From Bacteroidetes bacterium OLB11 (GTDB lineage Bacteria; Bacteroidota; Bacteroidia; Chitinophagales; Chitinophagaceae), in NCBI GenBank assembly GCA_001567165.1, contig LNFQ01000009.1:1-64000 (forward strand): a DNA stretch of 64,000 nt, written 5' to 3'. The position numbers and the translations under genes were made by a program. The first letter of the stretch is position 1. Every line of letters begins with the position of its first letter. The notes beneath the pieces are model-generated. The model ran no database searches. It saw only the letters and a program-made list of their open reading frames with translations, and was not told where the DNA came from. Below, one piece after another: positions 1 to 64,000 of the stretch.

Positions 1-23
1 TAGAATCCAATCCGGATCACTAG

Positions 24-70
24 AAAAAAAGGCAAAAAAATACAAATCCTATATTTTTTGCCTTTTTTTA
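24..70. terminator. Bidirectional rho-independent terminator
   Basis: A perfect hairpin (arms GGCAAAAAAATA and TATTTTTTGCC) is flanked by an A-run on the left and a T-run on the right, so it can end transcription in either direction. The gene it serves lies mostly or wholly outside the window. Confidence 0.7.
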
Positions 71-197
71 TTTTTCTTTTAAATCATTTCAGTTAACCCA
101 AATCTCATTCAATTTTTGAGGTATAAATATTTTCTTTTGGCATATCCAGATTAATTATTATGAATAGAAGTAATTTATATAAAATAAGTATCAAATT

Positions 198-246
198 TTT
201 GAATAGTTAGGATAGCTAACTATATTTGCATTGACAATATTGTCAA
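198..246 (+). promoter_or_regulatory. Bacteroidota promoter with palindromic operator
   Basis: TTTG at 198-201 and TATATTTG at 221-228 match the -33/-7 consensus (TTTG, then TAnnTTTG) with 19 bp between them. A perfect 16-bp palindrome, TTGACAATATTGTCAA (231-246), covers the expected start of transcription. A second inverted repeat (TAGTTAG/CTAACTA, 204-222) sits between the promoter boxes. Both are placed where a dimeric repressor would block transcription of the thioredoxin-like gene. The regulator is not in the window. Confidence 0.7.
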
Positions 247-268
247 CACAAATTTATTTTTTTTAAAC

Positions 269-496
269 ATGAGAAAATCAATTTTTTTCCACGCAGGTTG
301 TTCTGTATGTGTCAATGTTGAACATGATATCGTAAACCTTATAGGTGATGATAAAGTAGAGGTTGTTCATTTAGGTGATAATAAATCAGGTATTGGAGAG
401 TCTGATGCAGCTGGAGTGAAATCTGTACCGGCATTAGTGATGCCAAATGGAAATGTATTGCATATTAATTTTGGCGCATCAATGGCAGAAGGATAA
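269..496 (+). CDS. Small thioredoxin-like CxxC protein
   Basis: This 75-residue protein has a CxxC redox pair (C11-S-V-C14) after a short beta strand and a likely cis-proline loop (SVPAL, P54). Both are hallmarks of the thioredoxin/glutaredoxin fold, but the domain is shorter than classical thioredoxin (about 105 residues). It lacks a signal peptide, so it probably acts in the cytoplasm as a thiol-disulfide or electron-relay protein; the partner is unknown. It follows a well-formed promoter with an operator and is followed by a DUF2024 gene about 105 bp on, which also has a CxxC. The ATG at 269 is the only sensible start. Confidence 0.7.
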   Translation: MRKSIFFHAGCSVCVNVEHDIVNLIGDDKVEVVHLGDNKSGIGESDAAGVKSVPALVMPNGNVLHINFGASMAEG

Positions 497-502
497 CCGA
501 GA

Positions 503-547
503 ATTGCTCCTTATTTTAGGTAGCTATTTTTATGGGGCATTTTTTTA
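503..547 (+). terminator. Possible terminator after the thioredoxin-like gene
   Basis: TGCTCC (505-510) can pair with GGGGCA (534-539), followed by seven T residues. The loop is long (23 nt) and the stem short, so this is a weak call. Confidence 0.35.
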
Positions 548-601
548 CGATTAAAAAATCTTCGTTTCTAATTAAAAATAAAATATAAAAAAAACTCAAA
601 A

Positions 602-862
602 ATGAAAGTAGCAGTTTGGGACACTTATGTCACTAAAAAAAATGGAATAGTTATGCACTTTGATATTCTGGTTCCAGAAGAATTGAAAGATGAAGAATCT
701 GTATTTGCTTTTGGTCGGGAATATTTAAAATCTAAAGGTCAGGAAGGACAAGCCTTAGCCTCAAAAGAGTGTAGTTTTTGTCATGTTGAAACCTTAAAAC
801 CCCATTGGGAAGCGGATATAAAGAGCAAAGGGTACACGATTATTGAAATGGAAAATTGTTAA
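602..862 (+). CDS. DUF2024 family protein
   Basis: The 86-residue product begins with the pattern typical of DUF2024 (MKVAVWDTYV, then MHFDILVP), a small alpha/beta family of unknown function found widely in Bacteroidota. A CSFC pair lies near residues 57-60, so a redox or metal role is possible. It sits downstream of the thioredoxin-like gene on the same strand, suggesting joint function, although a weak terminator may separate them. No signal peptide is seen. I know no assigned biochemical activity for the family. Confidence 0.8.
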   Translation: MKVAVWDTYVTKKNGIVMHFDILVPEELKDEESVFAFGREYLKSKGQEGQALASKECSFCHVETLKPHWEADIKSKGYTIIEMENC

Positions 863-945
863 GAGAGTGAGTCATTTAATTTACTCTAAATCCAAATGTC
901 ATATTAGAAATTTCTTTCTGAGTAGCGTTACTATATAGCCTATTT

Positions 946-2571
946 TTATTTATCCTGATAATTAATATGATCTTCTAATACTCGTGGGCGTTGACTATTA
1001 AACGCAGGGTTATTTATATCTCGTGCCTTTTCGTAAAGGGGAGTCATCACATTACTCATTCCGATGATATGATGAAATAAATCGTCACTGATAGCAGGCT
1101 TATTTTTGGTGGCTTCAAATATTGAATTTAATGAATTATTATTTGACCAAACAATATAGGGTATTTCAATCAATGATTTTGGAATGATATTTTTATAATT
1201 ATGTCCAAATTCACTATCTTCATCATACACATTTTCCCCATGGTCTGACAGATAAACCAAAGAGGCATTAACATTGAGTTTCATTGATTTTTTAGATAAG
1301 ATATTGATTATTGAATCAACAACAAAATCGTTATATAAAACACTATTGTCATACTCATTAATTGTAATTTCTTCTTTATTATTTGCCTTTTGAAATACAT
1401 TAAATGTTTTTGGGTATCGATAAGCATAACGAGTATGATTTCCTAATAGATGAATAACAATAAACTGAGAATTTTTTTTATTCAATGTGCTAATAAATGG
1501 CTCAAACACTTGTTCATCATAAGATATTTTATTAGTGGCTTCTTCTGAAGAGTTCGAAGTCTGATTGACAAAATATGTTTGGGAAGCGGTGTTTCCAATG
1601 TTGAAAATGGCATTATCCCAAATACCTATCGGGGATTGATTTGATATCCATGTTGTGTTGTATCCCGCACTACTAAAGATATCTATTAAGTTGATTGCAT
1701 TTTCTTGGGATTGTGGTTTGTCTAAATTAGAATGACTCATTATCATCAGCACGCTCTTTAAAGTATTAGGAAAGGGAGATATGACATCTTGATATATTTG
1801 AATGTCTTTTCGTTGAGCTAAAAGTGGATTTGTATTACGATGATATCCATATATACTCATGTGATTTCTATTGAGCGATTCACCAATAACCAATACTATA
1901 ATTTCTTTGGCGTTTGTATCTTTTATTGATACAGGAACAGAACGCACATGTCTTTGGCTATTCATTTTAAAAGATTGCCAATCGTGATAAATCACATACC
2001 AAACAGACATATCACCGTTTACTCCTTTTCTTATAAATCGTTTGTGCAAAATATTTTCACTTATAAAAATAGTACTAAAAATAAGGCTACATATATACGC
2101 CATTTTATTGATTTTGCGATTTAATAATTGTGGGACATTTTTGAAACTTTTATAGAAAAGAAAAATGAAAGGGATTAAAAATACCCCCCTCCATAAATGA
2201 ATTGTATCAATAAATTCAGTCACTTCATTCGCATTAGTATTGCTAAAAATAAAAAAACTACTTGCAGTCAAAGGCCTATATGTGATAATGATATGTATGA
2301 GATTGAAAAAAGAAATGAGCCCAAGTAATGAGGTTGCTGAGTAATAAAATAATTTAATCTTACTTAGAAAGTAGGGGAGATAAAAAATGGGTAGCCAGAC
2401 AAAATAAAGTATCAATTCTCTAGAGTTAAAGCTAAGAGGATTTGATAATAGAAGTACTAATTGAACATAAATTTGAAAAAGAAAAACGAATACGGGAAAG
2501 CAAATGAATATTTGGTAAAAATAAGTGCTGAATCTCTTTTTATTCAAGACATTAATGAAATTAAAATTCAT
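946..2571 (-). CDS. Phosphoethanolamine transferase (EptA/CptA-like, sulfatase fold)
   Basis: A 541-residue inner-membrane protein with about five N-terminal transmembrane helices (first 180 residues) and a periplasmic alkaline-phosphatase/sulfatase domain. Expected EptA-type catalytic residues are visible: metal-binding E231 in VIGES, the nucleophile candidate T270 39 residues later (FPNTLKS), D443-H444 in SDHGEN, and H456 in FGHN. Family members move phosphoethanolamine from phosphatidylethanolamine to lipid A or LPS core, which lowers surface negative charge. It is the last gene of a minus-strand run, 25 bp after the flavin reductase-like gene. Exact acceptor is unknown. Confidence 0.85.
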   Translation of the reverse strand: MNFNFINVLNKKRFSTYFYQIFICFPVFVFLFQIYVQLVLLLSNPLSFNSRELILYFVWLPIFYLPYFLSKIKLFYYSATSLLGLISFFNLIHIIITYRPLTASSFFIFSNTNANEVTEFIDTIHLWRGVFLIPFIFLFYKSFKNVPQLLNRKINKMAYICSLIFSTIFISENILHKRFIRKGVNGDMSVWYVIYHDWQSFKMNSQRHVRSVPVSIKDTNAKEIIVLVIGESLNRNHMSIYGYHRNTNPLLAQRKDIQIYQDVISPFPNTLKSVLMIMSHSNLDKPQSQENAINLIDIFSSAGYNTTWISNQSPIGIWDNAIFNIGNTASQTYFVNQTSNSSEEATNKISYDEQVFEPFISTLNKKNSQFIVIHLLGNHTRYAYRYPKTFNVFQKANNKEEITINEYDNSVLYNDFVVDSIINILSKKSMKLNVNASLVYLSDHGENVYDEDSEFGHNYKNIIPKSLIEIPYIVWSNNNSLNSIFEATKNKPAISDDLFHHIIGMSNVMTPLYEKARDINNPAFNSQRPRVLEDHINYQDK

Positions 2572-2596
2572 ATCTAATAATCTGAATTTTAAGATG

Positions 2597-3436
2597 CTAG
2601 TTAATCACTCTTAATAATACTTGCCAAGCTGAATCGGCATCATTTTTGTCTAAAAAATCTTTTGCTAATTGAAATAAATCTTTTGATGAATCGACTATAA
2701 ATTGCTCGTCTTTAGCAGGAATTTCAGTAAAGTTTGCTAACTGACCTAAATGATTTCCGCTTAATACCTGACTATGTTTTACGACTTCGGGGAGGGCATC
2801 AAATCCCATTCCTAATTTTGAATTTGGCTTAGGCACTTCAAACACAGCATCGCCTGACGCTCTGCAATAATAATCTTTACCCATGCGAGCTACTAAATCA
2901 ATTTTATGAGGATCTATTTGCCCTTCAGCATCCAAGACATCATCATTTAGATGCATGAGCAGGACTTCACAGATGATTAAATTCCCAGCACCACCTTCTG
3001 TGCCAGTGTGAATGATATCCAGCACTTTACATTCAAATTGAGCAGGAGATTCCTTCACTCGAAAAGGTTTAACAATCTCTGATTCTATCGGTGTAAATCC
3101 ACTTTTGATAAACTCATTGACTTCTTTTGGATATTCACAACTGCTCAAACTCGCCTGCTGAACCATTGGATAATTGACAACATTGATGACGACTTCTTTG
3201 GTGTCTAAAATGTTTTCTAAAGTATGTTTAATCGTATTGTCACGAACTCTTCTTGCTGGAGAAAATATCATGATAGGTGGTTTGCTTCCAAATGTATTGA
3301 AGAAGCTAAATGGAGATAGGTTGGGAAAGCCATTTTTGTCTATGGTTGAGGCAAAGCAAATGGGTCTAGGAGAAACACTCCCAAGCAAATAAGAATGGAA
3401 TAAAGATGTTTTTAATTCGTGTGGTATTATGCGCAT
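2597..3436 (-). CDS. Flavin reductase-like FMN-binding split-barrel protein
   Basis: The 279-residue protein starts with a split-barrel FMN-binding domain (GSVSPRPICFAST near residues 18-31, then NLSPFSFFN), typical of the flavin reductase-like family. Its start codon overlaps the stop of the FAH-family gene by one base (TAATG), so the two are translationally coupled. In Bacteroidota such proteins are common beside aromatic amino-acid catabolism genes; participation in tyrosine breakdown is inferred from the neighbour only. The last 80 residues form an extra helical tail not needed for the barrel. Confidence 0.8.
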   Translation of the reverse strand: MRIIPHELKTSLFHSYLLGSVSPRPICFASTIDKNGFPNLSPFSFFNTFGSKPPIMIFSPARRVRDNTIKHTLENILDTKEVVINVVNYPMVQQASLSSCEYPKEVNEFIKSGFTPIESEIVKPFRVKESPAQFECKVLDIIHTGTEGGAGNLIICEVLLMHLNDDVLDAEGQIDPHKIDLVARMGKDYYCRASGDAVFEVPKPNSKLGMGFDALPEVVKHSQVLSGNHLGQLANFTEIPAKDEQFIVDSSKDLFQLAKDFLDKNDADSAWQVLLRVIN

Positions 3437-4447
3437 TATATGTTTTTTTTCTGTGCTAATATTGAAAATTTACTTTCGTCTTTAATAATTTTATTTTTTA
3501 AAGTACCTAAATGGTCAATCTCCATAACTACTTCATCACCTTCTTGAAGCCATTGCACTGCATAGTTTGGATCGTTTAAAAGCCCTGTTCCATTAAGTTC
3601 TAGAAAGCATCCTGTCCCAACGGTACCACTACCAATGACATCACCAGGTAGTATATCTGCTCCGTAAGAACAACGTTCCAAAATTTCTGCAAAAGTCCAA
3701 TCCATATCACCCACATTTCCTTCACTGACTAGCTTTCCATTTACCCAACATTTCATATTGAGATTATAATTTTTTCCAGTATGTCCGGGTTTGCAAGGAG
3801 TTTCAAAATGAGCTAGTTCGTCAGGTGTAACTAACATAGGGCCTATGACCGTACTAAAATCTTTTCCTTTGGCGGGGCCTAAGTTTAGGAGCATTTCTTC
3901 CATTTGTAAAGTTCTAGCACTCATGTCGTTCATTATCATAAAACCACCAATATATTCATCCGCATCTTCAGCTTTGATGTTTCTACCTTTTTTGCAAACA
4001 ACAATTGCAACTTCTAATTCAAAATCTAGTTTTAAAAAATGGTCAGGCATGCAAACAATATTTCCGGGGCCTTGAATTGCATTATGATTGGTAAAGTAAA
4101 ATATTGGATATTGGTCAAATTCTTTAATCATATCCACTTTACGATTTCTTCGTGCTGCGGCAACGTGCTGTCTAAAAGCATATCCATCTCTGCAACTTGT
4201 TGGCTGAGGAACGGGAGCTAATACAATAGCTTCATTATAATTTGTAAATTGTTTTTCGAGTAATTGTCCTTTTATAATTTTTGACTCTAACTCTTTTATT
4301 TTTTCGATATTATCATCCCAATGTTCTAGCATTTCTTTCATTGTGCTGGGGAGTAATATATCAGCATCTTTTAGGTCATAAAGTTTATTTTGAATTAATA
4401 ATGCTAATGATTCATTATCACTTTTTTAAATGAGAAACTAATTTCAT
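3436..4447 (-). CDS. Fumarylacetoacetate hydrolase family protein (N-terminus out of frame)
   Basis: The FAH C-terminal domain is clear: the metal-binding ExE is in DFELEVA and the distal Asp in MNDMSAR. The continuous frame opens at the ATG at 4341 (301 residues), but coding similarity continues upstream. In-frame codons back to 4421 and, after removing one A from the six-base run at 4422-4427, a start at 4447 (MKLVSHLKSDNESL) with AAGGA just before it. The corrected length is 336 residues, normal for the family. The likely reaction is hydrolysis of fumarylacetoacetate or a related 2-keto acid at the end of tyrosine catabolism; substrate is inferred from family only. Confidence 0.8.
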
Positions 4448-4540
4448 ATTCCTTATTTTTTATGAGTAGCAAAGGTAATTTTTATTAATGAATAAAGTGT
4501 ATTCAAATGGATTTAATTGAAGTAAGGATATGATTTTTTG

Positions 4541-4571
4541 GATAAAAAAATCCCCCATCAAAGATGGGGGC
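4541..4571 (-). terminator. Orphan terminator/attenuator hairpin
   Basis: CCCCCATC (4552-4559) pairs perfectly with GATGGGGG (4563-4570) across a 3-nt loop. Read on the minus strand it is followed by ATTTTTTTAT, so it terminates leftward transcription. It lies between the FAH start and radC, upstream of FAH, so it could be an attenuator in the FAH leader rather than the end of a gene. Confidence 0.6.
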
Positions 4572-4623
4572 TAAATTGAAAAAGTCACATAAATAACCTA
4601 CTTGGTACAAATATACTAGTAGA

Positions 4624-4707
4624 TATGAGTGATTTAGAATAGGAAATGAGTAAAATGTCATTTTGAATGAGTAAATTGCATTTCTCAATGAGTAACCTGC
4701 ATGAATA
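4624..4707. repeat. Four 21-bp direct repeats (ATGAGTrA core)
   Basis: The core ATGAGT[AG]A begins at 4625, 4646, 4667 and 4688, exactly 21 bp apart, i.e. two helical turns. The last copy runs into the radC start codon (4701). The intervening bases are less conserved, but copies 2-4 share a TGyAT element. The array looks like a set of phased protein-binding sites between the divergent FAH and radC genes. Confidence 0.65.
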
Positions 4708-5396
4708 ATGAATTTAAAAAAATCAAGGATTGGGCTTTGGATGAAAGGCCTAGAGAAAAAATGATAGAAAAGGGAGCTTCTGCTTTAAGTAACTCTGAAT
4801 TAATTGCTATTTTAATCAACACCGGCACTGCCCAACGCACTGCATTGGATATTAGTAAAGAAATTTTACAAATAAATCAAAATAATTTACTTGAATTTTC
4901 AAAAATGGGCTTAAATGAATTATTGAAGATAAAGGGTCTTGGAGAAAAAAAAGCGGTCACTTTATTAGCAGCCCTAGAATTGGGAAAAAGGAGGCAATTA
5001 GCTGTCGCTCTTGAAAATCCTGTTATCAGTTCAAGCCGCGAGGCTTATAATATTTTGGCTCCTTATTATTTAGAAAATAATCATGAAACTTTTTATGTCA
5101 TTTATATGTTGCACAATGGGAAAATCGTAATGATAGAACCCATCAGCAATGGCGGCATTACCGGAACAGTTGTTGATATTCGCATTATTTTTAGAAAAGC
5201 ATTAGAGTTGAAAACAGTCACAAGATTGATTATATCTCACAATCACCCTTCAGGAAATTTAAACCCAAGTGAGGCTGATAAGCAACTAACACGAAAAATA
5301 AAAGAAGCTGGAAAATTATTCGATATTGCAGTCAATGACCATATTATTGTAGCAGGAGATCATTACTTTAGTTTTGCCGATCAAGGGATTTTATAA
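4701..5396 (+). CDS. radC: RadC family JAB/MPN-domain protein
   Basis: A full-length (231-residue) RadC homologue. A helix-hairpin-helix region lies at about residues 70-97 (KIKGLGEKKA) and a JAB1/MPN metalloprotease-like domain at about 105-231 with the metal motif SHNHPSG near residue 180 followed by the conserved Asp in SEAD. The historical DNA-repair role is doubtful, and the family's true substrate is unknown. It is preceded by four 21-bp repeats that run up to the start codon, and its 3' end overlaps the convergent MBL-fold gene by 6 bp. No Shine-Dalgarno sequence is visible. Confidence 0.9.
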   Translation: MNNEFKKIKDWALDERPREKMIEKGASALSNSELIAILINTGTAQRTALDISKEILQINQNNLLEFSKMGLNELLKIKGLGEKKAVTLLAALELGKRRQLAVALENPVISSSREAYNILAPYYLENNHETFYVIYMLHNGKIVMIEPISNGGITGTVVDIRIIFRKALELKTVTRLIISHNHPSGNLNPSEADKQLTRKIKEAGKLFDIAVNDHIIVAGDHYFSFADQGIL

Positions 5397-6071
5397 ATCA
5401 ATACTTTCACCGATTTGGATTAAATTCAATTCGATACCGGCATTGGCAAATTGAGTTTTTGCTTGTTGGTGGTCAATTTTTATAAATCCAAAAGTATCAT
5501 AATGAACACCCACTACTTTTTGAGTTTTTACAAATTGTGAAGCAAGAATAGCATCATCAACGCCCATTGTGAAATTATCACCAATTGGCAAAACGGCAAA
5601 TGAAATTTGAGCCCAATTTGGAATGAGTTGCATGTCTAAAGTTAAAGAAGTATCACCACTATAATAAAAGGATAAATCATGAGTAGAAATGATAAATCCC
5701 ATAGGATTGCCACCATAAGTACCATCGCCAAAACTGCTGCTGTGTTGAGCTACAGTACATTTTACTTTAAAGTGTTCAAACTGCCAACTTCCACCAGTAT
5801 TCATCGGATGAGTATTAGTCACCCCCTTATCTTGAAACCAGTCGTGCATTTCAAAATTACAAATCACTTTTGCACCAGTTCTTAAAGCAATTGAAACAGC
5901 ATCAAGAGTATGGTCGGCATGTGCATGACTCAGTAAAATATAGTCGGCAGGAATACTATGAATGTCAATGTGGCTAGCCATTTCATTTTCAGAAATAAAA
6001 GGATCGAATAATAAATGCTTTCCATCCACTATTACGCTAAAACACGATTGACCATAATATGTGATATTCAT
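5391..6071 (-). CDS. UPF0173-type metal-dependent hydrolase (MBL fold)
   Basis: The 226-residue protein is a compact metallo-beta-lactamase-fold hydrolase of the UPF0173/UlaG-like kind. It has the zinc motif SHAHADH (around residues 48-54), an early GQSCF strand and FDPF turn, and later AQHSSSFGD and YSGDT motifs. There is no signal peptide. The family's physiological substrate is not known. It is convergent with radC (6-bp overlap) and monocistronic. Confidence 0.85.
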   Translation of the reverse strand: MNITYYGQSCFSVIVDGKHLLFDPFISENEMASHIDIHSIPADYILLSHAHADHTLDAVSIALRTGAKVICNFEMHDWFQDKGVTNTHPMNTGGSWQFEHFKVKCTVAQHSSSFGDGTYGGNPMGFIISTHDLSFYYSGDTSLTLDMQLIPNWAQISFAVLPIGDNFTMGVDDAILASQFVKTQKVVGVHYDTFGFIKIDHQQAKTQFANAGIELNLIQIGESIDL

Positions 6072-6262
6072 AAAGAAAAATTTAAACTGTAAATTTAATA
6101 AATAAATCCCAAACGAAGTTTCTATGAAACGACAAAAGTTGCATCATTCCATTTCAATCAATTGTAAAAAATATGATTTAATAATGCGTTAAAATTTGCA
6201 AGCATTATAAATTTTCAATAAGAATAGCTTTGAAACAAATGTATATTTGTCAAAATAATTTT

Positions 6263-6892
6263 ATGAAAAAGTTCATTTTTTTAATATGTATTTTATGTGG
6301 TGCCGAAATAGGATATTCATTTCAAAAAGATAATACATTTAATTTAAATCCATCACAAACTTCCCAAAATGGATTTGATAAAAAGCGATTGTTACTAGGC
6401 CCCGGAATAGGAGCAGGAGCGGCTTATAGAGCATTTTCTTTTGATATATCTCCCACATTAGGGTATGCATTTCATGAAAATTTTAATGCGGGAGTCACCT
6501 TAGGGTTTAATTACTTTCAACAAGCAGAGGATTACACTAATCCGATAAATGGGCAGTTAGAAACGTTTAAGCATAAATATCCCGGTTACTCATTAAGTGT
6601 ATATGCTCGCTATTTATTTAAAAACTTTTTGATGATCAATTTTGAACCCGAATTGAATAATGTCAAATACTTAAAAAGTTTTGATTTCAACATGACAACC
6701 GGAAAGTATTCTGAATCTTATTACAGAAAAACAATTCCATCAGCATTGGTAGGAGTGGGATATATGCAGCGTTTTGGAAGTTATGGATATTCATTTATTA
6801 GCATCAATTATGATTTAATTCAAAATCCCAATTCAAGATATTATCAAACATTATCATATCAATTTGGAGTAATGATTCCTATTTTTAATTAA
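6263..6892 (+). CDS. Outer-membrane beta-barrel protein
   Basis: A 209-residue secreted protein with an N-terminal signal peptide (MKKFIFLICILCG...) and alternating-hydrophobic strands typical of an 8-stranded outer-membrane barrel, ending in an aromatic/hydrophobic strand. I take the ATG at 6263 rather than an earlier ATG at 6230 because the signal peptide begins there and a TATATTTG -7 box lies at 6242-6249. Function is not recognisable; such barrels are abundant envelope proteins in this phylum. Confidence 0.6.
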   Translation: MKKFIFLICILCGAEIGYSFQKDNTFNLNPSQTSQNGFDKKRLLLGPGIGAGAAYRAFSFDISPTLGYAFHENFNAGVTLGFNYFQQAEDYTNPINGQLETFKHKYPGYSLSVYARYLFKNFLMINFEPELNNVKYLKSFDFNMTTGKYSESYYRKTIPSALVGVGYMQRFGSYGYSFISINYDLIQNPNSRYYQTLSYQFGVMIPIFN

Positions 6893-6925
6893 AAAATAAT
6901 TTCGATTTTTTAATTAAGTCTCAAT

Positions 6926-6933
6926 TAAATTTG
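6926..6933 (+). promoter_or_regulatory. -7 box directly before the ABC permease start
   Basis: TAAATTTG matches TAnnTTTG and ends only four bases before the ATG at 6938. If used, transcription would begin at or next to the start codon, giving a leaderless or nearly leaderless mRNA. Confidence 0.5.
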
Positions 6934-6937
6934 CGGA

Positions 6938-8050
6938 ATGTCTTCAAATTATAGCCAATTAAAAGCATTGCTTGCACTCACAAAAGGGAGTTTAATTAGC
7001 CTATTAAGAAGTCCATCAGCAATTGTATTTAGTATCGCATTTCCATTAGTATTTATTGTTTCGTTTGGATTGGTCGGTTCGGGAGGAGTAGGAGCTTTTA
7101 AGGTAGATTTTGTAGTCGAAAAAGGTAGCGACACGATTAACCCAATCTATCAAACGTTATTGAATGTACCATTCGTGCGATTGAAAAATTATGAAGATTC
7201 TACAATGCAAAATGAAGATTTTGAAAAAGGAAAAATTGCAGCAATTTTAAATATTAAACTTCTAGACGAAGAAAAATCACCTTTTTATAAAATTGATTTT
7301 AAGACCTGCGATGCAGCCGGCAATGACATTACGGTTGCTCGACAAATATTGAAAGGAGTTATCGATACCCTGAATACAGTGGCTTTTCCTGAAAATCAGC
7401 ATGTAGCAGAAGTCAACGAAATGACTATCAGTCAAGGAAGAGAGTATAAATATATGGACTTCTTTCTACCTGGGATTTTAGGGTTTTCGATTTTAAGTGC
7501 AGGTATTTTCGGAACAGCATTTGTCTTTTTTTCTTTAAGACAGACCTTGGTGTTAAAACGCTTTTTTACAACACCCGTTAAACGAATTCATATTATCTTA
7601 TCCGAATGTTTTTCAAGATTGATTTGGCAAGTTGTTTCAACAGCTATTATCATACTCATAGGGTATTATGCCTTCGGATTCACTTTAGTCAATGGGGTGA
7701 GTACTTTTATTCAAATGTTGATATTAAGCACGATAGGGCTCATTTTATTTTTAGGAATGGGTTTTATTGTGAGTAGTGTTGCCAAAAACGAATCCTTAAT
7801 TCCACCACTTGCCAATATGATAACTTTACCTCAACTCTTATTGTCTGGAGTTTTTATGAGTGTAAATAGCTTTCCATCATGGTTACAGCCATTTTGCAAT
7901 ATGCTTCCTCTCACTCAATTTAATAATGCAATGAGAAAAATTGCATTTGAGGGAGTGCCTTTATTTGCATGTTGGAAAGAATTACTTATTTTGTCAATCT
8001 GGGGAATACTTGTTTATTCTATTGCAGTGAAAGTGTTTAAATGGGAGTAA
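6938..8050 (+). CDS. ABC-2 type transporter permease
   Basis: The 370-residue inner-membrane protein has one N-terminal transmembrane helix (about 25-48), an extracytoplasmic region of roughly 120 residues, then five or six helices, the layout of ABC-2 permeases. The family exports drugs, lipids or polysaccharides with a separate ATPase. No ATPase gene is adjacent, so the partner must be elsewhere or upstream in a different transcript. It begins 45 bp after the barrel gene and precedes recJ by 43 bp. The substrate is unknown. Confidence 0.8.
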   Translation: MSSNYSQLKALLALTKGSLISLLRSPSAIVFSIAFPLVFIVSFGLVGSGGVGAFKVDFVVEKGSDTINPIYQTLLNVPFVRLKNYEDSTMQNEDFEKGKIAAILNIKLLDEEKSPFYKIDFKTCDAAGNDITVARQILKGVIDTLNTVAFPENQHVAEVNEMTISQGREYKYMDFFLPGILGFSILSAGIFGTAFVFFSLRQTLVLKRFFTTPVKRIHIILSECFSRLIWQVVSTAIIILIGYYAFGFTLVNGVSTFIQMLILSTIGLILFLGMGFIVSSVAKNESLIPPLANMITLPQLLLSGVFMSVNSFPSWLQPFCNMLPLTQFNNAMRKIAFEGVPLFACWKELLILSIWGILVYSIAVKVFKWE

Positions 8051-8093
8051 GTAATCAACAGATAATTATATATAATTAGATTAAAAATAGAAT

Positions 8094-9797
8094 ATGGAAA
8101 AGAGATGGAGGCTCAGAGAGTCAAATTACAAAATTGTTTCAAGTTTACAAGAACAATTAAAAATACCAAAACCCTTATGCGAGCTTTTGGCTCAACGAAA
8201 TATCAATACATTTGAAGAAGCAAAAGCCTTTTTTAGAATTGATGAATCTCAGCTACACGACCCATTTTTAATGAAAGGAATGAGAACTGCAATTGAGAGA
8301 ATCAATCAAGCTATTGAAAAGGAAGAAAAAATATTAATCTATGGTGACTATGATGTGGATGGCACAACAGCTGTTGCCGTTGTGTTTTCATTTTTCAAAC
8401 AATTTTATCAAAATATTGAATTCTATATTCCTCACCGATTTGCAGAAGGATATGGAGTTTCACAAAAAGGAATTGATTATGCAATTCAAAATAATTTTAG
8501 CTTAATTATCACCCTAGACTGTGGAATTAAATCTGCTCATTTGATTTCCTATGCTAATGAAAATGGAATTGATGTCATTGTTTGCGACCATCACTTGCCA
8601 GATAATAATTTGCCAAATGCGATTGCCATTTTGAATCCAAAACAATATGATTGTCCATATCCATACAAAGAGCTTTGTGGCTGTGGAATAGGCTACAAGT
8701 TGATAGCCGCTTATGCTATTCAACATAATGTGGATATGAATAAGGTGAATGAAAAAATCGATTTAGTAGCGACAGCCATTGCAGCCGATATCGTTCCGAT
8801 TACTGGCGAGAACCGAGTGTTGGCTGTGTTGGGGTTAAAAAAAGTCAATCAAAACCCCTGTGTCGCCATACAGGCTATCAAAGCAATTGGGAAAGTAAAC
8901 AAAGTATTTACGATATCTGATTTAGTATTTATTGTTGCCCCAAGAGTGAATGCTGCCGGGCGTATGGATGATGCTAGAAAAGCTGTAGAATTATTTATAG
9001 AACAAGATATGAATGCAGCGTTGGATTATGCTTCGCAATTGCATAGTGATAATAATGATAGGAGAGATATCGACAAAAAAACAACAGAGGAAGCTTTGAA
9101 TATGCTGAGTGGAGTAGATGTGAACTCGCAATTGAAATCAACAGTAGTTTATAAGGAAGATTGGCATAAGGGGGTTGTTGGAATTGTAGCTTCACGGTTG
9201 ATAGAACATTGCTATCGCCCTACGATCGTGCTAACGGAAAGTAATGGTAAAATATCAGGCTCAGCCCGCTCAGTTAAAGGGTTTAATCTTTTTGAAGGAT
9301 TGTCAGAGTGTTCAGAATATTTAAGTTCATTTGGAGGACATTATTTTGCTGCTGGCTTGACTATGGAAAAAGAATATTATCATTTGTTTAAAGAAAAGTT
9401 TAATCAAGTTGCATCTTCAATCCTAACAGATGAAATGCTAATCCCTGAAATTGAAATTGATACAGAGATTAGCTTTCAGGATATTTCAGAAAATTTTCTT
9501 GATATTTTAAATCAATTTGCACCACATGGTCCCGAAAATATGAGACCCATATTTATGACTAGAAATGTTGTGAATTATAGAAATTATAGTAGAGTGCTAA
9601 AAGATTTACATGTCAAATATATCGTTTCACAAAAAGGGAAAACAATGAATGGTATTGGGTTTAACCATGTTGATAAATTTCCGATTGTTGAAACTAATCT
9701 ACCTTTTGATATGATATATCATATTGAAGAAAATGAATGGAACGGCAACAAAAGCATCCAACTGAAAGTGATTGACATTAGACAAAGTGTGAGTTAA
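8094..9797 (+). CDS. recJ: Single-stranded-DNA-specific exonuclease RecJ
   Basis: A complete 567-residue RecJ, normal for the family. The DHH phosphoesterase motifs are visible: YGDYDVDGTTA at about residue 83 and CDHHLP near 164. The DHHA1 domain carries GGHYFAAG at about 413. RecJ degrades ssDNA 5' to 3' in recombination and mismatch repair. The gene has no frame breaks despite several A-runs. It lies 43 bp after the permease gene on the same strand. Confidence 0.95.
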   Translation: MEKRWRLRESNYKIVSSLQEQLKIPKPLCELLAQRNINTFEEAKAFFRIDESQLHDPFLMKGMRTAIERINQAIEKEEKILIYGDYDVDGTTAVAVVFSFFKQFYQNIEFYIPHRFAEGYGVSQKGIDYAIQNNFSLIITLDCGIKSAHLISYANENGIDVIVCDHHLPDNNLPNAIAILNPKQYDCPYPYKELCGCGIGYKLIAAYAIQHNVDMNKVNEKIDLVATAIAADIVPITGENRVLAVLGLKKVNQNPCVAIQAIKAIGKVNKVFTISDLVFIVAPRVNAAGRMDDARKAVELFIEQDMNAALDYASQLHSDNNDRRDIDKKTTEEALNMLSGVDVNSQLKSTVVYKEDWHKGVVGIVASRLIEHCYRPTIVLTESNGKISGSARSVKGFNLFEGLSECSEYLSSFGGHYFAAGLTMEKEYYHLFKEKFNQVASSILTDEMLIPEIEIDTEISFQDISENFLDILNQFAPHGPENMRPIFMTRNVVNYRNYSRVLKDLHVKYIVSQKGKTMNGIGFNHVDKFPIVETNLPFDMIYHIEENEWNGNKSIQLKVIDIRQSVS

Positions 9798-10349
9798 TTT
9801 TTTTCAAAGTTCTTGAGCTTATTTAACTTATCCAATATGAATAAAAGTAGCTCCTTTGTTTAAAAAATAGCATCTTTTTTTCTACTTTATTATTCAGTTA
9901 TACCAATGTGAAATAATCAATTGACCAAAATTTTTTCTGTTATTTGCAAAATTTATACAAGAATTTTAAATTAAGCCAACACTTTTCACACTCCCATTTT
10001 TAAATGTATGAAAAGAAGAAAATAAATATTTGTATCTTCAAAAAATCTCTACATGACAAACACTTTTCACTTAAATATTTGTGATAATTTTCTAGTGAGT
10101 TTTTAATTGGTTGTGTAGAAGTAACCTAAATTAAAATTTCAACTAAAAGACTTATTTGAGGAGATGTTAAATCTTAAAACATGAAGCTGAGTAATGGTTA
10201 CTGATATTAATAATAGACCACCTTTTTCGTAAACGCATTGATGATAGTTGAGTTTTTGTTTAAAACGGCCTATGCAAGTTATAATATCCAATTGCAGATT
10301 TTTTTCAGATGTAACTATGTCTATATTGATATATTGATTAGCCTTTCTT
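9798..10349. other. Non-coding stretch after recJ
   Basis: No convincing gene is seen. The sequence is very AT-rich. A 12-bp word, AACACTTTTCAC, occurs twice (9978-9989 and 10059-10070). The 77-codon minus-strand frame at 10139-10372 has no recognisable features and overlaps the pseudogene end. Confidence 0.5.
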
Positions 10350-10972
10350 TTATTTATTTGAAAGCGAAACATAGTGAAACAATTCGGTTGGATTTTCAGC
10401 TTGTTTGACTAAAAAATCGGCAACATCAGCTCTGTTGATACTTCTAATATTGATGCCTTTAAAAAGCATATTTTCTGTTCTATATTTTTCTGTTAGTGGT
10501 TTGTTTTTCAGGAGTCCGGGTCTTACAATCTTTTTGAAGAAGTAATGATTTCTTCCATTTTTGTTTTGTCTGAATATATACTATTGAGTATAAATTTGAA
10601 AAAAAGTTTCATCACAAATCCGTTGTATTGCCAGCTTTCTCCAGTACCAAATCCGGTTAGGATAATGAAAGGAATTTGGACGTTATTTTCTTGCTGTATT
10701 TCTACCAACAATTTTGCAAAATCAGAATACAAGGTGGTTGGTTTTATATTTGAGCCTGTTCCTAAAGTTACAATTATGGCATCAGCATTTTCGATAGTTT
10801 TTTTTTAATCATTTTTGTTGGTTGCACTACCTTTTATAGCATTTAGATTTGCATTGGCAGGTAAGTTTATTTTTGACCGAGATAAAGTAGTTACATTGTG
10901 ATTTCTGTCTAAAGCTCGCTTTACGGATTCCAGCCCAACACCAGCTGATGCTCCAATAATTGTTATGTTCAT
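10350..10972 (-). pseudogene. Decayed NAD(P)H-binding oxidoreductase (YwnB/SDR-like)
   Basis: The frame opens at 10972 with an NAD(P)-binding Rossmann turn (NITIIGASAGVG) and continues through strand-like segments (DAIIVTLGTGS, IPFIILTGFG) to a family-typical VRPGLL and a C-terminal SINRADVADF. It is interrupted by an in-frame TAA near 10805 and by a frame change with apparent loss of a few codons near 10520-10530. These lesions differ from the single-base homopolymer surplus elsewhere, so I regard it as a true pseudogene. It faces away from the HxlR remnant, a common regulator/target arrangement for quinone or aldehyde stress. Confidence 0.7.
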
Positions 10973-11106
10973 TTTTTTGTTTAAAAAAATTTTGGTAAAG
11001 GTATAATAGAGTATTTTAAACTTAATATATTCGTAAATAATATTGATTCTTTTAGGGTTCTATAAAAATCACTTAAAGGAAAAGTAAATAAAAGTAATTT
11101 CAGTTA

Positions 11107-11409
11107 AGGGATGTTCAGGATGTAATAGATATTCTTGGGAAAGATTTATTTACGGCGATTTTGGCAAGTTTTTATGATAAAGAAAAACGGTTTGACTAAC
11201 TCAATCGAGATTTGAAAGGGATTATATCTCGCACCTTATCGAGGGAATTAAAATAATTGGATATGAATATACTGATCAATCGTGAAGCTGACACTTGATG
11301 AGCTACACTCGTTGTGTATAGTATAACAGAACAAGGCAAATCATTAGAGCCATTAATTGGTAAAATTGTAGCTTGGGGGCAAAGCAATAGAAAAATGATC
11401 TTAGGGTAG
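11107..11409 (+). pseudogene. Decayed HxlR-family transcription regulator
   Basis: One frame from about 11110 to the stop at 11407-11409 matches the HxlR winged-helix plan: DVIDILGKD, KRFD then LNRDLKGIISRTLSRELK, and VYSITEQGKSLEPLIGKI followed by WGQ. Four in-frame stops interrupt it (TAA after KRFD, TAA after RELK, and two adjacent TGA). The original start is unclear. Nonsense substitutions imply real decay rather than base-calling error. It is divergent from the oxidoreductase pseudogene. Confidence 0.65.
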
Positions 11410-11498
11410 TTTTTTATTCGGATAAAGATGGCTGCTTTTTTTATCTGTACATTTTTTCGTCTGAGTGTTATATTCAATTTGATTTTTATAGCTTCAAT

Positions 11499-11771
11499 CT
11501 AACCTTTGCTTTTGTGAAACATTTCACAAGCGGCTGCTGGGTTGCTTGAATCATTACATTCAGTTAGTATTTTAAAAGTAACGGTTACTTTTGCACCTGT
11601 CGAAAAAGATGCCACTTTTTCAAGATTACAAACTTGATAGTCCCTTCCATTCAACCGTAAATAAGTTCCAGTGCAGTCACGAACAACTGTCACTGTTTGA
11701 TTATTCTTTTTATTGCAAGCGAAAAATATTAGTATAAAAAGTGTCGTTGCGATAGAGATTATTCGTTTCAT
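11499..11771 (-). CDS. Small secreted lipoprotein
   Basis: A 90-residue protein with a lipoprotein signal peptide (hydrophobic stretch ending in the lipobox-like FFAC, Cys near residue 19) followed by KKNNQT. The mature part has four more cysteines (C34, C48, C66, C77) that could form disulfides. I do not recognise the family. It is flanked by the HxlR remnant and a long AT-rich spacer. ATG at 11771 gives the signal peptide at the correct place. Confidence 0.65.
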   Translation of the reverse strand: MKRIISIATTLFILIFFACNKKNNQTVTVVRDCTGTYLRLNGRDYQVCNLEKVASFSTGAKVTVTFKILTECNDSSNPAAACEMFHKSKG

Positions 11772-12308
11772 CTTATTTATTTTATCAGAATTGGTTGTTT
11801 TATTACACAGTTCTTGATGTTGTTAACTTTAAACCCAATCAAGAATTACGAATAAAAAACGATTTATGCTTTATTAGAATAAGATAGGATTTGTCGGCTA
11901 TTAGTGGCGTTTACCTTGCAAAATTTCTAACTTTACAAATTATACTACACTTAATCCAACTTCAATTTTCATCCAAATTCTTCTCAATTATATTAACTTT
12001 TTTTTACTCTAGAAGAACATTAAATACAAATATTCATTTGATTCAAATCAGCTTTCAATTTTAATCTATATTTAAACCAAATTACACTTTATGTTCTTTG
12101 TTGTAGTCATTGATTTCAACAATTTTTGCTAATTTTATTTTCCTTCTGATTATCTGGACTTCACTTTTCTATTTTTTATCTAATTGCAACAATTTAATAT
12201 AGATAATATTTATAAATAAATTGGAATTGCGAAGCCAATGGAATATATCAATATAAAACATTTCTTTTTATTTATCTTTGCAAATTGATAAAATGATAGA
12301 ATTTTAAA
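11772..12308. other. AT-rich intergenic region before miaB
   Basis: No gene or obvious repeat is visible. The right end holds the miaB promoter: TATCTTTG at 12273-12280, a match to the TAnnTTTG -7 box, about 28 bp before the start codon. The rest shows nothing I can support. Confidence 0.5.
12273..12280 (+). promoter_or_regulatory. miaB promoter -7 box
   Basis: TATCTTTG matches the Bacteroidota TAnnTTTG element and lies 28 bp upstream of the miaB ATG. No good TTTG -33 element is seen at the usual distance. Confidence 0.5.
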
Positions 12309-13712
12309 ATGGTAGTAACAATAGGCAAAACAATTGACGAAAGTAAACAGGGGAGTGCTTTTGAGTCTATAAAAAATAAAGATTCTGAAAAAAAATTTTA
12401 TATTGAAAGTTATGGCTGTGCCATGAATTTTAATGATAGTGAAATTGTAGCCTCAATCCTTTTTGATATAGGCTTTGGAAGTACTCAGTTTATTGAAGAA
12501 GCCAATTTGATTTTGGTAAACACGTGTTCTGTAAGGGATAAAGCTGAGCAAACTATTCGGAACAGACTCATTCATTTTAAAAAACTAAAAAGCAAAAATA
12601 AAGAAAGCCTTGTTGTTATCATGGGCTGTATGGCTGAACGTTTGAAAGATCAATTGTTAGAAGAGGAGAAGTTGGTTGATATTGTAATCGGTCCTGATGC
12701 ATATAGGAGTTTACCTCAATTGATTGCCGAAGCTCAAAGCGGTCATCGTTCTGTCAATGTATTACTTAGTCGTGAAGAAACGTATGGTGATATTAATCCC
12801 GTGCGATTAGACGGCAATGGTGTTTCGAGTTTTGTGAGTATCATGCGAGGTTGCAATAATATGTGTAGTTTTTGTGTTGTGCCTTTCACAAGAGGGAGAG
12901 AACGCAGTCGTGATGCAGCTACTATTGTACGAGAGGCAAAAGATTTATTTGATAATGGATATCGTGAAGTGACACTTTTAGGTCAAAATGTAGATAGTTA
13001 CTTATGGCAAAATGATGATGGAACAAAGCGGGTTTCATTTGCTCAATTACTTGAAATGGTTGCCCTTATTCATCCGAAATTTAGAGTGCGATTTAGTACT
13101 TCACATCCAAAAGATATTACTGATGATGTCCTTCAAGTAATGGCAAAATATGACAATATTTGTAAGTATATCCATTTGCCTTTACAAAGTGGAAGTTCTC
13201 GTATTTTACAAATGATGAATCGAACCTATACGAAAGAATGGTATCTACACAAAGTCAATCGTATTCGAGAAATTATACCCAATTGCTCCATAAGTACCGA
13301 TATTATTACCGGCTTTTGCTCTGAAACAGAAGAAGACCATTTGGAAACATTGGATGTGATAGAAAAATGTCGATATGATTTGGCTTATATGTTTGAATAT
13401 AGCGAACGCCCCGGCACCCTGGCTGCAAGACGATATCCTGATGATGTACCTTCTGAAATAAAAAACAGACGATTGAGTGAAATAATTGCACTTCAACGAC
13501 AAATTGGTTTTGAATTAAATCAAAAGGAAGTCGGAAAAGTGTATGAAGTCCTAGTGGAAGGGCCTTCAAAGAAAAACAAAGAAGAATATTGTGGCCGTGC
13601 AGATAATAATAAAATGGTGATTTTCCCAAGAGAAAATTCTTCAAAATGTGATTTTGTGAAAGTAAAAATTACTGAATGTACATCTGGAACATTGAAGGGA
13701 GTTATAGTATAA
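12309..13712 (+). CDS. miaB: tRNA-2-methylthio-N6-dimethylallyladenosine synthase MiaB
   Basis: The 467-residue enzyme adds a methylthio group to i6A37 of tRNAs, using two 4Fe-4S clusters. Visible features are the N-terminal methylthiotransferase domain with ESYGCAMN (about 32-39) and [11 protein letters not shown] (about 73), the radical-SAM cluster motif CNNMCSFC (about 182-189), and a C-terminal TRAM domain (about 400-467). The first 25 residues are a poorly conserved extension. It is a single gene with its own promoter, followed by a spacer and tRNA-Leu in the opposite direction. Confidence 0.95.
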
Positions 13713-13945
13713 TTTTCGTTAGCATCAAATAAAAAATCATTAGAAGTCGGGTTAAATAAAAGTAATTATAAAGTGCTAAACCTTTAACTCCAAATTGCAC
13801 TATTGAACACAAGCCATAAGAAAAATCTCCTTCAAGTTGAATTGGAATAACTCACAGCCTTTTATACACGATTTTTTTCTCCCATATTTTAATTTTTTCA
13901 GGACTATTACTTACTATTTAAACTTCAAATGTCTAATTTGGGGTT

Positions 13946-13994
13946 AAAAAAAATCAGAGAATACTTTAAAAAACAAAAAGTATTTGCTCTGATT
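13946..13994 (-). terminator. Terminator of tRNA-Leu
   Basis: On the minus strand, AATCAGAG and ATACTTT pair with AAAGTAT and CTCTGATT to form a long interrupted stem, followed by eight T residues. It begins five bases after the tRNA 3' end, so it ends the tRNA transcript. Confidence 0.7.
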
Positions 13995-13998
13995 CTAG

Positions 13999-14082
13999 TG
14001 CGCGAGAGGAGATTCGAACTCCCAAGTCCTTGCGGACACTACCACCTCAAAGTAGCGCGTCTACCAATTTCGCCACCCACGC
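13999..14082 (-). tRNA. tRNA-Leu (GAG)
   Basis: The minus strand folds as a class II tRNA of 84 nt. The acceptor GCGTGGG pairs with CTCGCGC, with A as discriminator. The D-loop motif is AATTGGTAGAC, the anticodon loop TTGAGGT (anticodon GAG), then a long variable arm (TGTCCGCAAGGACT) and GTTCGAATC in the T arm. CCA is not encoded. A terminator follows directly. Confidence 0.95.
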
Positions 14083-14216
14083 ATTTTTAGGTTTGCAAAG
14101 CTACAATTAATTTAAAATAAATTGAGAAATATATTTTAAATTAATTGTAGCTCAAAAATAAATTTATTGAGAAAATATACTTTTTCAATAAAAGATGCGT
14201 TTAAATAAGAAATAAT

Positions 14217-14450
14217 ATGCCCATGCACAATTTTACATCAAAAGAATCCCTTTTTTTTACATCTTTAAAAACAGAAACCGACATAAAACGAAGCCATGAA
14301 CTAAACGAGCTTGAATCAATCATTATGACTGCTCAAGAATATCAAGATTTTCAAGAAATGGAAAAAGAAATTACCTCTATTGAACTTCAACCAAGGCATG
14401 ATATAGTCAAGGAAATACTGAATAAAATATATAATAATAACGAGAAGTAA
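14217..14450 (+). CDS. Small hypothetical protein
   Basis: A 77-residue, charged, mostly helical protein with no signal peptide or membrane segment. It has repeated short acidic and basic segments and a C-terminal helix (HDIVKEILNKIY). I do not recognise the family. It lies between the divergent tRNA-Leu and adk, about 175 bp ahead of adk, which has its own -7 box, so it is probably a separate transcript. Confidence 0.5.
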   Translation: MPMHNFTSKESLFFTSLKTETDIKRSHELNELESIIMTAQEYQDFQEMEKEITSIELQPRHDIVKEILNKIYNNNEK

Positions 14451-14596
14451 AATTAAATACTTTTTTTTAATAGTTTCAAATTAAAGGGTTGTCGATAAAC
14501 AAAATTCTAAGACCAAATTTCTAATATGTCATTTTAATAAAATGATATATCGAGGGCATCATATAGATTATGTAAAGCCTATTTCATTTTTTTTCT

Positions 14597-14604
14597 TATC
14601 TTTG
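14597..14604 (+). promoter_or_regulatory. adk promoter -7 box
   Basis: TATCTTTG, the same octamer as at miaB, lies 20 bp before the adk start and matches TAnnTTTG. It probably drives adk and obg together. Confidence 0.5.
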
Positions 14605-14624
14605 TATATTATTTTAAAGATATC

Positions 14625-15203
14625 ATGTTTAATTTAGTATTATTTGGACCTCCCGGAAGTGGGAAAGGAACGCAATCCATTTCAATTATCGAAAAATATA
14701 AGCTCATTCACGTTTCAACAGGCGATTTATTGAGAAACGAAGTTAGCAATGAAACCCCTTTAGGTCTTGAAGCGAAAAAATATATGGATTTAGGAATGCT
14801 TGTTCCGGATGAAGTTGTTATCGGAATGATTAGCACCAAATTAGATGAAAATACCGAAGCAAATGGCTTTATATTTGATGGGTTCCCACGTACGGTGGCT
14901 CAAGCAGAAGCATTGGACAATTTACTCGAATTTAAAAATAATCCTATAACGGTAGTTCTCAGCTTGAAAGTAAGTGAAAATGAATTGAAAAAAAGATTGA
15001 TTTCAAGAGGTGAAGTTTCAGGAAGAAGTGATGATAACGAAGAAGTAATTGCAAAACGAATTAAAGAATATCATGCTAAAACGGCTCCTGTATCAGACTA
15101 TTATAAGCACAAAGATAAATTAGTCGAAATTAATGGAGAAGGCGAAGTGAGTGATGTTTTTAATCTCATTTCGAATCAAATTGATACTTTTATTATTGCT
15201 TAA
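14625..15203 (+). CDS. adk: Adenylate kinase
   Basis: A 192-residue short-form adenylate kinase, catalysing ATP + AMP to 2 ADP. The P-loop GPPGSGKGT spans residues 8-16, and the AMP-site motif DGFPRT is near residue 85. The LID is of the short type, with no zinc cysteines (SRGEVSGRSDD). The gene is 15 bp upstream of obg on the same strand, a common Bacteroidota pairing. Confidence 0.95.
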   Translation: MFNLVLFGPPGSGKGTQSISIIEKYKLIHVSTGDLLRNEVSNETPLGLEAKKYMDLGMLVPDEVVIGMISTKLDENTEANGFIFDGFPRTVAQAEALDNLLEFKNNPITVVLSLKVSENELKKRLISRGEVSGRSDDNEEVIAKRIKEYHAKTAPVSDYYKHKDKLVEINGEGEVSDVFNLISNQIDTFIIA

Positions 15204-15218
15204 TCCTCAATAAGTTGA

Positions 15219-16217
15219 ATGCAACAAGATAATTTTATTGACTATATCCGTATCTTTTGCAAATCAGGGAAAGGAGGTGCTGGTTCAGTTCATTTTTTAA
15301 GAGAAAAATATAGACCCAATGGTGGTCCTGACGGAGGCAATGGTGGAAGAGGAGGGCATATTATTTTAAAAGGAAATAAAAATCTTTGGACTTTATTGCA
15401 TTTGCGATATCATAAAAACTTAATAGCTCAAGATGGGAAAAATGGAGCTAAAAATAATATGAGTGGAGCTTACGGAAAGGATATCATAATAGAAGTGCCA
15501 TTAGGAACAGTGGGTAAAGATGAAGAAACCGGACAAATAGAAGTAGAAATTTTAGAACATGGGCAGGAAGCTATTTGGGTGACCGGTGGGCGTGGAGGGC
15601 TTGGAAATGCAAACTTTGCAACTCCTACCAACCAAGCTCCCGATTATGCACAACCCGGAGAACCCGGAATTGAAGCTACCAAAATTGTAGAGCTAAAAAT
15701 ATTAGCCGATGTCGGTTTAGTCGGATTCCCAAATGCCGGTAAATCAACATTACTATCCGTTATCAGTGCAGCAAAACCAAAAATTGCCGATTATGCATTC
15801 ACCACTATCACTCCTAATCTAGGAATGATAGAATATAAAGACGGAAGATCATTTTGTATGGCTGACCTGCCGGGAATCATAGAAGGTGCAGCTGAAGGGA
15901 AAGGATTGGGTCATCGATTTTTGAGGCATATTGAACGAAATCCCGTTTTGCTTTTTCTAATCCCTGCCGATAGTAAAAATCATTATGAAGAATATCAAAT
16001 TTTATTCAATGAATTGAAAAAATACAATGAAGAATTGATTGATAAAAAAATGATGATTGCCATTAGTAAAAGCGATATGTTGGACGATGAACTCAAACAT
16101 GAAATAAAAAATGAATTCCCATCTGATATGCCACTGCACTTCTTTTCATCGATTACACAAACCAATATTCATTCCCTAAAAGATAAGCTTTGGCAACTAC
16201 TGAATGAACCTGTTTAA
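15219..16217 (+). CDS. obgE: GTPase Obg/CgtA
   Basis: The 332-residue protein has the glycine-rich Obg fold at residues 1-160 (NGGRGGH and similar) and a G domain from about 161: P-loop GFPNAGKST near residue 168, DLPG switch II motif and SKSDM for guanine recognition. It lacks the C-terminal OCT extension of some homologues. Obg binds the 50S subunit and is needed for late ribosome assembly and stress response. It is co-transcribed with adk. Confidence 0.95.
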
Positions 16218-16298
16218 TCTATCCGAATTTTATATGATGATAGCCAACAATGAAATTCAAATTTATTTATTTTAACTTTACAACTTTTAAAAAACTCC

Positions 16299-17348
16299 AT
16301 GAAAAATTTAAGACATCTTTCTTTTGAAGAAATTGAAAAATTGATTCTTTCTTATGGAGAAAAGCCGTACAGAGCAAAACAAATTTATGAATGGATTTGG
16401 AAACATGGAGCTCGTTCGATTTACGAGATGTCCAATATTTCCAAATCAATCAAAGATAAATTAAATGCTGAATACACATTGAATGCTTTGCAAAATCATC
16501 ACACACAACTTAGCAATGATTCTACCATTAAAAATCGATTTGTACTCAGCGATGGAAATTTTATAGAAGGCGTTTTAATACCTACCGCAACTCGAATGAC
16601 AGCATGCGTTTCATCTCAAGTTGGGTGTAGCCTTGCTTGCCAATTTTGTGCAACCGGATTTATGGAAAGAAAACGAAATGTTGATTTTGATGAAATTTAT
16701 GACCAAGTATTTTTATTAAATCGACAAGCAATTGAGCATTATGGTACCAAGCTAAGCAATATCGTCTATATGGGAATGGGAGAGCCTTTGCTTAACTACT
16801 CAAACGTTATGAAGTCAATTGAAAAAATCACCTCAACCGATGGTTTGGGAATGTCGCCTTCACGTATTACCGTCTCAACGGCTGGAGTTACCAAAATGAT
16901 AAAGCGATTAGCAGATGACCAAGTGAAGTTTAATTTAGCCATATCACTTCATGCTCCGACTGATGCCAAACGAAACCAAATAATGCCCATTAATGAAACA
17001 AATCATATATCGAGCTTAATCGAATCCTTAGATTACTATTATAAAAAACTTAAAAAGCATGTTACGTTTGAATACATTTTATTTGATCAATTCAACGACA
17101 GTATTGAAGATGCAGATGAACTAATCAAAATTGCAAGAAGAATTCCAAGTAAAATCAACTTGATAGAATATAATCCGGTGAGTGGTGTCAAACTTAAAAA
17201 ATCGAGTGAACAAAATATGTTGAAATTTATGAATCACCTTGAAAAAAATCGAGTGAACGCAAGGCTACGAAGGAGTAGAGGGAAAGATATTGACGCAGCT
17301 TGTGGTCAATTAGCGAATATCAATCATCCTTCTTTGCAACAACCATAA
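16299..17348 (+). CDS. rlmN: 23S rRNA/tRNA adenine-C2 methyltransferase RlmN
   Basis: A complete radical-SAM methyltransferase (349 residues) that methylates A2503 of 23S rRNA and A37 of some tRNAs. The cluster motif CSLACQFC lies near residues 110-117, the SAM-site GMGEPL near 162, and the conserved catalytic Cys is in the C-terminal DIDAACGQL. The gene starts 81 bp after obg and 12 bp before the rluB-like gene. Confidence 0.95.
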   Translation: MKNLRHLSFEEIEKLILSYGEKPYRAKQIYEWIWKHGARSIYEMSNISKSIKDKLNAEYTLNALQNHHTQLSNDSTIKNRFVLSDGNFIEGVLIPTATRMTACVSSQVGCSLACQFCATGFMERKRNVDFDEIYDQVFLLNRQAIEHYGTKLSNIVYMGMGEPLLNYSNVMKSIEKITSTDGLGMSPSRITVSTAGVTKMIKRLADDQVKFNLAISLHAPTDAKRNQIMPINETNHISSLIESLDYYYKKLKKHVTFEYILFDQFNDSIEDADELIKIARRIPSKINLIEYNPVSGVKLKKSSEQNMLKFMNHLEKNRVNARLRRSRGKDIDAACGQLANINHPSLQQP

Positions 17349-17360
17349 TCTATTAATTTT

Positions 17361-18326
17361 ATGAAAAAAAAACACCATTTTTCTCCATCAGATTTTGTTC
17401 CTTTAAAAAAGGATGAAAAAAAAACAATGCCACCTAATAAAGAAACAAAAAAACATAAAACTCCTAAGAAGCATACTGGCCATACAAAGCATCAAAAACC
17501 GACTTCTGAAAAATCAGAAACTTCGGAAAAGAATAACCCTTTTTCAAAAAACAATTTAAAATTAGGAAAGCCTAAAAAGCAAGCAAAACCTGCAATTGAA
17601 AAGGAAGATGATGCTAAAATGCCTCTCAATAAATACATTGCACATTGCGGAATTTGCTCACGTCGAGATGCCATTGAATTGATAAAAAATAAAAAGATAA
17701 AAGTCAATCAAATTGTAGAAGTGAATCCGGCAGTGCGTGTCAATGAAAATGATCATATACTTTATGATAATAAAAGAATTTTTCCACAAAAAGAACTGCT
17801 TTATTTTTTATTAAATAAACCTAAAAACTGTATTTGCACTACGTCTGATCCCGAAAATCGAATTACTGTTTTAGACTTATTTAAAGAATATGAATCGTAC
17901 AGATTGTTTCCGGTGGGAAGACTTGATCGCAACACGACTGGCTTAATTATTATTACAAACGATGGAGAACTTGCACAAAAATTGAGCCACCCAAAATTTA
18001 ATATCAAAAAAGTATATCAGGTTACTTTAGATAAAAATTTAGAAAAAATCGATTTTGAAAAAATTATCAAAGGATTGAATTTAGAAGATGGATTAGCTGA
18101 GGTTGATGAAATTGCTTATATCAATCCGAAAGATAAAAGAGAAATTGGTTTGCAAATTCACAGCGGGAAAAATAGAATCGTAAGACGTATTTTTGAACAT
18201 TTAGGCTATCAGGTGAAAGCCTTGGATAGAGTGATGTATGCAGGTTTGACGAAGAAAAATATTCAAAGAGGAACCTTTAGACCTTTAGAAAAAAAGGAAC
18301 TGATTTTTTTAAAACATTTTAAATAA
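17361..18326 (+). CDS. RsuA/RluB-family pseudouridine synthase with basic N-terminal tail
   Basis: The 321-residue protein has a Lys-rich, low-complexity tail (residues 1-85), an S4 RNA-binding domain (about 89-135, ending in KKIKVN) and a pseudouridine synthase domain with the catalytic Asp in GRLDRNTTG near residue 190. It resembles RluB, which modifies U2605 of 23S rRNA; basic tails of this kind are common in Bacteroidota homologues. It follows rlmN by 12 bp and precedes the RluA-family gene by 10 bp. Confidence 0.85.
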   Translation: MKKKHHFSPSDFVPLKKDEKKTMPPNKETKKHKTPKKHTGHTKHQKPTSEKSETSEKNNPFSKNNLKLGKPKKQAKPAIEKEDDAKMPLNKYIAHCGICSRRDAIELIKNKKIKVNQIVEVNPAVRVNENDHILYDNKRIFPQKELLYFLLNKPKNCICTTSDPENRITVLDLFKEYESYRLFPVGRLDRNTTGLIIITNDGELAQKLSHPKFNIKKVYQVTLDKNLEKIDFEKIIKGLNLEDGLAEVDEIAYINPKDKREIGLQIHSGKNRIVRRIFEHLGYQVKALDRVMYAGLTKKNIQRGTFRPLEKKELIFLKHFK

Positions 18327-18336
18327 AAAAGGGACG

Positions 18337-19054
18337 TTGAAATTAAAAATATTATTTGAAGACGAAAATTATATTATAGTACATAAGCCGTCTGGCATAT
18401 TGAGCATACCTGATAGACACAATGAGCAGCTTCTTTCTATTCGGAATGAACTGATAAAAATTTTTAAACAAATATTTGTTGTCCATCGAATAGACAGAGA
18501 TACGAGTGGTTGTATTTGTTTTGCCAAAAACGAAAAATCTCATCAATATCTTTCTACATTATTTACTACTCGTCAAGTTGAAAAAATTTATTTAGGAATC
18601 ATACATGGTTGCTTTGAAAAAGAAGAAGGGATTATTGATAAAGCAATAGCTGAACATCCTTATATCAAAGGGAAAATGATAATCAATGCAAAGGCTGGGA
18701 AGTCCAGTATTACTGAATATCGCGTGCTTGAATCGTTTGGAAAGTTTAGTTTGGTAGAATATAAAATACAAACCGGTAGAACACATCAAATTAGAATTCA
18801 CAGTGCCGATTTGGGAAATCCTATTGTTTGTGATGCTGTGTATGGAATACCTGATCCGGTTTTTATTTCATCAATCAAGAAAAATTATAAATTATCAAAA
18901 TCAGCATTGGAAGAAACGCCCATCTTAAATAGGCTTGCTTTGCATGCTCATCAAATTTCTTTTATCGATGAAAGTAGAAAAAAAAATTCAGGCTGTTGAT
19001 GAGTTGCCAAAAGACATGAATTCTTTGTTAAATCAATCACGAAAGTGGTTGTGA
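18337..19054 (+). CDS. RluA-family pseudouridine synthase (C-terminus out of frame)
   Basis: The catalytic motif HRIDRDTSG lies near residues 50-58 and RTHQIRIH near 149. There is no S4 domain. Translation starts at a TTG (18337) with AAAGGGAC before it. The continuous frame stops at 18999 (220 residues). Removing one base from the nine-A run at 18978-18986 extends it through AVDELPKDMNSLLNQ and RKWL to a stop at 19054 (238 residues), a typical family ending. It is the third gene of an rlmN-rluB-rluA-like RNA-modification operon. Confidence 0.8.
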
Positions 19055-19098
19055 TATAATTTTTATGTATTTTTACTTTAATAAAATTATTATATAGT

Positions 19099-19749
19099 AT
19101 GCGTTTCAAAACCATCTTGTTGTTTTCATTAGCAATACCTTTTTTCTCAAACAATCTGACAGCTCAAGAGTACAGAGTGAATCGTACAAATGAAAAGAAA
19201 AATGCAAAAGTAAAAACTGAGAAATTTGGTAAAAATATCATCAGTTTTATTCCTTTTAAATTGATTGAATTAAACAACAATTCATACTCTAATGATTACA
19301 CACCTTTATCTGTGGGGCTTTCCTATGAAAGAATTTTTGAAAATCAATTTATTTCATTTCAATTTCCAGTTACTTTTTCTTTAGACAGAGTCGGTTTTTT
19401 TGTTACACCAACTGTGAAGCTATATCCTAAAAAGCAAGGTATTGTTAAGTTTGCAGTAGGTCCTCAATTACTCATTTCAATTGAAGATGGTACTTATCAA
19501 AAATATATTCAAACACCCAATGGAGGATATTATCAAATGATCAATGAAGTTAGAAAAACATTTGGTTTTGGAATTAATAATAGTGTAAATTTTACGATTA
19601 ATAAATCATTTTATTTAGGGGTAGATGCAACATTGGGTGTTAATTATTATGATTCATATAATAAAAAGAATGTGTACAGCACTAGTTATAATAATAATTC
19701 AATGAATATTCTTGTAGGATTAGGCTTCAATATTGGTTATCGTTTCTAA
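19099..19749 (+). CDS. Outer-membrane beta-barrel protein
   Basis: A 216-residue protein with a signal peptide (MRFKTILLFSLAIPFFSNNLTA, cleavage before QEY) and a barrel of alternating strands ending in an aromatic residue (NIGYRF), as needed for Bam-dependent insertion. The precise family is not recognised. It stands alone, facing the DUF2490 gene. Confidence 0.65.
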   Translation: MRFKTILLFSLAIPFFSNNLTAQEYRVNRTNEKKNAKVKTEKFGKNIISFIPFKLIELNNNSYSNDYTPLSVGLSYERIFENQFISFQFPVTFSLDRVGFFVTPTVKLYPKKQGIVKFAVGPQLLISIEDGTYQKYIQTPNGGYYQMINEVRKTFGFGINNSVNFTINKSFYLGVDATLGVNYYDSYNKKNVYSTSYNNNSMNILVGLGFNIGYRF

Positions 19750-19790
19750 CAGCAATTATTATTTTAATTGAAAAAAGTTTAGTTCTTGCT

Positions 19791-20483
19791 TTAAAGGTCA
19801 ATATTGTATTCAATTCCGAAAATGTACAAATCATTTGGCTTATATACTCTAGATTCTAGCTGCACAAGATAATATGCTCCGATAGTGCTGCTTAAAGTTA
19901 ATTTATAATTAAAACCTGCGGCTTGTCTAAAACGATGTAATCCAAAGTTTGATTCTGCATTGCGTGGATCTACTATTTGAAACCTCATTTCTTCAGATAT
20001 GTAGGCTTTCAAATTTCGATTGATATTATAGCCTATTTCAATTTTTGTTCTAGAAAATGATTCAATATATTTTCCATCTTCACTTGAGAAGATATTTTTG
20101 TTTTCAAGCTGGATTCGTTCTCTCATTTGCACATAAAAATTATCCTTTATTTTTTTCTTATATGTTAGGTCAAACATGATTCGGTGTTTGATATCCCAAC
20201 CTCTTTCGAAATTTACTTTTTGTGTATTTCTGTAAATCAAACTGAATTTTAGTCCTTTTGAAATTTTATAGGAAACACCAAGGTTTGTATAAAATAGATT
20301 CAATTGAGAATAGTTTTCTTTGAAACGCACTTCCTCATCAAGGGAGATAGAGAATTTTTTATTAATTTTTTTTTCAATGGAAAAAGTGTTCCACATCCCG
20401 GCATCTGGATAGGAAACTCCTTTCGAAAAAGCATTTTCAAACAGAAATAAAATGACAAATAAAAAAATGAAATGTTTGTTCAA
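19791..20483 (-). CDS. DUF2490 outer-membrane protein
   Basis: The 230-residue protein has a signal peptide and the DUF2490 pattern: AGMWNTFSIEKKINKKF, then successive barrel strands such as FYTNLGVSYKIS. It is predicted to be a small outer-membrane beta-barrel of unknown function, common in Bacteroidota. Its ATG is one base after the stop of the upstream lipoprotein gene, so the two are coupled. Confidence 0.75.
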   Translation of the reverse strand: MNKHFIFLFVILFLFENAFSKGVSYPDAGMWNTFSIEKKINKKFSISLDEEVRFKENYSQLNLFYTNLGVSYKISKGLKFSLIYRNTQKVNFERGWDIKHRIMFDLTYKKKIKDNFYVQMRERIQLENKNIFSSEDGKYIESFSRTKIEIGYNINRNLKAYISEEMRFQIVDPRNAESNFGLHRFRQAAGFNYKLTLSSTIGAYYLVQLESRVYKPNDLYIFGIEYNIDL

Positions 20484-20484
20484 G

Positions 20485-20886
20485 CTAGTTAGTAATTATT
20501 ATGTCTGGTAATTCTATATTTTCGTTTGACTTTTTAATCTCAACTTCTTGCAAAACTTCAATAGTTTTACTTTTCGTGATTGAAGCGGTATCTTTTGATA
20601 AGGCAAACACTTTGTATTTTCCTTTGCGGAGATACATAAATTGATAGCTCCCATCATAACTTGTCTTTACAGACCTACCAACGCCTGGTTCATCTCCATA
20701 TTGGATATAAACATTTTCGCCTTGTGCATAATATTCTTCTTTGAGATAACATGGGCAAGGAGCTGAGGTGTAGTTTTTAATATATACTTTGCCTTTAATA
20801 AAAGCACGCCCGCCTTCACCTGGACCTTTTTTACAACTTGAATTATAAAGAAAAATCAAAGGTAAAAGCAATAAGATTTTTTTCAT
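20485..20886 (-). CDS. Lipoprotein with carboxypeptidase-regulatory-like fold
   Basis: A 133-residue lipoprotein; the signal peptide ends at YNSSC, the lipidated Cys near residue 18. The mature part resembles a single Ig-like or transthyretin-like sandwich (KGKVYIKNY, YDGSYQFMYLRKGKYKVFAL), common in surface proteins that recognise sugars or peptides. It forms a two-gene unit with the DUF2490 gene. Specific role unknown. Confidence 0.65.
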   Translation of the reverse strand: MKKILLLLPLIFLYNSSCKKGPGEGGRAFIKGKVYIKNYTSAPCPCYLKEEYYAQGENVYIQYGDEPGVGRSVKTSYDGSYQFMYLRKGKYKVFALSKDTASITKSKTIEVLQEVEIKKSNENIELPDIIITN

Positions 20887-20986
20887 TTAAATTTTATTTA
20901 AATCAAATATAAATGAATTTTAAATTCTTAGAAATTTATTTAAAATAAAATAGGTTAATTTTAGTTTTAATCGGCTATTTGCGATT

Positions 20987-22292
20987 TTAGTCTTTTTCGA
21001 TTTTTATGACTTGATTTCCATTTGATGAAATACAATGTAAAATGTAAATTCCTTTAGGTAAAAATGATAAATTGAGTGGAGTGTTTCCTTTGATGCCTTC
21101 ATCTTTATAAATCATTTCCCCAAAAATATTTGAAACTCGAATTTCAAAATTTTGATAATCACAATGAAGTGTCAAGAAATCATGGAAAGGGTTTGGAGCA
21201 GTTGATATCACTGCATTTTGCTGTTGAAAGGAAGAGCTTGCAGAAGGAGTACACATTATTTTATTTAAACGCAACCAAATAGAATCATTCATCAAAAAAG
21301 GGACCAAGCCTGCATCAGGAGCATCTCCCATTCGTATCCACACTACATTTTGACTAGGAACAATATTTAGCATTTGCCCATTTTTCCCGAGTGCTGCTAT
21401 CATGTCTTGAGGTGCATGAGGTGACAGGCTGCCGGGGAAGACAAGCTGAGATTGAGGAACCATAAATGATGCTTTGCCATTTAACCACCACAAATATCCA
21501 TAAGACAAATTGTATGCTTGTGAGGTATGAGCCATATTATAAAAATAATTAGAATCGGTGAGGACCGGAGTTTGATCCCACTTGCCTTTATTGAGGATGA
21601 GTAATCCAAAACGAGCCATAGACCTAGCTTTGCTAAAAAATACATTGTCGTAACCTGTTTTGTAATAAAAGCCATTTATTCCGGTGGGGGTACTAACTTT
21701 TTGATGCAAAAAATTATTCATTGACATACCAGAAGCATTTGAAATAACACTATCTAGCAATGTGTAAGGAGCATTGTGATAAGCCCAACGAGTGCCGGCA
21801 TCTACGAGGTATTGCAAGCAAGTATCTACAGTGCAATTATTGTCTGGTACGCCATCATCTAAGCCGGTAGTCATTGTCAATTGATGTTTGACTTTTATCA
21901 AATTTTCTTTTGCAATAGGCTCACTAGTCCAGGCAGTTCCTATATATTTTGAGCTAGTATCTTCGATTGATAATAAGTGTTCTTGTTGAGCAATTCCGAC
22001 TAAAAATGAAGTTAATGACTTTCCTGCTGAAGCCCAATACCAGAGGCTATCTTGCGTAAATGTTCCAAAATATTTTTCTATCACAATTTTCCCATCTTTT
22101 AATAAAATGAAAGCTTTGGAATTATTCATTTGAAGATAATCATACAATTCGTTTTCATAATTAGTACACCAACCCAATGTATTCATAGAAATACTATCCC
22201 AGTTGTTATTGTTTATCGGTGGAAAATAGAGGGATTGCGATTTTGAAATGTATGTAGAAAAAAAGAGCTAGAAATAAAAATATTTTTTTCAT
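20987..22292 (-). CDS. T9SS-secreted serine hydrolase (beta-lactamase/PBP-like)
   Basis: A class C beta-lactamase-like serine hydrolase. The SxxK nucleophile motif is ASAGKS and the YxN motif is WAYHNAP. The C-terminal 75 residues form a type IX secretion sorting domain (APNPF, then FLPKGIYIL), so it is exported and probably surface-attached. The open frame starts at 22186, but the signal peptide MKKIFLFLALFF lies at 22292 in another frame. One surplus A in the four-base run at 22241-22244 accounts for it. Corrected length is 434 residues. The target could be a peptide or ester. Confidence 0.75.
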
Positions 22293-22420
22293 GTGTTTTT
22301 GAAATTGAATTAAATTGAAATTAAAATAAAATATTCAAAAATAGATAGGGAAGTTTATAAGAAATTTAAATGAAAATTTCGTTTATTAAAAAAGGTTAAA
22401 GTGTTAAAGATAAAATCCTG

Positions 22421-23387
22421 TTATTTATTTATAAGTGTATTTTTAGTCATAATAATTTTTTTTTCGAGTCGCTCTGCTAAGTCCAAAATATCATCTTTTC
22501 GTGCAATTTGATTTATCCAATTGGTTGGTATGTCGTTCAATTCATATAAAATACCAGCAAGCCCTCCTGTTACTGCACCTGTAGTGTCGGTATCTCCTCC
22601 CAAATTGACAGCTTTTAAAACAGCTTCTTTGTAGTTGTTGGTTGTTAGTAAACACCAAATGCTGGCTTCGAGTGTATGCAAAACATAACCGCTGCTATGT
22701 ATTTCATCTGAGTTCAATTTTTGAATATCGTTTTTTAAAAGTCTATCATATATGGCAATTTCTGTCGGGTCGATGGAAATGTGAGTCAAATGATTTGTTA
22801 CTTTAGTTTGTAAGTTTGAATAAACTTCAAATTTGTCTTTCCCTGAAAAAAGTTGCCTTGCAAATTCAAGATAATAAAAGCAAGCAATTACAGAGCGAAT
22901 GTGTCTGTGTGTAATCGATGAAACTTGTTTTGTTATTTCAAAACGTTCGTTTATTGATTTGTTTTGAATGTAAAATAGCAAAGGAATTATTCGCATAAGT
23001 GAGCCATTCCCACTATCAGATACTTCAAAGCCTCCTGCTAATTCAGGCTTTTCGCCCTGTGTTAGTCTTGAGATGGCTTGTCGTGTTGCAATACCAATGT
23101 CAAAAACAGTTCCGTGAGGAGTCCAATAATTTTCGTCATACCACTTTACAAAAATTTTGAGCGATTGTGTTTAGGTCAAAGTCTTGTGTCAATGCTTCTG
23201 CAAGGCAAAGTGTAAGCGAACTGTCGTCAGACCACGTGCCAGCCGGTAAATTGTATGTGCCGTAACCTATCATGTCAGTAACGGAATTTTGAGCAATTGT
23301 TTGTCTGCTTTTAAATTCAACAGGTACACCCAAAGCATCGCCAACAATAACGCCAAAAAGGGCAGATTTTATTTTTAGATTATTCAT
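22421..23387 (-). pseudogene. ADP-ribosylglycohydrolase (DraG-like), frame broken once
   Basis: The N-terminal half (23136-23387) carries the ADP-ribosylglycohydrolase signature GVIVGDALGVPVEF and GTWSDDSSL. The C-terminal part (22421-23140) carries SGNGSLMRI and the metal motif LGGDTDTTGA. One surplus base in the five-A run at 23150-23154 divides them; removing it gives a 321-residue protein of normal size with all magnesium-ligand motifs. The family removes ADP-ribose from proteins or small molecules. It precedes no toxin-like partner here. Confidence 0.8.
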
Positions 23388-23432
23388 TTATTGCTATTTA
23401 AGTATATAATTTTTCTTCGTTAGATGAAGTTT

Positions 23433-23977
23433 TTATAACGTTGTCAATTTTAAAAGCTCTGTGCTTGTTTTCCAGTTTCTTGTTGTTGCTTTTACTTTAA
23501 GTTTTTTTTCTAAAAATTGATTATTGAGCTTTGTTTTACCATATCCATTAGGGCAATACAAATAAATTGCATTTGATGTAAAAACAATTTCCTCGTCTGG
23601 ACATTTTTTTTTCAATGATACTTTCTTTGTTAAACTCTATTGGAATTTCAGCTAGAAAAGTAATGTGTAAATAGGTTTTATCTTTCTGACTATCTTTGGC
23701 AAATGGGTTATTTTCTATAATTGTTTTTAATGTATTTACACTAATTACAATAACCGGAACATCATATCCGAATGTTGTTTCAATTTTTGAGGAAATTATT
23801 TTTTCTAATTCTTTCGTATTCGTATTGTTTGTTGAAAATATGACATTGCTACTTTGTATATAAGTCTGTATGTTTTCAAAATTTAGTTTTTCATACATTT
23901 TTTTTAAAAGCGTCCATTTTAATTAGTTTTTGCCCGCTAACGTTTATCCCTCTAAGAATTGAGATGTATGTTGTCAT
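23433..23977 (-). pseudogene. DUF1697 family protein, frame broken twice
   Basis: The corrected 180-residue product is a typical DUF1697 protein: it starts MTTYISILRGINVSG at 23977, contains TYIQSSNVIF and ends with TTRNWKTSTELLKL. Two breaks are each explained by one surplus base in A-runs (8 bases at 23898-23905 and 9 at 23604-23612). Without correction only two fragments (23548-23898 and 23433-23615) can be read. The family's function is unknown. It is next to the ADP-ribosylglycohydrolase gene on the same strand. Confidence 0.75.
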
Positions 23978-24047
23978 TCGTGATTCTTATTTTTTTGTAT
24001 CAGAAATTCTACTTGCAGTTAATGAAAATTGATACTTCAAGGTTGTG

Positions 24048-25451
24048 TTAATCTAGTTGAATTGTTTGGTGCATTGCCGGGACATTGACATTTTTAAATC
24101 CTTTCTTTTGAAGTTTCGATTGAAAATGTACCTGAACATCATATTCTCCATGCACGACAAAAACACCTTTCACTAAGTCGGGATTTTGACAGGCTAAAAA
24201 TTGGCTTAAATCATCATAATCTCCATGTGCACTCATGCTTTTGATTGAAGCGACTTTGCATTTTACTTTGTAAAAGTCAGAAAAAATACGAACCTCTTTT
24301 GCTCCTGTTAGTAATCGATATCCCAAAGTGTTTGGCGAACAAAATCCTGTGAGTAATACTTTGCAATTTGTATTTTCAATATTGTTTGCAATATGGTGTT
24401 TCACTCTACCGGCTTCGGCCATTCCAGATGCAGAAATAATCACCATAGGATCTTTTCTACTATTTAAACTTTTCGATTCGTTGACATCTTCAATAAATTT
24501 TAATCCTTTAAAGTCAAATGGAAATTTGTCAATTTCCATCAAGCGTTGCACTCGTTTGTTGAAAAGTTCGGGATGTTTTTTTATAATTTCTGTTGATTTA
24601 GAGGAGAGGGGACTATCAACATAGTATGGAATATTAGGTAATCTACCTTCAAGCTCCAATTGGTTTAATGCAAATAATAGCTCCTGTGTACGTCCTACAC
24701 TAAATGCCGGAATAATGAGTTTGCCTTTTTCTTGAACACATGTTTCGACAATATGCTTATAAATATCTTCTTTTGAATTATGATAATCTTCGTGAAACGA
24801 ATCGCCGTAGGTGCTTTCGATTAAAATATAATCAGAGTGAGGAAAAGATTCTGGAGAGCACAAAATCACATCTCGATATCTTCCCACATCTCCGCTAAAC
24901 GTAATCACTGTTTCTTTGCCATCTTCTTTAATGGTGACATGCACAGCTGCACTTCCCAAAATATGTCCAGTGTCGGTGTAGTGAAATGAAATATCATCAT
25001 CAATTTGAAACACTTGGTTGTACGGAACTTTTGTGAGAAGCGGCAAAACATTTTTAGCATCCTCCACCGTGTAAAGTGGACCGATAGGAGGTTGCCCTCT
25101 TTTTTCTCTTTTTTTATTGACAAAGGCAATATCTGATTCTTGTATAAAAGCAGAATCTTGTAGAAGGATAGAAGTTAAATCGGCAGTTGCAGGAGTGCAA
25201 AATATTTTACCATTATAACCTTCTTTCACAAGCTTAGGCAATAGCCCAGTGTGGTCGATATGTGCATGTGAAATAATTACGTAAGAGATTTCATCGGGAG
25301 CAAATCCAAAGGAACTATTTAATTTAAAAGTTTCTTCGCCCATCCCTTGAAATAAGCCACAGTCAAGCAGTACCTTTTTTCCATTTTTAAGATGAATAAT
25401 GTGTTTTGATCCAGTAACCATTCGTGCTGCTCCATGAAATGATATTTTCAT
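24048..25451 (-). CDS. Beta-CASP metallo-beta-lactamase RNase-like protein
   Basis: The 467-residue protein has a metallo-beta-lactamase domain (GSKHIIHL, SHAHIDHTG near residues 60-69) interrupted by a beta-CASP insert (PAFSVGRTQELLF) and ends with the RNA-specificity motif SAHGD and a C-terminal EYDVQ region. This layout fits CPSF73/YSH1-like nucleases and bacterial homologues that cleave RNA; the actual substrate is unknown. It stands alone between DUF1697 and the Asp-box lipoprotein gene. Confidence 0.85.
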   Translation of the reverse strand: MKISFHGAARMVTGSKHIIHLKNGKKVLLDCGLFQGMGEETFKLNSSFGFAPDEISYVIISHAHIDHTGLLPKLVKEGYNGKIFCTPATADLTSILLQDSAFIQESDIAFVNKKREKRGQPPIGPLYTVEDAKNVLPLLTKVPYNQVFQIDDDISFHYTDTGHILGSAAVHVTIKEDGKETVITFSGDVGRYRDVILCSPESFPHSDYILIESTYGDSFHEDYHNSKEDIYKHIVETCVQEKGKLIIPAFSVGRTQELLFALNQLELEGRLPNIPYYVDSPLSSKSTEIIKKHPELFNKRVQRLMEIDKFPFDFKGLKFIEDVNESKSLNSRKDPMVIISASGMAEAGRVKHHIANNIENTNCKVLLTGFCSPNTLGYRLLTGAKEVRIFSDFYKVKCKVASIKSMSAHGDYDDLSQFLACQNPDLVKGVFVVHGEYDVQVHFQSKLQKKGFKNVNVPAMHQTIQLD

Positions 25452-25601
25452 ATTACTATTTTTTAATTTATTTTCAAACTTACGAATTATTCTAAACGTC
25501 TAATGTTGTATCCGTATAAAATAATATTTTTACAAAACTAATTTAGTTAATTAGTATTTGTCGTAAAAAATTATTTAATTTGTAACATTATTTTTTAAAC
25601 C

Positions 25602-26627
25602 ATGAAAGTTTATATACAGATTATTGCAATAATTTCAGTATTAACTATTTTTAACTCTTGTCAAAAGTACAATCAAATTGACAATACAAGAACGATTAAA
25701 ACACCATACACTTTACTCATTGGCTCTTATGATGGAGCAATGTATAAAACAAATGATGCCTTGTATTTTAATACTTTTTTGCACGTCGATCAAACGGCAA
25801 TTCGACAAATTCTAGTTGCTGATACAAATATTTTATACGTAAAAAGAAATATATATTATAGTAAAGATGATGGAAAAAGTTTCAAAGATTCTTATACAGA
25901 TGTTACTCCTTATTTAGATTTATTTTATGAATATTATATTCCTAATCCTGCTGCATATGACAAAAACACGAGGAAAGTTTATGTTTGTGGGAAAACAGGT
26001 GTGCAAGTAAGTGATGATTTAGGTGCAAGTTTTACAACTGATGGAAATTGGAGCCCCAGCGCACCTGCTTCTTTCGACAAAATGAGATCAATTACTCAAT
26101 TAGATAATGGGAAATTATATTTAATGGGAAGTATGTCAGATCAATATATCAAAGATGGTAATGGTCCTTGGACTCAAGTGCCTCAAACTGGTTCTGCTCT
26201 TCCTACTGATACCACAGTTTGGTATGTAGAACACAGTCATGACACCTTATTTGCAATTGATTTTTACGGAAAGTCAGGTGTTTATTATAGTGCAGATGAA
26301 GGTCAAAATTGGAGTAAATGCTCAGGGCTTCCTGCAAAAAATGAAATCTTATTTGGGAATAGACCTTTTGGAAGTGAGGCATTTTATGTAGGGCTTGATA
26401 GTGCTGGTTTATATCGATTAAATGGAACTAGTTTTGTTTCAACAGGAGCAGGTATTCCATGGAATGCAAAAATTAATTATGTAGAAGGGAAACGAGTGGT
26501 TTATCGAACTGATGTTATGAAATATTATTTATTTTGCAGCACTGATAAAGGATTATATATTAGTGAATCTTCTGACGGACAAGATTGGAAGATATTAAAA
26601 AATGGTATGTTTAGCACATTAAATTAA
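25602..26627 (+). CDS. Asp-box (BNR-like) repeat lipoprotein
   Basis: A 341-residue lipoprotein (lipobox FNSC, Cys about residue 20) made of beta-propeller-like repeats. Asp-box turns are visible: SKDDGKSF, SDDLGASF, SADEGQNW and a degenerate STDKGLY. Such propellers occur in sialidases and photosystem-assembly factors, but there is no evident catalytic residue set. It is 25 bp upstream of another secreted protein and likely co-transcribed. Confidence 0.7.
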   Translation: MKVYIQIIAIISVLTIFNSCQKYNQIDNTRTIKTPYTLLIGSYDGAMYKTNDALYFNTFLHVDQTAIRQILVADTNILYVKRNIYYSKDDGKSFKDSYTDVTPYLDLFYEYYIPNPAAYDKNTRKVYVCGKTGVQVSDDLGASFTTDGNWSPSAPASFDKMRSITQLDNGKLYLMGSMSDQYIKDGNGPWTQVPQTGSALPTDTTVWYVEHSHDTLFAIDFYGKSGVYYSADEGQNWSKCSGLPAKNEILFGNRPFGSEAFYVGLDSAGLYRLNGTSFVSTGAGIPWNAKINYVEGKRVVYRTDVMKYYLFCSTDKGLYISESSDGQDWKILKNGMFSTLN

Positions 26628-26652
26628 TTATTATCTTCGTTTATCTTATTAA

Positions 26653-27438
26653 ATGAAGTACATTCTTTTTTTATCGATTTTTTTTAATGCGACCATTGCT
26701 TTTTCAGGAGATACATTAAAATTAAGGAAATCAATTCCGATAAAATCCAACTATTTCACAACCGATCCAATCGGCAATATTTATGTGGTAAAGCTAAATA
26801 ATATGCTCATCAAATATAATTATTTAGGCGATAGTTTAAATCAATTTAATGAAAGAAGAAATGGGAAAATGACTCAGATTGATGCGACAAATCCTCTACG
26901 AATTTTAGTTTACTATTCTGATTATTCTCAAATTATTTTACTAGATAATATGCTGAGTTTAAAAGCATCTTTCAAATTAAACAACTCTAATTTGTTAAAT
27001 GCCCTTTGTGTGTCAAATTCATCAGATGGTGGTATTTGGGTATATGGACAAAATGCAAATCTGGAAAAAATAAATGAAAAACTTGAAAGTAAGTTCTCAT
27101 TATCTATGATGAATATGCTTGACCCAATTCCATCTCCTAATTCAATCACAGAGCAAGACAGAAACCTATTTGTGGTGGATAGTATTCATGGGATTTATCG
27201 GTTTGATCAACTTGGACTTTTGAAAAATTCATATCCATTTCAAACAAAAGAAATTCAATTCTTTTCACCATACTTAGTCTATTATAAAAAACCTTATCTC
27301 ATTTCATATAACACTGAAAGTTTTATTGAAAAGAAAATATTATTACCCCAACCTGAAGATATTATCAAAGTGAGAATGGAAAAAAATTATATTTATATAT
27401 TAAGGTCACAGCAACTGGACATTTATTATTTTGAGTAA
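26653..27438 (+). CDS. Secreted hypothetical protein, propeller-like
   Basis: A 261-residue protein with an N-terminal signal peptide (MKYILFLSIFFNATIAFS). The mature part has repeated strands with motif-like turns (DPIGNIYVV, VVDSIHGIYRFDQLG) suggestive of a beta-propeller. I do not recognise the family. It is 25 bp after the Asp-box lipoprotein and about 93 bp ahead of nadK. Confidence 0.6.
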   Translation: MKYILFLSIFFNATIAFSGDTLKLRKSIPIKSNYFTTDPIGNIYVVKLNNMLIKYNYLGDSLNQFNERRNGKMTQIDATNPLRILVYYSDYSQIILLDNMLSLKASFKLNNSNLLNALCVSNSSDGGIWVYGQNANLEKINEKLESKFSLSMMNMLDPIPSPNSITEQDRNLFVVDSIHGIYRFDQLGLLKNSYPFQTKEIQFFSPYLVYYKKPYLISYNTESFIEKKILLPQPEDIIKVRMEKNYIYILRSQQLDIYYFE

Positions 27439-27531
27439 ATCTAACATTCAAATGCGTATTTTGTTTAACTTTCAAATGAAAAATTGTAGTGTAAAATACT
27501 TATATTTACAAATTAGCATAAAAGCGTATTT

Positions 27532-28410
27532 ATGATTATAGCCGTTTACAATAGAACGTTTAAAGAAGCAGACTTGCCCGTTTTCTCTCATCTAATTTCA
27601 TCATTGATTAGTCATTCAATTATTCCAGTATTATACAAACCATTATATAAACACTTAAAAGAAAGACTCCACTTGCCGGAGCAGATTGGCGTGTTCTCTG
27701 AAAATATTCAATTGCCACCTAAAACAAAATATGTAATTAGCATGGGAGGAGATGGTACCATGCTTGATGTTGTAACTTTTGTAGCTAATAAGAATATACC
27801 GATTTTAGGGATTAATATTGGGCGACTTGGATTTCTATCTTCTACTCAGCCAAGTGAAATAGACATGGCAATTAGCTCAATTATCAAAGAAACTTATCAA
27901 TTAGATGCTAGGTCTCTAGTGCATTTGGATTCAAATATCGATTTGTTTGGGAATGCTCCTTTTGCACTTAATGAATTTACATTACAACGAAAAGACAGCT
28001 CTTCGCTGGTCAAAATAAAAACTTATTTGAATGGAGAATTTTTATGCACTTACTGGGCTGATGGTTTAATTGTGTCAACACCAACTGGATCCACTGGCTA
28101 TTCGTTAAGTTGTGGAGGTCCCATTATTTTTCCGCAGGCAAGTAGTTTTGTGATAACCCCCGTAGCTCCTCATAATTTAAATATGCGTCCGATTATTGTT
28201 GCTGATAATAGCATTATTTCTTTTGAAATAGAAGGTCGTGCAGAACAATTCTTATGCACTTTAGACTCTCGTTCGGTTGCTATTAGTAGTGAAGTTTCAA
28301 TTGCTGTCAGAAAAGAAAGTTTTGAAATCTTCTTAGTGAAGTTTGAAGGCCAACAATTCCTCAGTACATTACAATCAAAATTATTGTGGGGAGTTGATCA
28401 ACGTAATTAA
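27532..28410 (+). CDS. nadK: NAD kinase
   Basis: The 292-residue enzyme phosphorylates NAD to NADP. The GGDGTML motif lies near residues 74-80, NIGRLGFLS near 98 and TPTGSTGYSLSCGGP near 184-198, all diagnostic of NAD kinase. Its stop abuts the convergent moxR stop with no spacer. Confidence 0.95.
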   Translation: MIIAVYNRTFKEADLPVFSHLISSLISHSIIPVLYKPLYKHLKERLHLPEQIGVFSENIQLPPKTKYVISMGGDGTMLDVVTFVANKNIPILGINIGRLGFLSSTQPSEIDMAISSIIKETYQLDARSLVHLDSNIDLFGNAPFALNEFTLQRKDSSSLVKIKTYLNGEFLCTYWADGLIVSTPTGSTGYSLSCGGPIIFPQASSFVITPVAPHNLNMRPIIVADNSIISFEIEGRAEQFLCTLDSRSVAISSEVSIAVRKESFEIFLVKFEGQQFLSTLQSKLLWGVDQRN

Positions 28411-29367
28411 CTATAATAGCTTTTTGATTAAATCTTCAATTTTCATCCCTTCGGCTTCTGCTTTATAATTTCGCACCACACGATGTCGCAAAATTGGGAT
28501 TGAAATGGCTTTTACATCTTCTATGTCGGGACTAAATTTCCCATGAAGGAGTGCATAGCATTTTGCTCCGAGTATTAAGTATTGTGAGGCTCTTGGTCCG
28601 GCGCCCCATGAGATATAATTTCGAGCAATTTCAGATCCGTGTTCATTGGGACGAGTTTTATGAACAAGTTGAACCGCATATTCCATGACATTATCAGGGA
28701 CTGGCACTTTTCGAACCAGTTGTTGATAATATAAAATTTCTTCAGCACTAATCACAGGGTCTAAGCTGATTTGTTGGTTTGAAGTCGTACTTTTTACAAT
28801 TTCAAGTTCTTCTTGTAATGTTGGATAATCGAGCCAGATATTAAACATGAAACGATCTAGTTGAGCCTCAGGAAGAGGGTAGGTGCCTTCTTGCTCTATT
28901 GGGTTTTGAGTAGCCAAAACAAAGAATGGTGAAGGAAGTTGATGTACTTGACCTCCGATAGTGACATGCCTTTCTTGCATGGCTTCCAAAAGAGCGGATT
29001 GCGTTTTCGGGGGAGTTCTATTGATTTCATCAGCAAGAATGATGTTTGAAAATAAGGGGCCTTTGATAAATTTAAAATTTCGATTTTCATCTAAAATTTC
29101 AGCACCTGTAATGTCGCTTGGCATTAAGTCTGGCGTGAATTGTATTCTCTTGAAATCTAAATCTAAAACTTTTGAAATCGTATTAACCAATAATGTTTTA
29201 GCTAATCCTGGAACTCCTACCAACAAACTGTGTCCATTGCATAAAATCGCAATTAACGAGCCTTCTATCACCTCATGTTGTCCGACAATAACTTTCCCGA
29301 TTTTTTCTTTTAATTCTTTATATTTTTTTTGTAATGATTCTGCAGCTTCTACGTCTGATGTAAACAT
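28411..29367 (-). CDS. MoxR-family AAA ATPase
   Basis: A 318-residue AAA+ ATPase of the MoxR group: Walker A GVPGLAKT near residue 54, Walker B ILADEINR near 120, and the sensor-type sequence ATQNPIEQEGTYPLPEAQLDR. MoxR proteins are chaperones working with VWA-domain partners. None is adjacent, so partners are outside. It begins 32 bp after the corrected end of surA and is likely co-transcribed. Confidence 0.9.
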   Translation of the reverse strand: MFTSDVEAAESLQKKYKELKEKIGKVIVGQHEVIEGSLIAILCNGHSLLVGVPGLAKTLLVNTISKVLDLDFKRIQFTPDLMPSDITGAEILDENRNFKFIKGPLFSNIILADEINRTPPKTQSALLEAMQERHVTIGGQVHQLPSPFFVLATQNPIEQEGTYPLPEAQLDRFMFNIWLDYPTLQEELEIVKSTTSNQQISLDPVISAEEILYYQQLVRKVPVPDNVMEYAVQLVHKTRPNEHGSEIARNYISWGAGPRASQYLILGAKCYALLHGKFSPDIEDVKAISIPILRHRVVRNYKAEAEGMKIEDLIKKLL

Positions 29368-29399
29368 ATTCTTGAAAGTTTAGTATTTTAATAAATGAA

Positions 29400-30771
29400 T
29401 TAATTGTTTTTTTTAGAAATTTTATTATTCCATTTTGATACATTAGGGCATTGACCATATTCTTCATCAATTTTTATATAAAAAACGGGAATTTTAGTTT
29501 CCAGCCAATTCATTAAATAATCTGTTTGCTTTTCAGCAAATGCTGCTTGTTGAATTTTATTATAATCTTCTTGTAAATTTGCTTTATGGGGCTCGGTTCT
29601 TTTTCTTTAAATAGATGAGGCGTACAAGTTTGTCTCCACTTCGTTCGTCAATATATTCGATAGGTTGAGAATATTCTCCTACTTTCATATCATTCACTGC
29701 AAGTGCAACGGGTGCGTCCAATTCATCAGGAATGAGCATTGTGCTTCCCGATTGTGGATCTGAAAACATACCTCCTGTATATTTAGTGTTTTCGTCATCG
29801 CTGTATTTATTAACGGCTTCCGAAAAAACAATTTTACCACTGATAAGATTTGCTCGAATGCTATCTGCCCTTACCATTGTTTTTTTTATCATATCGTTAG
29901 TGACTAAAGGTTTTTTTAGGATATGTCTCAGCTTTGCTTTTTCTCCTTGTCTGTTTATCATTTGAATGATATGAAATCCAAAACTTGATTTTACAACATC
30001 TGACATTTCTCCATTTTGAAGTCTAAAAGCAGCAGCTGCAAATTCAGGATCCAATTCATCTCTGCTCATTATGCCTAAATCACCACCATTATCTTTTGAC
30101 CCCGGATCTTCACTATACATTCCAGCAGCCGATTCAAAAGAAAGACTTCCGTTGGCAATTTCTTTTCTGATTTTTTGAATTTGTTCAAGTGCATAATCTT
30201 CAACTTCTTTGTTGGCTTTGGGTTTAAATACAATTTCACCCACTTCAACCATTGATGGATAGTAAGGAAGACTGTCTTTTGGCACTTTATCATAAAATGC
30301 TTTCACTTCTTGTGGAGTTATTTTAACGACAGACATCACTTGATTTTGCATTTTATCAGCTAACATTTTATCTTTAAACATGGGACGATATTCATCTTTA
30401 ATTTGATAAATTGTTTTGCCTGCCATTTCTTCCATTTTTTCTTCACTCCCATACATGCTCACAAAATATCTGATACGATTATTTAAGGCTCCTTCTATTT
30501 CATCATCACTGACAGAAACACTATCTAATGCGGCTTGTTCCAATAATACCTTTTGGAGTAAAGTTTGTTCAAGAATATGGCATTTGAAAGTATCGTTTAT
30601 CAATGGGTTTTCACGTTGATATTCTTCAAATGATGTTTCTATTTCAGATTTAAGAATAATGTTATCTCCGACGATTGCGACTATTTTGTCTAAGGTGTTT
30701 TCTTGTGCTTGCCCTTTTTGAGAATATAGTGTAGCAACACTTAGTAATACAAATAAGATGATCTTTTTCAT
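29400..30771 (-). CDS. SurA-like peptidyl-prolyl isomerase (C-terminus out of frame)
   Basis: A periplasmic parvulin-type foldase with a signal peptide (MKKIILFVLLSVATLYS), an N-terminal chaperone domain, and two PpiC domains (about 175-280 and 283-385), as in SurA, which escorts outer-membrane proteins. The continuous frame stops at 29584 (395 residues). One surplus base in the five-base run at 29600-29604 hides 61 more residues (TEPHKANLQEDYNKIQ... to a stop at 29400). Corrected length is 456, usual for Bacteroidota SurA. Confidence 0.85.
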
Positions 30772-31213
30772 AAAGTGTGCAAGTTACATATTTTTAGCTT
30801 AGTAGAGTGGTAGTCTTGAAATCATTTAACAAAGATTTTCATAGATTTTTTGAATCAGATTATACTATTGATTCTTTATTATTCAAAAATTAGATATCAA
30901 ATTGATAGCAATAACTCAAAATAGGTGCTACTCTTTTTTTCTCAATAGGATTAATTTCTTTTAACCATTCTCCTTCCCGCAATTACGATAAATTAGAATC
31001 ATCTCTTTAAATTTATATTGATTAGAGCTGGAACAGTCTTGATTAAAGTGGGCGAGTAGCTTGGAGTGTATTTATGAATTTGTTAAAAAAATAGGTAAGA
31101 CATTCGCTGGTAACCTATACTATCTCATTATTCAAAAGCATTTAAAAAATCGGTGGGAATATTGATTATAAAAAATAAAATTTGAATATCTTGAATGAGA
31201 TAGCAGAGATAAA
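30772..31213. other. Non-coding stretch upstream of surA
   Basis: No convincing gene. It presumably holds the surA promoter at its left side; no clear -7 box or hairpin is seen. Confidence 0.45.
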
Positions 31214-31413
31214 ATGATGAATGTCCGTAAAGTAATTAGTGATATTTTAAGCAAGGTTTGATACAATGTTTTGAATTTAGCCACGAGCTGGTTTAGAAAG
31301 TGATGAAAGATTTAGCAGAAGAGCAGGGATTTGTCGATATTAGAGAATGTAAAGATGTGGAACGCTATTCGACTAAAGTGAATCTGATAAATATTGCCCA
31401 TTTCGGAGATTAA
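31214..31413 (+). pseudogene. Decayed HI0074-like (HEPN-type) substrate-binding protein
   Basis: Read in broken frames, LIQCFEFSHELV-KVMKDLAEEQGFVDIRECKD matches the core of the HI0074/HEPN family of nucleotidyltransferase substrate-binding proteins (typical pattern LIQRFEYTFELAWKTLKDYL). Stop codons interrupt it. These proteins pair with an MNT nucleotidyltransferase in toxin-antitoxin modules, and an MNT-like remnant follows directly. Confidence 0.55.
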
Positions 31414-31650
31414 AAGAGGATGCTTTAAGGCTCAAGAGCCATTGGGACAGCTAAGCTTTATGCAAATATTGGCAAAGCTTTGGAGGAATTAGGTTTGACA
31501 TTATAAATATTAAACAATATAAAAAGTACCTTAGATGATTTGTTGCCTCCTTACGAATATGATATTTGTATTTTATACCCAATAAAACCTCAAGATTAAT
31601 TGGATCGAACAGAGATGGGGAAAAATGGAGTATCAACGTGGTTATATTAG
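31414..31650 (+). pseudogene. Decayed MNT-domain nucleotidyltransferase
   Basis: GSRAIGTAKLYANIGKALEE (from 31429) lines up with the MNT signature GSRAxG....SDID, but the catalytic Asp-x-Asp pair has become N-I-G. LDDLLPPYEYDICIL at about 31522-31575 matches the distal part. Several stops interrupt the frame. It appears to be the antitoxin half of a dead MNT/HEPN pair. Confidence 0.55.
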
Positions 31651-31719
31651 GTAAGATATGGAAGATGGCAACTAAAACATTGTTTGCATTAGAAGAGACA
31701 ATTGAAATAAGGGAAAAAG

Positions 31720-32818
31720 CTATTTATTATACACTTTAACTACGCAAATAAAAGGTTCAATCTTTTGAATTTGTTGACTTCGAGTAGAGTTTTTCAAATA
31801 GTTGCTTGCAAATTCATTTTTTGAAAAATCATTGGGAAGTTCATTTATTAAATTTAAAAGTGGTTTAGATTTGACTGCATAAGTGATGCCTTCGGATTCG
31901 GATTGTTTTCCGGAAATAATTCCGATAATATTACCCGATTCATCAATGATGGGGGCTCCGCTGACACCTGGAAATGATGGAAGCTCTAATTGGAATTTGC
32001 CACTATCTCCTTCAAAGCCGGTTGTGGAGCTTACATAGCCTTCGTTATAAACAATATCCGTTTTGGGAAATCCTAATGAATAAATTCGTTGGGTGATTGA
32101 TGGGGTGTATTTTTTTACAGAATAAGGCACTTTGTCACTAAAATAAAAATCATTTTCATTAATTTTTAAAATTGCAAGGTCGTTGGTTTTATCTACTGCC
32201 ACTATACTACATTCATGAGGAGTGTTGCTATCTGTAAAAATGAAAATTTTATTAGCATCGTTTACTACATGATGATTGGTGACGAAATATCCATTTTGAC
32301 TAATCGCAAAGCAAGTGCCGGTATATTTTGCATTGCCTTGTGGTTGAATAGATTTTGATTTTTTTACATCATCAACTTCACTTTTTAATATCAGATTGAT
32401 TTTTTTTCAATGAATTGATTTCGTTACGTAAAGTTTGATACTGAATACGATTATCTTTTTTATAAATAGAACGGGCAACTGAAAATGTAATAATAGAAGC
32501 TATAAATGCTACAGAAGCAGCAACAGATGCCGTTCTCCAATATTTATTGATATTTAATTTTAAATAATTAATAATGAGACCTGTGTGACTTCTTGACTTT
32601 TGATGAATCTCATTCAATTCATTATGTACAAAATCTGAGTGTTTTTTATGGTCAAAAGTGGCTAATAGAATTTGATATTCTTCAACCGCTTTTTTTAATG
32701 CAGGATTATTTGTCATATCGATTTCAAAATAATTCCTTTCATTCTTATCCATAAGGTCAAGGCAATACTTTTCAATCTGTTCGTAAAAGTTATTTGGTAA
32801 TTCGTTCATTGCGTTCAT
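31720..32818 (-). pseudogene. Membrane-anchored trypsin-like serine protease, frame broken once
   Basis: The corrected 365-residue protein has an N-terminal cytoplasmic segment, one transmembrane helix (TASVAASVAFIASIITFSVA), a coiled-coil linker and a trypsin/DegP-like domain. The triad is visible: His in TNHHVV, Asp in TNDLAIL, Ser in GVSGAP. One surplus base in the eight-base run at 32400-32407 breaks the frame; upstream the sequence is fused to the sigma factor frame and downstream it appears from 32202. The ATG at 32818 overlaps the sigma stop. No PDZ domain is seen. It may sense the envelope or act on the sigma pathway. Confidence 0.7.
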
Positions 32819-33397
32819 TTTTTTTCTTTTTTCTGTGAAAAATAGACTACGAATACGGTTTAGACATTTATATTTTTGAGATTTGGCATTTTCGGCATTG
32901 GTATATCCTAATAAGTCTGCAATTTCATTCATATTTTTATTGTCAAAATAAAAAGCATTCAATAGGGTTTTACAAGGATCTCCTAATTGGTCTAAGCATG
33001 ATTTTAGTCGATCCACTTTCGTTTCAAATTCAAGATGCAATTCAATGTCGTTCGTAAGATGTATAAAATCTATTCCATCATTTTCAACCAAAACTGACAT
33101 TTTTATTTTTTGAGAAGATATCTTATTCAACCATAACCGCCTTGCAACAGCAATCAAAAAAGTAGAAAATTTACTACTTAATACCAAATCCCCCTTTTGA
33201 GCTTTTTGATATACAATTGTAACGGCATCTTGAAAAATATCAAATGCATCGTCTGTACTGCCTCGCATCTTAAAAACCATTTTTTCTACAGAAGGATAAA
33301 TTGTTTTGTAGATAAAATGAAATGCTTTAGACTCTCCGTTTGCCAAAGATCTTAATAATATTTCATCATCATGTTCGTTTCGTAACTCTCTATCCAT
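32815..33397 (-). CDS. ECF-like sigma-70 family RNA polymerase sigma factor
   Basis: Region 2 (FHFIYKTIYPSVEKMVFKM, then DAFDIFQDAVTIVYQK) and region 4 (LLNAFYFDNKNMNEIADLLGYT) identify an ECF-type sigma factor. As read, the frame continues into the next gene (339 residues). Removing one base from the A-run at 32818-32825 gives a TGA at 32815-32817 and a 193-residue sigma factor overlapping the protease start. This fits family size. The next gene encodes a membrane protease instead of a classical anti-sigma factor. Confidence 0.8.
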
Positions 33398-33417
33398 TAA
33401 TGCTGCTTTCTTTGATA

Positions 33418-33628
33418 AGGTAACCCAAAAGTCTGTCTTTTTTTTTTGTTTTTTTAGGATTTTTTTTTAATTCTTTCAAATAAGGTCTAAAAATTTGAAA
33501 AAAGTTTGAAAAAAATAAATTGATAAACTGTTGATATTCAAGTAAAAATAAATAGTTTAAAAAAATATATAAAAAAAGTTTTTTAAAAAGAGGGTTACCT
33601 TTTTTAAAAATGACTATTAATAGGTAAC
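33418..33628. promoter_or_regulatory. Shared GGGTTACCT / ATTAAT motif upstream of sigma and lipoprotein genes
   Basis: GGGTTACCT lies at 33592-33600 (plus) and at 33426-33418 (minus), the same orientation relative to each divergent gene. It is followed after 15 or 16 bases by ATTAATrGG in both. An extra AGGTAAC at 33622-33628 makes an inverted repeat with the plus-strand copy. It could be a sigma-specific promoter or a shared regulator site. On the sigma side the ATTAATGG contains the annotated start codon, so a post-transcriptional role is also possible. Confidence 0.45.
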
Positions 33629-33648
33629 AATTAAAAATTATAAACAAA

Positions 33649-33897
33649 ATGAAAAATTTAGTAAAAATCTCAATTTTTGCACTTGCATTAGGTTTCTTTG
33701 CTTCATGTTCAGAAGAAACTAAAACAGAAGAACCAGCAGCAACTGAAACAGCAGCACCAGAAGCTACTCCAGCACCAGAAGCAGCACCAGCAGAAGCAGC
33801 ACCAGCAGAAGCAGCACCAGCAGCAGCAGCACCAGATTCAAATGCTACTCAAGCAGCAGCACCAGCTGATGCAAACGCAACAACTACTGCTCAATAG
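33649..33897 (+). CDS. Ala/Pro/Glu-rich small lipoprotein
   Basis: An 82-residue protein with a lipoprotein signal peptide (lipobox FASC, Cys about 20) followed entirely by low-complexity Ala-Pro-Glu sequence with tandem AAPAE-like repeats. It is probably a flexible, acidic tether on the envelope. It is divergent from the sigma factor operon and shares the upstream motif. The real frame is the Ala/Pro one; a Gln-rich overlapping frame is an artefact of CAG/GCA repeats. Confidence 0.65.
   Translation: MKNLVKISIFALALGFFASCSEETKTEEPAATETAAPEATPAPEAAPAEAAPAEAAPAAAAPDSNATQAAAPADANATTTAQ
33757..33833 (+). repeat. 15-bp tandem repeats inside the lipoprotein gene
   Basis: Near-identical copies of GCAGCACCAGCAGAA occur in tandem and encode AAPAE units. 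Such arrays expand and contract by slippage, so repeat number may vary between strains. Confidence 0.6.
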
Positions 33898-33954
33898 TAT
33901 TGAGTTTCTTAAATATATATAGTCTTATATTATATTTAATCAAATGAAAAATTT

Positions 33955-33983
33955 AAAAAACTGCCTTATTTAGGCAGTTTTTT
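33955..33983. terminator. Bidirectional terminator overlapping trmD stop
   Basis: AAAAAACTGCCT and TAGGCAGTTTTTT form a hairpin with a short loop and T-runs on both sides. It ends both the lipoprotein (plus) and trmD (minus) transcripts; the last trmD codons and stop (33966-33968) lie inside the arm. Confidence 0.8.
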
Positions 33984-34652
33984 AATTAAATCAGGTCTTC
34001 TTGTTTTTGTTCGTTCTAGGGATTGTTCAAAACGCCATTCTTCTATTTTGGCAAAATGCCCACTCAATAAAATTTCCGGCACTTTTAAATTTTTAAAACT
34101 AACCGGACGAGTATAAAGAGGAGGAGCCAATAAATGATCTTGAAAAGAATCAGTGAGAGCTGAAGTTTCATCATTTAATACACCTGGAATCAGACGACAG
34201 ATACTGTCAACCATAATCGCAGCGGCTAATTCACCTCCGCTCAATACATAATCTCCAATTGAAATTTCCAAAGTGACATATAAATCTCTAATTCGTTGAT
34301 CAATCCCTTTATAATGTCCACAGATTATCAAAAGATTATTTTTTAATGACAAATTATTAGCCATATCTTGTTTGTACTGCACACCATCTGGTGTCATATA
34401 AATCACCTCATCATATTCTCTTTGTGATTTTAACTCTTCAATGATTTTGCTTAGTGGTTCACACATCAACACCATTCCTGCACCGCCACCATATTGAGTG
34501 TCGTCAATTTGGCCATGCTTATTGATTGCATAATCTCTCAATGAATGGACTTGTATTTCTATTAATTTTTTCTCTTTTGCTCTTTTTAGGATTGAATGGT
34601 TTAAAGGACTTTCGAGCAATTCAGGAACGGCACTAATAATATCAATACGCAT
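33966..34652 (-). CDS. trmD: tRNA (guanine37-N1)-methyltransferase TrmD
   Basis: A 228-residue SPOUT methyltransferase that makes m1G37 in tRNAs with a 3' purine-rich anticodon loop, preventing +1 frameshifting. The SAM-binding knot motif ICGHYKGID and GDYVLSGGELAA are diagnostic. Start overlaps purC stop by one base, so the two are coupled. Confidence 0.95.
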   Translation of the reverse strand: MRIDIISAVPELLESPLNHSILKRAKEKKLIEIQVHSLRDYAINKHGQIDDTQYGGGAGMVLMCEPLSKIIEELKSQREYDEVIYMTPDGVQYKQDMANNLSLKNNLLIICGHYKGIDQRIRDLYVTLEISIGDYVLSGGELAAAIMVDSICRLIPGVLNDETSALTDSFQDHLLAPPLYTRPVSFKNLKVPEILLSGHFAKIEEWRFEQSLERTKTRRPDLIKKLPK

Positions 34653-35569
34653 TAGGGAAGTAGTTGTAGTCGTTGATTAATGATAGATTCAATTTGAGAT
34701 TCACTATACGTTTCTTTTTGAAATCGCATTCCAGTTATTTTTTCAAATAATTCAATATATCGTTCAGAAATTTGTTGGATAAAATCTTCATTCATCTCTG
34801 GAATTGTTTGCCCTTCTAATCCCATGAAATTATGGGCTATCAACCATTCCCTTACAAATTCTTTGGATAGTTGTTTTTGAGGAAGTCCTTTTGCTTGTTG
34901 TTCATTAAAGTTATCAGCATAAAAATATCGTGAGCTGTCGGGGGTGTGAATTTCGTCAATGAGATAGATTGTATTATCAGTTTTTCCAAATTCATATTTT
35001 GTATCAGCCAAAATAAGCCCTTGTTTTTCTGCCATTTGTTTTCCTCTTTCAAACAAAGCGTAAGTGTAGGTTTCCAATTGTGCATAATCTTCTTCACTGA
35101 CCAGTTTATTTTTTAAAATATCTTCTTTTGAAATATCCTCATCATGACCTACATGAGCCTTAGTGGTTGGAGTGATAATGGGCTTTGGAAAAAAATCATT
35201 TTCTTTTAATCCTTCTGGGAGTGGCTCGCCACAAAGTGTTCTTAAACCACTTTTATAAGTACGCCAAGCATGACCGGTTAGATTGCCTCTTATCACCATC
35301 TCAACTTGAAAGGGGGTACATTTTTTTCCTATAGAAACATGAGGAAGGGGCACATCTAAAATCCAATTAGGAACAATGTCTGAGGTTGCTTTCAAAAAGT
35401 AGTTAGCAATAAGATTCAATACTTGTCCTTTGTAAGGAATTGGGGGTGGGAGTATGACATCAAACGCCGATATCCTGTTGCTAGCCACCATGACAAGGTA
35501 TTGGTTTTTGATTGTGTAAACATCTCTTACTTTTCCTTTGTAGAAGTGGGTTTGATTTTGGAGTTGCAT
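34652..35569 (-). CDS. purC: Phosphoribosylaminoimidazole-succinocarboxamide synthase
   Basis: The 305-residue SAICAR synthase joins aspartate to CAIR in purine synthesis. Visible motifs are [30 protein letters not shown] and [10 protein letters not shown]. It is the longer, ~300-residue type common in Bacteroidota. It lies between the sugar dehydrase-like gene (22 bp) and trmD. Confidence 0.95.
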
Positions 35570-35591
35570 GGAGAATATTTTTTAGGATGAT

Positions 35592-36798
35592 TTAGATAGA
35601 AATTTTCATAAATGCAGTGATGCTTTCCATGATATGCTCGATTTGGATATTAGTAAGCCCATGATGACAAGCTATTAGCATACCGCCTTTCATTACTTTG
35701 TCTGCTTCTTTATATCCATCTTTTGAAGTTTTACTTTGAATATTTTTAAATCCCGGTTGTCTTAAAATATTTCCGGTGAAAATGGTTCGAGTTTGGATAT
35801 TTCTTTTTTCTAAAAATATTTGCAAATCTCTTCTATTGAATGGTGCATTTTCACGAAGGGTGACAGCAAATGCAAGCCAACCGGTGCGTGAGTTTGGTAA
35901 TTGTTTTGGTAAAATAAAGTACTCTTCATATTGTTCAAAAAATCTTCGCAATTGATGATAATGTTGTGTACGGAGGTCTATATTTTTAAGGAGTTTGCTA
36001 AGTTGTACTAATCCAAATGCGGCACCCATTTCAGATGGTTCAATATTGTATCCTGGCTCTTCAAAAACGAATTTTGCATCATAAGGAATGCCGTCCACTT
36101 TTACATTAAAGCGATTTTCAATAGCTTCACTTTCTATAAAAAAGCGAAGATGAACGCCCCCCAACTTCTGAGTAGTTTTCCACGATTTAAATGCTCTTCT
36201 GAATTGACACATAACATGCCACCATTGCCGGCACAATTCATAATATGAGAGCCATAAAAAACTAGTAGTGCTCATGTCGGTAAATCGTCCGCTACTCTCT
36301 CCATCAATTTCGGCACCGATAGTGTCTGCACTATCTTCTAGTAAAAATAGATGATGTCGATCTGCGATCGACTTTATTTTTTCCCATTGCGGCAAATTCC
36401 CAATAAGGTTAGGAATCATCATGGCTTTTGTTTTGGGAGTAATCATTTCTTCTATTTTGTTATGGTCGATATTATATGTGCCTTCTTCTACATCGACAAA
36501 AGCGGGTATCCATTTCTTTTTGATGATAGGGGCTACAGTTGTGGAGAATGTAAGTGCTGGTGTGATGATTTCAGATCCTTCTTCAAAGTTCATTAAGTCA
36601 GTTGCGAGATACAAGGCACTGGAGCCAGAGTTGACACCAATCCCATATTTTTTTATGATAAAGATTTGCTACTTTTTGTTCAAGCTCTCTAACGTGTTTG
36701 CCCATTTGGGTTGTGGTTCTCAATACATGCACAACGGCTTCGATTTCTTCTTCTCCATGAACTGTTGCACCGTAAGGGACATAAGGGTATTGACTCAT
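35592..36798 (-). pseudogene. DegT/DnrJ-fold sugar 3-dehydrase-like protein, frame broken four times
   Basis: A PLP-fold DegT/EryC1 family protein of 400 corrected residues. The first break (seven-base run at 36648-36654) separates the N-terminal 50 residues. Three more surplus bases (runs at 36256-36261, 36157-36162 and 36138-36143) restore the frame in net but scramble about 35 residues. Correction gives SFYGSHIMNCAGNGGM, where His replaces the PLP-binding Lys, the hallmark of 3-dehydrases such as ColD and RfbH. So a 3-deoxy sugar (colitose-like) is likely. Its sugar partners are not in this window. Confidence 0.7.
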
Positions 36799-37018
36799 TT
36801 TTATTTTATTTTAAATTTAAAAAATATTGATTTGAACACAAATGTAAAGATTGTTTTTAATTAGGAATCATAAAGTTTTTAAAGATTAACTTAATTCTTA
36901 TTGGTGTGCAATCTATCTTACTTATCATTCATTTTTATTGATGAAATGTTTCCTAAAATGCTTTTAAAATTCTAATAATATTGAATTTTAAAAGAAAAGA
37001 TAAGTCTATAATAAATTT

Positions 37019-38563
37019 CTAAAACCATCCTTTTTTCTTGCGAGTGCTACTGCCTCCAAAGCCAAGCACTCCAAGTAAAGTGCGTGTGACAATTGAGGCG
37101 GCTGTGCGTCCTACTTGCTTTGTGATTGAGCTGCTGAGTATCGAATCTAATGTGCTTTTTTCTGTCTTTTGTTTGCTTCTTTCAGCTGTTGGAGTGGTTT
37201 TAGGTTCTTGCTCTTCTTTAATGTTTTGAATTTTTTGATTTAATAATTCATAAGCACTAATTTCATCAATTACTTGATTGTATTTATTGATAATTTTTGA
37301 TTGATTAATGATTGATTGAATTTCATCATTGTTAAGCACATCCATACGTCCACATGGTGGACAAATCATGGTGTGTACGAGTTCTGTAGGAATTCCTTTT
37401 TCGTTGAGGAGTGTAATGAGTGCTTCGCCGATACCCATTTTTGTTATCAAGTCATCTGTTTTATAAAAGGCGGTGTCCGGAAAATTTTTAGAAACTTTTA
37501 CTATGTCTTCTCTGTCTTTTGCGGTGAAGGCTCTCAGTGCATGTTGTACTTTCAAGCCAAGCTGCCCTAAAATAGATTGAGGAATATCATTTGGGTTTTG
37601 AGTGATAAAGAAAATGCCAACCCCTTTGGAGCGTATCAGTTTGATGATTGTTTCTAACTGTTGAAGTAGGGCACTTCCTGCATCTTGAAATATCAAATGG
37701 GCTTCATCTAAAAACAAAACTAATTTAGGTTTGTCTAAATCGCCGGCTTCAGGGAGTATGGCATATAGTTCTGCAAGCATTTGAAGCATGAAGGTTGAAA
37801 ATAGTTTTGGCCTATCCTGCAAATCGGTCACTCTTACGATAGAAACCATTCCTTTTCCCTCGTCATTATATCGCATGAGATCATCTACCTCAAAGGATTT
37901 TTCACCAAAAAACATTTCAGCTTTTTGTTGTTGTAGTTCAACTATTTTTCTTAGGATGGTTCCGGTAGATTGTGTTGATATATTTCCGTATTCGGCTTTT
38001 ATTTCATCTTTGCCTTCATTGGTCAAATATTGCAATACGCGAATAATATCTTTTAGGTCAAGGAGGGGAAGATGGTGGTCGTCACAGTATTTAAAAATCA
38101 TTGAAACGATGCTGGATTGAGTGTCATTGAGTCCGAGTATTTTTGAAAATAATACAGGTCCAAATTCGAGGACGGTAGCTCTTAGTTTTGTACCGGGCTC
38201 ATTGCTGAGCGTTAAAAATTCAATAGGAGTAGCTTCGGGTGTATAGTTGATTTTTAGTAAATCACAACGTTCTTTTATTTTATCATTCAGTGTGCCACTG
38301 GCTCCAATTCCACTTAAGTCGCCTTTGATGTCCATCATCAACACAGGGATGGAAGCCTTGCTAAGTCCTTCTGCGATGAGTTGTAGTGTTTTTGTTTTTC
38401 CTGTTCCGGTAGCTCCTGCTATAAGTCCATGGCGGTTCATCGTTTTTAAAGGAAGATATACTTTGCTGTCTCCATAAACTTTTCCTTCGTTTATAGCGGC
38501 TCCGAGGCAAATCGTTTCGCCTTTAAAAGTATAGGATTGAATTATCTTTTCTTCGAAAGTCAT
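37019..38563 (-). CDS. HerA-like ATPase (DUF853)
   Basis: A 514-residue RecA/HerA-like ATPase with Walker A GATGTGKT (about 50-57), Walker B LFLDEAH (about 287), an ICPPCGRM-type Cys pair near residue 400 and a disordered C-terminal tail with KxK residues. The DUF853 family is annotated as helicase HerA-like, but function is not proven. It stands alone between the dehydrase-like gene and the coiled-coil gene. Confidence 0.85.
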   Translation of the reverse strand: MTFEEKIIQSYTFKGETICLGAAINEGKVYGDSKVYLPLKTMNRHGLIAGATGTGKTKTLQLIAEGLSKASIPVLMMDIKGDLSGIGASGTLNDKIKERCDLLKINYTPEATPIEFLTLSNEPGTKLRATVLEFGPVLFSKILGLNDTQSSIVSMIFKYCDDHHLPLLDLKDIIRVLQYLTNEGKDEIKAEYGNISTQSTGTILRKIVELQQQKAEMFFGEKSFEVDDLMRYNDEGKGMVSIVRVTDLQDRPKLFSTFMLQMLAELYAILPEAGDLDKPKLVLFLDEAHLIFQDAGSALLQQLETIIKLIRSKGVGIFFITQNPNDIPQSILGQLGLKVQHALRAFTAKDREDIVKVSKNFPDTAFYKTDDLITKMGIGEALITLLNEKGIPTELVHTMICPPCGRMDVLNNDEIQSIINQSKIINKYNQVIDEISAYELLNQKIQNIKEEQEPKTTPTAERSKQKTEKSTLDSILSSSITKQVGRTAASIVTRTLLGVLGFGGSSTRKKKGWF

Positions 38564-38656
38564 TTTTTTATTTTTGTGAAATTAAATATTAATTTGATTC
38601 TAGAAATAGAATTATTATTTTTACTTGATAAAAAATATTAAAAAGCATTATTGTCT

Positions 38657-38941
38657 ATGCAAGAAGTGGAAAGTTTACTTTTTGATATTGAAAAAAAGGT
38701 AAAAAAAATATTACAACACAATGAGCGTCTTATTGCTGAAAACAATGAGATGCGTGAGCGTATTTTTAGCTATATTGAACAATTAGATGAAAGCAAAAAG
38801 AAGATGGATAAAATGAAATTAGAAATTGACACTTCAAAGATTGTACAAAATTCTTCTATAGATATTTCTAAATTGAGAAAAGAGATTGATAACTATATTT
38901 GCTTGATAGATAAGTGCATTGCCGGAATACAAACAAAATAA
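38657..38941 (+). CDS. Small coiled-coil protein
   Basis: A 94-residue cytoplasmic protein with a long heptad pattern (LLFDIEKKVKKILQHNERLI...) and a second helix at its end. It may be ZapB-like, a division-associated coiled coil, but this is only by architecture. I prefer the ATG at 38657 to a TTG at 38651. The next gene begins 8 bp downstream, so they are coupled. Confidence 0.55.
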   Translation: MQEVESLLFDIEKKVKKILQHNERLIAENNEMRERIFSYIEQLDESKKKMDKMKLEIDTSKIVQNSSIDISKLRKEIDNYICLIDKCIAGIQTK

Positions 38942-38949
38942 ATAGAAAT

Positions 38950-39363
38950 ATGAATTATTGGCTTGTCAAATCAGAACCTTTTAAATACAGTTGGAATCAA
39001 TTAAGACAAGATAAAAGAACGATGTGGGACGGTGTAAGAAATTATACTGCTCGGAATAATTTGAGAGCGATGAAAAATGGGGATTTGGTCTTTTTTTATC
39101 ATAGTAATGATGGTTTAGAAATTGTTGGAATTGCAAGGGTTATAAAAGAATATTATCCTGATCCAACAGTTGATGGGGATACGTGGTCGGTTGTTGATTT
39201 AGAACCATTGAAAGAATTAAAAAAATCGGTGACATTATCGACCATTAAGCAAAATGAGAAGTTAAGTCAAATGCAGTTAGTAAAGCAATCTAGATTGTCG
39301 GTTTCATCAGTGACTAAAAAAGAGTTTGATGAAATTTTAAGATTGTCAGGTACGGTTATTTGA
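38950..39363 (+). CDS. EVE domain-containing protein
   Basis: A 137-residue PUA-like EVE domain: MNYWLVKSEPFKYSW, then MWDGVRNYTARNNL and VFFYHSNDGLEIVGIARV. EVE domains bind modified bases in DNA or RNA, and stand-alone members are thought to recognise modified tRNA or DNA. The ATG at 38950 fits the family. It follows the coiled-coil gene by 8 bp and converges on the sensor kinase. Confidence 0.85.
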   Translation: MNYWLVKSEPFKYSWNQLRQDKRTMWDGVRNYTARNNLRAMKNGDLVFFYHSNDGLEIVGIARVIKEYYPDPTVDGDTWSVVDLEPLKELKKSVTLSTIKQNEKLSQMQLVKQSRLSVSSVTKKEFDEILRLSGTVI

Positions 39364-42300
39364 TGACGCTTTATCTTCTTCATCGTTGGTATTAAAAGGG
39401 AGGTCTATATAAAAAGTAGTTCCTTTGTGAATTTCAGATTCAAAATGAATTTTGCCTCCAAATTGTTCAATGATATCTTTGCACATAGCAAGACCAATGC
39501 CAGAGCCTGAACTTTTTGTAGTGAAGTATGGAGTAAATAAAAATGCTTTTTTATCTTCTGCTATTCCAACGCCATTATCGCTGATTGCAATTCGAATATA
39601 GCTGTTATTTAATTTTGTTAATTCGAGTGTAATATATCCTTTTTGATTGCTGGGGATTGACTGAATTGCATTTTGAATAATGTTAGTGATTACTCTAAAT
39701 AATTGATTTTTATCGACATATAATTGAATTTTGAAATTGGGTATGTAGAATAAATATTCAATATTGTTGTTGTCGTTATACAAACCGGTCGATGTAAGTA
39801 GTAATTCATAAATATCAACGTTTTCTCTTTTTACTTCTGGCAGTTTGGCATACATTGAGAAGTCGGTGGCAATAATGGTTAGCACTTCAATTTGCTCAAT
39901 TATTGTGTTTGAAACTTTTTGGGTTAGTTCTGTAATGTTTGGAGATTTATTGTTGATTGCTCTTTCCAGAATTTGTATTGAAAGTTTCATGGAGGTTAAA
40001 GGATTTTTTTATTTCATGTGCTACTTGCTTTGCCATTTCTCTCCATGCTAATTCTCTTTGATTTTTTGCAAGAAGTTTTGTACTATTTTCCAATTTTTTC
40101 AACATTCGATTGTATTGTTTAACAAGCAATCCAATTTCATCACTACTCTCCCAAACCAATGGCTCGTTCGTTTCTTCTAAGTTGATTTTTGTAAATTTAT
40201 TAACGATGATTCTGAAAGGGTTTGAAACGGATTTGCTAAGAAAATGAGAGAGAATATATACGATAAAAAATACAAAAAACTGATATGTTGATAATACGAA
40301 CAAGTAGGTCATTGGATTGTTTGGTAATTTCGTAGCTGTAAAGAATATTTGGTATTTGTACAATTGCAACTCGATTGTCAGCTTTGTCGTTTAACAGAAA
40401 ATAGCCTGCTAAATAGTTTAGTTGATTATCTGATTCATAATTGATTTCATGCTCAGAGTGATATCGAATAAGATTGTAAAAAACATTTTGAGGAATGAGA
40501 TTGCAAAAGAATCCTTTTTGGAGTAAATTGTTTTGAGTACTGTATTGTAATACGCCATCTTGAGCATTAAATAATGAAATGGAAATATTATATTTTTCGG
40601 AAAGTTGATTGGCAATATTTATTAAATTTTGAGTTTTGATAAATTGATTTTCAAATTTGGTGTTTTCGTGTAATCGACTACAATAATATAAGAATTGATT
40701 TTTTAGCATTGTTGTTTTTTGAACAAGTTTTACCTTGATTTCTTTTTCAATTTCGTTATTTGAATTTTTAATGAAAATATATCCAATAGAAAAGAAAGAT
40801 AGTAATACAATAAAGATAATCGAAATTTGAATTTTAAACCTAAGATTCAAGCTCAGTAAGTTTTTTAGCCTTTTTAAATTGAGATTTGAACGAGCGAGAA
40901 TATTACCTATAATATATAAATAAATTGTAGTAAGATAAATGAAGAAACTATATGAAAGTAAGAAAATGAATATATTGAAATAGTTATTTTTCTTAGCGAT
41001 TAAGATGCTTTTTTTAAGATTTGGAAATGCTTTATAAGTCATATTATATCCGTTGTCATAATAATGTATTGTATTATTTTTGTCTGGAAGGAAATTTCTG
41101 TTGATATCTACTCCCGAATAAAAGACGCCGTAGTCGTCACTTTGAAATACCAGTTTTTCGTTGTCATAGATTGCATAGGAATAGTTGAGAATATTAGTGT
41201 TCAGTTGATTCGTTATCGGGTTGTATAAAGTGTTTGTATTTTGAATTTGTTGATATTTTTGACTATATATTCCGATGACGATATTGCCATAATATTTTAC
41301 TGAGTCGTTGAGTTTAATGTCTAAGAGGTAAATTTGATTGTTTGTTTTATTCGTTAGAATGTTGATGCTTTTATTAAATTCAGAATTGATTTTGTTTTTG
41401 TTTCTATAAATTTCTTGAAGATTATTATTGGATAAGGTATCAAATCCATTGATATTTTTATTGTGTTTGTCAAAAATAAAAATTGCAGTTTTGGGGCTTT
41501 CTTCTATCAATGAAATATATTTAGAAAATAGATAAGAACTAATTTTTTGATAGCTTTCGCCAGCATTCATTTTTGATATAAGCGTTTTGTCTTCTTGAAT
41601 TTGATTGTATATTTTATCTAACTTAAATTCAAATTGAATATTTTTTTCTTCAATTAATTTGTCAGCAGTAAAATCAATAAATTCTCTATCTTTTTTAATA
41701 ATTAATGTTATTAAAAATAAAAGCAGAAAGAGTAGAAATAGTAATAAACCACAGGTTGAGATAATTGGAATTTAGTTCAAATTTTATTTTAGAATAGGTA
41801 AAGTCAGTGAGTAGATATATCAGTAAAATAATAGGTATATATAAAATGAGATTGACATCGTATTTGTTTGGAACAAACAAAAAGGTAATGACAAAAGTTA
41901 AAAAGATAATGAGATATTTTTGATATATATTTTTGAATATTTCTTTTAAATAAGAATTGGTAATCCAACAAACAACAAAAATATTTGCCGATATAATCAA
42001 CACGATAATATGCCCAATCAATGATAAAATGTCAATTTTAGAAATAAAAGTGATATCAAAGTTGATGACTGAATCAAAAACAAGTGCATAAATAATATTA
42101 ATTAATCTCCTAATTAAGAAACTGCCAAAAATGCTAATTATAACTGCAAATAGATAGCTGTATTTTGAATTGCTGATTTTAAATATTTTCCCTTGTATAT
42201 TAATTGCGTAAAATATGAGTGCCCAAAATGCTAAGCACATATTGATCAATAAATCTCCTATCGATTTATTGATTACATCATTGGCAAAGGTCTCTGGGTA

Positions 42301-43158
42301 AAATAAACTATATTCAGAAAAGTCAACTAAAAAATTAAATTTATAAGTCAGAAGCCTTGTGATAAGTATAGTTAATATTAAGATTGAAAATATGTAAATT
42401 GGTTTTTGAGTTTTTACTTTTATTTTAAAATAGGTATGGATTGAAATTCCAAAAAAGATAAAAAAAATAGCTTTGATCCAGAGATTGGAGAAATCATTAT
42501 TGTCTTTTTTTAAAATATCTTTTTCAATTTCAATTTGAAAAATTGTTTGATTTTTGTAACGAACCGGATTGAAATTTTTGTCTGCATTCGGATTGTCAAT
42601 TGCAATATTGGCTACAATGTTTTGCTTATGTGGTAGTGCATAAATCAAGTCGGGGTATTCAATGTTATTAATCGAAAAATCTTTTTTTATTGGAATGACT
42701 AGTATGGCTTTTGTGTTGTGAGTTGTATCTATTGAATGGCAGTAAAGAACCAAATGTTTTGTCTTGTCATTGAGATAATAGCAAACATTTTCTTTTAAAG
42801 TGTCGGCATCAATTGCGTCAGTATTTTGGGTGTTCCAATATTTAATTTGATTGTCGGAAAAAAGTTGAAATTCGATTGGTAAGCCTAAAAGATATTTTTG
42901 CTCTTCTTTGTTTAAATTTTGATTGAGTGCTTTGTTAATTAATTCGGTATCTTTCATTTCAGCATTGAAACGAGTAATTTTTTTGTCAATATCTTTTTCA
43001 ATTTCCTTTACAATTTGATTGATTGTCGTTTCTGGAAATATAATTTTTGAAACATATTTAGTCGATATCAAAAAGAAAAATGCGGCAAATGCTAAAAAGA
43101 CCTTTGGATTTATATCAAAGGGAAATCTAAATATTTTTTTTGGCTTATCAGATTTCAT
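39346..43158 (-). pseudogene. Very large multi-transmembrane sensor histidine kinase, frame broken three times
   Basis: Three fragments (41695-43158, 40236-41570 plus an N-terminal gap, and 39346-40369) join into one 1,269-residue kinase when one surplus base is removed at each of 41713-41717, 40274-40279 and 40004-40010. It has one N-terminal and a cluster of about eight central transmembrane helices, two extracytoplasmic sensor-like regions, two further helices, a HAMP-like linker, a His-kinase dimerisation motif VAHEIKNPLTSM, and HATPase motifs NIIQNAIQ, DNGVGI and GSGIGLAMC. No response regulator is adjacent. The start at 43158 overlaps the mazG end by 11 bp. Confidence 0.75.
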
Positions 43159-43919
43159 GTTTTTTTATTTCATTCCAAATTTTATCCATTTCTTCGAGAG
43201 AGCTATTTTGAATTTTTTTTCCTTGTTCTTGAAGTGTTTGCTCTATCTTTTGAAATCGAGTGATAAATTTTTTTATTAGTTCTTTCCAAAGCATTTTCTG
43301 CGTCAATATTTAGAAAGCGAGCGTAGTTGATCATTGAAAAAAACACATCTCCAAATTCTTCTTCAATATGATTCATTTGCTGCATTTGGATGGCTTCTTC
43401 CAACTCATTTATTTCTTCTTCTAATTTCGCTTTTACTTGATTGATGTTTTCCCATTCAAACCCCACTTGCTTTGCTTTTTCTTGCACTCTTAATGCTTTC
43501 ACCATTGCTGGTAATCCTTTAGGAACGCCACTTAGGATTGATTTTTTTCCTTCATTTAATTTTAATTTTTCCCAATTTTTTTTCACATCATTTTCGTTTT
43601 CAACTTGCACATTTGAGTAAATATGTGGATGTCGATAAACTAATTTATTACATATATTTTCAATCACAGATTCGATATTAAATTGATTTTGTTCTTCTGC
43701 TATTTTTGCATAAAAAAGAATATGCAACAATAAATCACCTAATTCTTCTTTGATGCCTTCCCAATTTGTATCTGTTATGGAATCGGTTAATTCATACAAT
43801 TCTTCAATCGTCAATTGTCTGAGTGAGTGTATTGTTTGTTTTTGGTCCCATGGACACTTTTCCCTTAGCTCATTTAAAATAACTATTAACCGCTCAAATG
43901 AACGTGCATATTCAGTCAT
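43148..43919 (-). CDS. mazG: MazG nucleoside triphosphate pyrophosphohydrolase (C-terminus out of frame)
   Basis: The enzyme hydrolyses NTPs/dNTPs to the monophosphate and is a house-cleaning factor. The MazG motifs CPWDQKQT, EELYEL, EELGDLLL and EEEFGDVFFS are visible in both tandem-domain halves. The continuous frame ends at 43203 (238 residues) with a scrambled tail. Removing one base from the seven-base run at 43268-43274 gives LERTNKKFITRFQKIE... and a stop at 43148 (256 residues). The corrected end overlaps the sensor kinase start. Confidence 0.85.
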
Positions 43920-43978
43920 GGTTTTTTAAATCACAATTTACAATTATATTTTATTTCTCAAACTAAATTATTTGCATT

Positions 43979-43986
43979 TATTTTTG
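43979..43986 (+). promoter_or_regulatory. -7 box near the RlmK-like gene start
   Basis: TATTTTTG matches TAnnTTTG, four bases before the candidate GTG start at 43991, so the transcript would again be almost leaderless. Confidence 0.4.
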
Positions 43987-43990
43987 TGTT

Positions 43991-44931
43991 GTGCATCAAG
44001 AAGAACCCTTATATAATCGTTTAAAAAAAAAATCGACAAAAATTAAAAATCATTTTTAATTCAACATCAGATTACTTGTTATCGACTTTTTTGATTGGGA
44101 TATGCCAGAGTATCCTTTGTGTATTGATGTGTATGAAGATAAGATTCATGTAGCCGTTTATAAAAACAAAATTCAGCAATGATTTTCATCAATTTTCATT
44201 CATGGTTAGATGCTTGCAAACTTGTATTGCAACGCTTTTTCAATGTTGAAGAAGATGCGATTTTTATAAAAGAAAGAAAGAGAATGGGACAGCATGTTCA
44301 ATATGAAAAGTTAAATAAGCAATCTCAATTTTTTGAAGTAAAAGAAAATGGAATTAAATTTTTAATCAACTTGCAAGATTATTTAGATACCGGATTGTTT
44401 TTAGACCATCGTAATACCCGAAATTTAGTGAAGAGTCAATCAAAAGGCAAACAGGTTTTAAATCTGTTTGCATATACCGGCTCTTTTTCTGTGTATGCTG
44501 CTATGGGTGGGGCTTTTTCTACTACAACTGTTGACTTGTCTAATACCTATCTAAACTGGGCTAAAGAAAATTTTAAGTTGAATCAACTTTCAATCAGCAA
44601 ACATCAATTTATCAAAGCAGATGTCAAAGAATGGATTGCACAGCAGCCAACGAAATTATATGATTTGATTGTGTTAGATCCTCCAACTATTTCAAAAAGT
44701 AAAATGACAAAATCAGACTTTGATGTCCAACTTGATCATGTAGAGCTCATCAATAATACATTGAATCATTTAAAAGAGGGAGGCCTTCTTTATTTTTCAA
44801 ATAATTATAGAAGCTTTCAATTGGATGCAGATAAAATAAAAGCGAGTACGATTGATGATATTTCACAAGCTAGTGTCCCTTTTGATTTTAGAAATAAAAA
44901 AATTCATACTTGTTGGAAATTGATAAAATAA
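43991..44931 (+). CDS. RlmK-like class I SAM methyltransferase (N-terminus out of frame)
   Basis: The open frame starts at 44179 and holds the SAM domain: NLFAYTGSFSVYAA, then VLDPPTIS and HTCWKLIK. The RlmK/RlmL family makes m7G2069 in 23S rRNA. The first 62 codons lie upstream, where five surplus bases (runs of A10, A5, T6, A4, T4 between 44020 and 44200) hide an N-terminal PUA-like region with ITCYRLFDWDMPEYPL and VYEDKIHVAVY. Corrected length is 311 residues from a GTG at 43991. Divergent from mazG, convergent with the TonB receptor. Confidence 0.75.
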
Positions 44932-44938
44932 TTTTCAA

Positions 44939-47158
44939 CTAAAATGAAAATTGAGCTCCCAACATCCAACGGATACCTGATTGAGGAAAATAATAATTTT
45001 GGGTTGTCAATTGTGAATTACTGATGTAGCTATAGGTGTAGCCATTAGAGCTATACAAGTTGTTGAAAATATTATATACTCCCAATCTTATATTGAACAA
45101 AGATTTGTTCTCTAATTGAAATGGAATTTGCAGTAAAACATCACTGATAAAATATGGATTTAGCTTACGATTTTCATTTGAAGTATTATCTAAATATTGT
45201 TTCCCGACATACTTTGGCAGGATATCCAGTGAAAGGTTATTAAATGAAGCCACACCTGATTTTCGTAATGGAAAAATCGACAAACGCCCACCTACGATTA
45301 CGTTTGGTGAAAATGAAATGTCGCTCAAATGGTAAGTATTTTTTATTTGAATGTCTTGATCATAATCATCAATATATTCTGTAAATGCTTTCATTTTGTT
45401 TTGTGAAAGTGCAATATTTCCATTTGCTTCAAGTAGTCCATTTTGAGATTTATAACGCAGTTCTAGCTCAATTCCATAACGATAACTTTCATCAATATTA
45501 CTTCGTGTGTATGCACCTACATCATTGATTTGGCCGGTCAATGCTAATTGGTCTTTATAATACATTCCAAAAAGATTTGCTTGAATAACAAATTGACTTT
45601 TTATTTTTTGCATCAACGATAACTCAATATCATAAAGTGTTTCATGCTTAGGTAATTCTTTTTCACTTGCTTCAATATCATCTCGATTAGGCTCTTTTTG
45701 TGTCATACCAACCAATAGAGAAACGAAGGTTTGGTGTTGCTTATAAGTTGCTTTTATTTTTGGATTGAAAAAATGATAAACAAGATTATGCTGAATTGTC
45801 GGATTATCTCTAAAACCATTGATTAAATAATTGACATTTCGATATTGTAAATCTCCAAAAAGGGTAATTGTTTGAGTGGGTTTGTATTCCAACATAGAAT
45901 AAATATTTGCATCAGTTTTAGATGCCCATAAATCATACCAACGATAATGATTGTTTACGCCTTGCTGAGCCCAAATAATTTCGCCAAAGTGTTTTCCATC
46001 ATATTGATTTAGATTTAAATAAATTCCTGCATTTAATTTTTCTTTTAAATACAAGGCATAAAATCGGGCTCCATAAAAGTTATTTTTCAACCAAAGTTGC
46101 CTAATCATATCCGTCTTGGTGATAATGGTGTCGGGGCTTGGCTGATAATTGCTTAATCCATAGTTTTTATATTTTTGTCCGATTTTATATTGCTCATAAT
46201 ATCCTTGTCCTTTCGTCAAAAATAAGGTGCTCCCAATAGACCAAAATGAATTTACTTTTTTGTCAAAGAAAAGTTGATAATAATCTTGAGCATAATTATC
46301 GGTTTGATTTTGATAATAATTTCCGTTGCTCATTATGCCAAGTTCATTAAAAGTGCGATGTGTTGCTAAACTATCGTGTGGCACTCCATTCCATGCTTGA
46401 CCTGTTCTTTCACTACCTTTCATCATATTAAAAATGAGCTGACTGCTTGGCGAAATAAGATATTTAATGGTTGTTTGCAATGCTTTTAAATCGGAAGATG
46501 AACGCTCGATATATCCATCACTCGATATTTTAGAAAGTCGAATGGTGGCTACTAGTTTATTATCAATCAATCCGGTGCTGACTTTTAAAGTATTTTTAAA
46601 AGTATGAAAAGAACCCATATCAAAAGAGTAGGAAACACTTGGGTTTTGATAGTCAACATCTAAATTATTAATCCCAATCCCAGCTCCAAAATTACCCACT
46701 CCATTTTTTGAATTTCCTATTCCTTTGCTCACTTCTATTTGTTGTGATGATGAAAGTAAATCGGGTGTATTGACAAAAAATGTGGCTTGGCTTTCAGCAT
46801 CATTTACGGGTACTCCATTTAGTGTCACATTAATCCGTGTAATGTCAGCACCACGTATTCTGATTCCAGTGTAACCGACTCCAGCACCAGCATCAGAGCA
46901 AGAAACGACTGATGAAATGGAATTTAATAAATAAGGAATATCTTGACCTTGATTAAATTTTTGAATTGTTTTTTTGTCAAAATATCCACCAGCTTGCTCT
47001 TTAAACATTTTACTCGTGATACTTTTTTGAGCAATGATATAGCTAGCGGGCAATTCAATATTTCGAATCGTGTCTTGAATTGAATTGTCCTTAGTTTGAG
47101 AAAGCGCAAATAAATTACTTGCTAAGATGGAAAATGCAAAACATATTATTTTTTTCAT
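44939..47158 (-). CDS. TonB-dependent receptor, probably for thiamine or its precursor
   Basis: A 739-residue outer-membrane receptor with a signal peptide, a plug domain (about 60-180, with GIRIRGADITRINVTLNGVPVND) and a 22-strand-type barrel ending in GAQFSF. It lacks the N-terminal carboxypeptidase-like domain of SusC proteins. It is controlled by a TPP riboswitch (47227-47340), so the ligand is probably thiamine, thiamine phosphate or HMP; such riboswitch-TonB receptor units were predicted for Bacteroidetes. A cytoplasmic-membrane partner (PnuT or similar) is not adjacent. Confidence 0.85.
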   Translation of the reverse strand: MKKIICFAFSILASNLFALSQTKDNSIQDTIRNIELPASYIIAQKSITSKMFKEQAGGYFDKKTIQKFNQGQDIPYLLNSISSVVSCSDAGAGVGYTGIRIRGADITRINVTLNGVPVNDAESQATFFVNTPDLLSSSQQIEVSKGIGNSKNGVGNFGAGIGINNLDVDYQNPSVSYSFDMGSFHTFKNTLKVSTGLIDNKLVATIRLSKISSDGYIERSSSDLKALQTTIKYLISPSSQLIFNMMKGSERTGQAWNGVPHDSLATHRTFNELGIMSNGNYYQNQTDNYAQDYYQLFFDKKVNSFWSIGSTLFLTKGQGYYEQYKIGQKYKNYGLSNYQPSPDTIITKTDMIRQLWLKNNFYGARFYALYLKEKLNAGIYLNLNQYDGKHFGEIIWAQQGVNNHYRWYDLWASKTDANIYSMLEYKPTQTITLFGDLQYRNVNYLINGFRDNPTIQHNLVYHFFNPKIKATYKQHQTFVSLLVGMTQKEPNRDDIEASEKELPKHETLYDIELSLMQKIKSQFVIQANLFGMYYKDQLALTGQINDVGAYTRSNIDESYRYGIELELRYKSQNGLLEANGNIALSQNKMKAFTEYIDDYDQDIQIKNTYHLSDISFSPNVIVGGRLSIFPLRKSGVASFNNLSLDILPKYVGKQYLDNTSNENRKLNPYFISDVLLQIPFQLENKSLFNIRLGVYNIFNNLYSSNGYTYSYISNSQLTTQNYYFPQSGIRWMLGAQFSF

Positions 47159-47226
47159 ATACTTACTTTTTTACGTTTCAATTCAAAAAAACACTTGATA
47201 TGCTTTTTTGATTTTTATTAATAAAT

Positions 47227-47340
47227 GGTAAGTGAAATATTATTTTTGTTTCGCTTACCTTTCCTAAACAGCATTATCTGTTCAAGGTTTAACGGGTATT
47301 TTCTCAGACCATTTTTTAAGATGGACACCCCGAGGTAATT
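47227..47340 (-). promoter_or_regulatory. TPP (thi-box) riboswitch
   Basis: Minus-strand RNA carries TPP-aptamer landmarks: CGGGGTG, CTGAGA, ACCCGT, AACCT and GATAATGC between 47334 and 47265. TTACCT and AGGTAA form P1. The 3' arm of P1 can also pair with CTTACC at 47232-47227 in a hairpin, giving a mutually exclusive expression platform. It lies between the promoter and the TonB receptor gene, so thiamine pyrophosphate should shut the receptor down. Confidence 0.9.
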
Positions 47341-47372
47341 CAATTCTAAAATGAACTAAAATTGTTTGTCGG

Positions 47373-47380
47373 CAAATTTA
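47373..47380 (-). promoter_or_regulatory. -7 box for the riboswitch-receptor transcript
   Basis: TAAATTTG (minus strand) matches TAnnTTTG about 33 bp upstream of the aptamer, placing the start point close to the riboswitch 5' end. Confidence 0.5.
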
Positions 47381-47443
47381 ATATGAAAATTTATATTTTA
47401 TTGAGTAATTTTTAATTTTAAAATATTAATCATTTTTAAGACT

Positions 47444-49729
47444 ATGAAAAAAGCAAATCTCATTTTGATATTTTTTCTCTCCTTTTATTCTATTCCGCTT
47501 TTTGCAAACCCTTCGCATATCCAAGTTCTGAAAGATACACCTGAGTTCACTCTCATCGAAGTTCAAATGGGGGCATGGACAGAAAATGAAGTGCAAACTC
47601 CACTCGGAATCTATTCTTCAATCAGCATGCAAAACACAACACCTTATTTGATGAAAGGAGCACCAGAGCTTCCCAAATTAAGTTTTTCACTTGCATTGCC
47701 TGGAGCTGTAGATGTCCAATATGAAATCATAGAAAGTCATTATACAGATTATGAAAATAAATTCATCGCTCCATCAAAAGGTAGTGTATCTAGAACAATG
47801 AAAAAGTCTGAAATCCCTTTTCTATTTGGAGATATTTACAACAAAAATGAATTTTTTCCCAATACCAATGTGCAACTTTCGACTCCTTATATTTTAAGAG
47901 ATATCAATGGGCAAACCGTACATGTTTTTCCTTTTCAATACAATCCTATTTCAAAAGTATTAAGAGTATATCATGATATTAAAATTAAAATAAATTATAC
48001 CAATTCCCAAACTAAACAAGTCAATACCATTGATGCAAATCCAGCTACTGTGGATGAAACTTTTTTCGGAATTTATGAGAATCATTTTTTAAATTTTACA
48101 AAATTTAAAAAGACAAGATACACGCCCATCACTGAAAATGGAAGCTTGCTGATACTTAGTCCCAACCAATATCTCAATGATATAATGCCTCTCGTGAAAT
48201 GGAAACAAATGAAAGGATTTCGTACTATTTTAGTCAATGCGGATACGATGTCAGGAGGGGTAACTGAAGCCTCTGTCAGAGCTTTAGCAAAACATTATTA
48301 TACACAAAATCAAATCGCATATATGTTGATTATTGGTGATCATAATGATATCCCTACTGCAAATGCCAATTTCAATAATCCCGATTTGGCAGGGCCTTCT
48401 GATATTTCTTATGCGTACATTTCAGGGAATGACCATTATCCTGAATTTGTTGTTGGACGACTTTCAGGTGAAAGCTCAATGGATATTCAAAGTATGGTGA
48501 ATCGAACAATTGAATATGAAAAAACACCAAATACATTAAGCAGTTGGATGACTCAACAAATTGGCATTGCAAGTGAAGAGGGGACAGGTGATGATAATCA
48601 ATATGACTTTGAGCATATCCATGAAATTGTGGACAGTAATGTTAATTTAGGCAACTATACCTACTATTATGAATTGTATGATGGAGTGCAATCAAAAGGA
48701 TGGAATGATGCACCGGGTTTCCCAACAGCAAACGACTTAAAAAACCTAATCAATAGTGGTGCAAGCCTCATTAATTATACAGGCCATGGTGGTGCTTTGG
48801 GACTTGTGACTACCTCATTTGATATTTCAAATGTTCCAACATTATCAAATTTAAACAAACTCCCATTCCTATATGTAGTAGGTTGCAGCCCCGGTCGATT
48901 TTATAATCAAACTTGCTTTGCCGAATCCCTCATGCGTGCTGGAAGTGCAGCCAATCCTTACGGAACCATATCAAATTATATGTCCACCATTGATCAATAT
49001 TGGGATGAGCCCATGGAAGCACAAGACGAATTTAATGGCATTATGAGAGGTGGAAGACCTAATAATTTACAATCCAGATTGGGGGCAATGTGTGTCAATT
49101 CTTGCTGTGCGATGAATGATAAATACAACACATGGGCTGATCCAACCGGTGGAAGTGATATGACTGATACATGGGTGTTTTTTGGGGATCCAACAGTTTC
49201 ACTTTATAATAAAAATGAGGGTACAATCAATTGCACACACACTGCTGAAATTGGTGTAAACTCTACATGGTACTCTGTTAGCTGTCCTGTGGAAGGGGCT
49301 ACTATTGGGCTTTATTATTTAGGAACTTATCTGGCATCTTCAAAGGTTGCAGGAGGTGTAGCCACTTTTACTTTCCCTTCAATCGGCAATTTAGATACGG
49401 TATTTATTACAGCCACCAAACAAAATTATACTCCTTATTTTGGCTATGCTCAAGTTGTCAATTTTCCTAATAATTATAATCAATATGAAAAGGACGATGC
49501 TCTCTTGTTGTATCCAAATCCTAGCATTGACTTTGCAATTTTACAAACAAAACCAGATGAGCCAATCAAAAAAATACAATTGTTTGATATAAAAGGAGTA
49601 TTGATTTTTGAAGAAAAGATTAATCATTCATTTTATAAATTAAACACTAAAATATATCCAAAAGGAAACTACCTTTTAAAAATTTCAACAACTGATAATT
49701 CCCTTTTTAGAAAATTAAGAATAGAGTAA
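47444..49729 (+). CDS. Gingipain-like C25 cysteine peptidase with T9SS tail
   Basis: A 761-residue secreted protease. It has a signal peptide (MKKANLILIFFLSFYSIPLFA), a propeptide-like N-terminal domain (to about 220), a C25 catalytic domain with the His in YTGHGG (about 446) and the Cys in VVGCSPG (about 481), an Ig-like domain, and a C-terminal type IX sorting domain (YPNPS..., KGNYLLKI...LRIE). It should be surface-exposed and degrade proteins or activate other secreted products. Divergent from the TPP-riboswitch unit and 2 bp upstream of kdsD. Confidence 0.85.
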   Translation: MKKANLILIFFLSFYSIPLFANPSHIQVLKDTPEFTLIEVQMGAWTENEVQTPLGIYSSISMQNTTPYLMKGAPELPKLSFSLALPGAVDVQYEIIESHYTDYENKFIAPSKGSVSRTMKKSEIPFLFGDIYNKNEFFPNTNVQLSTPYILRDINGQTVHVFPFQYNPISKVLRVYHDIKIKINYTNSQTKQVNTIDANPATVDETFFGIYENHFLNFTKFKKTRYTPITENGSLLILSPNQYLNDIMPLVKWKQMKGFRTILVNADTMSGGVTEASVRALAKHYYTQNQIAYMLIIGDHNDIPTANANFNNPDLAGPSDISYAYISGNDHYPEFVVGRLSGESSMDIQSMVNRTIEYEKTPNTLSSWMTQQIGIASEEGTGDDNQYDFEHIHEIVDSNVNLGNYTYYYELYDGVQSKGWNDAPGFPTANDLKNLINSGASLINYTGHGGALGLVTTSFDISNVPTLSNLNKLPFLYVVGCSPGRFYNQTCFAESLMRAGSAANPYGTISNYMSTIDQYWDEPMEAQDEFNGIMRGGRPNNLQSRLGAMCVNSCCAMNDKYNTWADPTGGSDMTDTWVFFGDPTVSLYNKNEGTINCTHTAEIGVNSTWYSVSCPVEGATIGLYYLGTYLASSKVAGGVATFTFPSIGNLDTVFITATKQNYTPYFGYAQVVNFPNNYNQYEKDDALLLYPNPSIDFAILQTKPDEPIKKIQLFDIKGVLIFEEKINHSFYKLNTKIYPKGNYLLKISTTDNSLFRKLRIE

Positions 49730-49731
49730 TT

Positions 49732-50718
49732 TTGCAACAATTTGAAAACACCTTGAACCAAGATTTTATTAGAAATAGTGCATTAGAAACGATTAAAATT
49801 GAAAGTGAAACAATCAATGCATTGGTTGATTCTATCGATGAACAATTTGTAGCTAGTGTCAAACAAATTTATGAATGTAAAGGGCGGCTAATTATTAGTG
49901 GTATTGGAAAAAGTGCCATTATCGCACAAAAAATAGTAGCAACACTCAATAGCACCGGTACCGCTTCTATGTATATGCACGCCGCAGAAGGCATTCATGG
50001 GGATTTAGGAATGATACAAAAAGAAGATATAGTAATGTTGATTTCCAAAAGTGGAGAAAGCCCAGAAATTAAAGTTTTGATACCATTAATAAAAAACTTT
50101 GGAAATAAAATAATTGCTCTTTGTGGTAACAAACATTCCTTATTAGCAAAACAAGCTGACTATTTTATCAATTCAACCGTAAAACAAGAGGCCTGCCCAA
50201 ACAATTTAGCACCAACTAGCAGCACGACAGCCCAACTCGTTTTAGGGGATGCCATAGCCGTTGCTCTCCTTCATTTGAAAGGGTTTACAGCAAAGGATTT
50301 TGCGAAGTTTCATCCAGGAGGTGCATTGGGTAAGCAATTATATTTAATTGTTCAAACGATCGCTGAAACAAATGAGAAGCCAATGGTTTTTGAAAATGAT
50401 TCAATCAAAAATGTCATTATGGAAATTACAGGAAAGCGACTAGGGATAACCGTTGTATTGAATGAAAATAAACAAATTGTAGGAGCTATCACAGATGGTG
50501 ATATCCGAAGAATGTTAGAGAAATATAATAATTTGGCAGACATACAAGCGAAAAATATAATGACAACGCAGCCTAAAACAATAGAAGAAAACACATTGGC
50601 AGTTTATGCTCTTGAGATGATGAGAAAACACAATATATCGCAGTTAATAGTAGTGAAAAGCCGTGAATACAAAGGGATAGTGCATATTCATGATTTGATA
50701 AAGGAAGGGATTATATAA
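49732..50718 (+). CDS. kdsD: Arabinose-5-phosphate isomerase (KdsD/KpsF)
   Basis: A 328-residue SIS-CBS2 protein converting ribulose-5-P to arabinose-5-P, the first step of Kdo synthesis for LPS. The SIS domain has GIGKSA, STGTAS and SKSGESPE (about 45-110), then two CBS domains (about 205-328, with GAITDGDIRR). It starts at a TTG immediately after the C25 gene, suggesting read-through coupling. LpxB also lies in the window. Confidence 0.9.
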   Translation: MQQFENTLNQDFIRNSALETIKIESETINALVDSIDEQFVASVKQIYECKGRLIISGIGKSAIIAQKIVATLNSTGTASMYMHAAEGIHGDLGMIQKEDIVMLISKSGESPEIKVLIPLIKNFGNKIIALCGNKHSLLAKQADYFINSTVKQEACPNNLAPTSSTTAQLVLGDAIAVALLHLKGFTAKDFAKFHPGGALGKQLYLIVQTIAETNEKPMVFENDSIKNVIMEITGKRLGITVVLNENKQIVGAITDGDIRRMLEKYNNLADIQAKNIMTTQPKTIEENTLAVYALEMMRKHNISQLIVVKSREYKGIVHIHDLIKEGII

Positions 50719-50754
50719 TCGGTATAAATATTTTTTTAGAAACAAAATAAAACT

Positions 50755-50762
50755 TAATTTTG
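50755..50762 (+). promoter_or_regulatory. rplY promoter -7 box
   Basis: TAATTTTG matches TAnnTTTG about 58 bp before the rplY start, leaving a leader of roughly 50 nt that could carry translational control. Confidence 0.45.
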
Positions 50763-50819
50763 CACACTTTTTAAAACAAAACTAAAGACTTTCAATGTCT
50801 ATAACTTGATTTTTTATTT

Positions 50820-51407
50820 ATGAAACAAATTACAATTTCAGGACAACTCAGAAGCGAATTTGGTAAAAAAGCATCCCGTCAAATCCGTTCTGAGGGAAAA
50901 GTGCCTTGTGTAATTTATGGTGGGTCAAAAAATATACATTTCACTGCAACTCATAAAGAGCTTAAAGGAATCGTATATACACCTGAATTTAAAATGGCAT
51001 TAATTCAAATTGATGGAAATGATTACAACTGTATTTTAAAAGATTTACAGTTTGATAAAATCACAGATGAAGTGATTCATTTGGATTTTCTTGAATTGGT
51101 TCCGAACAAAAAGATAAATGCCACTGTTCCTTTAAGCTTTACAGGTCAATCCGTTGGAGTGAAAGCAGGTGGTCGTTTTGAAATCAAAATGAGTGCAATT
51201 AAAGTGAGAACAACACCTGAAAATCTGAAAGCTCAAATTGATGTAGATATTACCAACTTAGAAATTGGAAAAAATCTTCGTATTGAAGATATTCAACTTG
51301 ATAATATTGAAATTATGCATAACAAGAGAATTCCGATAGCATCTGTGGTAACAACTCGTGCTCTTAAACAACAAGAAAACGAAGCTGCAAAAGCGGATAA
51401 AAAATAA
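50820..51407 (+). CDS. rplY: 50S ribosomal protein L25/Ctc
   Basis: A 195-residue two-domain L25 (CTC form) that binds 5S rRNA. The N-terminal TL5-type motif is FGKKASRQIRSEGKVPCVIYGG and the C-terminal beta domain runs to about 190. It is followed by a strong terminator. Confidence 0.95.
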   Translation: MKQITISGQLRSEFGKKASRQIRSEGKVPCVIYGGSKNIHFTATHKELKGIVYTPEFKMALIQIDGNDYNCILKDLQFDKITDEVIHLDFLELVPNKKINATVPLSFTGQSVGVKAGGRFEIKMSAIKVRTTPENLKAQIDVDITNLEIGKNLRIEDIQLDNIEIMHNKRIPIASVVTTRALKQQENEAAKADKK

Positions 51408-51428
51408 TAGGAAGTTTTACTTTATATC

Positions 51429-51462
51429 AAAAGGGCTACATTTTTCAATGTAGCCCTTTTTG
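51429..51462 (+). terminator. rplY terminator
   Basis: AAAAGGGCTACAT and ATGTAGCCCTTTTT pair around TTTTCA and are followed by a T-run, a strong intrinsic terminator on the plus strand. Confidence 0.85.
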
Positions 51463-51502
51463 ATTGCGTCGAATGAAATGAAGGTTGAGAATTGATTAAA
51501 AT

Positions 51503-51537
51503 AAAAAAAGGTTCTGAATTATTCAGAACCTTTTTTT
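51503..51537. terminator. Bidirectional terminator of the phaE-like operon
   Basis: GGTTCTGAA and TTCAGAACC form a 9-bp stem with a TTA loop, flanked by A- and T-runs, so it can stop transcription from either side. It lies just past the minus-strand phaE-like gene. Confidence 0.85.
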
Positions 51538-51594
51538 ATGTTGAAAAGAATTTAAAATGTAGTTGATTTTTTTAATTAAAATTCAACAATCATT

Positions 51595-52341
51595 TTATTT
51601 TTTTGATGATTTCTTAGCTGTTTTAACAGGTTCTTCATCAATTTCTAACATTGATTGTAACTGGCGAACTTGTTTTTTTAAATCATAAATAGTTTGATAA
51701 AGTTCATCCATTTCGCTTCTTGTAGCAACTGGCACATCTTTGAACAATTTTTCTATTTGTTTTTCTGTTGCTTTTTTGATGCGTAATTGAAGAGAATGAA
51801 CTTCAGCCATTAACTTACTGTAAGCATCGCTTTCAAAAAGAGCTACAAAGTTTTTGTCAGAAGTATTTAGCCATTCTTGATACAATTTAATCAAGCTGTC
51901 AATGCTTTCGCCATTTTCAATTTTGTTAGCTACTTTTTCAGCGATATTTTCCATTACTTTCACACCATTTGTATAAATCATGTGTTGAAGTTCTGCATTT
52001 TTAATATTATAAATATTAAGTTCATGCATGATTTCAGCCCATTCATTCAATGTTTTAGTATCATTGTTTGGAGTTATTAATTTTGCATAAGGAGCAAAAG
52101 TGGTATTGAGCTGATTATGGAAAGCATTATATTGATTCAACATGTGAGTGAAAGGATTTCCAAACATTGTTGGCATCAAGGTTTCCATGCTATTTTTCAT
52201 AGTAGAAAAATATTCTTTCGCTTGTCCCGCTTGAGTTTTGAATGAATCTTGGAAGAAATTTTTCATTTGATTTGAATAATCTTGAGTTGACTGCGGCATG
52301 AAAGAAAATAGGTTATCCATAAATTCTTTATACTTGCTCAT
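51595..52341 (-). CDS. phaE: PhaE-like subunit of class III PHA synthase
   Basis: A 248-residue helical protein with the PhaE-family core LYQEWLNTSDKNFVALFESDAYSKLMAEV, LQLRIKKATEKQIEKL and DELYQTIYDLKKQVRQLQ, and a Lys-rich tail. PhaE partners with PhaC to make polyhydroxyalkanoate. No PhaC is nearby, so PhaC lies elsewhere or the protein has another role. It overlaps the phasin-like gene by ATGA. Confidence 0.75.
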   Translation of the reverse strand: MSKYKEFMDNLFSFMPQSTQDYSNQMKNFFQDSFKTQAGQAKEYFSTMKNSMETLMPTMFGNPFTHMLNQYNAFHNQLNTTFAPYAKLITPNNDTKTLNEWAEIMHELNIYNIKNAELQHMIYTNGVKVMENIAEKVANKIENGESIDSLIKLYQEWLNTSDKNFVALFESDAYSKLMAEVHSLQLRIKKATEKQIEKLFKDVPVATRSEMDELYQTIYDLKKQVRQLQSMLEIDEEPVKTAKKSSKK

Positions 52342-53045
52342 ATCAAAAATTTTTTGTTGAAGGTATCCATGTTGAATGTTTTATCTTGAATCGATTTAAA
52401 CATAGGCATCCACATTTCATAAAATTTAGAAAAACCATCAGTCATATTAAACATTCCTTTGAATGAGTCTTGTAAAGTACCGTTTTGAAAACCTTTTGTA
52501 AACTCAAGGTAGTTATTGTTTAAAATTGATTGAAATTGATTATAAAACGATTTGAATTGTTCTGTTGCTTTTTCAAATTGTTCTTGATAATTGTTTGTAT
52601 TCATAAATTGTTGCATTGGATTTTGAGACCACATATTTGTAAAATATTGCATTGGATTTTGAGCAGATGCAGCATTCATCATATTTTGAAAAGGATTTTC
52701 TCCTTTTGAAATGTTTTGCATGAATTGCGAATTCATTTCTGTCATTTGTTTTGCCCAAGCGAGTTGTTGATTATACCAATTAGTGAAATACTCGTTTGAT
52801 TTTTCAAAATTTTGAGTGGTTTCTTCTTTTACAGTATTTGTTTTTGAAGAGATTTGGTCAATTGAATTTTTTGTTGATTCAACTGTTTTTTTATAAAGTT
52901 CATTTCCTTTATCAATTGCATCATTGATGATTTGGTTTCCGTTTGACATTTTTTTGGTATTTTCTACCATTGTGTCAACTACTTTTTGTTGTGTTTCTAA
53001 AATATTTTCAAAAAAATTTTTAGAAGAGTTTGTTTTGTTTGCCAT
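52338..53045 (-). CDS. Phasin-like granule-associated protein
   Basis: A 235-residue, Asn/Gln/Met-rich helical protein without signal peptide, with phasin-type amphipathic segments (ETQQKVVDTMVENTKK, FEKATEQFKSFYNQFQ). Phasins coat PHA granules. The direct overlap with the PhaE-like gene supports this reading. Assignment rests on composition and context, not a motif. Confidence 0.55.
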   Translation of the reverse strand: MANKTNSSKNFFENILETQQKVVDTMVENTKKMSNGNQIINDAIDKGNELYKKTVESTKNSIDQISSKTNTVKEETTQNFEKSNEYFTNWYNQQLAWAKQMTEMNSQFMQNISKGENPFQNMMNAASAQNPMQYFTNMWSQNPMQQFMNTNNYQEQFEKATEQFKSFYNQFQSILNNNYLEFTKGFQNGTLQDSFKGMFNMTDGFSKFYEMWMPMFKSIQDKTFNMDTFNKKFLI

Positions 53046-53195
53046 TTTATTATTTATTTGCAGTGATTTGAAATTTTTTAGAAGTTAATACGAATCTTGA
53101 TAATTCAGGTATTAATTTCGGATGCAAAATTACTACAAATGATTTAAAATTAATTTTTAGTAATTGTTATTAAAATGTAATAATACCTTATATAT

Positions 53196-53607
53196 ATGTT
53201 GAAAATAGGAGATAAATTTGAACATGAGTATAGCTACACTCAAGAACAAGTAAATTTGTATGCTGAAGTAAGTGGTGACACAAATCCGCTACACACAAAT
53301 CAAGAAGCTGGAAAAAATAGCATTTTTGGAAGATGTATCATTCATGGTTTTTTAGGAGCCAGCGTATTCACTAAAATTTTTTGGGGCTTTATGGTATGCT
53401 GATGGTCATATTTATATGAAACAAAGCATGACTTGGTTGAAACCAATGTTTGTTGATACGAAATACAAAGCAATTATCACAATTAAAGAAATTTTTCCTG
53501 AAAAAAATAGAGTGCTTTATGATTGTGCTGTTTTTGACGCAAACACAGGCGAGCAAACGATTGCAGGTGAAGCTTTGTTGATGAATAAAAAACAATATAT
53601 TTGGTAG
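53196..53607 (+). pseudogene. MaoC/PhaJ-like (R)-enoyl-CoA hydratase, frame broken once
   Basis: A 136-residue (corrected) hot-dog fold protein. It has the MaoC signature YAEVSGDTNPLH with the catalytic Asp and His, followed by IHGFLGAS. One surplus base in the six-T run at 53377-53382 splits it (53196-53402 and 53416-53607); removal gives FTKIFGALWYADGHIYMKQS. It could supply (R)-3-hydroxyacyl-CoA to PHA or, with the next genes, act in an acyl chain pathway. Divergent from the phasin operon. Confidence 0.75.
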
Positions 53608-53611
53608 TTTT

Positions 53612-54226
53612 TTAAACCTCTACATACAATTGATTTAAATTTTCTTTAGAAAATTCAATATCTGATTTTTGTTTAGTAATTAAGCAAAATAGAATATCGG
53701 TTTTTTCTTCACACACATCTATAAATCCACACAAAGCTTGTTTGGCTTTTCTTTCTAGGAATAGTTGTTCCGTTTGATTGTAAATCAAATTTGGGTTAAA
53801 TTTGTTCTGAATGAAAAATGAATTTTCCCCTTTCATCTCATATCGAATGGCTATTTCACCTGCTATAATATTTGGCAAGGTATAAACAAAAATAGATGGG
53901 CTTGGTAATTCATTATGAATCGTGTGCTGAAATTGAATATCGGTATGGAGTGAAGATTGAGTATTGCTCAAAATAATCACTTTTTGGTAAGGAGAAATCG
54001 CTTGTGGTGTAAAGGGTTTCAATAATAGCTCAGATGCAATTATGCCCCATTTGCACATTAAATCCATTTTATAAAATTTTGGATAATTCATATCTATTGA
54101 TTTATAAAATTGTGTACATCTTTCAAGTGATGAATGAGCAGTAGGGTGAGATTCTTGATTCGGATTTTGAGTTGAGAATTTCTCTAAAATCCTCACATGG
54201 TGTTGGATATACAAATGATTTTCCAC
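53612..54226 (-). CDS. Ketoacyl-synthase-like (N-terminal domain) protein
   Basis: A 204-residue protein resembling stand-alone ketoacyl-synthase N-terminal domains of flexirubin/aryl-polyene clusters: YKMDLMCKWGIIAS, then VIILSNTQSSLHTD, and VYTLPNIIAGEIAIRYEMKGE. The active-site Cys of true condensing enzymes is not seen, so it is probably a non-catalytic partner. It lies 6 bp after the FAD oxidoreductase stop, in the same operon. Confidence 0.65.
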   Translation of the reverse strand: MENHLYIQHHVRILEKFSTQNPNQESHPTAHSSLERCTQFYKSIDMNYPKFYKMDLMCKWGIIASELLLKPFTPQAISPYQKVIILSNTQSSLHTDIQFQHTIHNELPSPSIFVYTLPNIIAGEIAIRYEMKGENSFFIQNKFNPNLIYNQTEQLFLERKAKQALCGFIDVCEEKTDILFCLITKQKSDIEFSKENLNQLYVEV

Positions 54227-54232
54227 GAAAGA

Positions 54233-55475
54233 TTATGCTTGTGTGTCTCTGATATATTTAGCAAGTGATTTGACCTGCTTTTCATGATTATTCACAAAAG
54301 GATTACTTTTGTCCCAAACATAACCTGCAAGCACCGAACTAATTTGTCTTCTAATTTCTTCATTCTGATTTTTTGAAAAGAAAATAGTATGCAAATCGCC
54401 GCTGTACCACTCATTCACAAAAGTTCTAAATACGTTCACTCCTTGCATGCAAGGTTCCATATAATCTTTTTCCCAATCAACCGGTTTGTTATTTAATTTA
54501 TCAATCACTAAATGAGCTGCTTTTTGAGCTGAAACACTTGCCAGCGTTACACCGCTAGAAAACATGGGGTCTAAAAATTCGGTAACATTTCCTGTCAATA
54601 CAAAACCTTTTCCGTAAAATTTATCTGTTGTGGCACTCCAACTTTTTAATTCTCTAGGTTCAAAAATCATTTCACAATCTCCAAATTGTTCATTGAGTTC
54701 CTCATGTGAAGCGATCATTGCTTTCAAATTTTCAGTTGGTGTAGAATTGAATTTTTCAAAAAAATCAGGGAATCCTACAAAGCCAACGGATGTGTTTCCA
54801 TTGCTAAAAGGAATACACCAAACCCAAGTTGTGGTGTCATACACATAGATAGTGATTCTGTCGGGTTCTTCGGCTTTTATTTTATTTCTATTTTTGTCGA
54901 TATAGTGAGTGAATAATGCTCTGCGAGGAGCTAAATTACTTTCTTTTTCAAGCCCAAACATACGAGGAATTACACGACCATAACCACTACCATCAATAAT
55001 GAATTTGGCAGAAATTTTATGGATAGTCCCATCTTTTAATTTAATGTCAATATCAGAAGATTCATCATCGTGAAATTGAATATGGACAACTTCCGATTCA
55101 TAATAAATTGGGATATTCATTTTTCCACATTCATCAGCTAATATTTTGTCAAAGTCTGCACGTGGCACCTGCCATGTCCATTCATAGCCACTACTGTGTT
55201 TTTCGTTAAAGTTAAAATCACAAATCGTTTTATCACTCATTACAAATTTGGCTCCTGACTTTTCTTGAAATTTAGCATCTTTCAATGCGTTCAAAAATCC
55301 AGCTTCCTCTAGAGCTTCCATACAACGAGGTAGCAAGCTTTCGCCAATCACAAACCGAGGAAATGTTGTTTTTTCAACAATAACCACATCTAATCCTGCT
55401 TTTTTTTAAAATGGAGGCTGCAATGGTACCAGATGGTCCTGCTCCTATTACTAATACATCTACTTTTGTTTTCAT
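54233..55475 (-). CDS. FAD-dependent oxidoreductase, tryptophan-halogenase-like (N-terminus out of frame)
   Basis: A 413-residue (corrected) flavoprotein. The FAD-binding Rossmann motif VLVIGAGPSGTIAA is at the corrected N-terminus from 55475, separated from the main frame (54233-55387, starting MVIVEKTTF) by one surplus base in the eight-T run at 55400-55407. GESLLPR and GNVTEFLDPMFSSG are family motifs. Members occur in flexirubin and aryl-polyene operons beside ketoacyl-synthase-like proteins, as here. The rest of such a cluster is absent. Confidence 0.75.
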
Positions 55476-55566
55476 TAGGTTTTAATAATTAATGCGACAA
55501 ATGTATAAAAAAATAATTGATGTTATTAATTTCCTTTTTGTAATTGTTTTTTTTAAGATGATAAAG

Positions 55567-55596
55567 TTTGACAAGTTTAATTACTTACTATATTTG
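55567..55596 (+). promoter_or_regulatory. K+ channel gene promoter
   Basis: TTTG (55567-55570) and TATATTTG (55589-55596) match the -33/-7 consensus with 18-19 bp spacing, about 20 bp upstream of the TTG start. Confidence 0.6.
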
Positions 55597-55616
55597 AAGT
55601 TTAATATTTAAATCAA

Positions 55617-56453
55617 TTGTTCCATTTTAGTAAAGAAAAATTAGTTCCAGAGTCTGGTTGGAGAGAGAAAGTTTATCGAATTATTTATTTCTCTGACTCA
55701 TCTGTAGGTAAGCTGTTTGACACGATTTTGTTATTGGCAATCTTGATTAGTACGGGTATGGTAATGCTTGAGTCGGTACCAAGTGTGCAACGGGAATATG
55801 GTCGATTTTTTCTTTATTTTGAGTGGACTCTTGGATTGTTTTTTATTGCGGAATATTATTTGAGAATCGCCTCAATTAAAAACTATAAATCCTTTATGTT
55901 TAGTGCTTTTGGGGTGATTGATTTGCTGACAATTATTTCTTTTTTTATCAGTCTTGTGTTTCCACAAATGCACTTTTTAGTAGCAATACGAATGCTTAGA
56001 TTATTGAGAATTTTTAGGATATTTCGTTTGATACCTTATCTGAAAGAAGCGTCATATATCTTGAAAGCCTTGCAAGATAGCTATCGTAAAATTATTATTT
56101 TTTTGTTGTTTATAACCATTGTTTCTATCATCGTAGGTTCGGCAATGTATGTTTTGGAGAATAAACATAATGAAGGATTTAAAAGCATTCCTCAAAGTAT
56201 TTATTGGGCAATTGTTACGATTACGACAGTCGGGTATGGTGATGTTGCTCCCAGTACGGCTTTTGGAAAATTTATTTCGGTTATTTTAATGCTTTGTGGA
56301 TATGGTATCATTGCAGTCCCAACAGGTATTGTGGTGAAAAATTTAGAACTCCTTAAAAAAGCAAAATCGCTCTGTAAAAATTGTGGAAACCCCGATAATG
56401 ATATAGATGCAAAATTTTGCAAAAGATGTGGTGAACTTGTTACTAAAAAATGA
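55617..56453 (+). CDS. Voltage-gated-type potassium channel with C-terminal zinc ribbon
   Basis: A 278-residue six-helix ion channel: S4 carries repeated Arg (RMLRLLRIFRIFRLI), the selectivity filter is TTVGYGD, and S1-S6 span about 30-235. The C-terminus has a CxxC-x(n)-CxxC zinc-ribbon (CKNCGNPDNDIDAKFCKRCG), unusual for this family and possibly regulatory. Translation starts at TTG (55617). Predicted to be a K+ channel in the inner membrane. Confidence 0.85.
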   Translation: MFHFSKEKLVPESGWREKVYRIIYFSDSSVGKLFDTILLLAILISTGMVMLESVPSVQREYGRFFLYFEWTLGLFFIAEYYLRIASIKNYKSFMFSAFGVIDLLTIISFFISLVFPQMHFLVAIRMLRLLRIFRIFRLIPYLKEASYILKALQDSYRKIIIFLLFITIVSIIVGSAMYVLENKHNEGFKSIPQSIYWAIVTITTVGYGDVAPSTAFGKFISVILMLCGYGIIAVPTGIVVKNLELLKKAKSLCKNCGNPDNDIDAKFCKRCGELVTKK

Positions 56454-56570
56454 ATGAAGAGGAATTTTATTTTTGAATAAATAAAATAAATCGCTTGTTA
56501 AACTAGTTGTATTTATATTTAGCTATATGGATTCTACAGATATAAATATTGAAAGATGAAAATTGTTTGT

Positions 56571-56578
56571 TAGTTTTG
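56571..56578 (+). promoter_or_regulatory. ccmE promoter -7 box
   Basis: TAGTTTTG matches TAnnTTTG about 26 bp before the ccmE start. Confidence 0.4.
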
Positions 56579-56603
56579 CATACTTGAATTTTAGGAATAT
56601 CAG

Positions 56604-57002
56604 ATGAAAAAAATTAATATAATTGCTTTGCTTATTATTGCCGTTGTGATAGCTGGCATTTTAAGCATGGTGGGCGATTTTAGCTCATATCAAACCTTTG
56701 CAAGTGCAGAAGATAAGCCGGGTAAAGAATTTCAAATTATAGGAACTTTAGATACATCAGAACATGCAATGCACTATGACCCAATTCAAGATCCTAATCG
56801 GTTTACTTTTTATGCAAAAGACGAATCTGGAGTTACAAAAAAAGTTGTTTTTTCTGGTACGAAGCCACAAGATTTTGAGCGAAGCGAACGACTGACTATG
56901 ACCGGTCGTATGGAAAATGGTGAATTTAAATGCAGTAAAATATTGATGAAATGCCCTTCTAAGTATAATAACGATCAAATAGTCGTGGGAAAACCGAGTT
57001 AA
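56604..57002 (+). CDS. ccmE: Cytochrome c maturation protein CcmE (CxxxY type)
   Basis: A 132-residue periplasmic haem chaperone with one N-terminal membrane anchor (5-24) and an OB-fold domain. The haem-attachment motif is C117-P-S-K-Y121, i.e. CxxxY in place of the classic HxxxY. CxxxY forms are known in some bacteria and archaea. It passes haem to CcmF, whose gene starts 30 bp downstream. Confidence 0.85.
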   Translation: MKKINIIALLIIAVVIAGILSMVGDFSSYQTFASAEDKPGKEFQIIGTLDTSEHAMHYDPIQDPNRFTFYAKDESGVTKKVVFSGTKPQDFERSERLTMTGRMENGEFKCSKILMKCPSKYNNDQIVVGKPS

Positions 57003-57032
57003 ACAATATAACCTTCATTAAATTCATTTTAC

Positions 57033-59456
57033 TTGGAAATTCAATATTTAAACGAACATTTATTACCCGGTCAATTAGGGCAATTTTTTATCATCCTTTC
57101 GTTTGTGATGGCATTCACAGCTTCTATTTCATTTGCATTATCAGCTCAAAGCAAAAATGTACCAGAGCAGAATGCATGGCGAAAATTTGGGGTTACGGCT
57201 TTCTATATTCATTTGATTAGTATTGTCAGTATTTTTTCAGTTCTTTTTTACATAATATTTAATCATTATTTTGAATATCATTATGCCTATTCTCATTCGA
57301 GCAAAGCACTTCCGTTCAAATATTTATTATCCTGTTTTTGGGAAGGGCAGGAGGGGAGCTTTATGTTGTGGGCTTTTTGGCATGCATTGTTATCGTTATC
57401 TATTTTACATCAAAAGCATAAATGGGTAGCACCTGTGATGGCGGTAGTGTCGCTAGTGCAAGTGATTTTAGTCAGTACAATACTAGGTATTCATATAGGC
57501 GATTTTAAAATTGGAAGCACGCCTTTTATATTATTAAGAGATCAAATGTCCGATGCTCCTATTTTTGCTCAAGCTAATTATCTAAAAATGATTGAAGATG
57601 GGAATGGCTTAAATCCATTATTGCAAAATTATTGGATGGTCATTCATCCACCGATTTTGTTTTTAGGGTTTGCATCCACCTTATTTCCATTTGCTTATAC
57701 TGTGGCTGTTTTATGGAAAAATGATTATAAGGATTTTATCAGTCCTCTTTTGAAATGGTCTGTGTTTACAGGACTAACATTGGGTGCTGGTATAATGCTA
57801 GGTGCAGCATGGGCTTATGAAAGTTTAAACTTTGGTGGATATTGGGCTTGGGACCCTGTCGAAAATTCATCATTAGTCCCTTGGATTGTGATGATAGCAG
57901 GTTTGCATACCTTGATGATTTTTAAATCAAGTGCCTACTCTTTAAAATCAACTTTTGTATTTTTCTTACTCTCTTTTTTACTTGTATTATATTCTACTTT
58001 TTTAACCCGTACAGGTGTTTTAGGAGATACATCAGTGCATGCATTTACCGGTGATGGAGATTCGCTGTTTTATCACTTGATCTTTTTTATGTTTTTGTTT
58101 TTAGGAATTGGATTTTTCCTATTCTTTAAAAATTATAAATCAATTCCCGATACCAAAAAAGAAGAGGAGGACATTCGTTCACGCGAGTTTTGGATGTTCA
58201 TTGGATCGTTAGTTCTCATTATTTCAGCAATTCAAATCACATACACAACCTCAATGCCAGTATGGAATCAAATGTTTGGCACCAAACTCACCATTGCAAA
58301 TCCGGTAGAGCATTACAATAAAATTCAATTATGGATAACATTCCTCATCTTAGTAGGAAGTGGATTTGTTTATTATTTGAAATTTAAAACATCGAATATT
58401 AAAGAGGCATTCAAAAAAATATTAACTCCTTTATTGATTAGTATTTTACTTACTGCTTTATTTTGTTATGGTCAGGACATTAAATCGATACCGATTATAA
58501 TATTAATGTTTGCTGGTCTTTTTAGTGTTTGTGCAAACCTATTTTACATCATAAAGGTGATTAAAGGAAAAGCAATTAAATGGGGTGGAACTATCACTCA
58601 TATTGGTTTTGGATTAATGTTAGTTGGAATAATTTTTTCGGCATATAACAAACATGTGATTTCAGTCAATAGGTTAGGTGTAGCGTTGCCTATGGGGAAA
58701 GAAACTGATGCTGAAAATATCAAAGAAAGTGCAGAAAATGTAATGCTATTCAGAGGGATTTCGGTAAAAATGGATAAATATGATATTACCTATATTGGCG
58801 ATACAGTCATAGGTCCTAATCACTATTATCGTGTAAAATATCAAGTAAGAAAAGACGATACCGGTCATGTGACAGAAGAGTTTGTATTAAGCCCGAATGC
58901 ACAAATCAATCCAAAAATGGGACTGATAGCTAGCCCTGATACAAAACATTATTTAACCCATGACATCTTTACTTATGTCACTTCTACAATTGATAAATCA
59001 AAAATTAGCGATACTTCAAAATATGAAAGTCAAGAAGTGGTGAAAGGAGATTCTCTCTTCTTCTCTAATGGATTTATGGTATTTAATGGGTTTGATCCTA
59101 AGCCACATAATGCCAATTATAACCCGGAGAGTGGTGATATAGCTATTAGTGCAAACCTGAAAATTTATTCATTTAATAAAGACCTATACGAAGCCAACCC
59201 GGTTTATGTTATACGAAATAATCAAGAGCATTTTATTCAAGATACGGTGTCAGATTTAAGCCTGTATATCCGGCTTTCAAAAATAATTCCTAGCGAAGAA
59301 AAAGCATTGATAGAATATAAGCAACCCGATGCAATGAATGACTATATCATCATGAAAGCAATCCTTTTCCCATATATCAACGTCTTATGGATTGGAACGA
59401 TTATCATGCTTGTCGGTTTTAGTTTGAGCTTTTATAAAAGAATCAATCAAAAATGA
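57033..59456 (+). CDS. ccmF: Cytochrome c haem lyase subunit CcmF
   Basis: An 807-residue multi-pass inner-membrane protein with about 15 transmembrane helices. The WWD haem-handling motif is GYWAWDPVENSSLVPW (near residue 269), and WEGQEGSFMLW (near 108) is also family-typical. It attaches haem to CxxCH motifs of apocytochrome c. Translation starts at TTG (57033). With ccmE it forms a two-gene unit; ccmA-D, ccmG and ccmH are not here. Confidence 0.9.
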   Translation: MEIQYLNEHLLPGQLGQFFIILSFVMAFTASISFALSAQSKNVPEQNAWRKFGVTAFYIHLISIVSIFSVLFYIIFNHYFEYHYAYSHSSKALPFKYLLSCFWEGQEGSFMLWAFWHALLSLSILHQKHKWVAPVMAVVSLVQVILVSTILGIHIGDFKIGSTPFILLRDQMSDAPIFAQANYLKMIEDGNGLNPLLQNYWMVIHPPILFLGFASTLFPFAYTVAVLWKNDYKDFISPLLKWSVFTGLTLGAGIMLGAAWAYESLNFGGYWAWDPVENSSLVPWIVMIAGLHTLMIFKSSAYSLKSTFVFFLLSFLLVLYSTFLTRTGVLGDTSVHAFTGDGDSLFYHLIFFMFLFLGIGFFLFFKNYKSIPDTKKEEEDIRSREFWMFIGSLVLIISAIQITYTTSMPVWNQMFGTKLTIANPVEHYNKIQLWITFLILVGSGFVYYLKFKTSNIKEAFKKILTPLLISILLTALFCYGQDIKSIPIIILMFAGLFSVCANLFYIIKVIKGKAIKWGGTITHIGFGLMLVGIIFSAYNKHVISVNRLGVALPMGKETDAENIKESAENVMLFRGISVKMDKYDITYIGDTVIGPNHYYRVKYQVRKDDTGHVTEEFVLSPNAQINPKMGLIASPDTKHYLTHDIFTYVTSTIDKSKISDTSKYESQEVVKGDSLFFSNGFMVFNGFDPKPHNANYNPESGDIAISANLKIYSFNKDLYEANPVYVIRNNQEHFIQDTVSDLSLYIRLSKIIPSEEKALIEYKQPDAMNDYIIMKAILFPYINVLWIGTIIMLVGFSLSFYKRINQK

Positions 59457-59560
59457 TTTTTAAAAATAAAAAATTAAATTATATTTACCCTTTGAAAATG
59501 AAAAAATAGAACTTCGATTCTGATTTATGATAAAAAAAAAACAAAATAATAATATCCAAT

Positions 59561-60112
59561 ATGAGAAATTTTAAACTATCAGCTACACTTATAACAATGA
59601 TGCTTTTATTTTCTGTTTCATTTTTTTCTTGTAAAACAGATAAATGTAAACAGGTTACTTGTGCATATTCAGGTGTTTGCAAAGAAGGTGTTTGTTTGTG
59701 TCAAATAGGATATGAAGGAGAGCATTGCGAAACGGTTACACGCGATAAATTTAAAGGAATTTTTAATGTCAATGAAGATGGCACAATTAGTGGAGTCGCT
59801 CAATATTCTCTTAGTATTGAAAATGGAGAAAAAATTAATGAAGTGACAATTAAAAATCTTCAAAATGTTTATAAAGATTTTAAAGTGAGAGGTGTTACTT
59901 ATCTTGATACTTTAACAATACCCAATCAAATGCTCCCTGATAGTTCTGTTGTAGAAGGGTGGGGCTATATCGTTGATACAAATCCTTTAAATCAACACTA
60001 TTACCAACACGCAATTCTTACAGTTTATTATACCGTGACTGACAAACTAGGTGTTGCCAATGAATACGGAAGCAATGGTTCTCAGCCTTCTGTTTGGAGC
60101 AAAGGGCTCTAA
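59561..60112 (+). CDS. EGF-like domain lipoprotein
   Basis: A 183-residue lipoprotein (lipobox FFSC, Cys near 28). Residues about 33-57 form an EGF-like module with six cysteines (CKQVTCAYSGVCKEGVCLC then C), followed by a beta-rich region of unknown fold. Such proteins occur on Bacteroidota surfaces; function unknown. Single gene, about 100 bp after ccmF. Confidence 0.65.
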   Translation: MRNFKLSATLITMMLLFSVSFFSCKTDKCKQVTCAYSGVCKEGVCLCQIGYEGEHCETVTRDKFKGIFNVNEDGTISGVAQYSLSIENGEKINEVTIKNLQNVYKDFKVRGVTYLDTLTIPNQMLPDSSVVEGWGYIVDTNPLNQHYYQHAILTVYYTVTDKLGVANEYGSNGSQPSVWSKGL

Positions 60113-60474
60113 AATAAATCTTCGTATTTTAAAACACGAAGCTATGAGGAAAATGATGAACTTTTTCTAATAAGCTCCTCCATCCTATAATTTATGAGAG
60201 TTATACTCAAATAGAACAGATTTTCGATTTTCTAAGGATTTTTGGTTTTATAAACCGTTTATTGTTTACGTATTTTAATTATTGGAATAGTTATTATGCA
60301 ATTCAATAATTCATATTCCTATTCATGAAATCACAATCAATGGTTTTGAAAATTTAAATGTGAAATTTTATTAAAAAATAAAATATTAGCCTATTCATTC
60401 ACTAATTAGTTCATTAAAGATGTCTTAAAATCAAAGTACATTTTTAGTAAAAAAATGAAAGGTGAATGATAAAG
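60113..60474. other. Non-coding stretch before tRNA-Ala
   Basis: AT-rich with no convincing gene. CTTCGT and ACGAAG at about 60119-60141 could pair, but no T-run follows. Nothing else supported. Confidence 0.45.
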
Positions 60475-60500
60475 AAAAACGCCCTATTCATGGGCGTTTT
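60475..60500. terminator. Terminator of tRNA-Ala
   Basis: AAAAACGCCC and GGGCGTTTT pair across a 7-base loop, with A/T runs on both sides. It follows the minus-strand tRNA-Ala directly. Confidence 0.75.
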
Positions 60501-60506
60501 AGATTT

Positions 60507-60583
60507 TGGTGGAGAATACCGGGCTCGAACCGGTGACCTCTACGCTGCCAGCGTAGCGCTCTAGCCAACTGAGCTAATTCCCC
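60507..60583 (-). tRNA. tRNA-Ala (GGC)
   Basis: The minus strand folds as a tRNA of 76 nt. Acceptor GGGGAAT pairs with ATTCTCC. The D-arm is TAGCTCAGTTGGCTAGAGCG, the anticodon stem-loop CTACG-CTGGCAG-CGTAG (anticodon GGC), and the T-arm GGTTCGAGCC. CCA is encoded. Confidence 0.95.
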
Positions 60584-60677
60584 TTTTTTCTTACGAAAGG
60601 TTGCAAATATAATATTGTTTATTTAATAAAAATATTGAAATTTGATTTGATGTTAATTTTAGCATTAAATTCGTACT

Positions 60678-60854
60678 ATGGAACAGCCTTCAATTATTCA
60701 GCAAATTTTACAATATTTATACATAAAAAAGAAAAATTCAAATGCTCCTCACAACATGAATATTAAGTTTATGCACGGGATGAATCGAATATCCATTTTT
60801 ATGTTTTTAATCGGATTAATATTGATTATTTTTAAGCTCCTTTTCAAGCACTGA
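60678..60854 (+). CDS. Small membrane protein (DUF6728-like)
   Basis: A 58-residue [23 protein letters not shown], then [20 protein letters not shown], a single C-terminal transmembrane helix. The combination YLYIKKKN...[12 protein letters not shown] recalls the short DUF6728 proteins of Bacteroidota, but I rely on memory of the pattern. It overlaps the 3' end of lpxB by 39 bp on the opposite strand. Confidence 0.55.
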
Positions 60855-61940
60855 TTGATACACAATTTCAGCGGCTCGTTCATTGGCATCTCCCTCTGAT
60901 AACATATTTGACAAGGTTTCATAATCTTTTTTGATTTCACTAATTCGTGTTTTATCCTCAAGTAATTTTCTCAATTCAATTTGAATATTTTTGATATTCA
61001 TATCCTTTTGAATAAGCTCTACAATTGACATTTTATCCAAAATTAAATTAACTAATGAAATGTATTTTACTTTAATTAATCGTTTGGCAATATGATATGA
61101 AGCAGTGTTTGCTTTGTAGCATACAAGTTGTGGCACTCCAAACAGTGCGGTTTCTAGTGTGGCTGTGCCTGAGGTAACGATGGCTGCACTTGCTAATTTT
61201 AATATTTGATAGGTTTGATGTTGAATCAATTGAACTGATGGATATGAAGATAAAAATCGTTCATATAATGACTTGTCAAGATTTGGAGCTTGTGCGATGA
61301 CGATATCATAGTCACTAAAATTTTCGATTGCTTTCAACATGGTTGGTAATATCATTTCAATTTCTTGCTTGCGACTACCAGGCAATAATGCGATTACTTT
61401 TTTTGTAAATGAAAGCGGATTTCTTTTGTCTATTTCTTTACGAATAACCTCTACACTTGGATTTCCTACATAGTCAGCTGCATAATCCCATTTTGCATAA
61501 TATGCCTTTTCAAATGGAAGAATACAAATCATTCTATCGACATATCTTTTTATTGTAAAAACTCGACTTTCATTCCAAGCCCAAATTGTAGGAGAGATAT
61601 AATAGACGACTAGATATTTGTTTTGCTTTGCCCATTTTGCCATTCGTAGATTAAAGCCGGGATAATCGACTAAAACCACCACATCTGGATTAAATGATTT
61701 AATTTGTTCTTTGCATATTATAAAATTTTTTAATATCGTTCTTAAGTTTTTTAAAACCTCTACAAATCCCATGAATGCTAATTCTCTAATATGTTTATGG
61801 ATATACACTTCCTCTTTGAGTAGGTTATCTCCTCCCCAACCTTCGATGTGTGCAAAGGAATCTTTTTTTTTCAAATGGGCTACCAAATTGGCTGCATGCA
61901 AATCTCCACTTGCCTCTCCAGCTATAATAAAATATTTCAC
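60816..61940 (-). CDS. lpxB: Lipid-A-disaccharide synthase LpxB
   Basis: The 374-residue GT19 glycosyltransferase joins lipid X to UDP-diacylglucosamine in lipid A synthesis. Motifs include the N-terminal GEASGD (residues 8-13), [29 protein letters not shown] and the nucleotide-site TSGTATLE. It ends the operon of the two membrane proteins upstream. Confidence 0.95.
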
Positions 61941-61951
61941 TTTTATTCGAT

Positions 61952-62251
61952 TTAAAAAATATGAAATTTAAAACCCACTGCAATTATTGAGTATATCATA
62001 ATGGATACAAAAATTCCGTAGAGTGTTTTGGTGCGTTTTCGTTTGTTATAATAAGCTATCAAAGGAATGAGTGTGATGCACCCCAATGAAACAAAGCGTG
62101 TGATATTACTTTGATTAGATGAAAGGAGGTAAGAAAACTCATTGAGTGATACGTTTTGAGGGAGATACTTCAAGACATAAATAAATAAAATTCCTATTAT
62201 GGGAAGTATCAGAGATAAAATGAACCCTAGAAAAAAATGATCTTTATTCAT
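61952..62251 (-). CDS. Small integral membrane protein
   Basis: A 99-residue protein with three predicted transmembrane helices and a short basic cytoplasmic segment ([10 protein letters not shown]). I do not recognise the family. It lies between the barrel protein (8 bp) and lpxB (11 bp), so is likely co-transcribed. Confidence 0.55.
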
Positions 62252-62259
62252 TATATATT

Positions 62260-62895
62260 TTAATAGCTAAGTCCTAAATGTAGTTGTATGCGTTGATTTC
62301 TCCAAACATCATTCGTTTGAAAAGAGCTAAGATTATTCAAAGAAGTGATATACCTTGCCCCAAAATTGACACGAATGAGCGGTGCTTTTCCACCCATTTG
62401 AATCCATATACCAGCTACTCCACTATAATTTTGTTGTTGTAAAATTTGACTTCCTGACTTTAAAATTTCTTTTTTGTCAATAACATCTAATGTTGCATCA
62501 AACTGAGGACCTAGCTGAACCCAAAACCATTGTGCTAATTTGATATTTAATAATATAGGAACTGAAATTGAATTGAATTGAAAACTCCCTTTTGTCAAAC
62601 TGTCAAAAATATTGTTCGTATATTGATGATACAGACCGTAAAAATTAGAATCGGTAGTAATTGCATTCTGTACATATAAAGCTTCTAGTTGAATTCCTAT
62701 ATGTTTCTTATTGATATGAGCAAAAAAGCCACCTTGTAAATTTGTTGCAAACGTTTGTTCCCAACCTTGTCCATTTAATTTATTAAAATTTAACCCTCCT
62801 TTTAACCCAATACTAAAATCAGTTCCAAATGTATCTTTTGCTATCAGAGAACTATTGAAAAGCATAAAAACAAAGATGATGAAGAGATTTTTCAT
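62260..62895 (-). CDS. PorT-like outer-membrane beta-barrel protein
   Basis: A 211-residue protein with a signal peptide and an outer-membrane barrel of the PF13568/PorT kind: DFSIGLKGGLNFNKLNG, then strands, and a final aromatic-ending strand (IQLHLGLSY). PorT itself is a T9SS component, but this class includes many unrelated barrels, so no role is assigned. First gene of the lpxB operon. Confidence 0.7.
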   Translation of the reverse strand: MKNLFIIFVFMLFNSSLIAKDTFGTDFSIGLKGGLNFNKLNGQGWEQTFATNLQGGFFAHINKKHIGIQLEALYVQNAITTDSNFYGLYHQYTNNIFDSLTKGSFQFNSISVPILLNIKLAQWFWVQLGPQFDATLDVIDKKEILKSGSQILQQQNYSGVAGIWIQMGGKAPLIRVNFGARYITSLNNLSSFQTNDVWRNQRIQLHLGLSY

Positions 62896-63022
62896 AAAGT
62901 AAAAGTAATTATTTATTTATAAATCTACCCTAAAATATTTTATCTCAAATAATTTATGTATTTTCTGATTCATCTTTTTACTGCCAAAATTCTTTTTGTA
63001 TTATTTGGGTTGAATAATTGAT

Positions 63023-63030
63023 TATATTTG
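63023..63030 (+). promoter_or_regulatory. -7 box of GmhB-like gene
   Basis: TATATTTG matches TAnnTTTG 11 bp before the start codon, giving a short leader. Confidence 0.45.
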
Positions 63031-63040
63031 TTTTGCAAAT

Positions 63041-63577
63041 ATGAAATTATTCAACGGCTTGAAATGTTTGTTTTTAGATAGGGACGGAGTTATCAATATT
63101 GAAAAGGAAAATGCTTATATTTTAAATAAACATGAATTTGTTCTTTATGAAAATACGATAGAAGCTTTTCAAATTTTCAAAACGCATTTTGACAAAATAT
63201 TTGTAGTCACTAATCAAAGGGGAATTGGCAAAGGACTTATGTCACATGAAGATTTGCATGATATTCATCATCATCTTCAAGAACAATTGCAAAAAAAGAA
63301 TTGCCAAATTGACCAATTTTATTATGCACCAGACCTTGATGACTATGCTGAATTGCGAAAACCCAATATTGGAATGGGATTAAAAGCCAAAGAAGATTTT
63401 CCACAAATCGAATTTCAAAAAAGTGTAATGGTAGGTAACAACCTTTCTGATATGCAGTTTGGAAAACAACTTGGAATGAAAACCATTTTTTTAACGACCA
63501 CGCAAGCCCTCCCTTTACACACAGATTCTATCAATGAGCATTATCCCACTCTTTATGATTTTGCCAATAGTTTATAG
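63041..63577 (+). CDS. HAD-family phosphatase (GmhB/histidinol-phosphatase-like)
   Basis: A 178-residue HAD-IIIA phosphatase: DRDGVIN near residue 14 carries the nucleophile Asp, VTNQRGIGKG near 56 and the Lys in RKPNIGM near 109. The zinc-binding cysteines of canonical GmhB are absent (YAPDLDDYAELRKP). It may dephosphorylate heptose-bisphosphate or histidinol-phosphate. Confidence 0.75.
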   Translation: MKLFNGLKCLFLDRDGVINIEKENAYILNKHEFVLYENTIEAFQIFKTHFDKIFVVTNQRGIGKGLMSHEDLHDIHHHLQEQLQKKNCQIDQFYYAPDLDDYAELRKPNIGMGLKAKEDFPQIEFQKSVMVGNNLSDMQFGKQLGMKTIFLTTTQALPLHTDSINEHYPTLYDFANSL

Positions 63578-63655
63578 CTTTTTTAACCTTTAGATTTTAA
63601 TCTAATCATAAATATTAGAGTCCAATATGTAAATTTGAATAAAAAATATCTTATT

Positions 63656-63962
63656 ATGAAAAAAATACTCATCGCAATCGGAATTCTTTTTTTTACACAT
63701 CATTCAATCGCTCAAAATGCAAGCTATTATAGAAAAAGTCCAATCCAAACAAGAAAGAGCCATAATGCAAGCATATAAACGACATAAAATCTCTGATAAT
63801 GAGTATCGAAAATTAATGAATGAACAAATCGCAATCAAAAGATATATCAATGCAGCAAACGCTGACCGATATTGGAGTCCCGCTGAAATAAACAGGGTTG
63901 AAGGCAAACTAGATAGAGCCTCTCAACGCATGAAACGATATAAAACTAACTGGGAATATTAA
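63656..63962 (+). pseudogene. Small secreted hypothetical protein, frame broken once
   Basis: A 101-residue (corrected) secreted protein. The signal peptide MKKILIAIGILFFTHHSIAQ starts at 63656; one surplus A in the four-A run at 63714-63717 shifts the frame, and the continuation MQAIIEKVQSKQERAI runs to the stop at 63962. Mature part is charged and helical. Family unknown. Confidence 0.55.
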
Positions 63963-64000
63963 CTTTTTTGAAGAACTTTCAAAATAATAAAAGAAATTCT

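Follow-up and report, generated by a model that had tools for sequence, protein, structure and literature searches.

We found that the window, the 64,000-nucleotide stretch of DNA analysed here, contains a genuine riboswitch on its minus strand. Its sequence points to a variant that derives from the TPP aptamer rather than to a plain member of RF00059, because two defining features of that family that were examined, the gathering score and the pyrophosphate internal loop, were lacking. The mechanism that we favour, with reasonable but not high confidence, is that the riboswitch acts in cis, has its origin in the TPP (THI-box) aptamer and responds to a thiamine compound by reducing expression of the TonB-dependent receptor downstream, which would import thiamine or one of its phosphate esters. 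The part of the aptamer that grips the pyrophosphate was rebuilt identically in about a hundred bacteria examined. Among the sequences compared, Chitinophagaceae and two further families keep this remodelled form, and they keep it ahead of TonB-type receptors. It is through the pyrophosphate pocket that TPP riboswitches distinguish the coenzyme from the free vitamin; a conserved natural aptamer lacking this pocket would show either that a widespread aptamer can be re-aimed or that TPP can be held another way.

The aptamer and its locus

A search with the RF00059 model, which had been proposed together with the original prediction, gave a match at 47342–47244 of the minus strand (cmscan, 381-base search). 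The match covered the whole model (1–105) with 53.0 bits (E 9e-10), a small shortfall from the Rfam gathering score of 54.3 bits. Hence the aptamer is absent from a window-wide default Rfam search, which at gathering level returned two tRNAs only and no RF00059. When the 2.19-Mb genome was searched with the model, the copy in the window was the single match. The named proteins closest to the downstream receptor suggest that this genome belongs to Chitinophagaceae. The aptamer region was also more stably folded than dinucleotide shuffles (z −3.3).

The aptamer (47342–47244) is followed on the minus strand by a hairpin (47259–47227) and, 86 nt after the aptamer, by the gene for a TonB-dependent receptor of 739 aa (47158–44939), identified by its Plug domain (PF07715, E 1e-8). 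A TonB receptor thus lies directly after a THI-type aptamer, as at OMthi (BT2390) of Bacteroides thetaiotaomicron, a system in which a TPP-class riboswitch was already known to be combined with a TonB receptor for thiamine (PMC5613172). The tie between receptor and thiamine that had been predicted was corroborated both by OMthi (PMC5613172) and by the same arrangement at 51 of the 52 related variant loci. It is the riboswitch that suggests the substrate, and by this token the receptor would import thiamine or a phosphate ester. No inner-membrane thiamine transporter had been seen to follow the receptor, which was right locally, the neighbour being an oppositely transcribed methyltransferase; the genome does, however, carry one PnuC/PnuT-family gene, a putative transporter, on another contig. 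Likewise in B. thetaiotaomicron, pnuT is on a separate transcript from OMthi (PMC5613172). On the other side of the locus, a gene for a gingipain-family peptidase (C25) that carries a C-terminal sorting domain for type IX secretion (47444–49729, plus strand) is divergent from the receptor gene, and the two have a common upstream region.

Remodelling of the P4–P5 element

The window aptamer resembles the TPP aptamer (RF00059) in its P1–P5 architecture, its pyrimidine pocket (GGGGUG, CUGAGA and ACCC), its UAAUG loop and its THI-linked gene. The P2–P3 pyrimidine-sensing helix is present, and the J3-2 T-loop CUGAGA (47302–47307) was intact in the window as in 53/53 variant and 36/36 canonical aptamers; indeed the pyrimidine-sensing half was intact in every aptamer row compared. 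The L5 UAAU loop, which docks on P3, is also retained, as AUAAUG in the window and as RTAAYR in 53/53 variant rows. The difference lies in the P4–P5 element ACCUUGAACAGAUAAUGCUGUUUAGG (47263–47288), where the Rfam alignment has no J5-4 CG and the J4-5/J5-4 loop is zipped into a near-continuous P4–P5 helix. The original prediction that all aptamer landmarks are present therefore did not hold, for the J5-4 CG is missing and the score is below gathering (53.0 versus 54.3 bits).

In the Escherichia coli aptamer, the pyrophosphate is held through a metal coordinated by G60, C77 and G78, and is also contacted directly by G78 (PMC3764141). Canonical aptamers of the family read CCUG-AU-P5-loop-P5′-CG-N-AGG, with G60 and C77–G78 (thiM numbering) in 35/35 scored, whereas the sequence in the window and in 52 further leaders is CCU-(N)-G-A-P5-loop-P5′-U-U-AGG. 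The internal loop formed by G60 and C77–G78 was accordingly not found in the window: the J5-4 CG, corresponding to thiM C77–G78, is swapped for bases that pair with J4-5. The resulting near-continuous helix comprises P4 CCU:AGG, a bulged U47284, P5 ACAG:CUGU and the loop AUAAUG, with a G.U and an A-U pair occupying the place of the canonical internal loop.

The replacement proved highly regular. The CG occurred in 0/53 variant rows, the closing pair was A-U in 52/53, and in 49/53 AGG was preceded by a single U; one row, L048, is included in these counts but is exceptional in its closing C-G. Among 26 distinct variant elements the helix was paired in 98.3% of cells, the G.U and A-U pairs were invariant and compensatory changes were found at two pairs (22 cells). 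These pair counts apply to 26-base elements only, three 25-base elements that MAFFT misplaced having been left out. In L126 and L128 the helix is continuous and has no bulge. The view that G60 is certainly lost was withdrawn, since in L126, from Chitinophaga, the 5′ strand is still the canonical CCTGATCAGG and the change is confined to the 3′ strand. For the same reason the variable base may be an insertion, and if it is an inserted bulge, a G60-equivalent G may remain in the variant.

Canonical aptamers bind thiamine with a KD of 50 μM and TPP with a KD of 50 nM, a ~1000-fold difference (quoted in PMC4112796), which indicates that the pyrophosphate pocket matters. Our literature search, which covered open-licence papers and lay outside the Weinberg 2017 variant survey, found no description of the zipped P4–P5 variant. 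The HMP-PP (thiS motif) riboswitch resembles the window element in sensing part of the thiamine pathway, but its compact aptamer lies inside a terminator stem and the two have no architecture in common (PMC6478431).

Distribution of the variant and its ligand

When genomes were searched with an exact pattern, the variant element was found in 77 of 394 Chitinophagaceae genomes. In a phylum-wide sample of 395 genomes the same pattern matched 23; 20 of these were in two families (f23 and f24, which we take to be perhaps Flavobacteriales) of the same class, and none of the 395 had an exact match outside the class. A reversed control pattern gave 0 matches in the same genome sets, and each positive genome had one copy. 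At the 52 loci that were read, CTGAGA was upstream of the variant element in every case, and a long TonB-receptor-type open reading frame (ORF) was downstream in 51, the remaining locus having no ORF in reach. The readable thiC and pnuT leaders keep the canonical CG and the variant was never ahead of either gene there; two genomes (G014 and G019) combine a canonical motif at thiC with the variant at a TonB leader. Infernal detected 19 of the 20 copies from f23 and f24, at 35–47 bits and all below the gathering score, as were 8 of the 10 other members of the window genus with an RF00059 match, so that catalogues applying this score would miss many members. In an order-level relative (L003/L071, G047:C68:13145-13361), two tandem TPP aptamers precede a single TonB-receptor gene.

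The receptors of the genus form one family with 50–60% identity. A tree built from 143 receptors shows at least four interchanges between the canonical and the variant aptamer within one receptor family, a count that leaves out the receptor rows L048 and L158, which have another J5-4 form and were labelled variant by the script. Niabella-type loci (L047, L133, L134, L139 and L141) combine a canonical aptamer and leader with receptors that cluster with those bearing the variant. Their start region (ATGAAGAGG, with CCTCTCAT upstream) matches the leaders of another clade, suggesting that the whole leader or 5′ region may have been exchanged.

What, then, does the variant bind? The thiamine-linked control that had been predicted is well supported, but the altered pyrophosphate pocket makes TPP uncertain as the ligand. 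We put at about even the chance that this is an ordinary TPP riboswitch, in which the P4–P5 changes are neutral or tune affinity and TPP is held another way. The repeated interchange of both aptamers on homologous receptors is easier to understand if they share a ligand, and the rest of the aptamer is canonical, down to the UAAU loop that docks on P3. However, few residues of the class are as conserved as the lost C77–G78, to which the pyrophosphate metal is bound (PMC3764141), the weak binding of thiamine by canonical aptamers (PMC4112796) speaks for the importance of the pocket, the replacement is itself strictly conserved, unlike neutral drift, and, within the family, none of the thiC and pnuT leaders read has the variant.

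A change of specificity, with thiamine or TMP preferred over TPP and the importer controlled by its own substrate or that of ThiL, is a more tentative reading. It would account for a zipped pyrophosphate pocket beside a preserved pyrimidine pocket, and for the confinement of the variant to importer genes while biosynthesis stays canonical in the same genomes. The thiamine metabolism of the genus also bears on it. ThiC, ThiE and a recognisable TPK were all missing from the genus genomes searched, whereas ThiL was found in 13 of 14 and a PnuC-family gene in 12 of 14. Because ThiL and one PnuC-family transporter are kept when the other enzymes are gone, the gene content indicates that the genus depends on imported thiamine or TMP. 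B. thetaiotaomicron, in contrast, makes thiamine and has TPP riboswitches at its biosynthesis and pnuT operons, while the window genome has a single riboswitch. Either TMP, or thiamine by way of a kinase not yet recognised, must be imported to feed ThiL, which makes both compounds attractive as ligands, and with ThiL present but ThiC, ThiE and a recognisable TPK missing, TMP is the only known route to TPP in this genus. If the switch senses either one, import and the ThiL route would be directly linked in auxotrophs that have ThiL and lack TPK.

Against this reading, both kinds of aptamer interchange on one receptor family as if they were equivalent, and the lack of TPK is family-wide and so is not tied to the variant. 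Only 3 of 157 Chitinophagaceae genomes have TPK (PF04263); absence of TPK as the cause of the variant was rejected, as the 154 genomes without it include genomes with canonical aptamers. Nearly all members of the family carry TPP-class riboswitches despite the rarity of TPK, and it seems likely that they have an unrecognised thiamine kinase or TPK. The fullest form of the specificity reading is a TPP-aptamer subclass, found in three or more families of a single Bacteroidota class and mostly concealed by scores under Rfam's cut-off, that has lost the pyrophosphate pocket, senses thiamine or TMP and controls only TonB importers of vitamin B1; this we consider slightly less probable again.

The P1/hairpin switch and its output

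The 5′ strand of P1, UUACCU (47333–47338), pairs with the 3′ strand AGGUAA (47255–47260), which is common to P1 and the downstream hairpin. The latter (GGUAAGCGAAA/UUUCACUUACC, 47259–47227) uses the same GGUAA, so that the P1 3′ strand pairs alternatively with CTTACC at 47232–47227, and the hairpin GGUAAG..CUUACC and P1 are mutually exclusive. The calculated energies were −3.7 kcal/mol for P1 and −9.4 kcal/mol for the hairpin, which belongs to the minimum free energy fold of the region. With P2–P5 kept, the hairpin state had −24.1 kcal/mol versus −18.4 kcal/mol for the P1 state, suggesting that the hairpin should win by ~5.7 kcal/mol when no ligand is bound. The hairpin is kept in the genus, either exactly or with G.U changes (one mismatch in L039), and the P1 5′ strand varies there (TTACC, TAGCC, AAACC and others). 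It was also found in Chitinophaga and two Taibaiella-like genomes, and is exact in 28 of 97 variant leaders; other than in the genus, in Chitinophaga and in a few Taibaiella-like genomes, most of these leaders are without it. These energies, together with the recurrence in the genus and in Chitinophaga, confirmed the mutual exclusion originally predicted from the window.

In the mechanism that we favour, binding of a thiamine compound would lock P1, and the locked P1 would block the hairpin and turn the receptor gene off, ligand-dependent repression being assumed by analogy with the class. Without ligand, the hairpin would form first and leave the gene on. That the hairpin is instead a transcription terminator, through which ligand turns the gene on, is improbable: the hairpin does form when P1 does not, and in one relative (L032) CTTTTTT comes after CTTACC, but neither the window nor most relatives have a terminator-like U-tract, and a vitamin importer switched ON by the ligand would go against what is known of the class. 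An intrinsic terminator was sought in the window and rejected, no U-tract following the hairpin. A decayed, non-functional remnant, to which the sub-gathering scores of the window, the 8 of 10 other matching genus members and all 19 detected f23 and f24 copies might point, is very improbable given the strict conservation, the compensatory changes and the constant gene context across families.

The output is probably translational, since there is no U-tract terminator. In the same direction, Bacteroidetes do without Shine–Dalgarno sites and adjust initiation through structure in the start region (PMC6847099), and OMthi transcript levels in B. thetaiotaomicron are unchanged by thiamine (PMC5613172). 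The title of a 2019 preprint has Bacteroides TPP riboswitches regulating transcription or translation (cited in PMC7366714).

For such an output, a candidate is a pairing that would hide the start codon. In the window, the 3′ arm of the hairpin, UUUCACUUAC, is complementary to GUAAGUAUAUGAAA at the start codon (47153–47166), and complementarity as good as this arose in 2.7% of shuffles (p 0.027). With P1 open, hairpin and sequestor were within ~1.3 kcal/mol of each other; with P1 formed, the sequestor was favoured by ~10 kcal/mol, so that P1 formation moves the balance from the hairpin to the candidate sequestor by ~9 kcal/mol. Across leaders, duplexes between leader and start region were slightly stronger than in dinucleotide shuffles (mean z −0.47, p 6e-4) and stronger than in swapped pairs (p 5e-5), a comparison that composition confounds. 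Equilibrium folding of the leaders revealed no general P1-dependent effect on the start region, and in a forced-state comparison of 25 hairpin leaders the change in accessibility was 0.018 for their own and 0.012 for swapped start regions (p 0.36). Start-codon sequestration was thus rejected as a general mechanism, and because both comparative foldings lacked a P1-dependent effect we keep the sequestor as a hypothetical, weakly supported candidate for the window alone.

Leader segments complementary to the receptor start codon or first codons were also seen in several clades, namely TGTTCCCA..TGGGAACA in L015, L019, L027 and L142, CCTCTCAT..ATGAAGAGG in L023, L025, L029, L133 and L139, and GCATGGC..GCCATGC in L093, L096 and L097. 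These segments are clade-specific: their sequences differ by clade and the complementarity persists.

Elsewhere in the window, a sensor histidine kinase (39947–41570, minus strand) is seemingly split into two overlapping ORFs in different frames, the second of which ends just after the histidine-box motif REMAKQVAHEIK. This appears to be a frameshifted gene or an assembly error.
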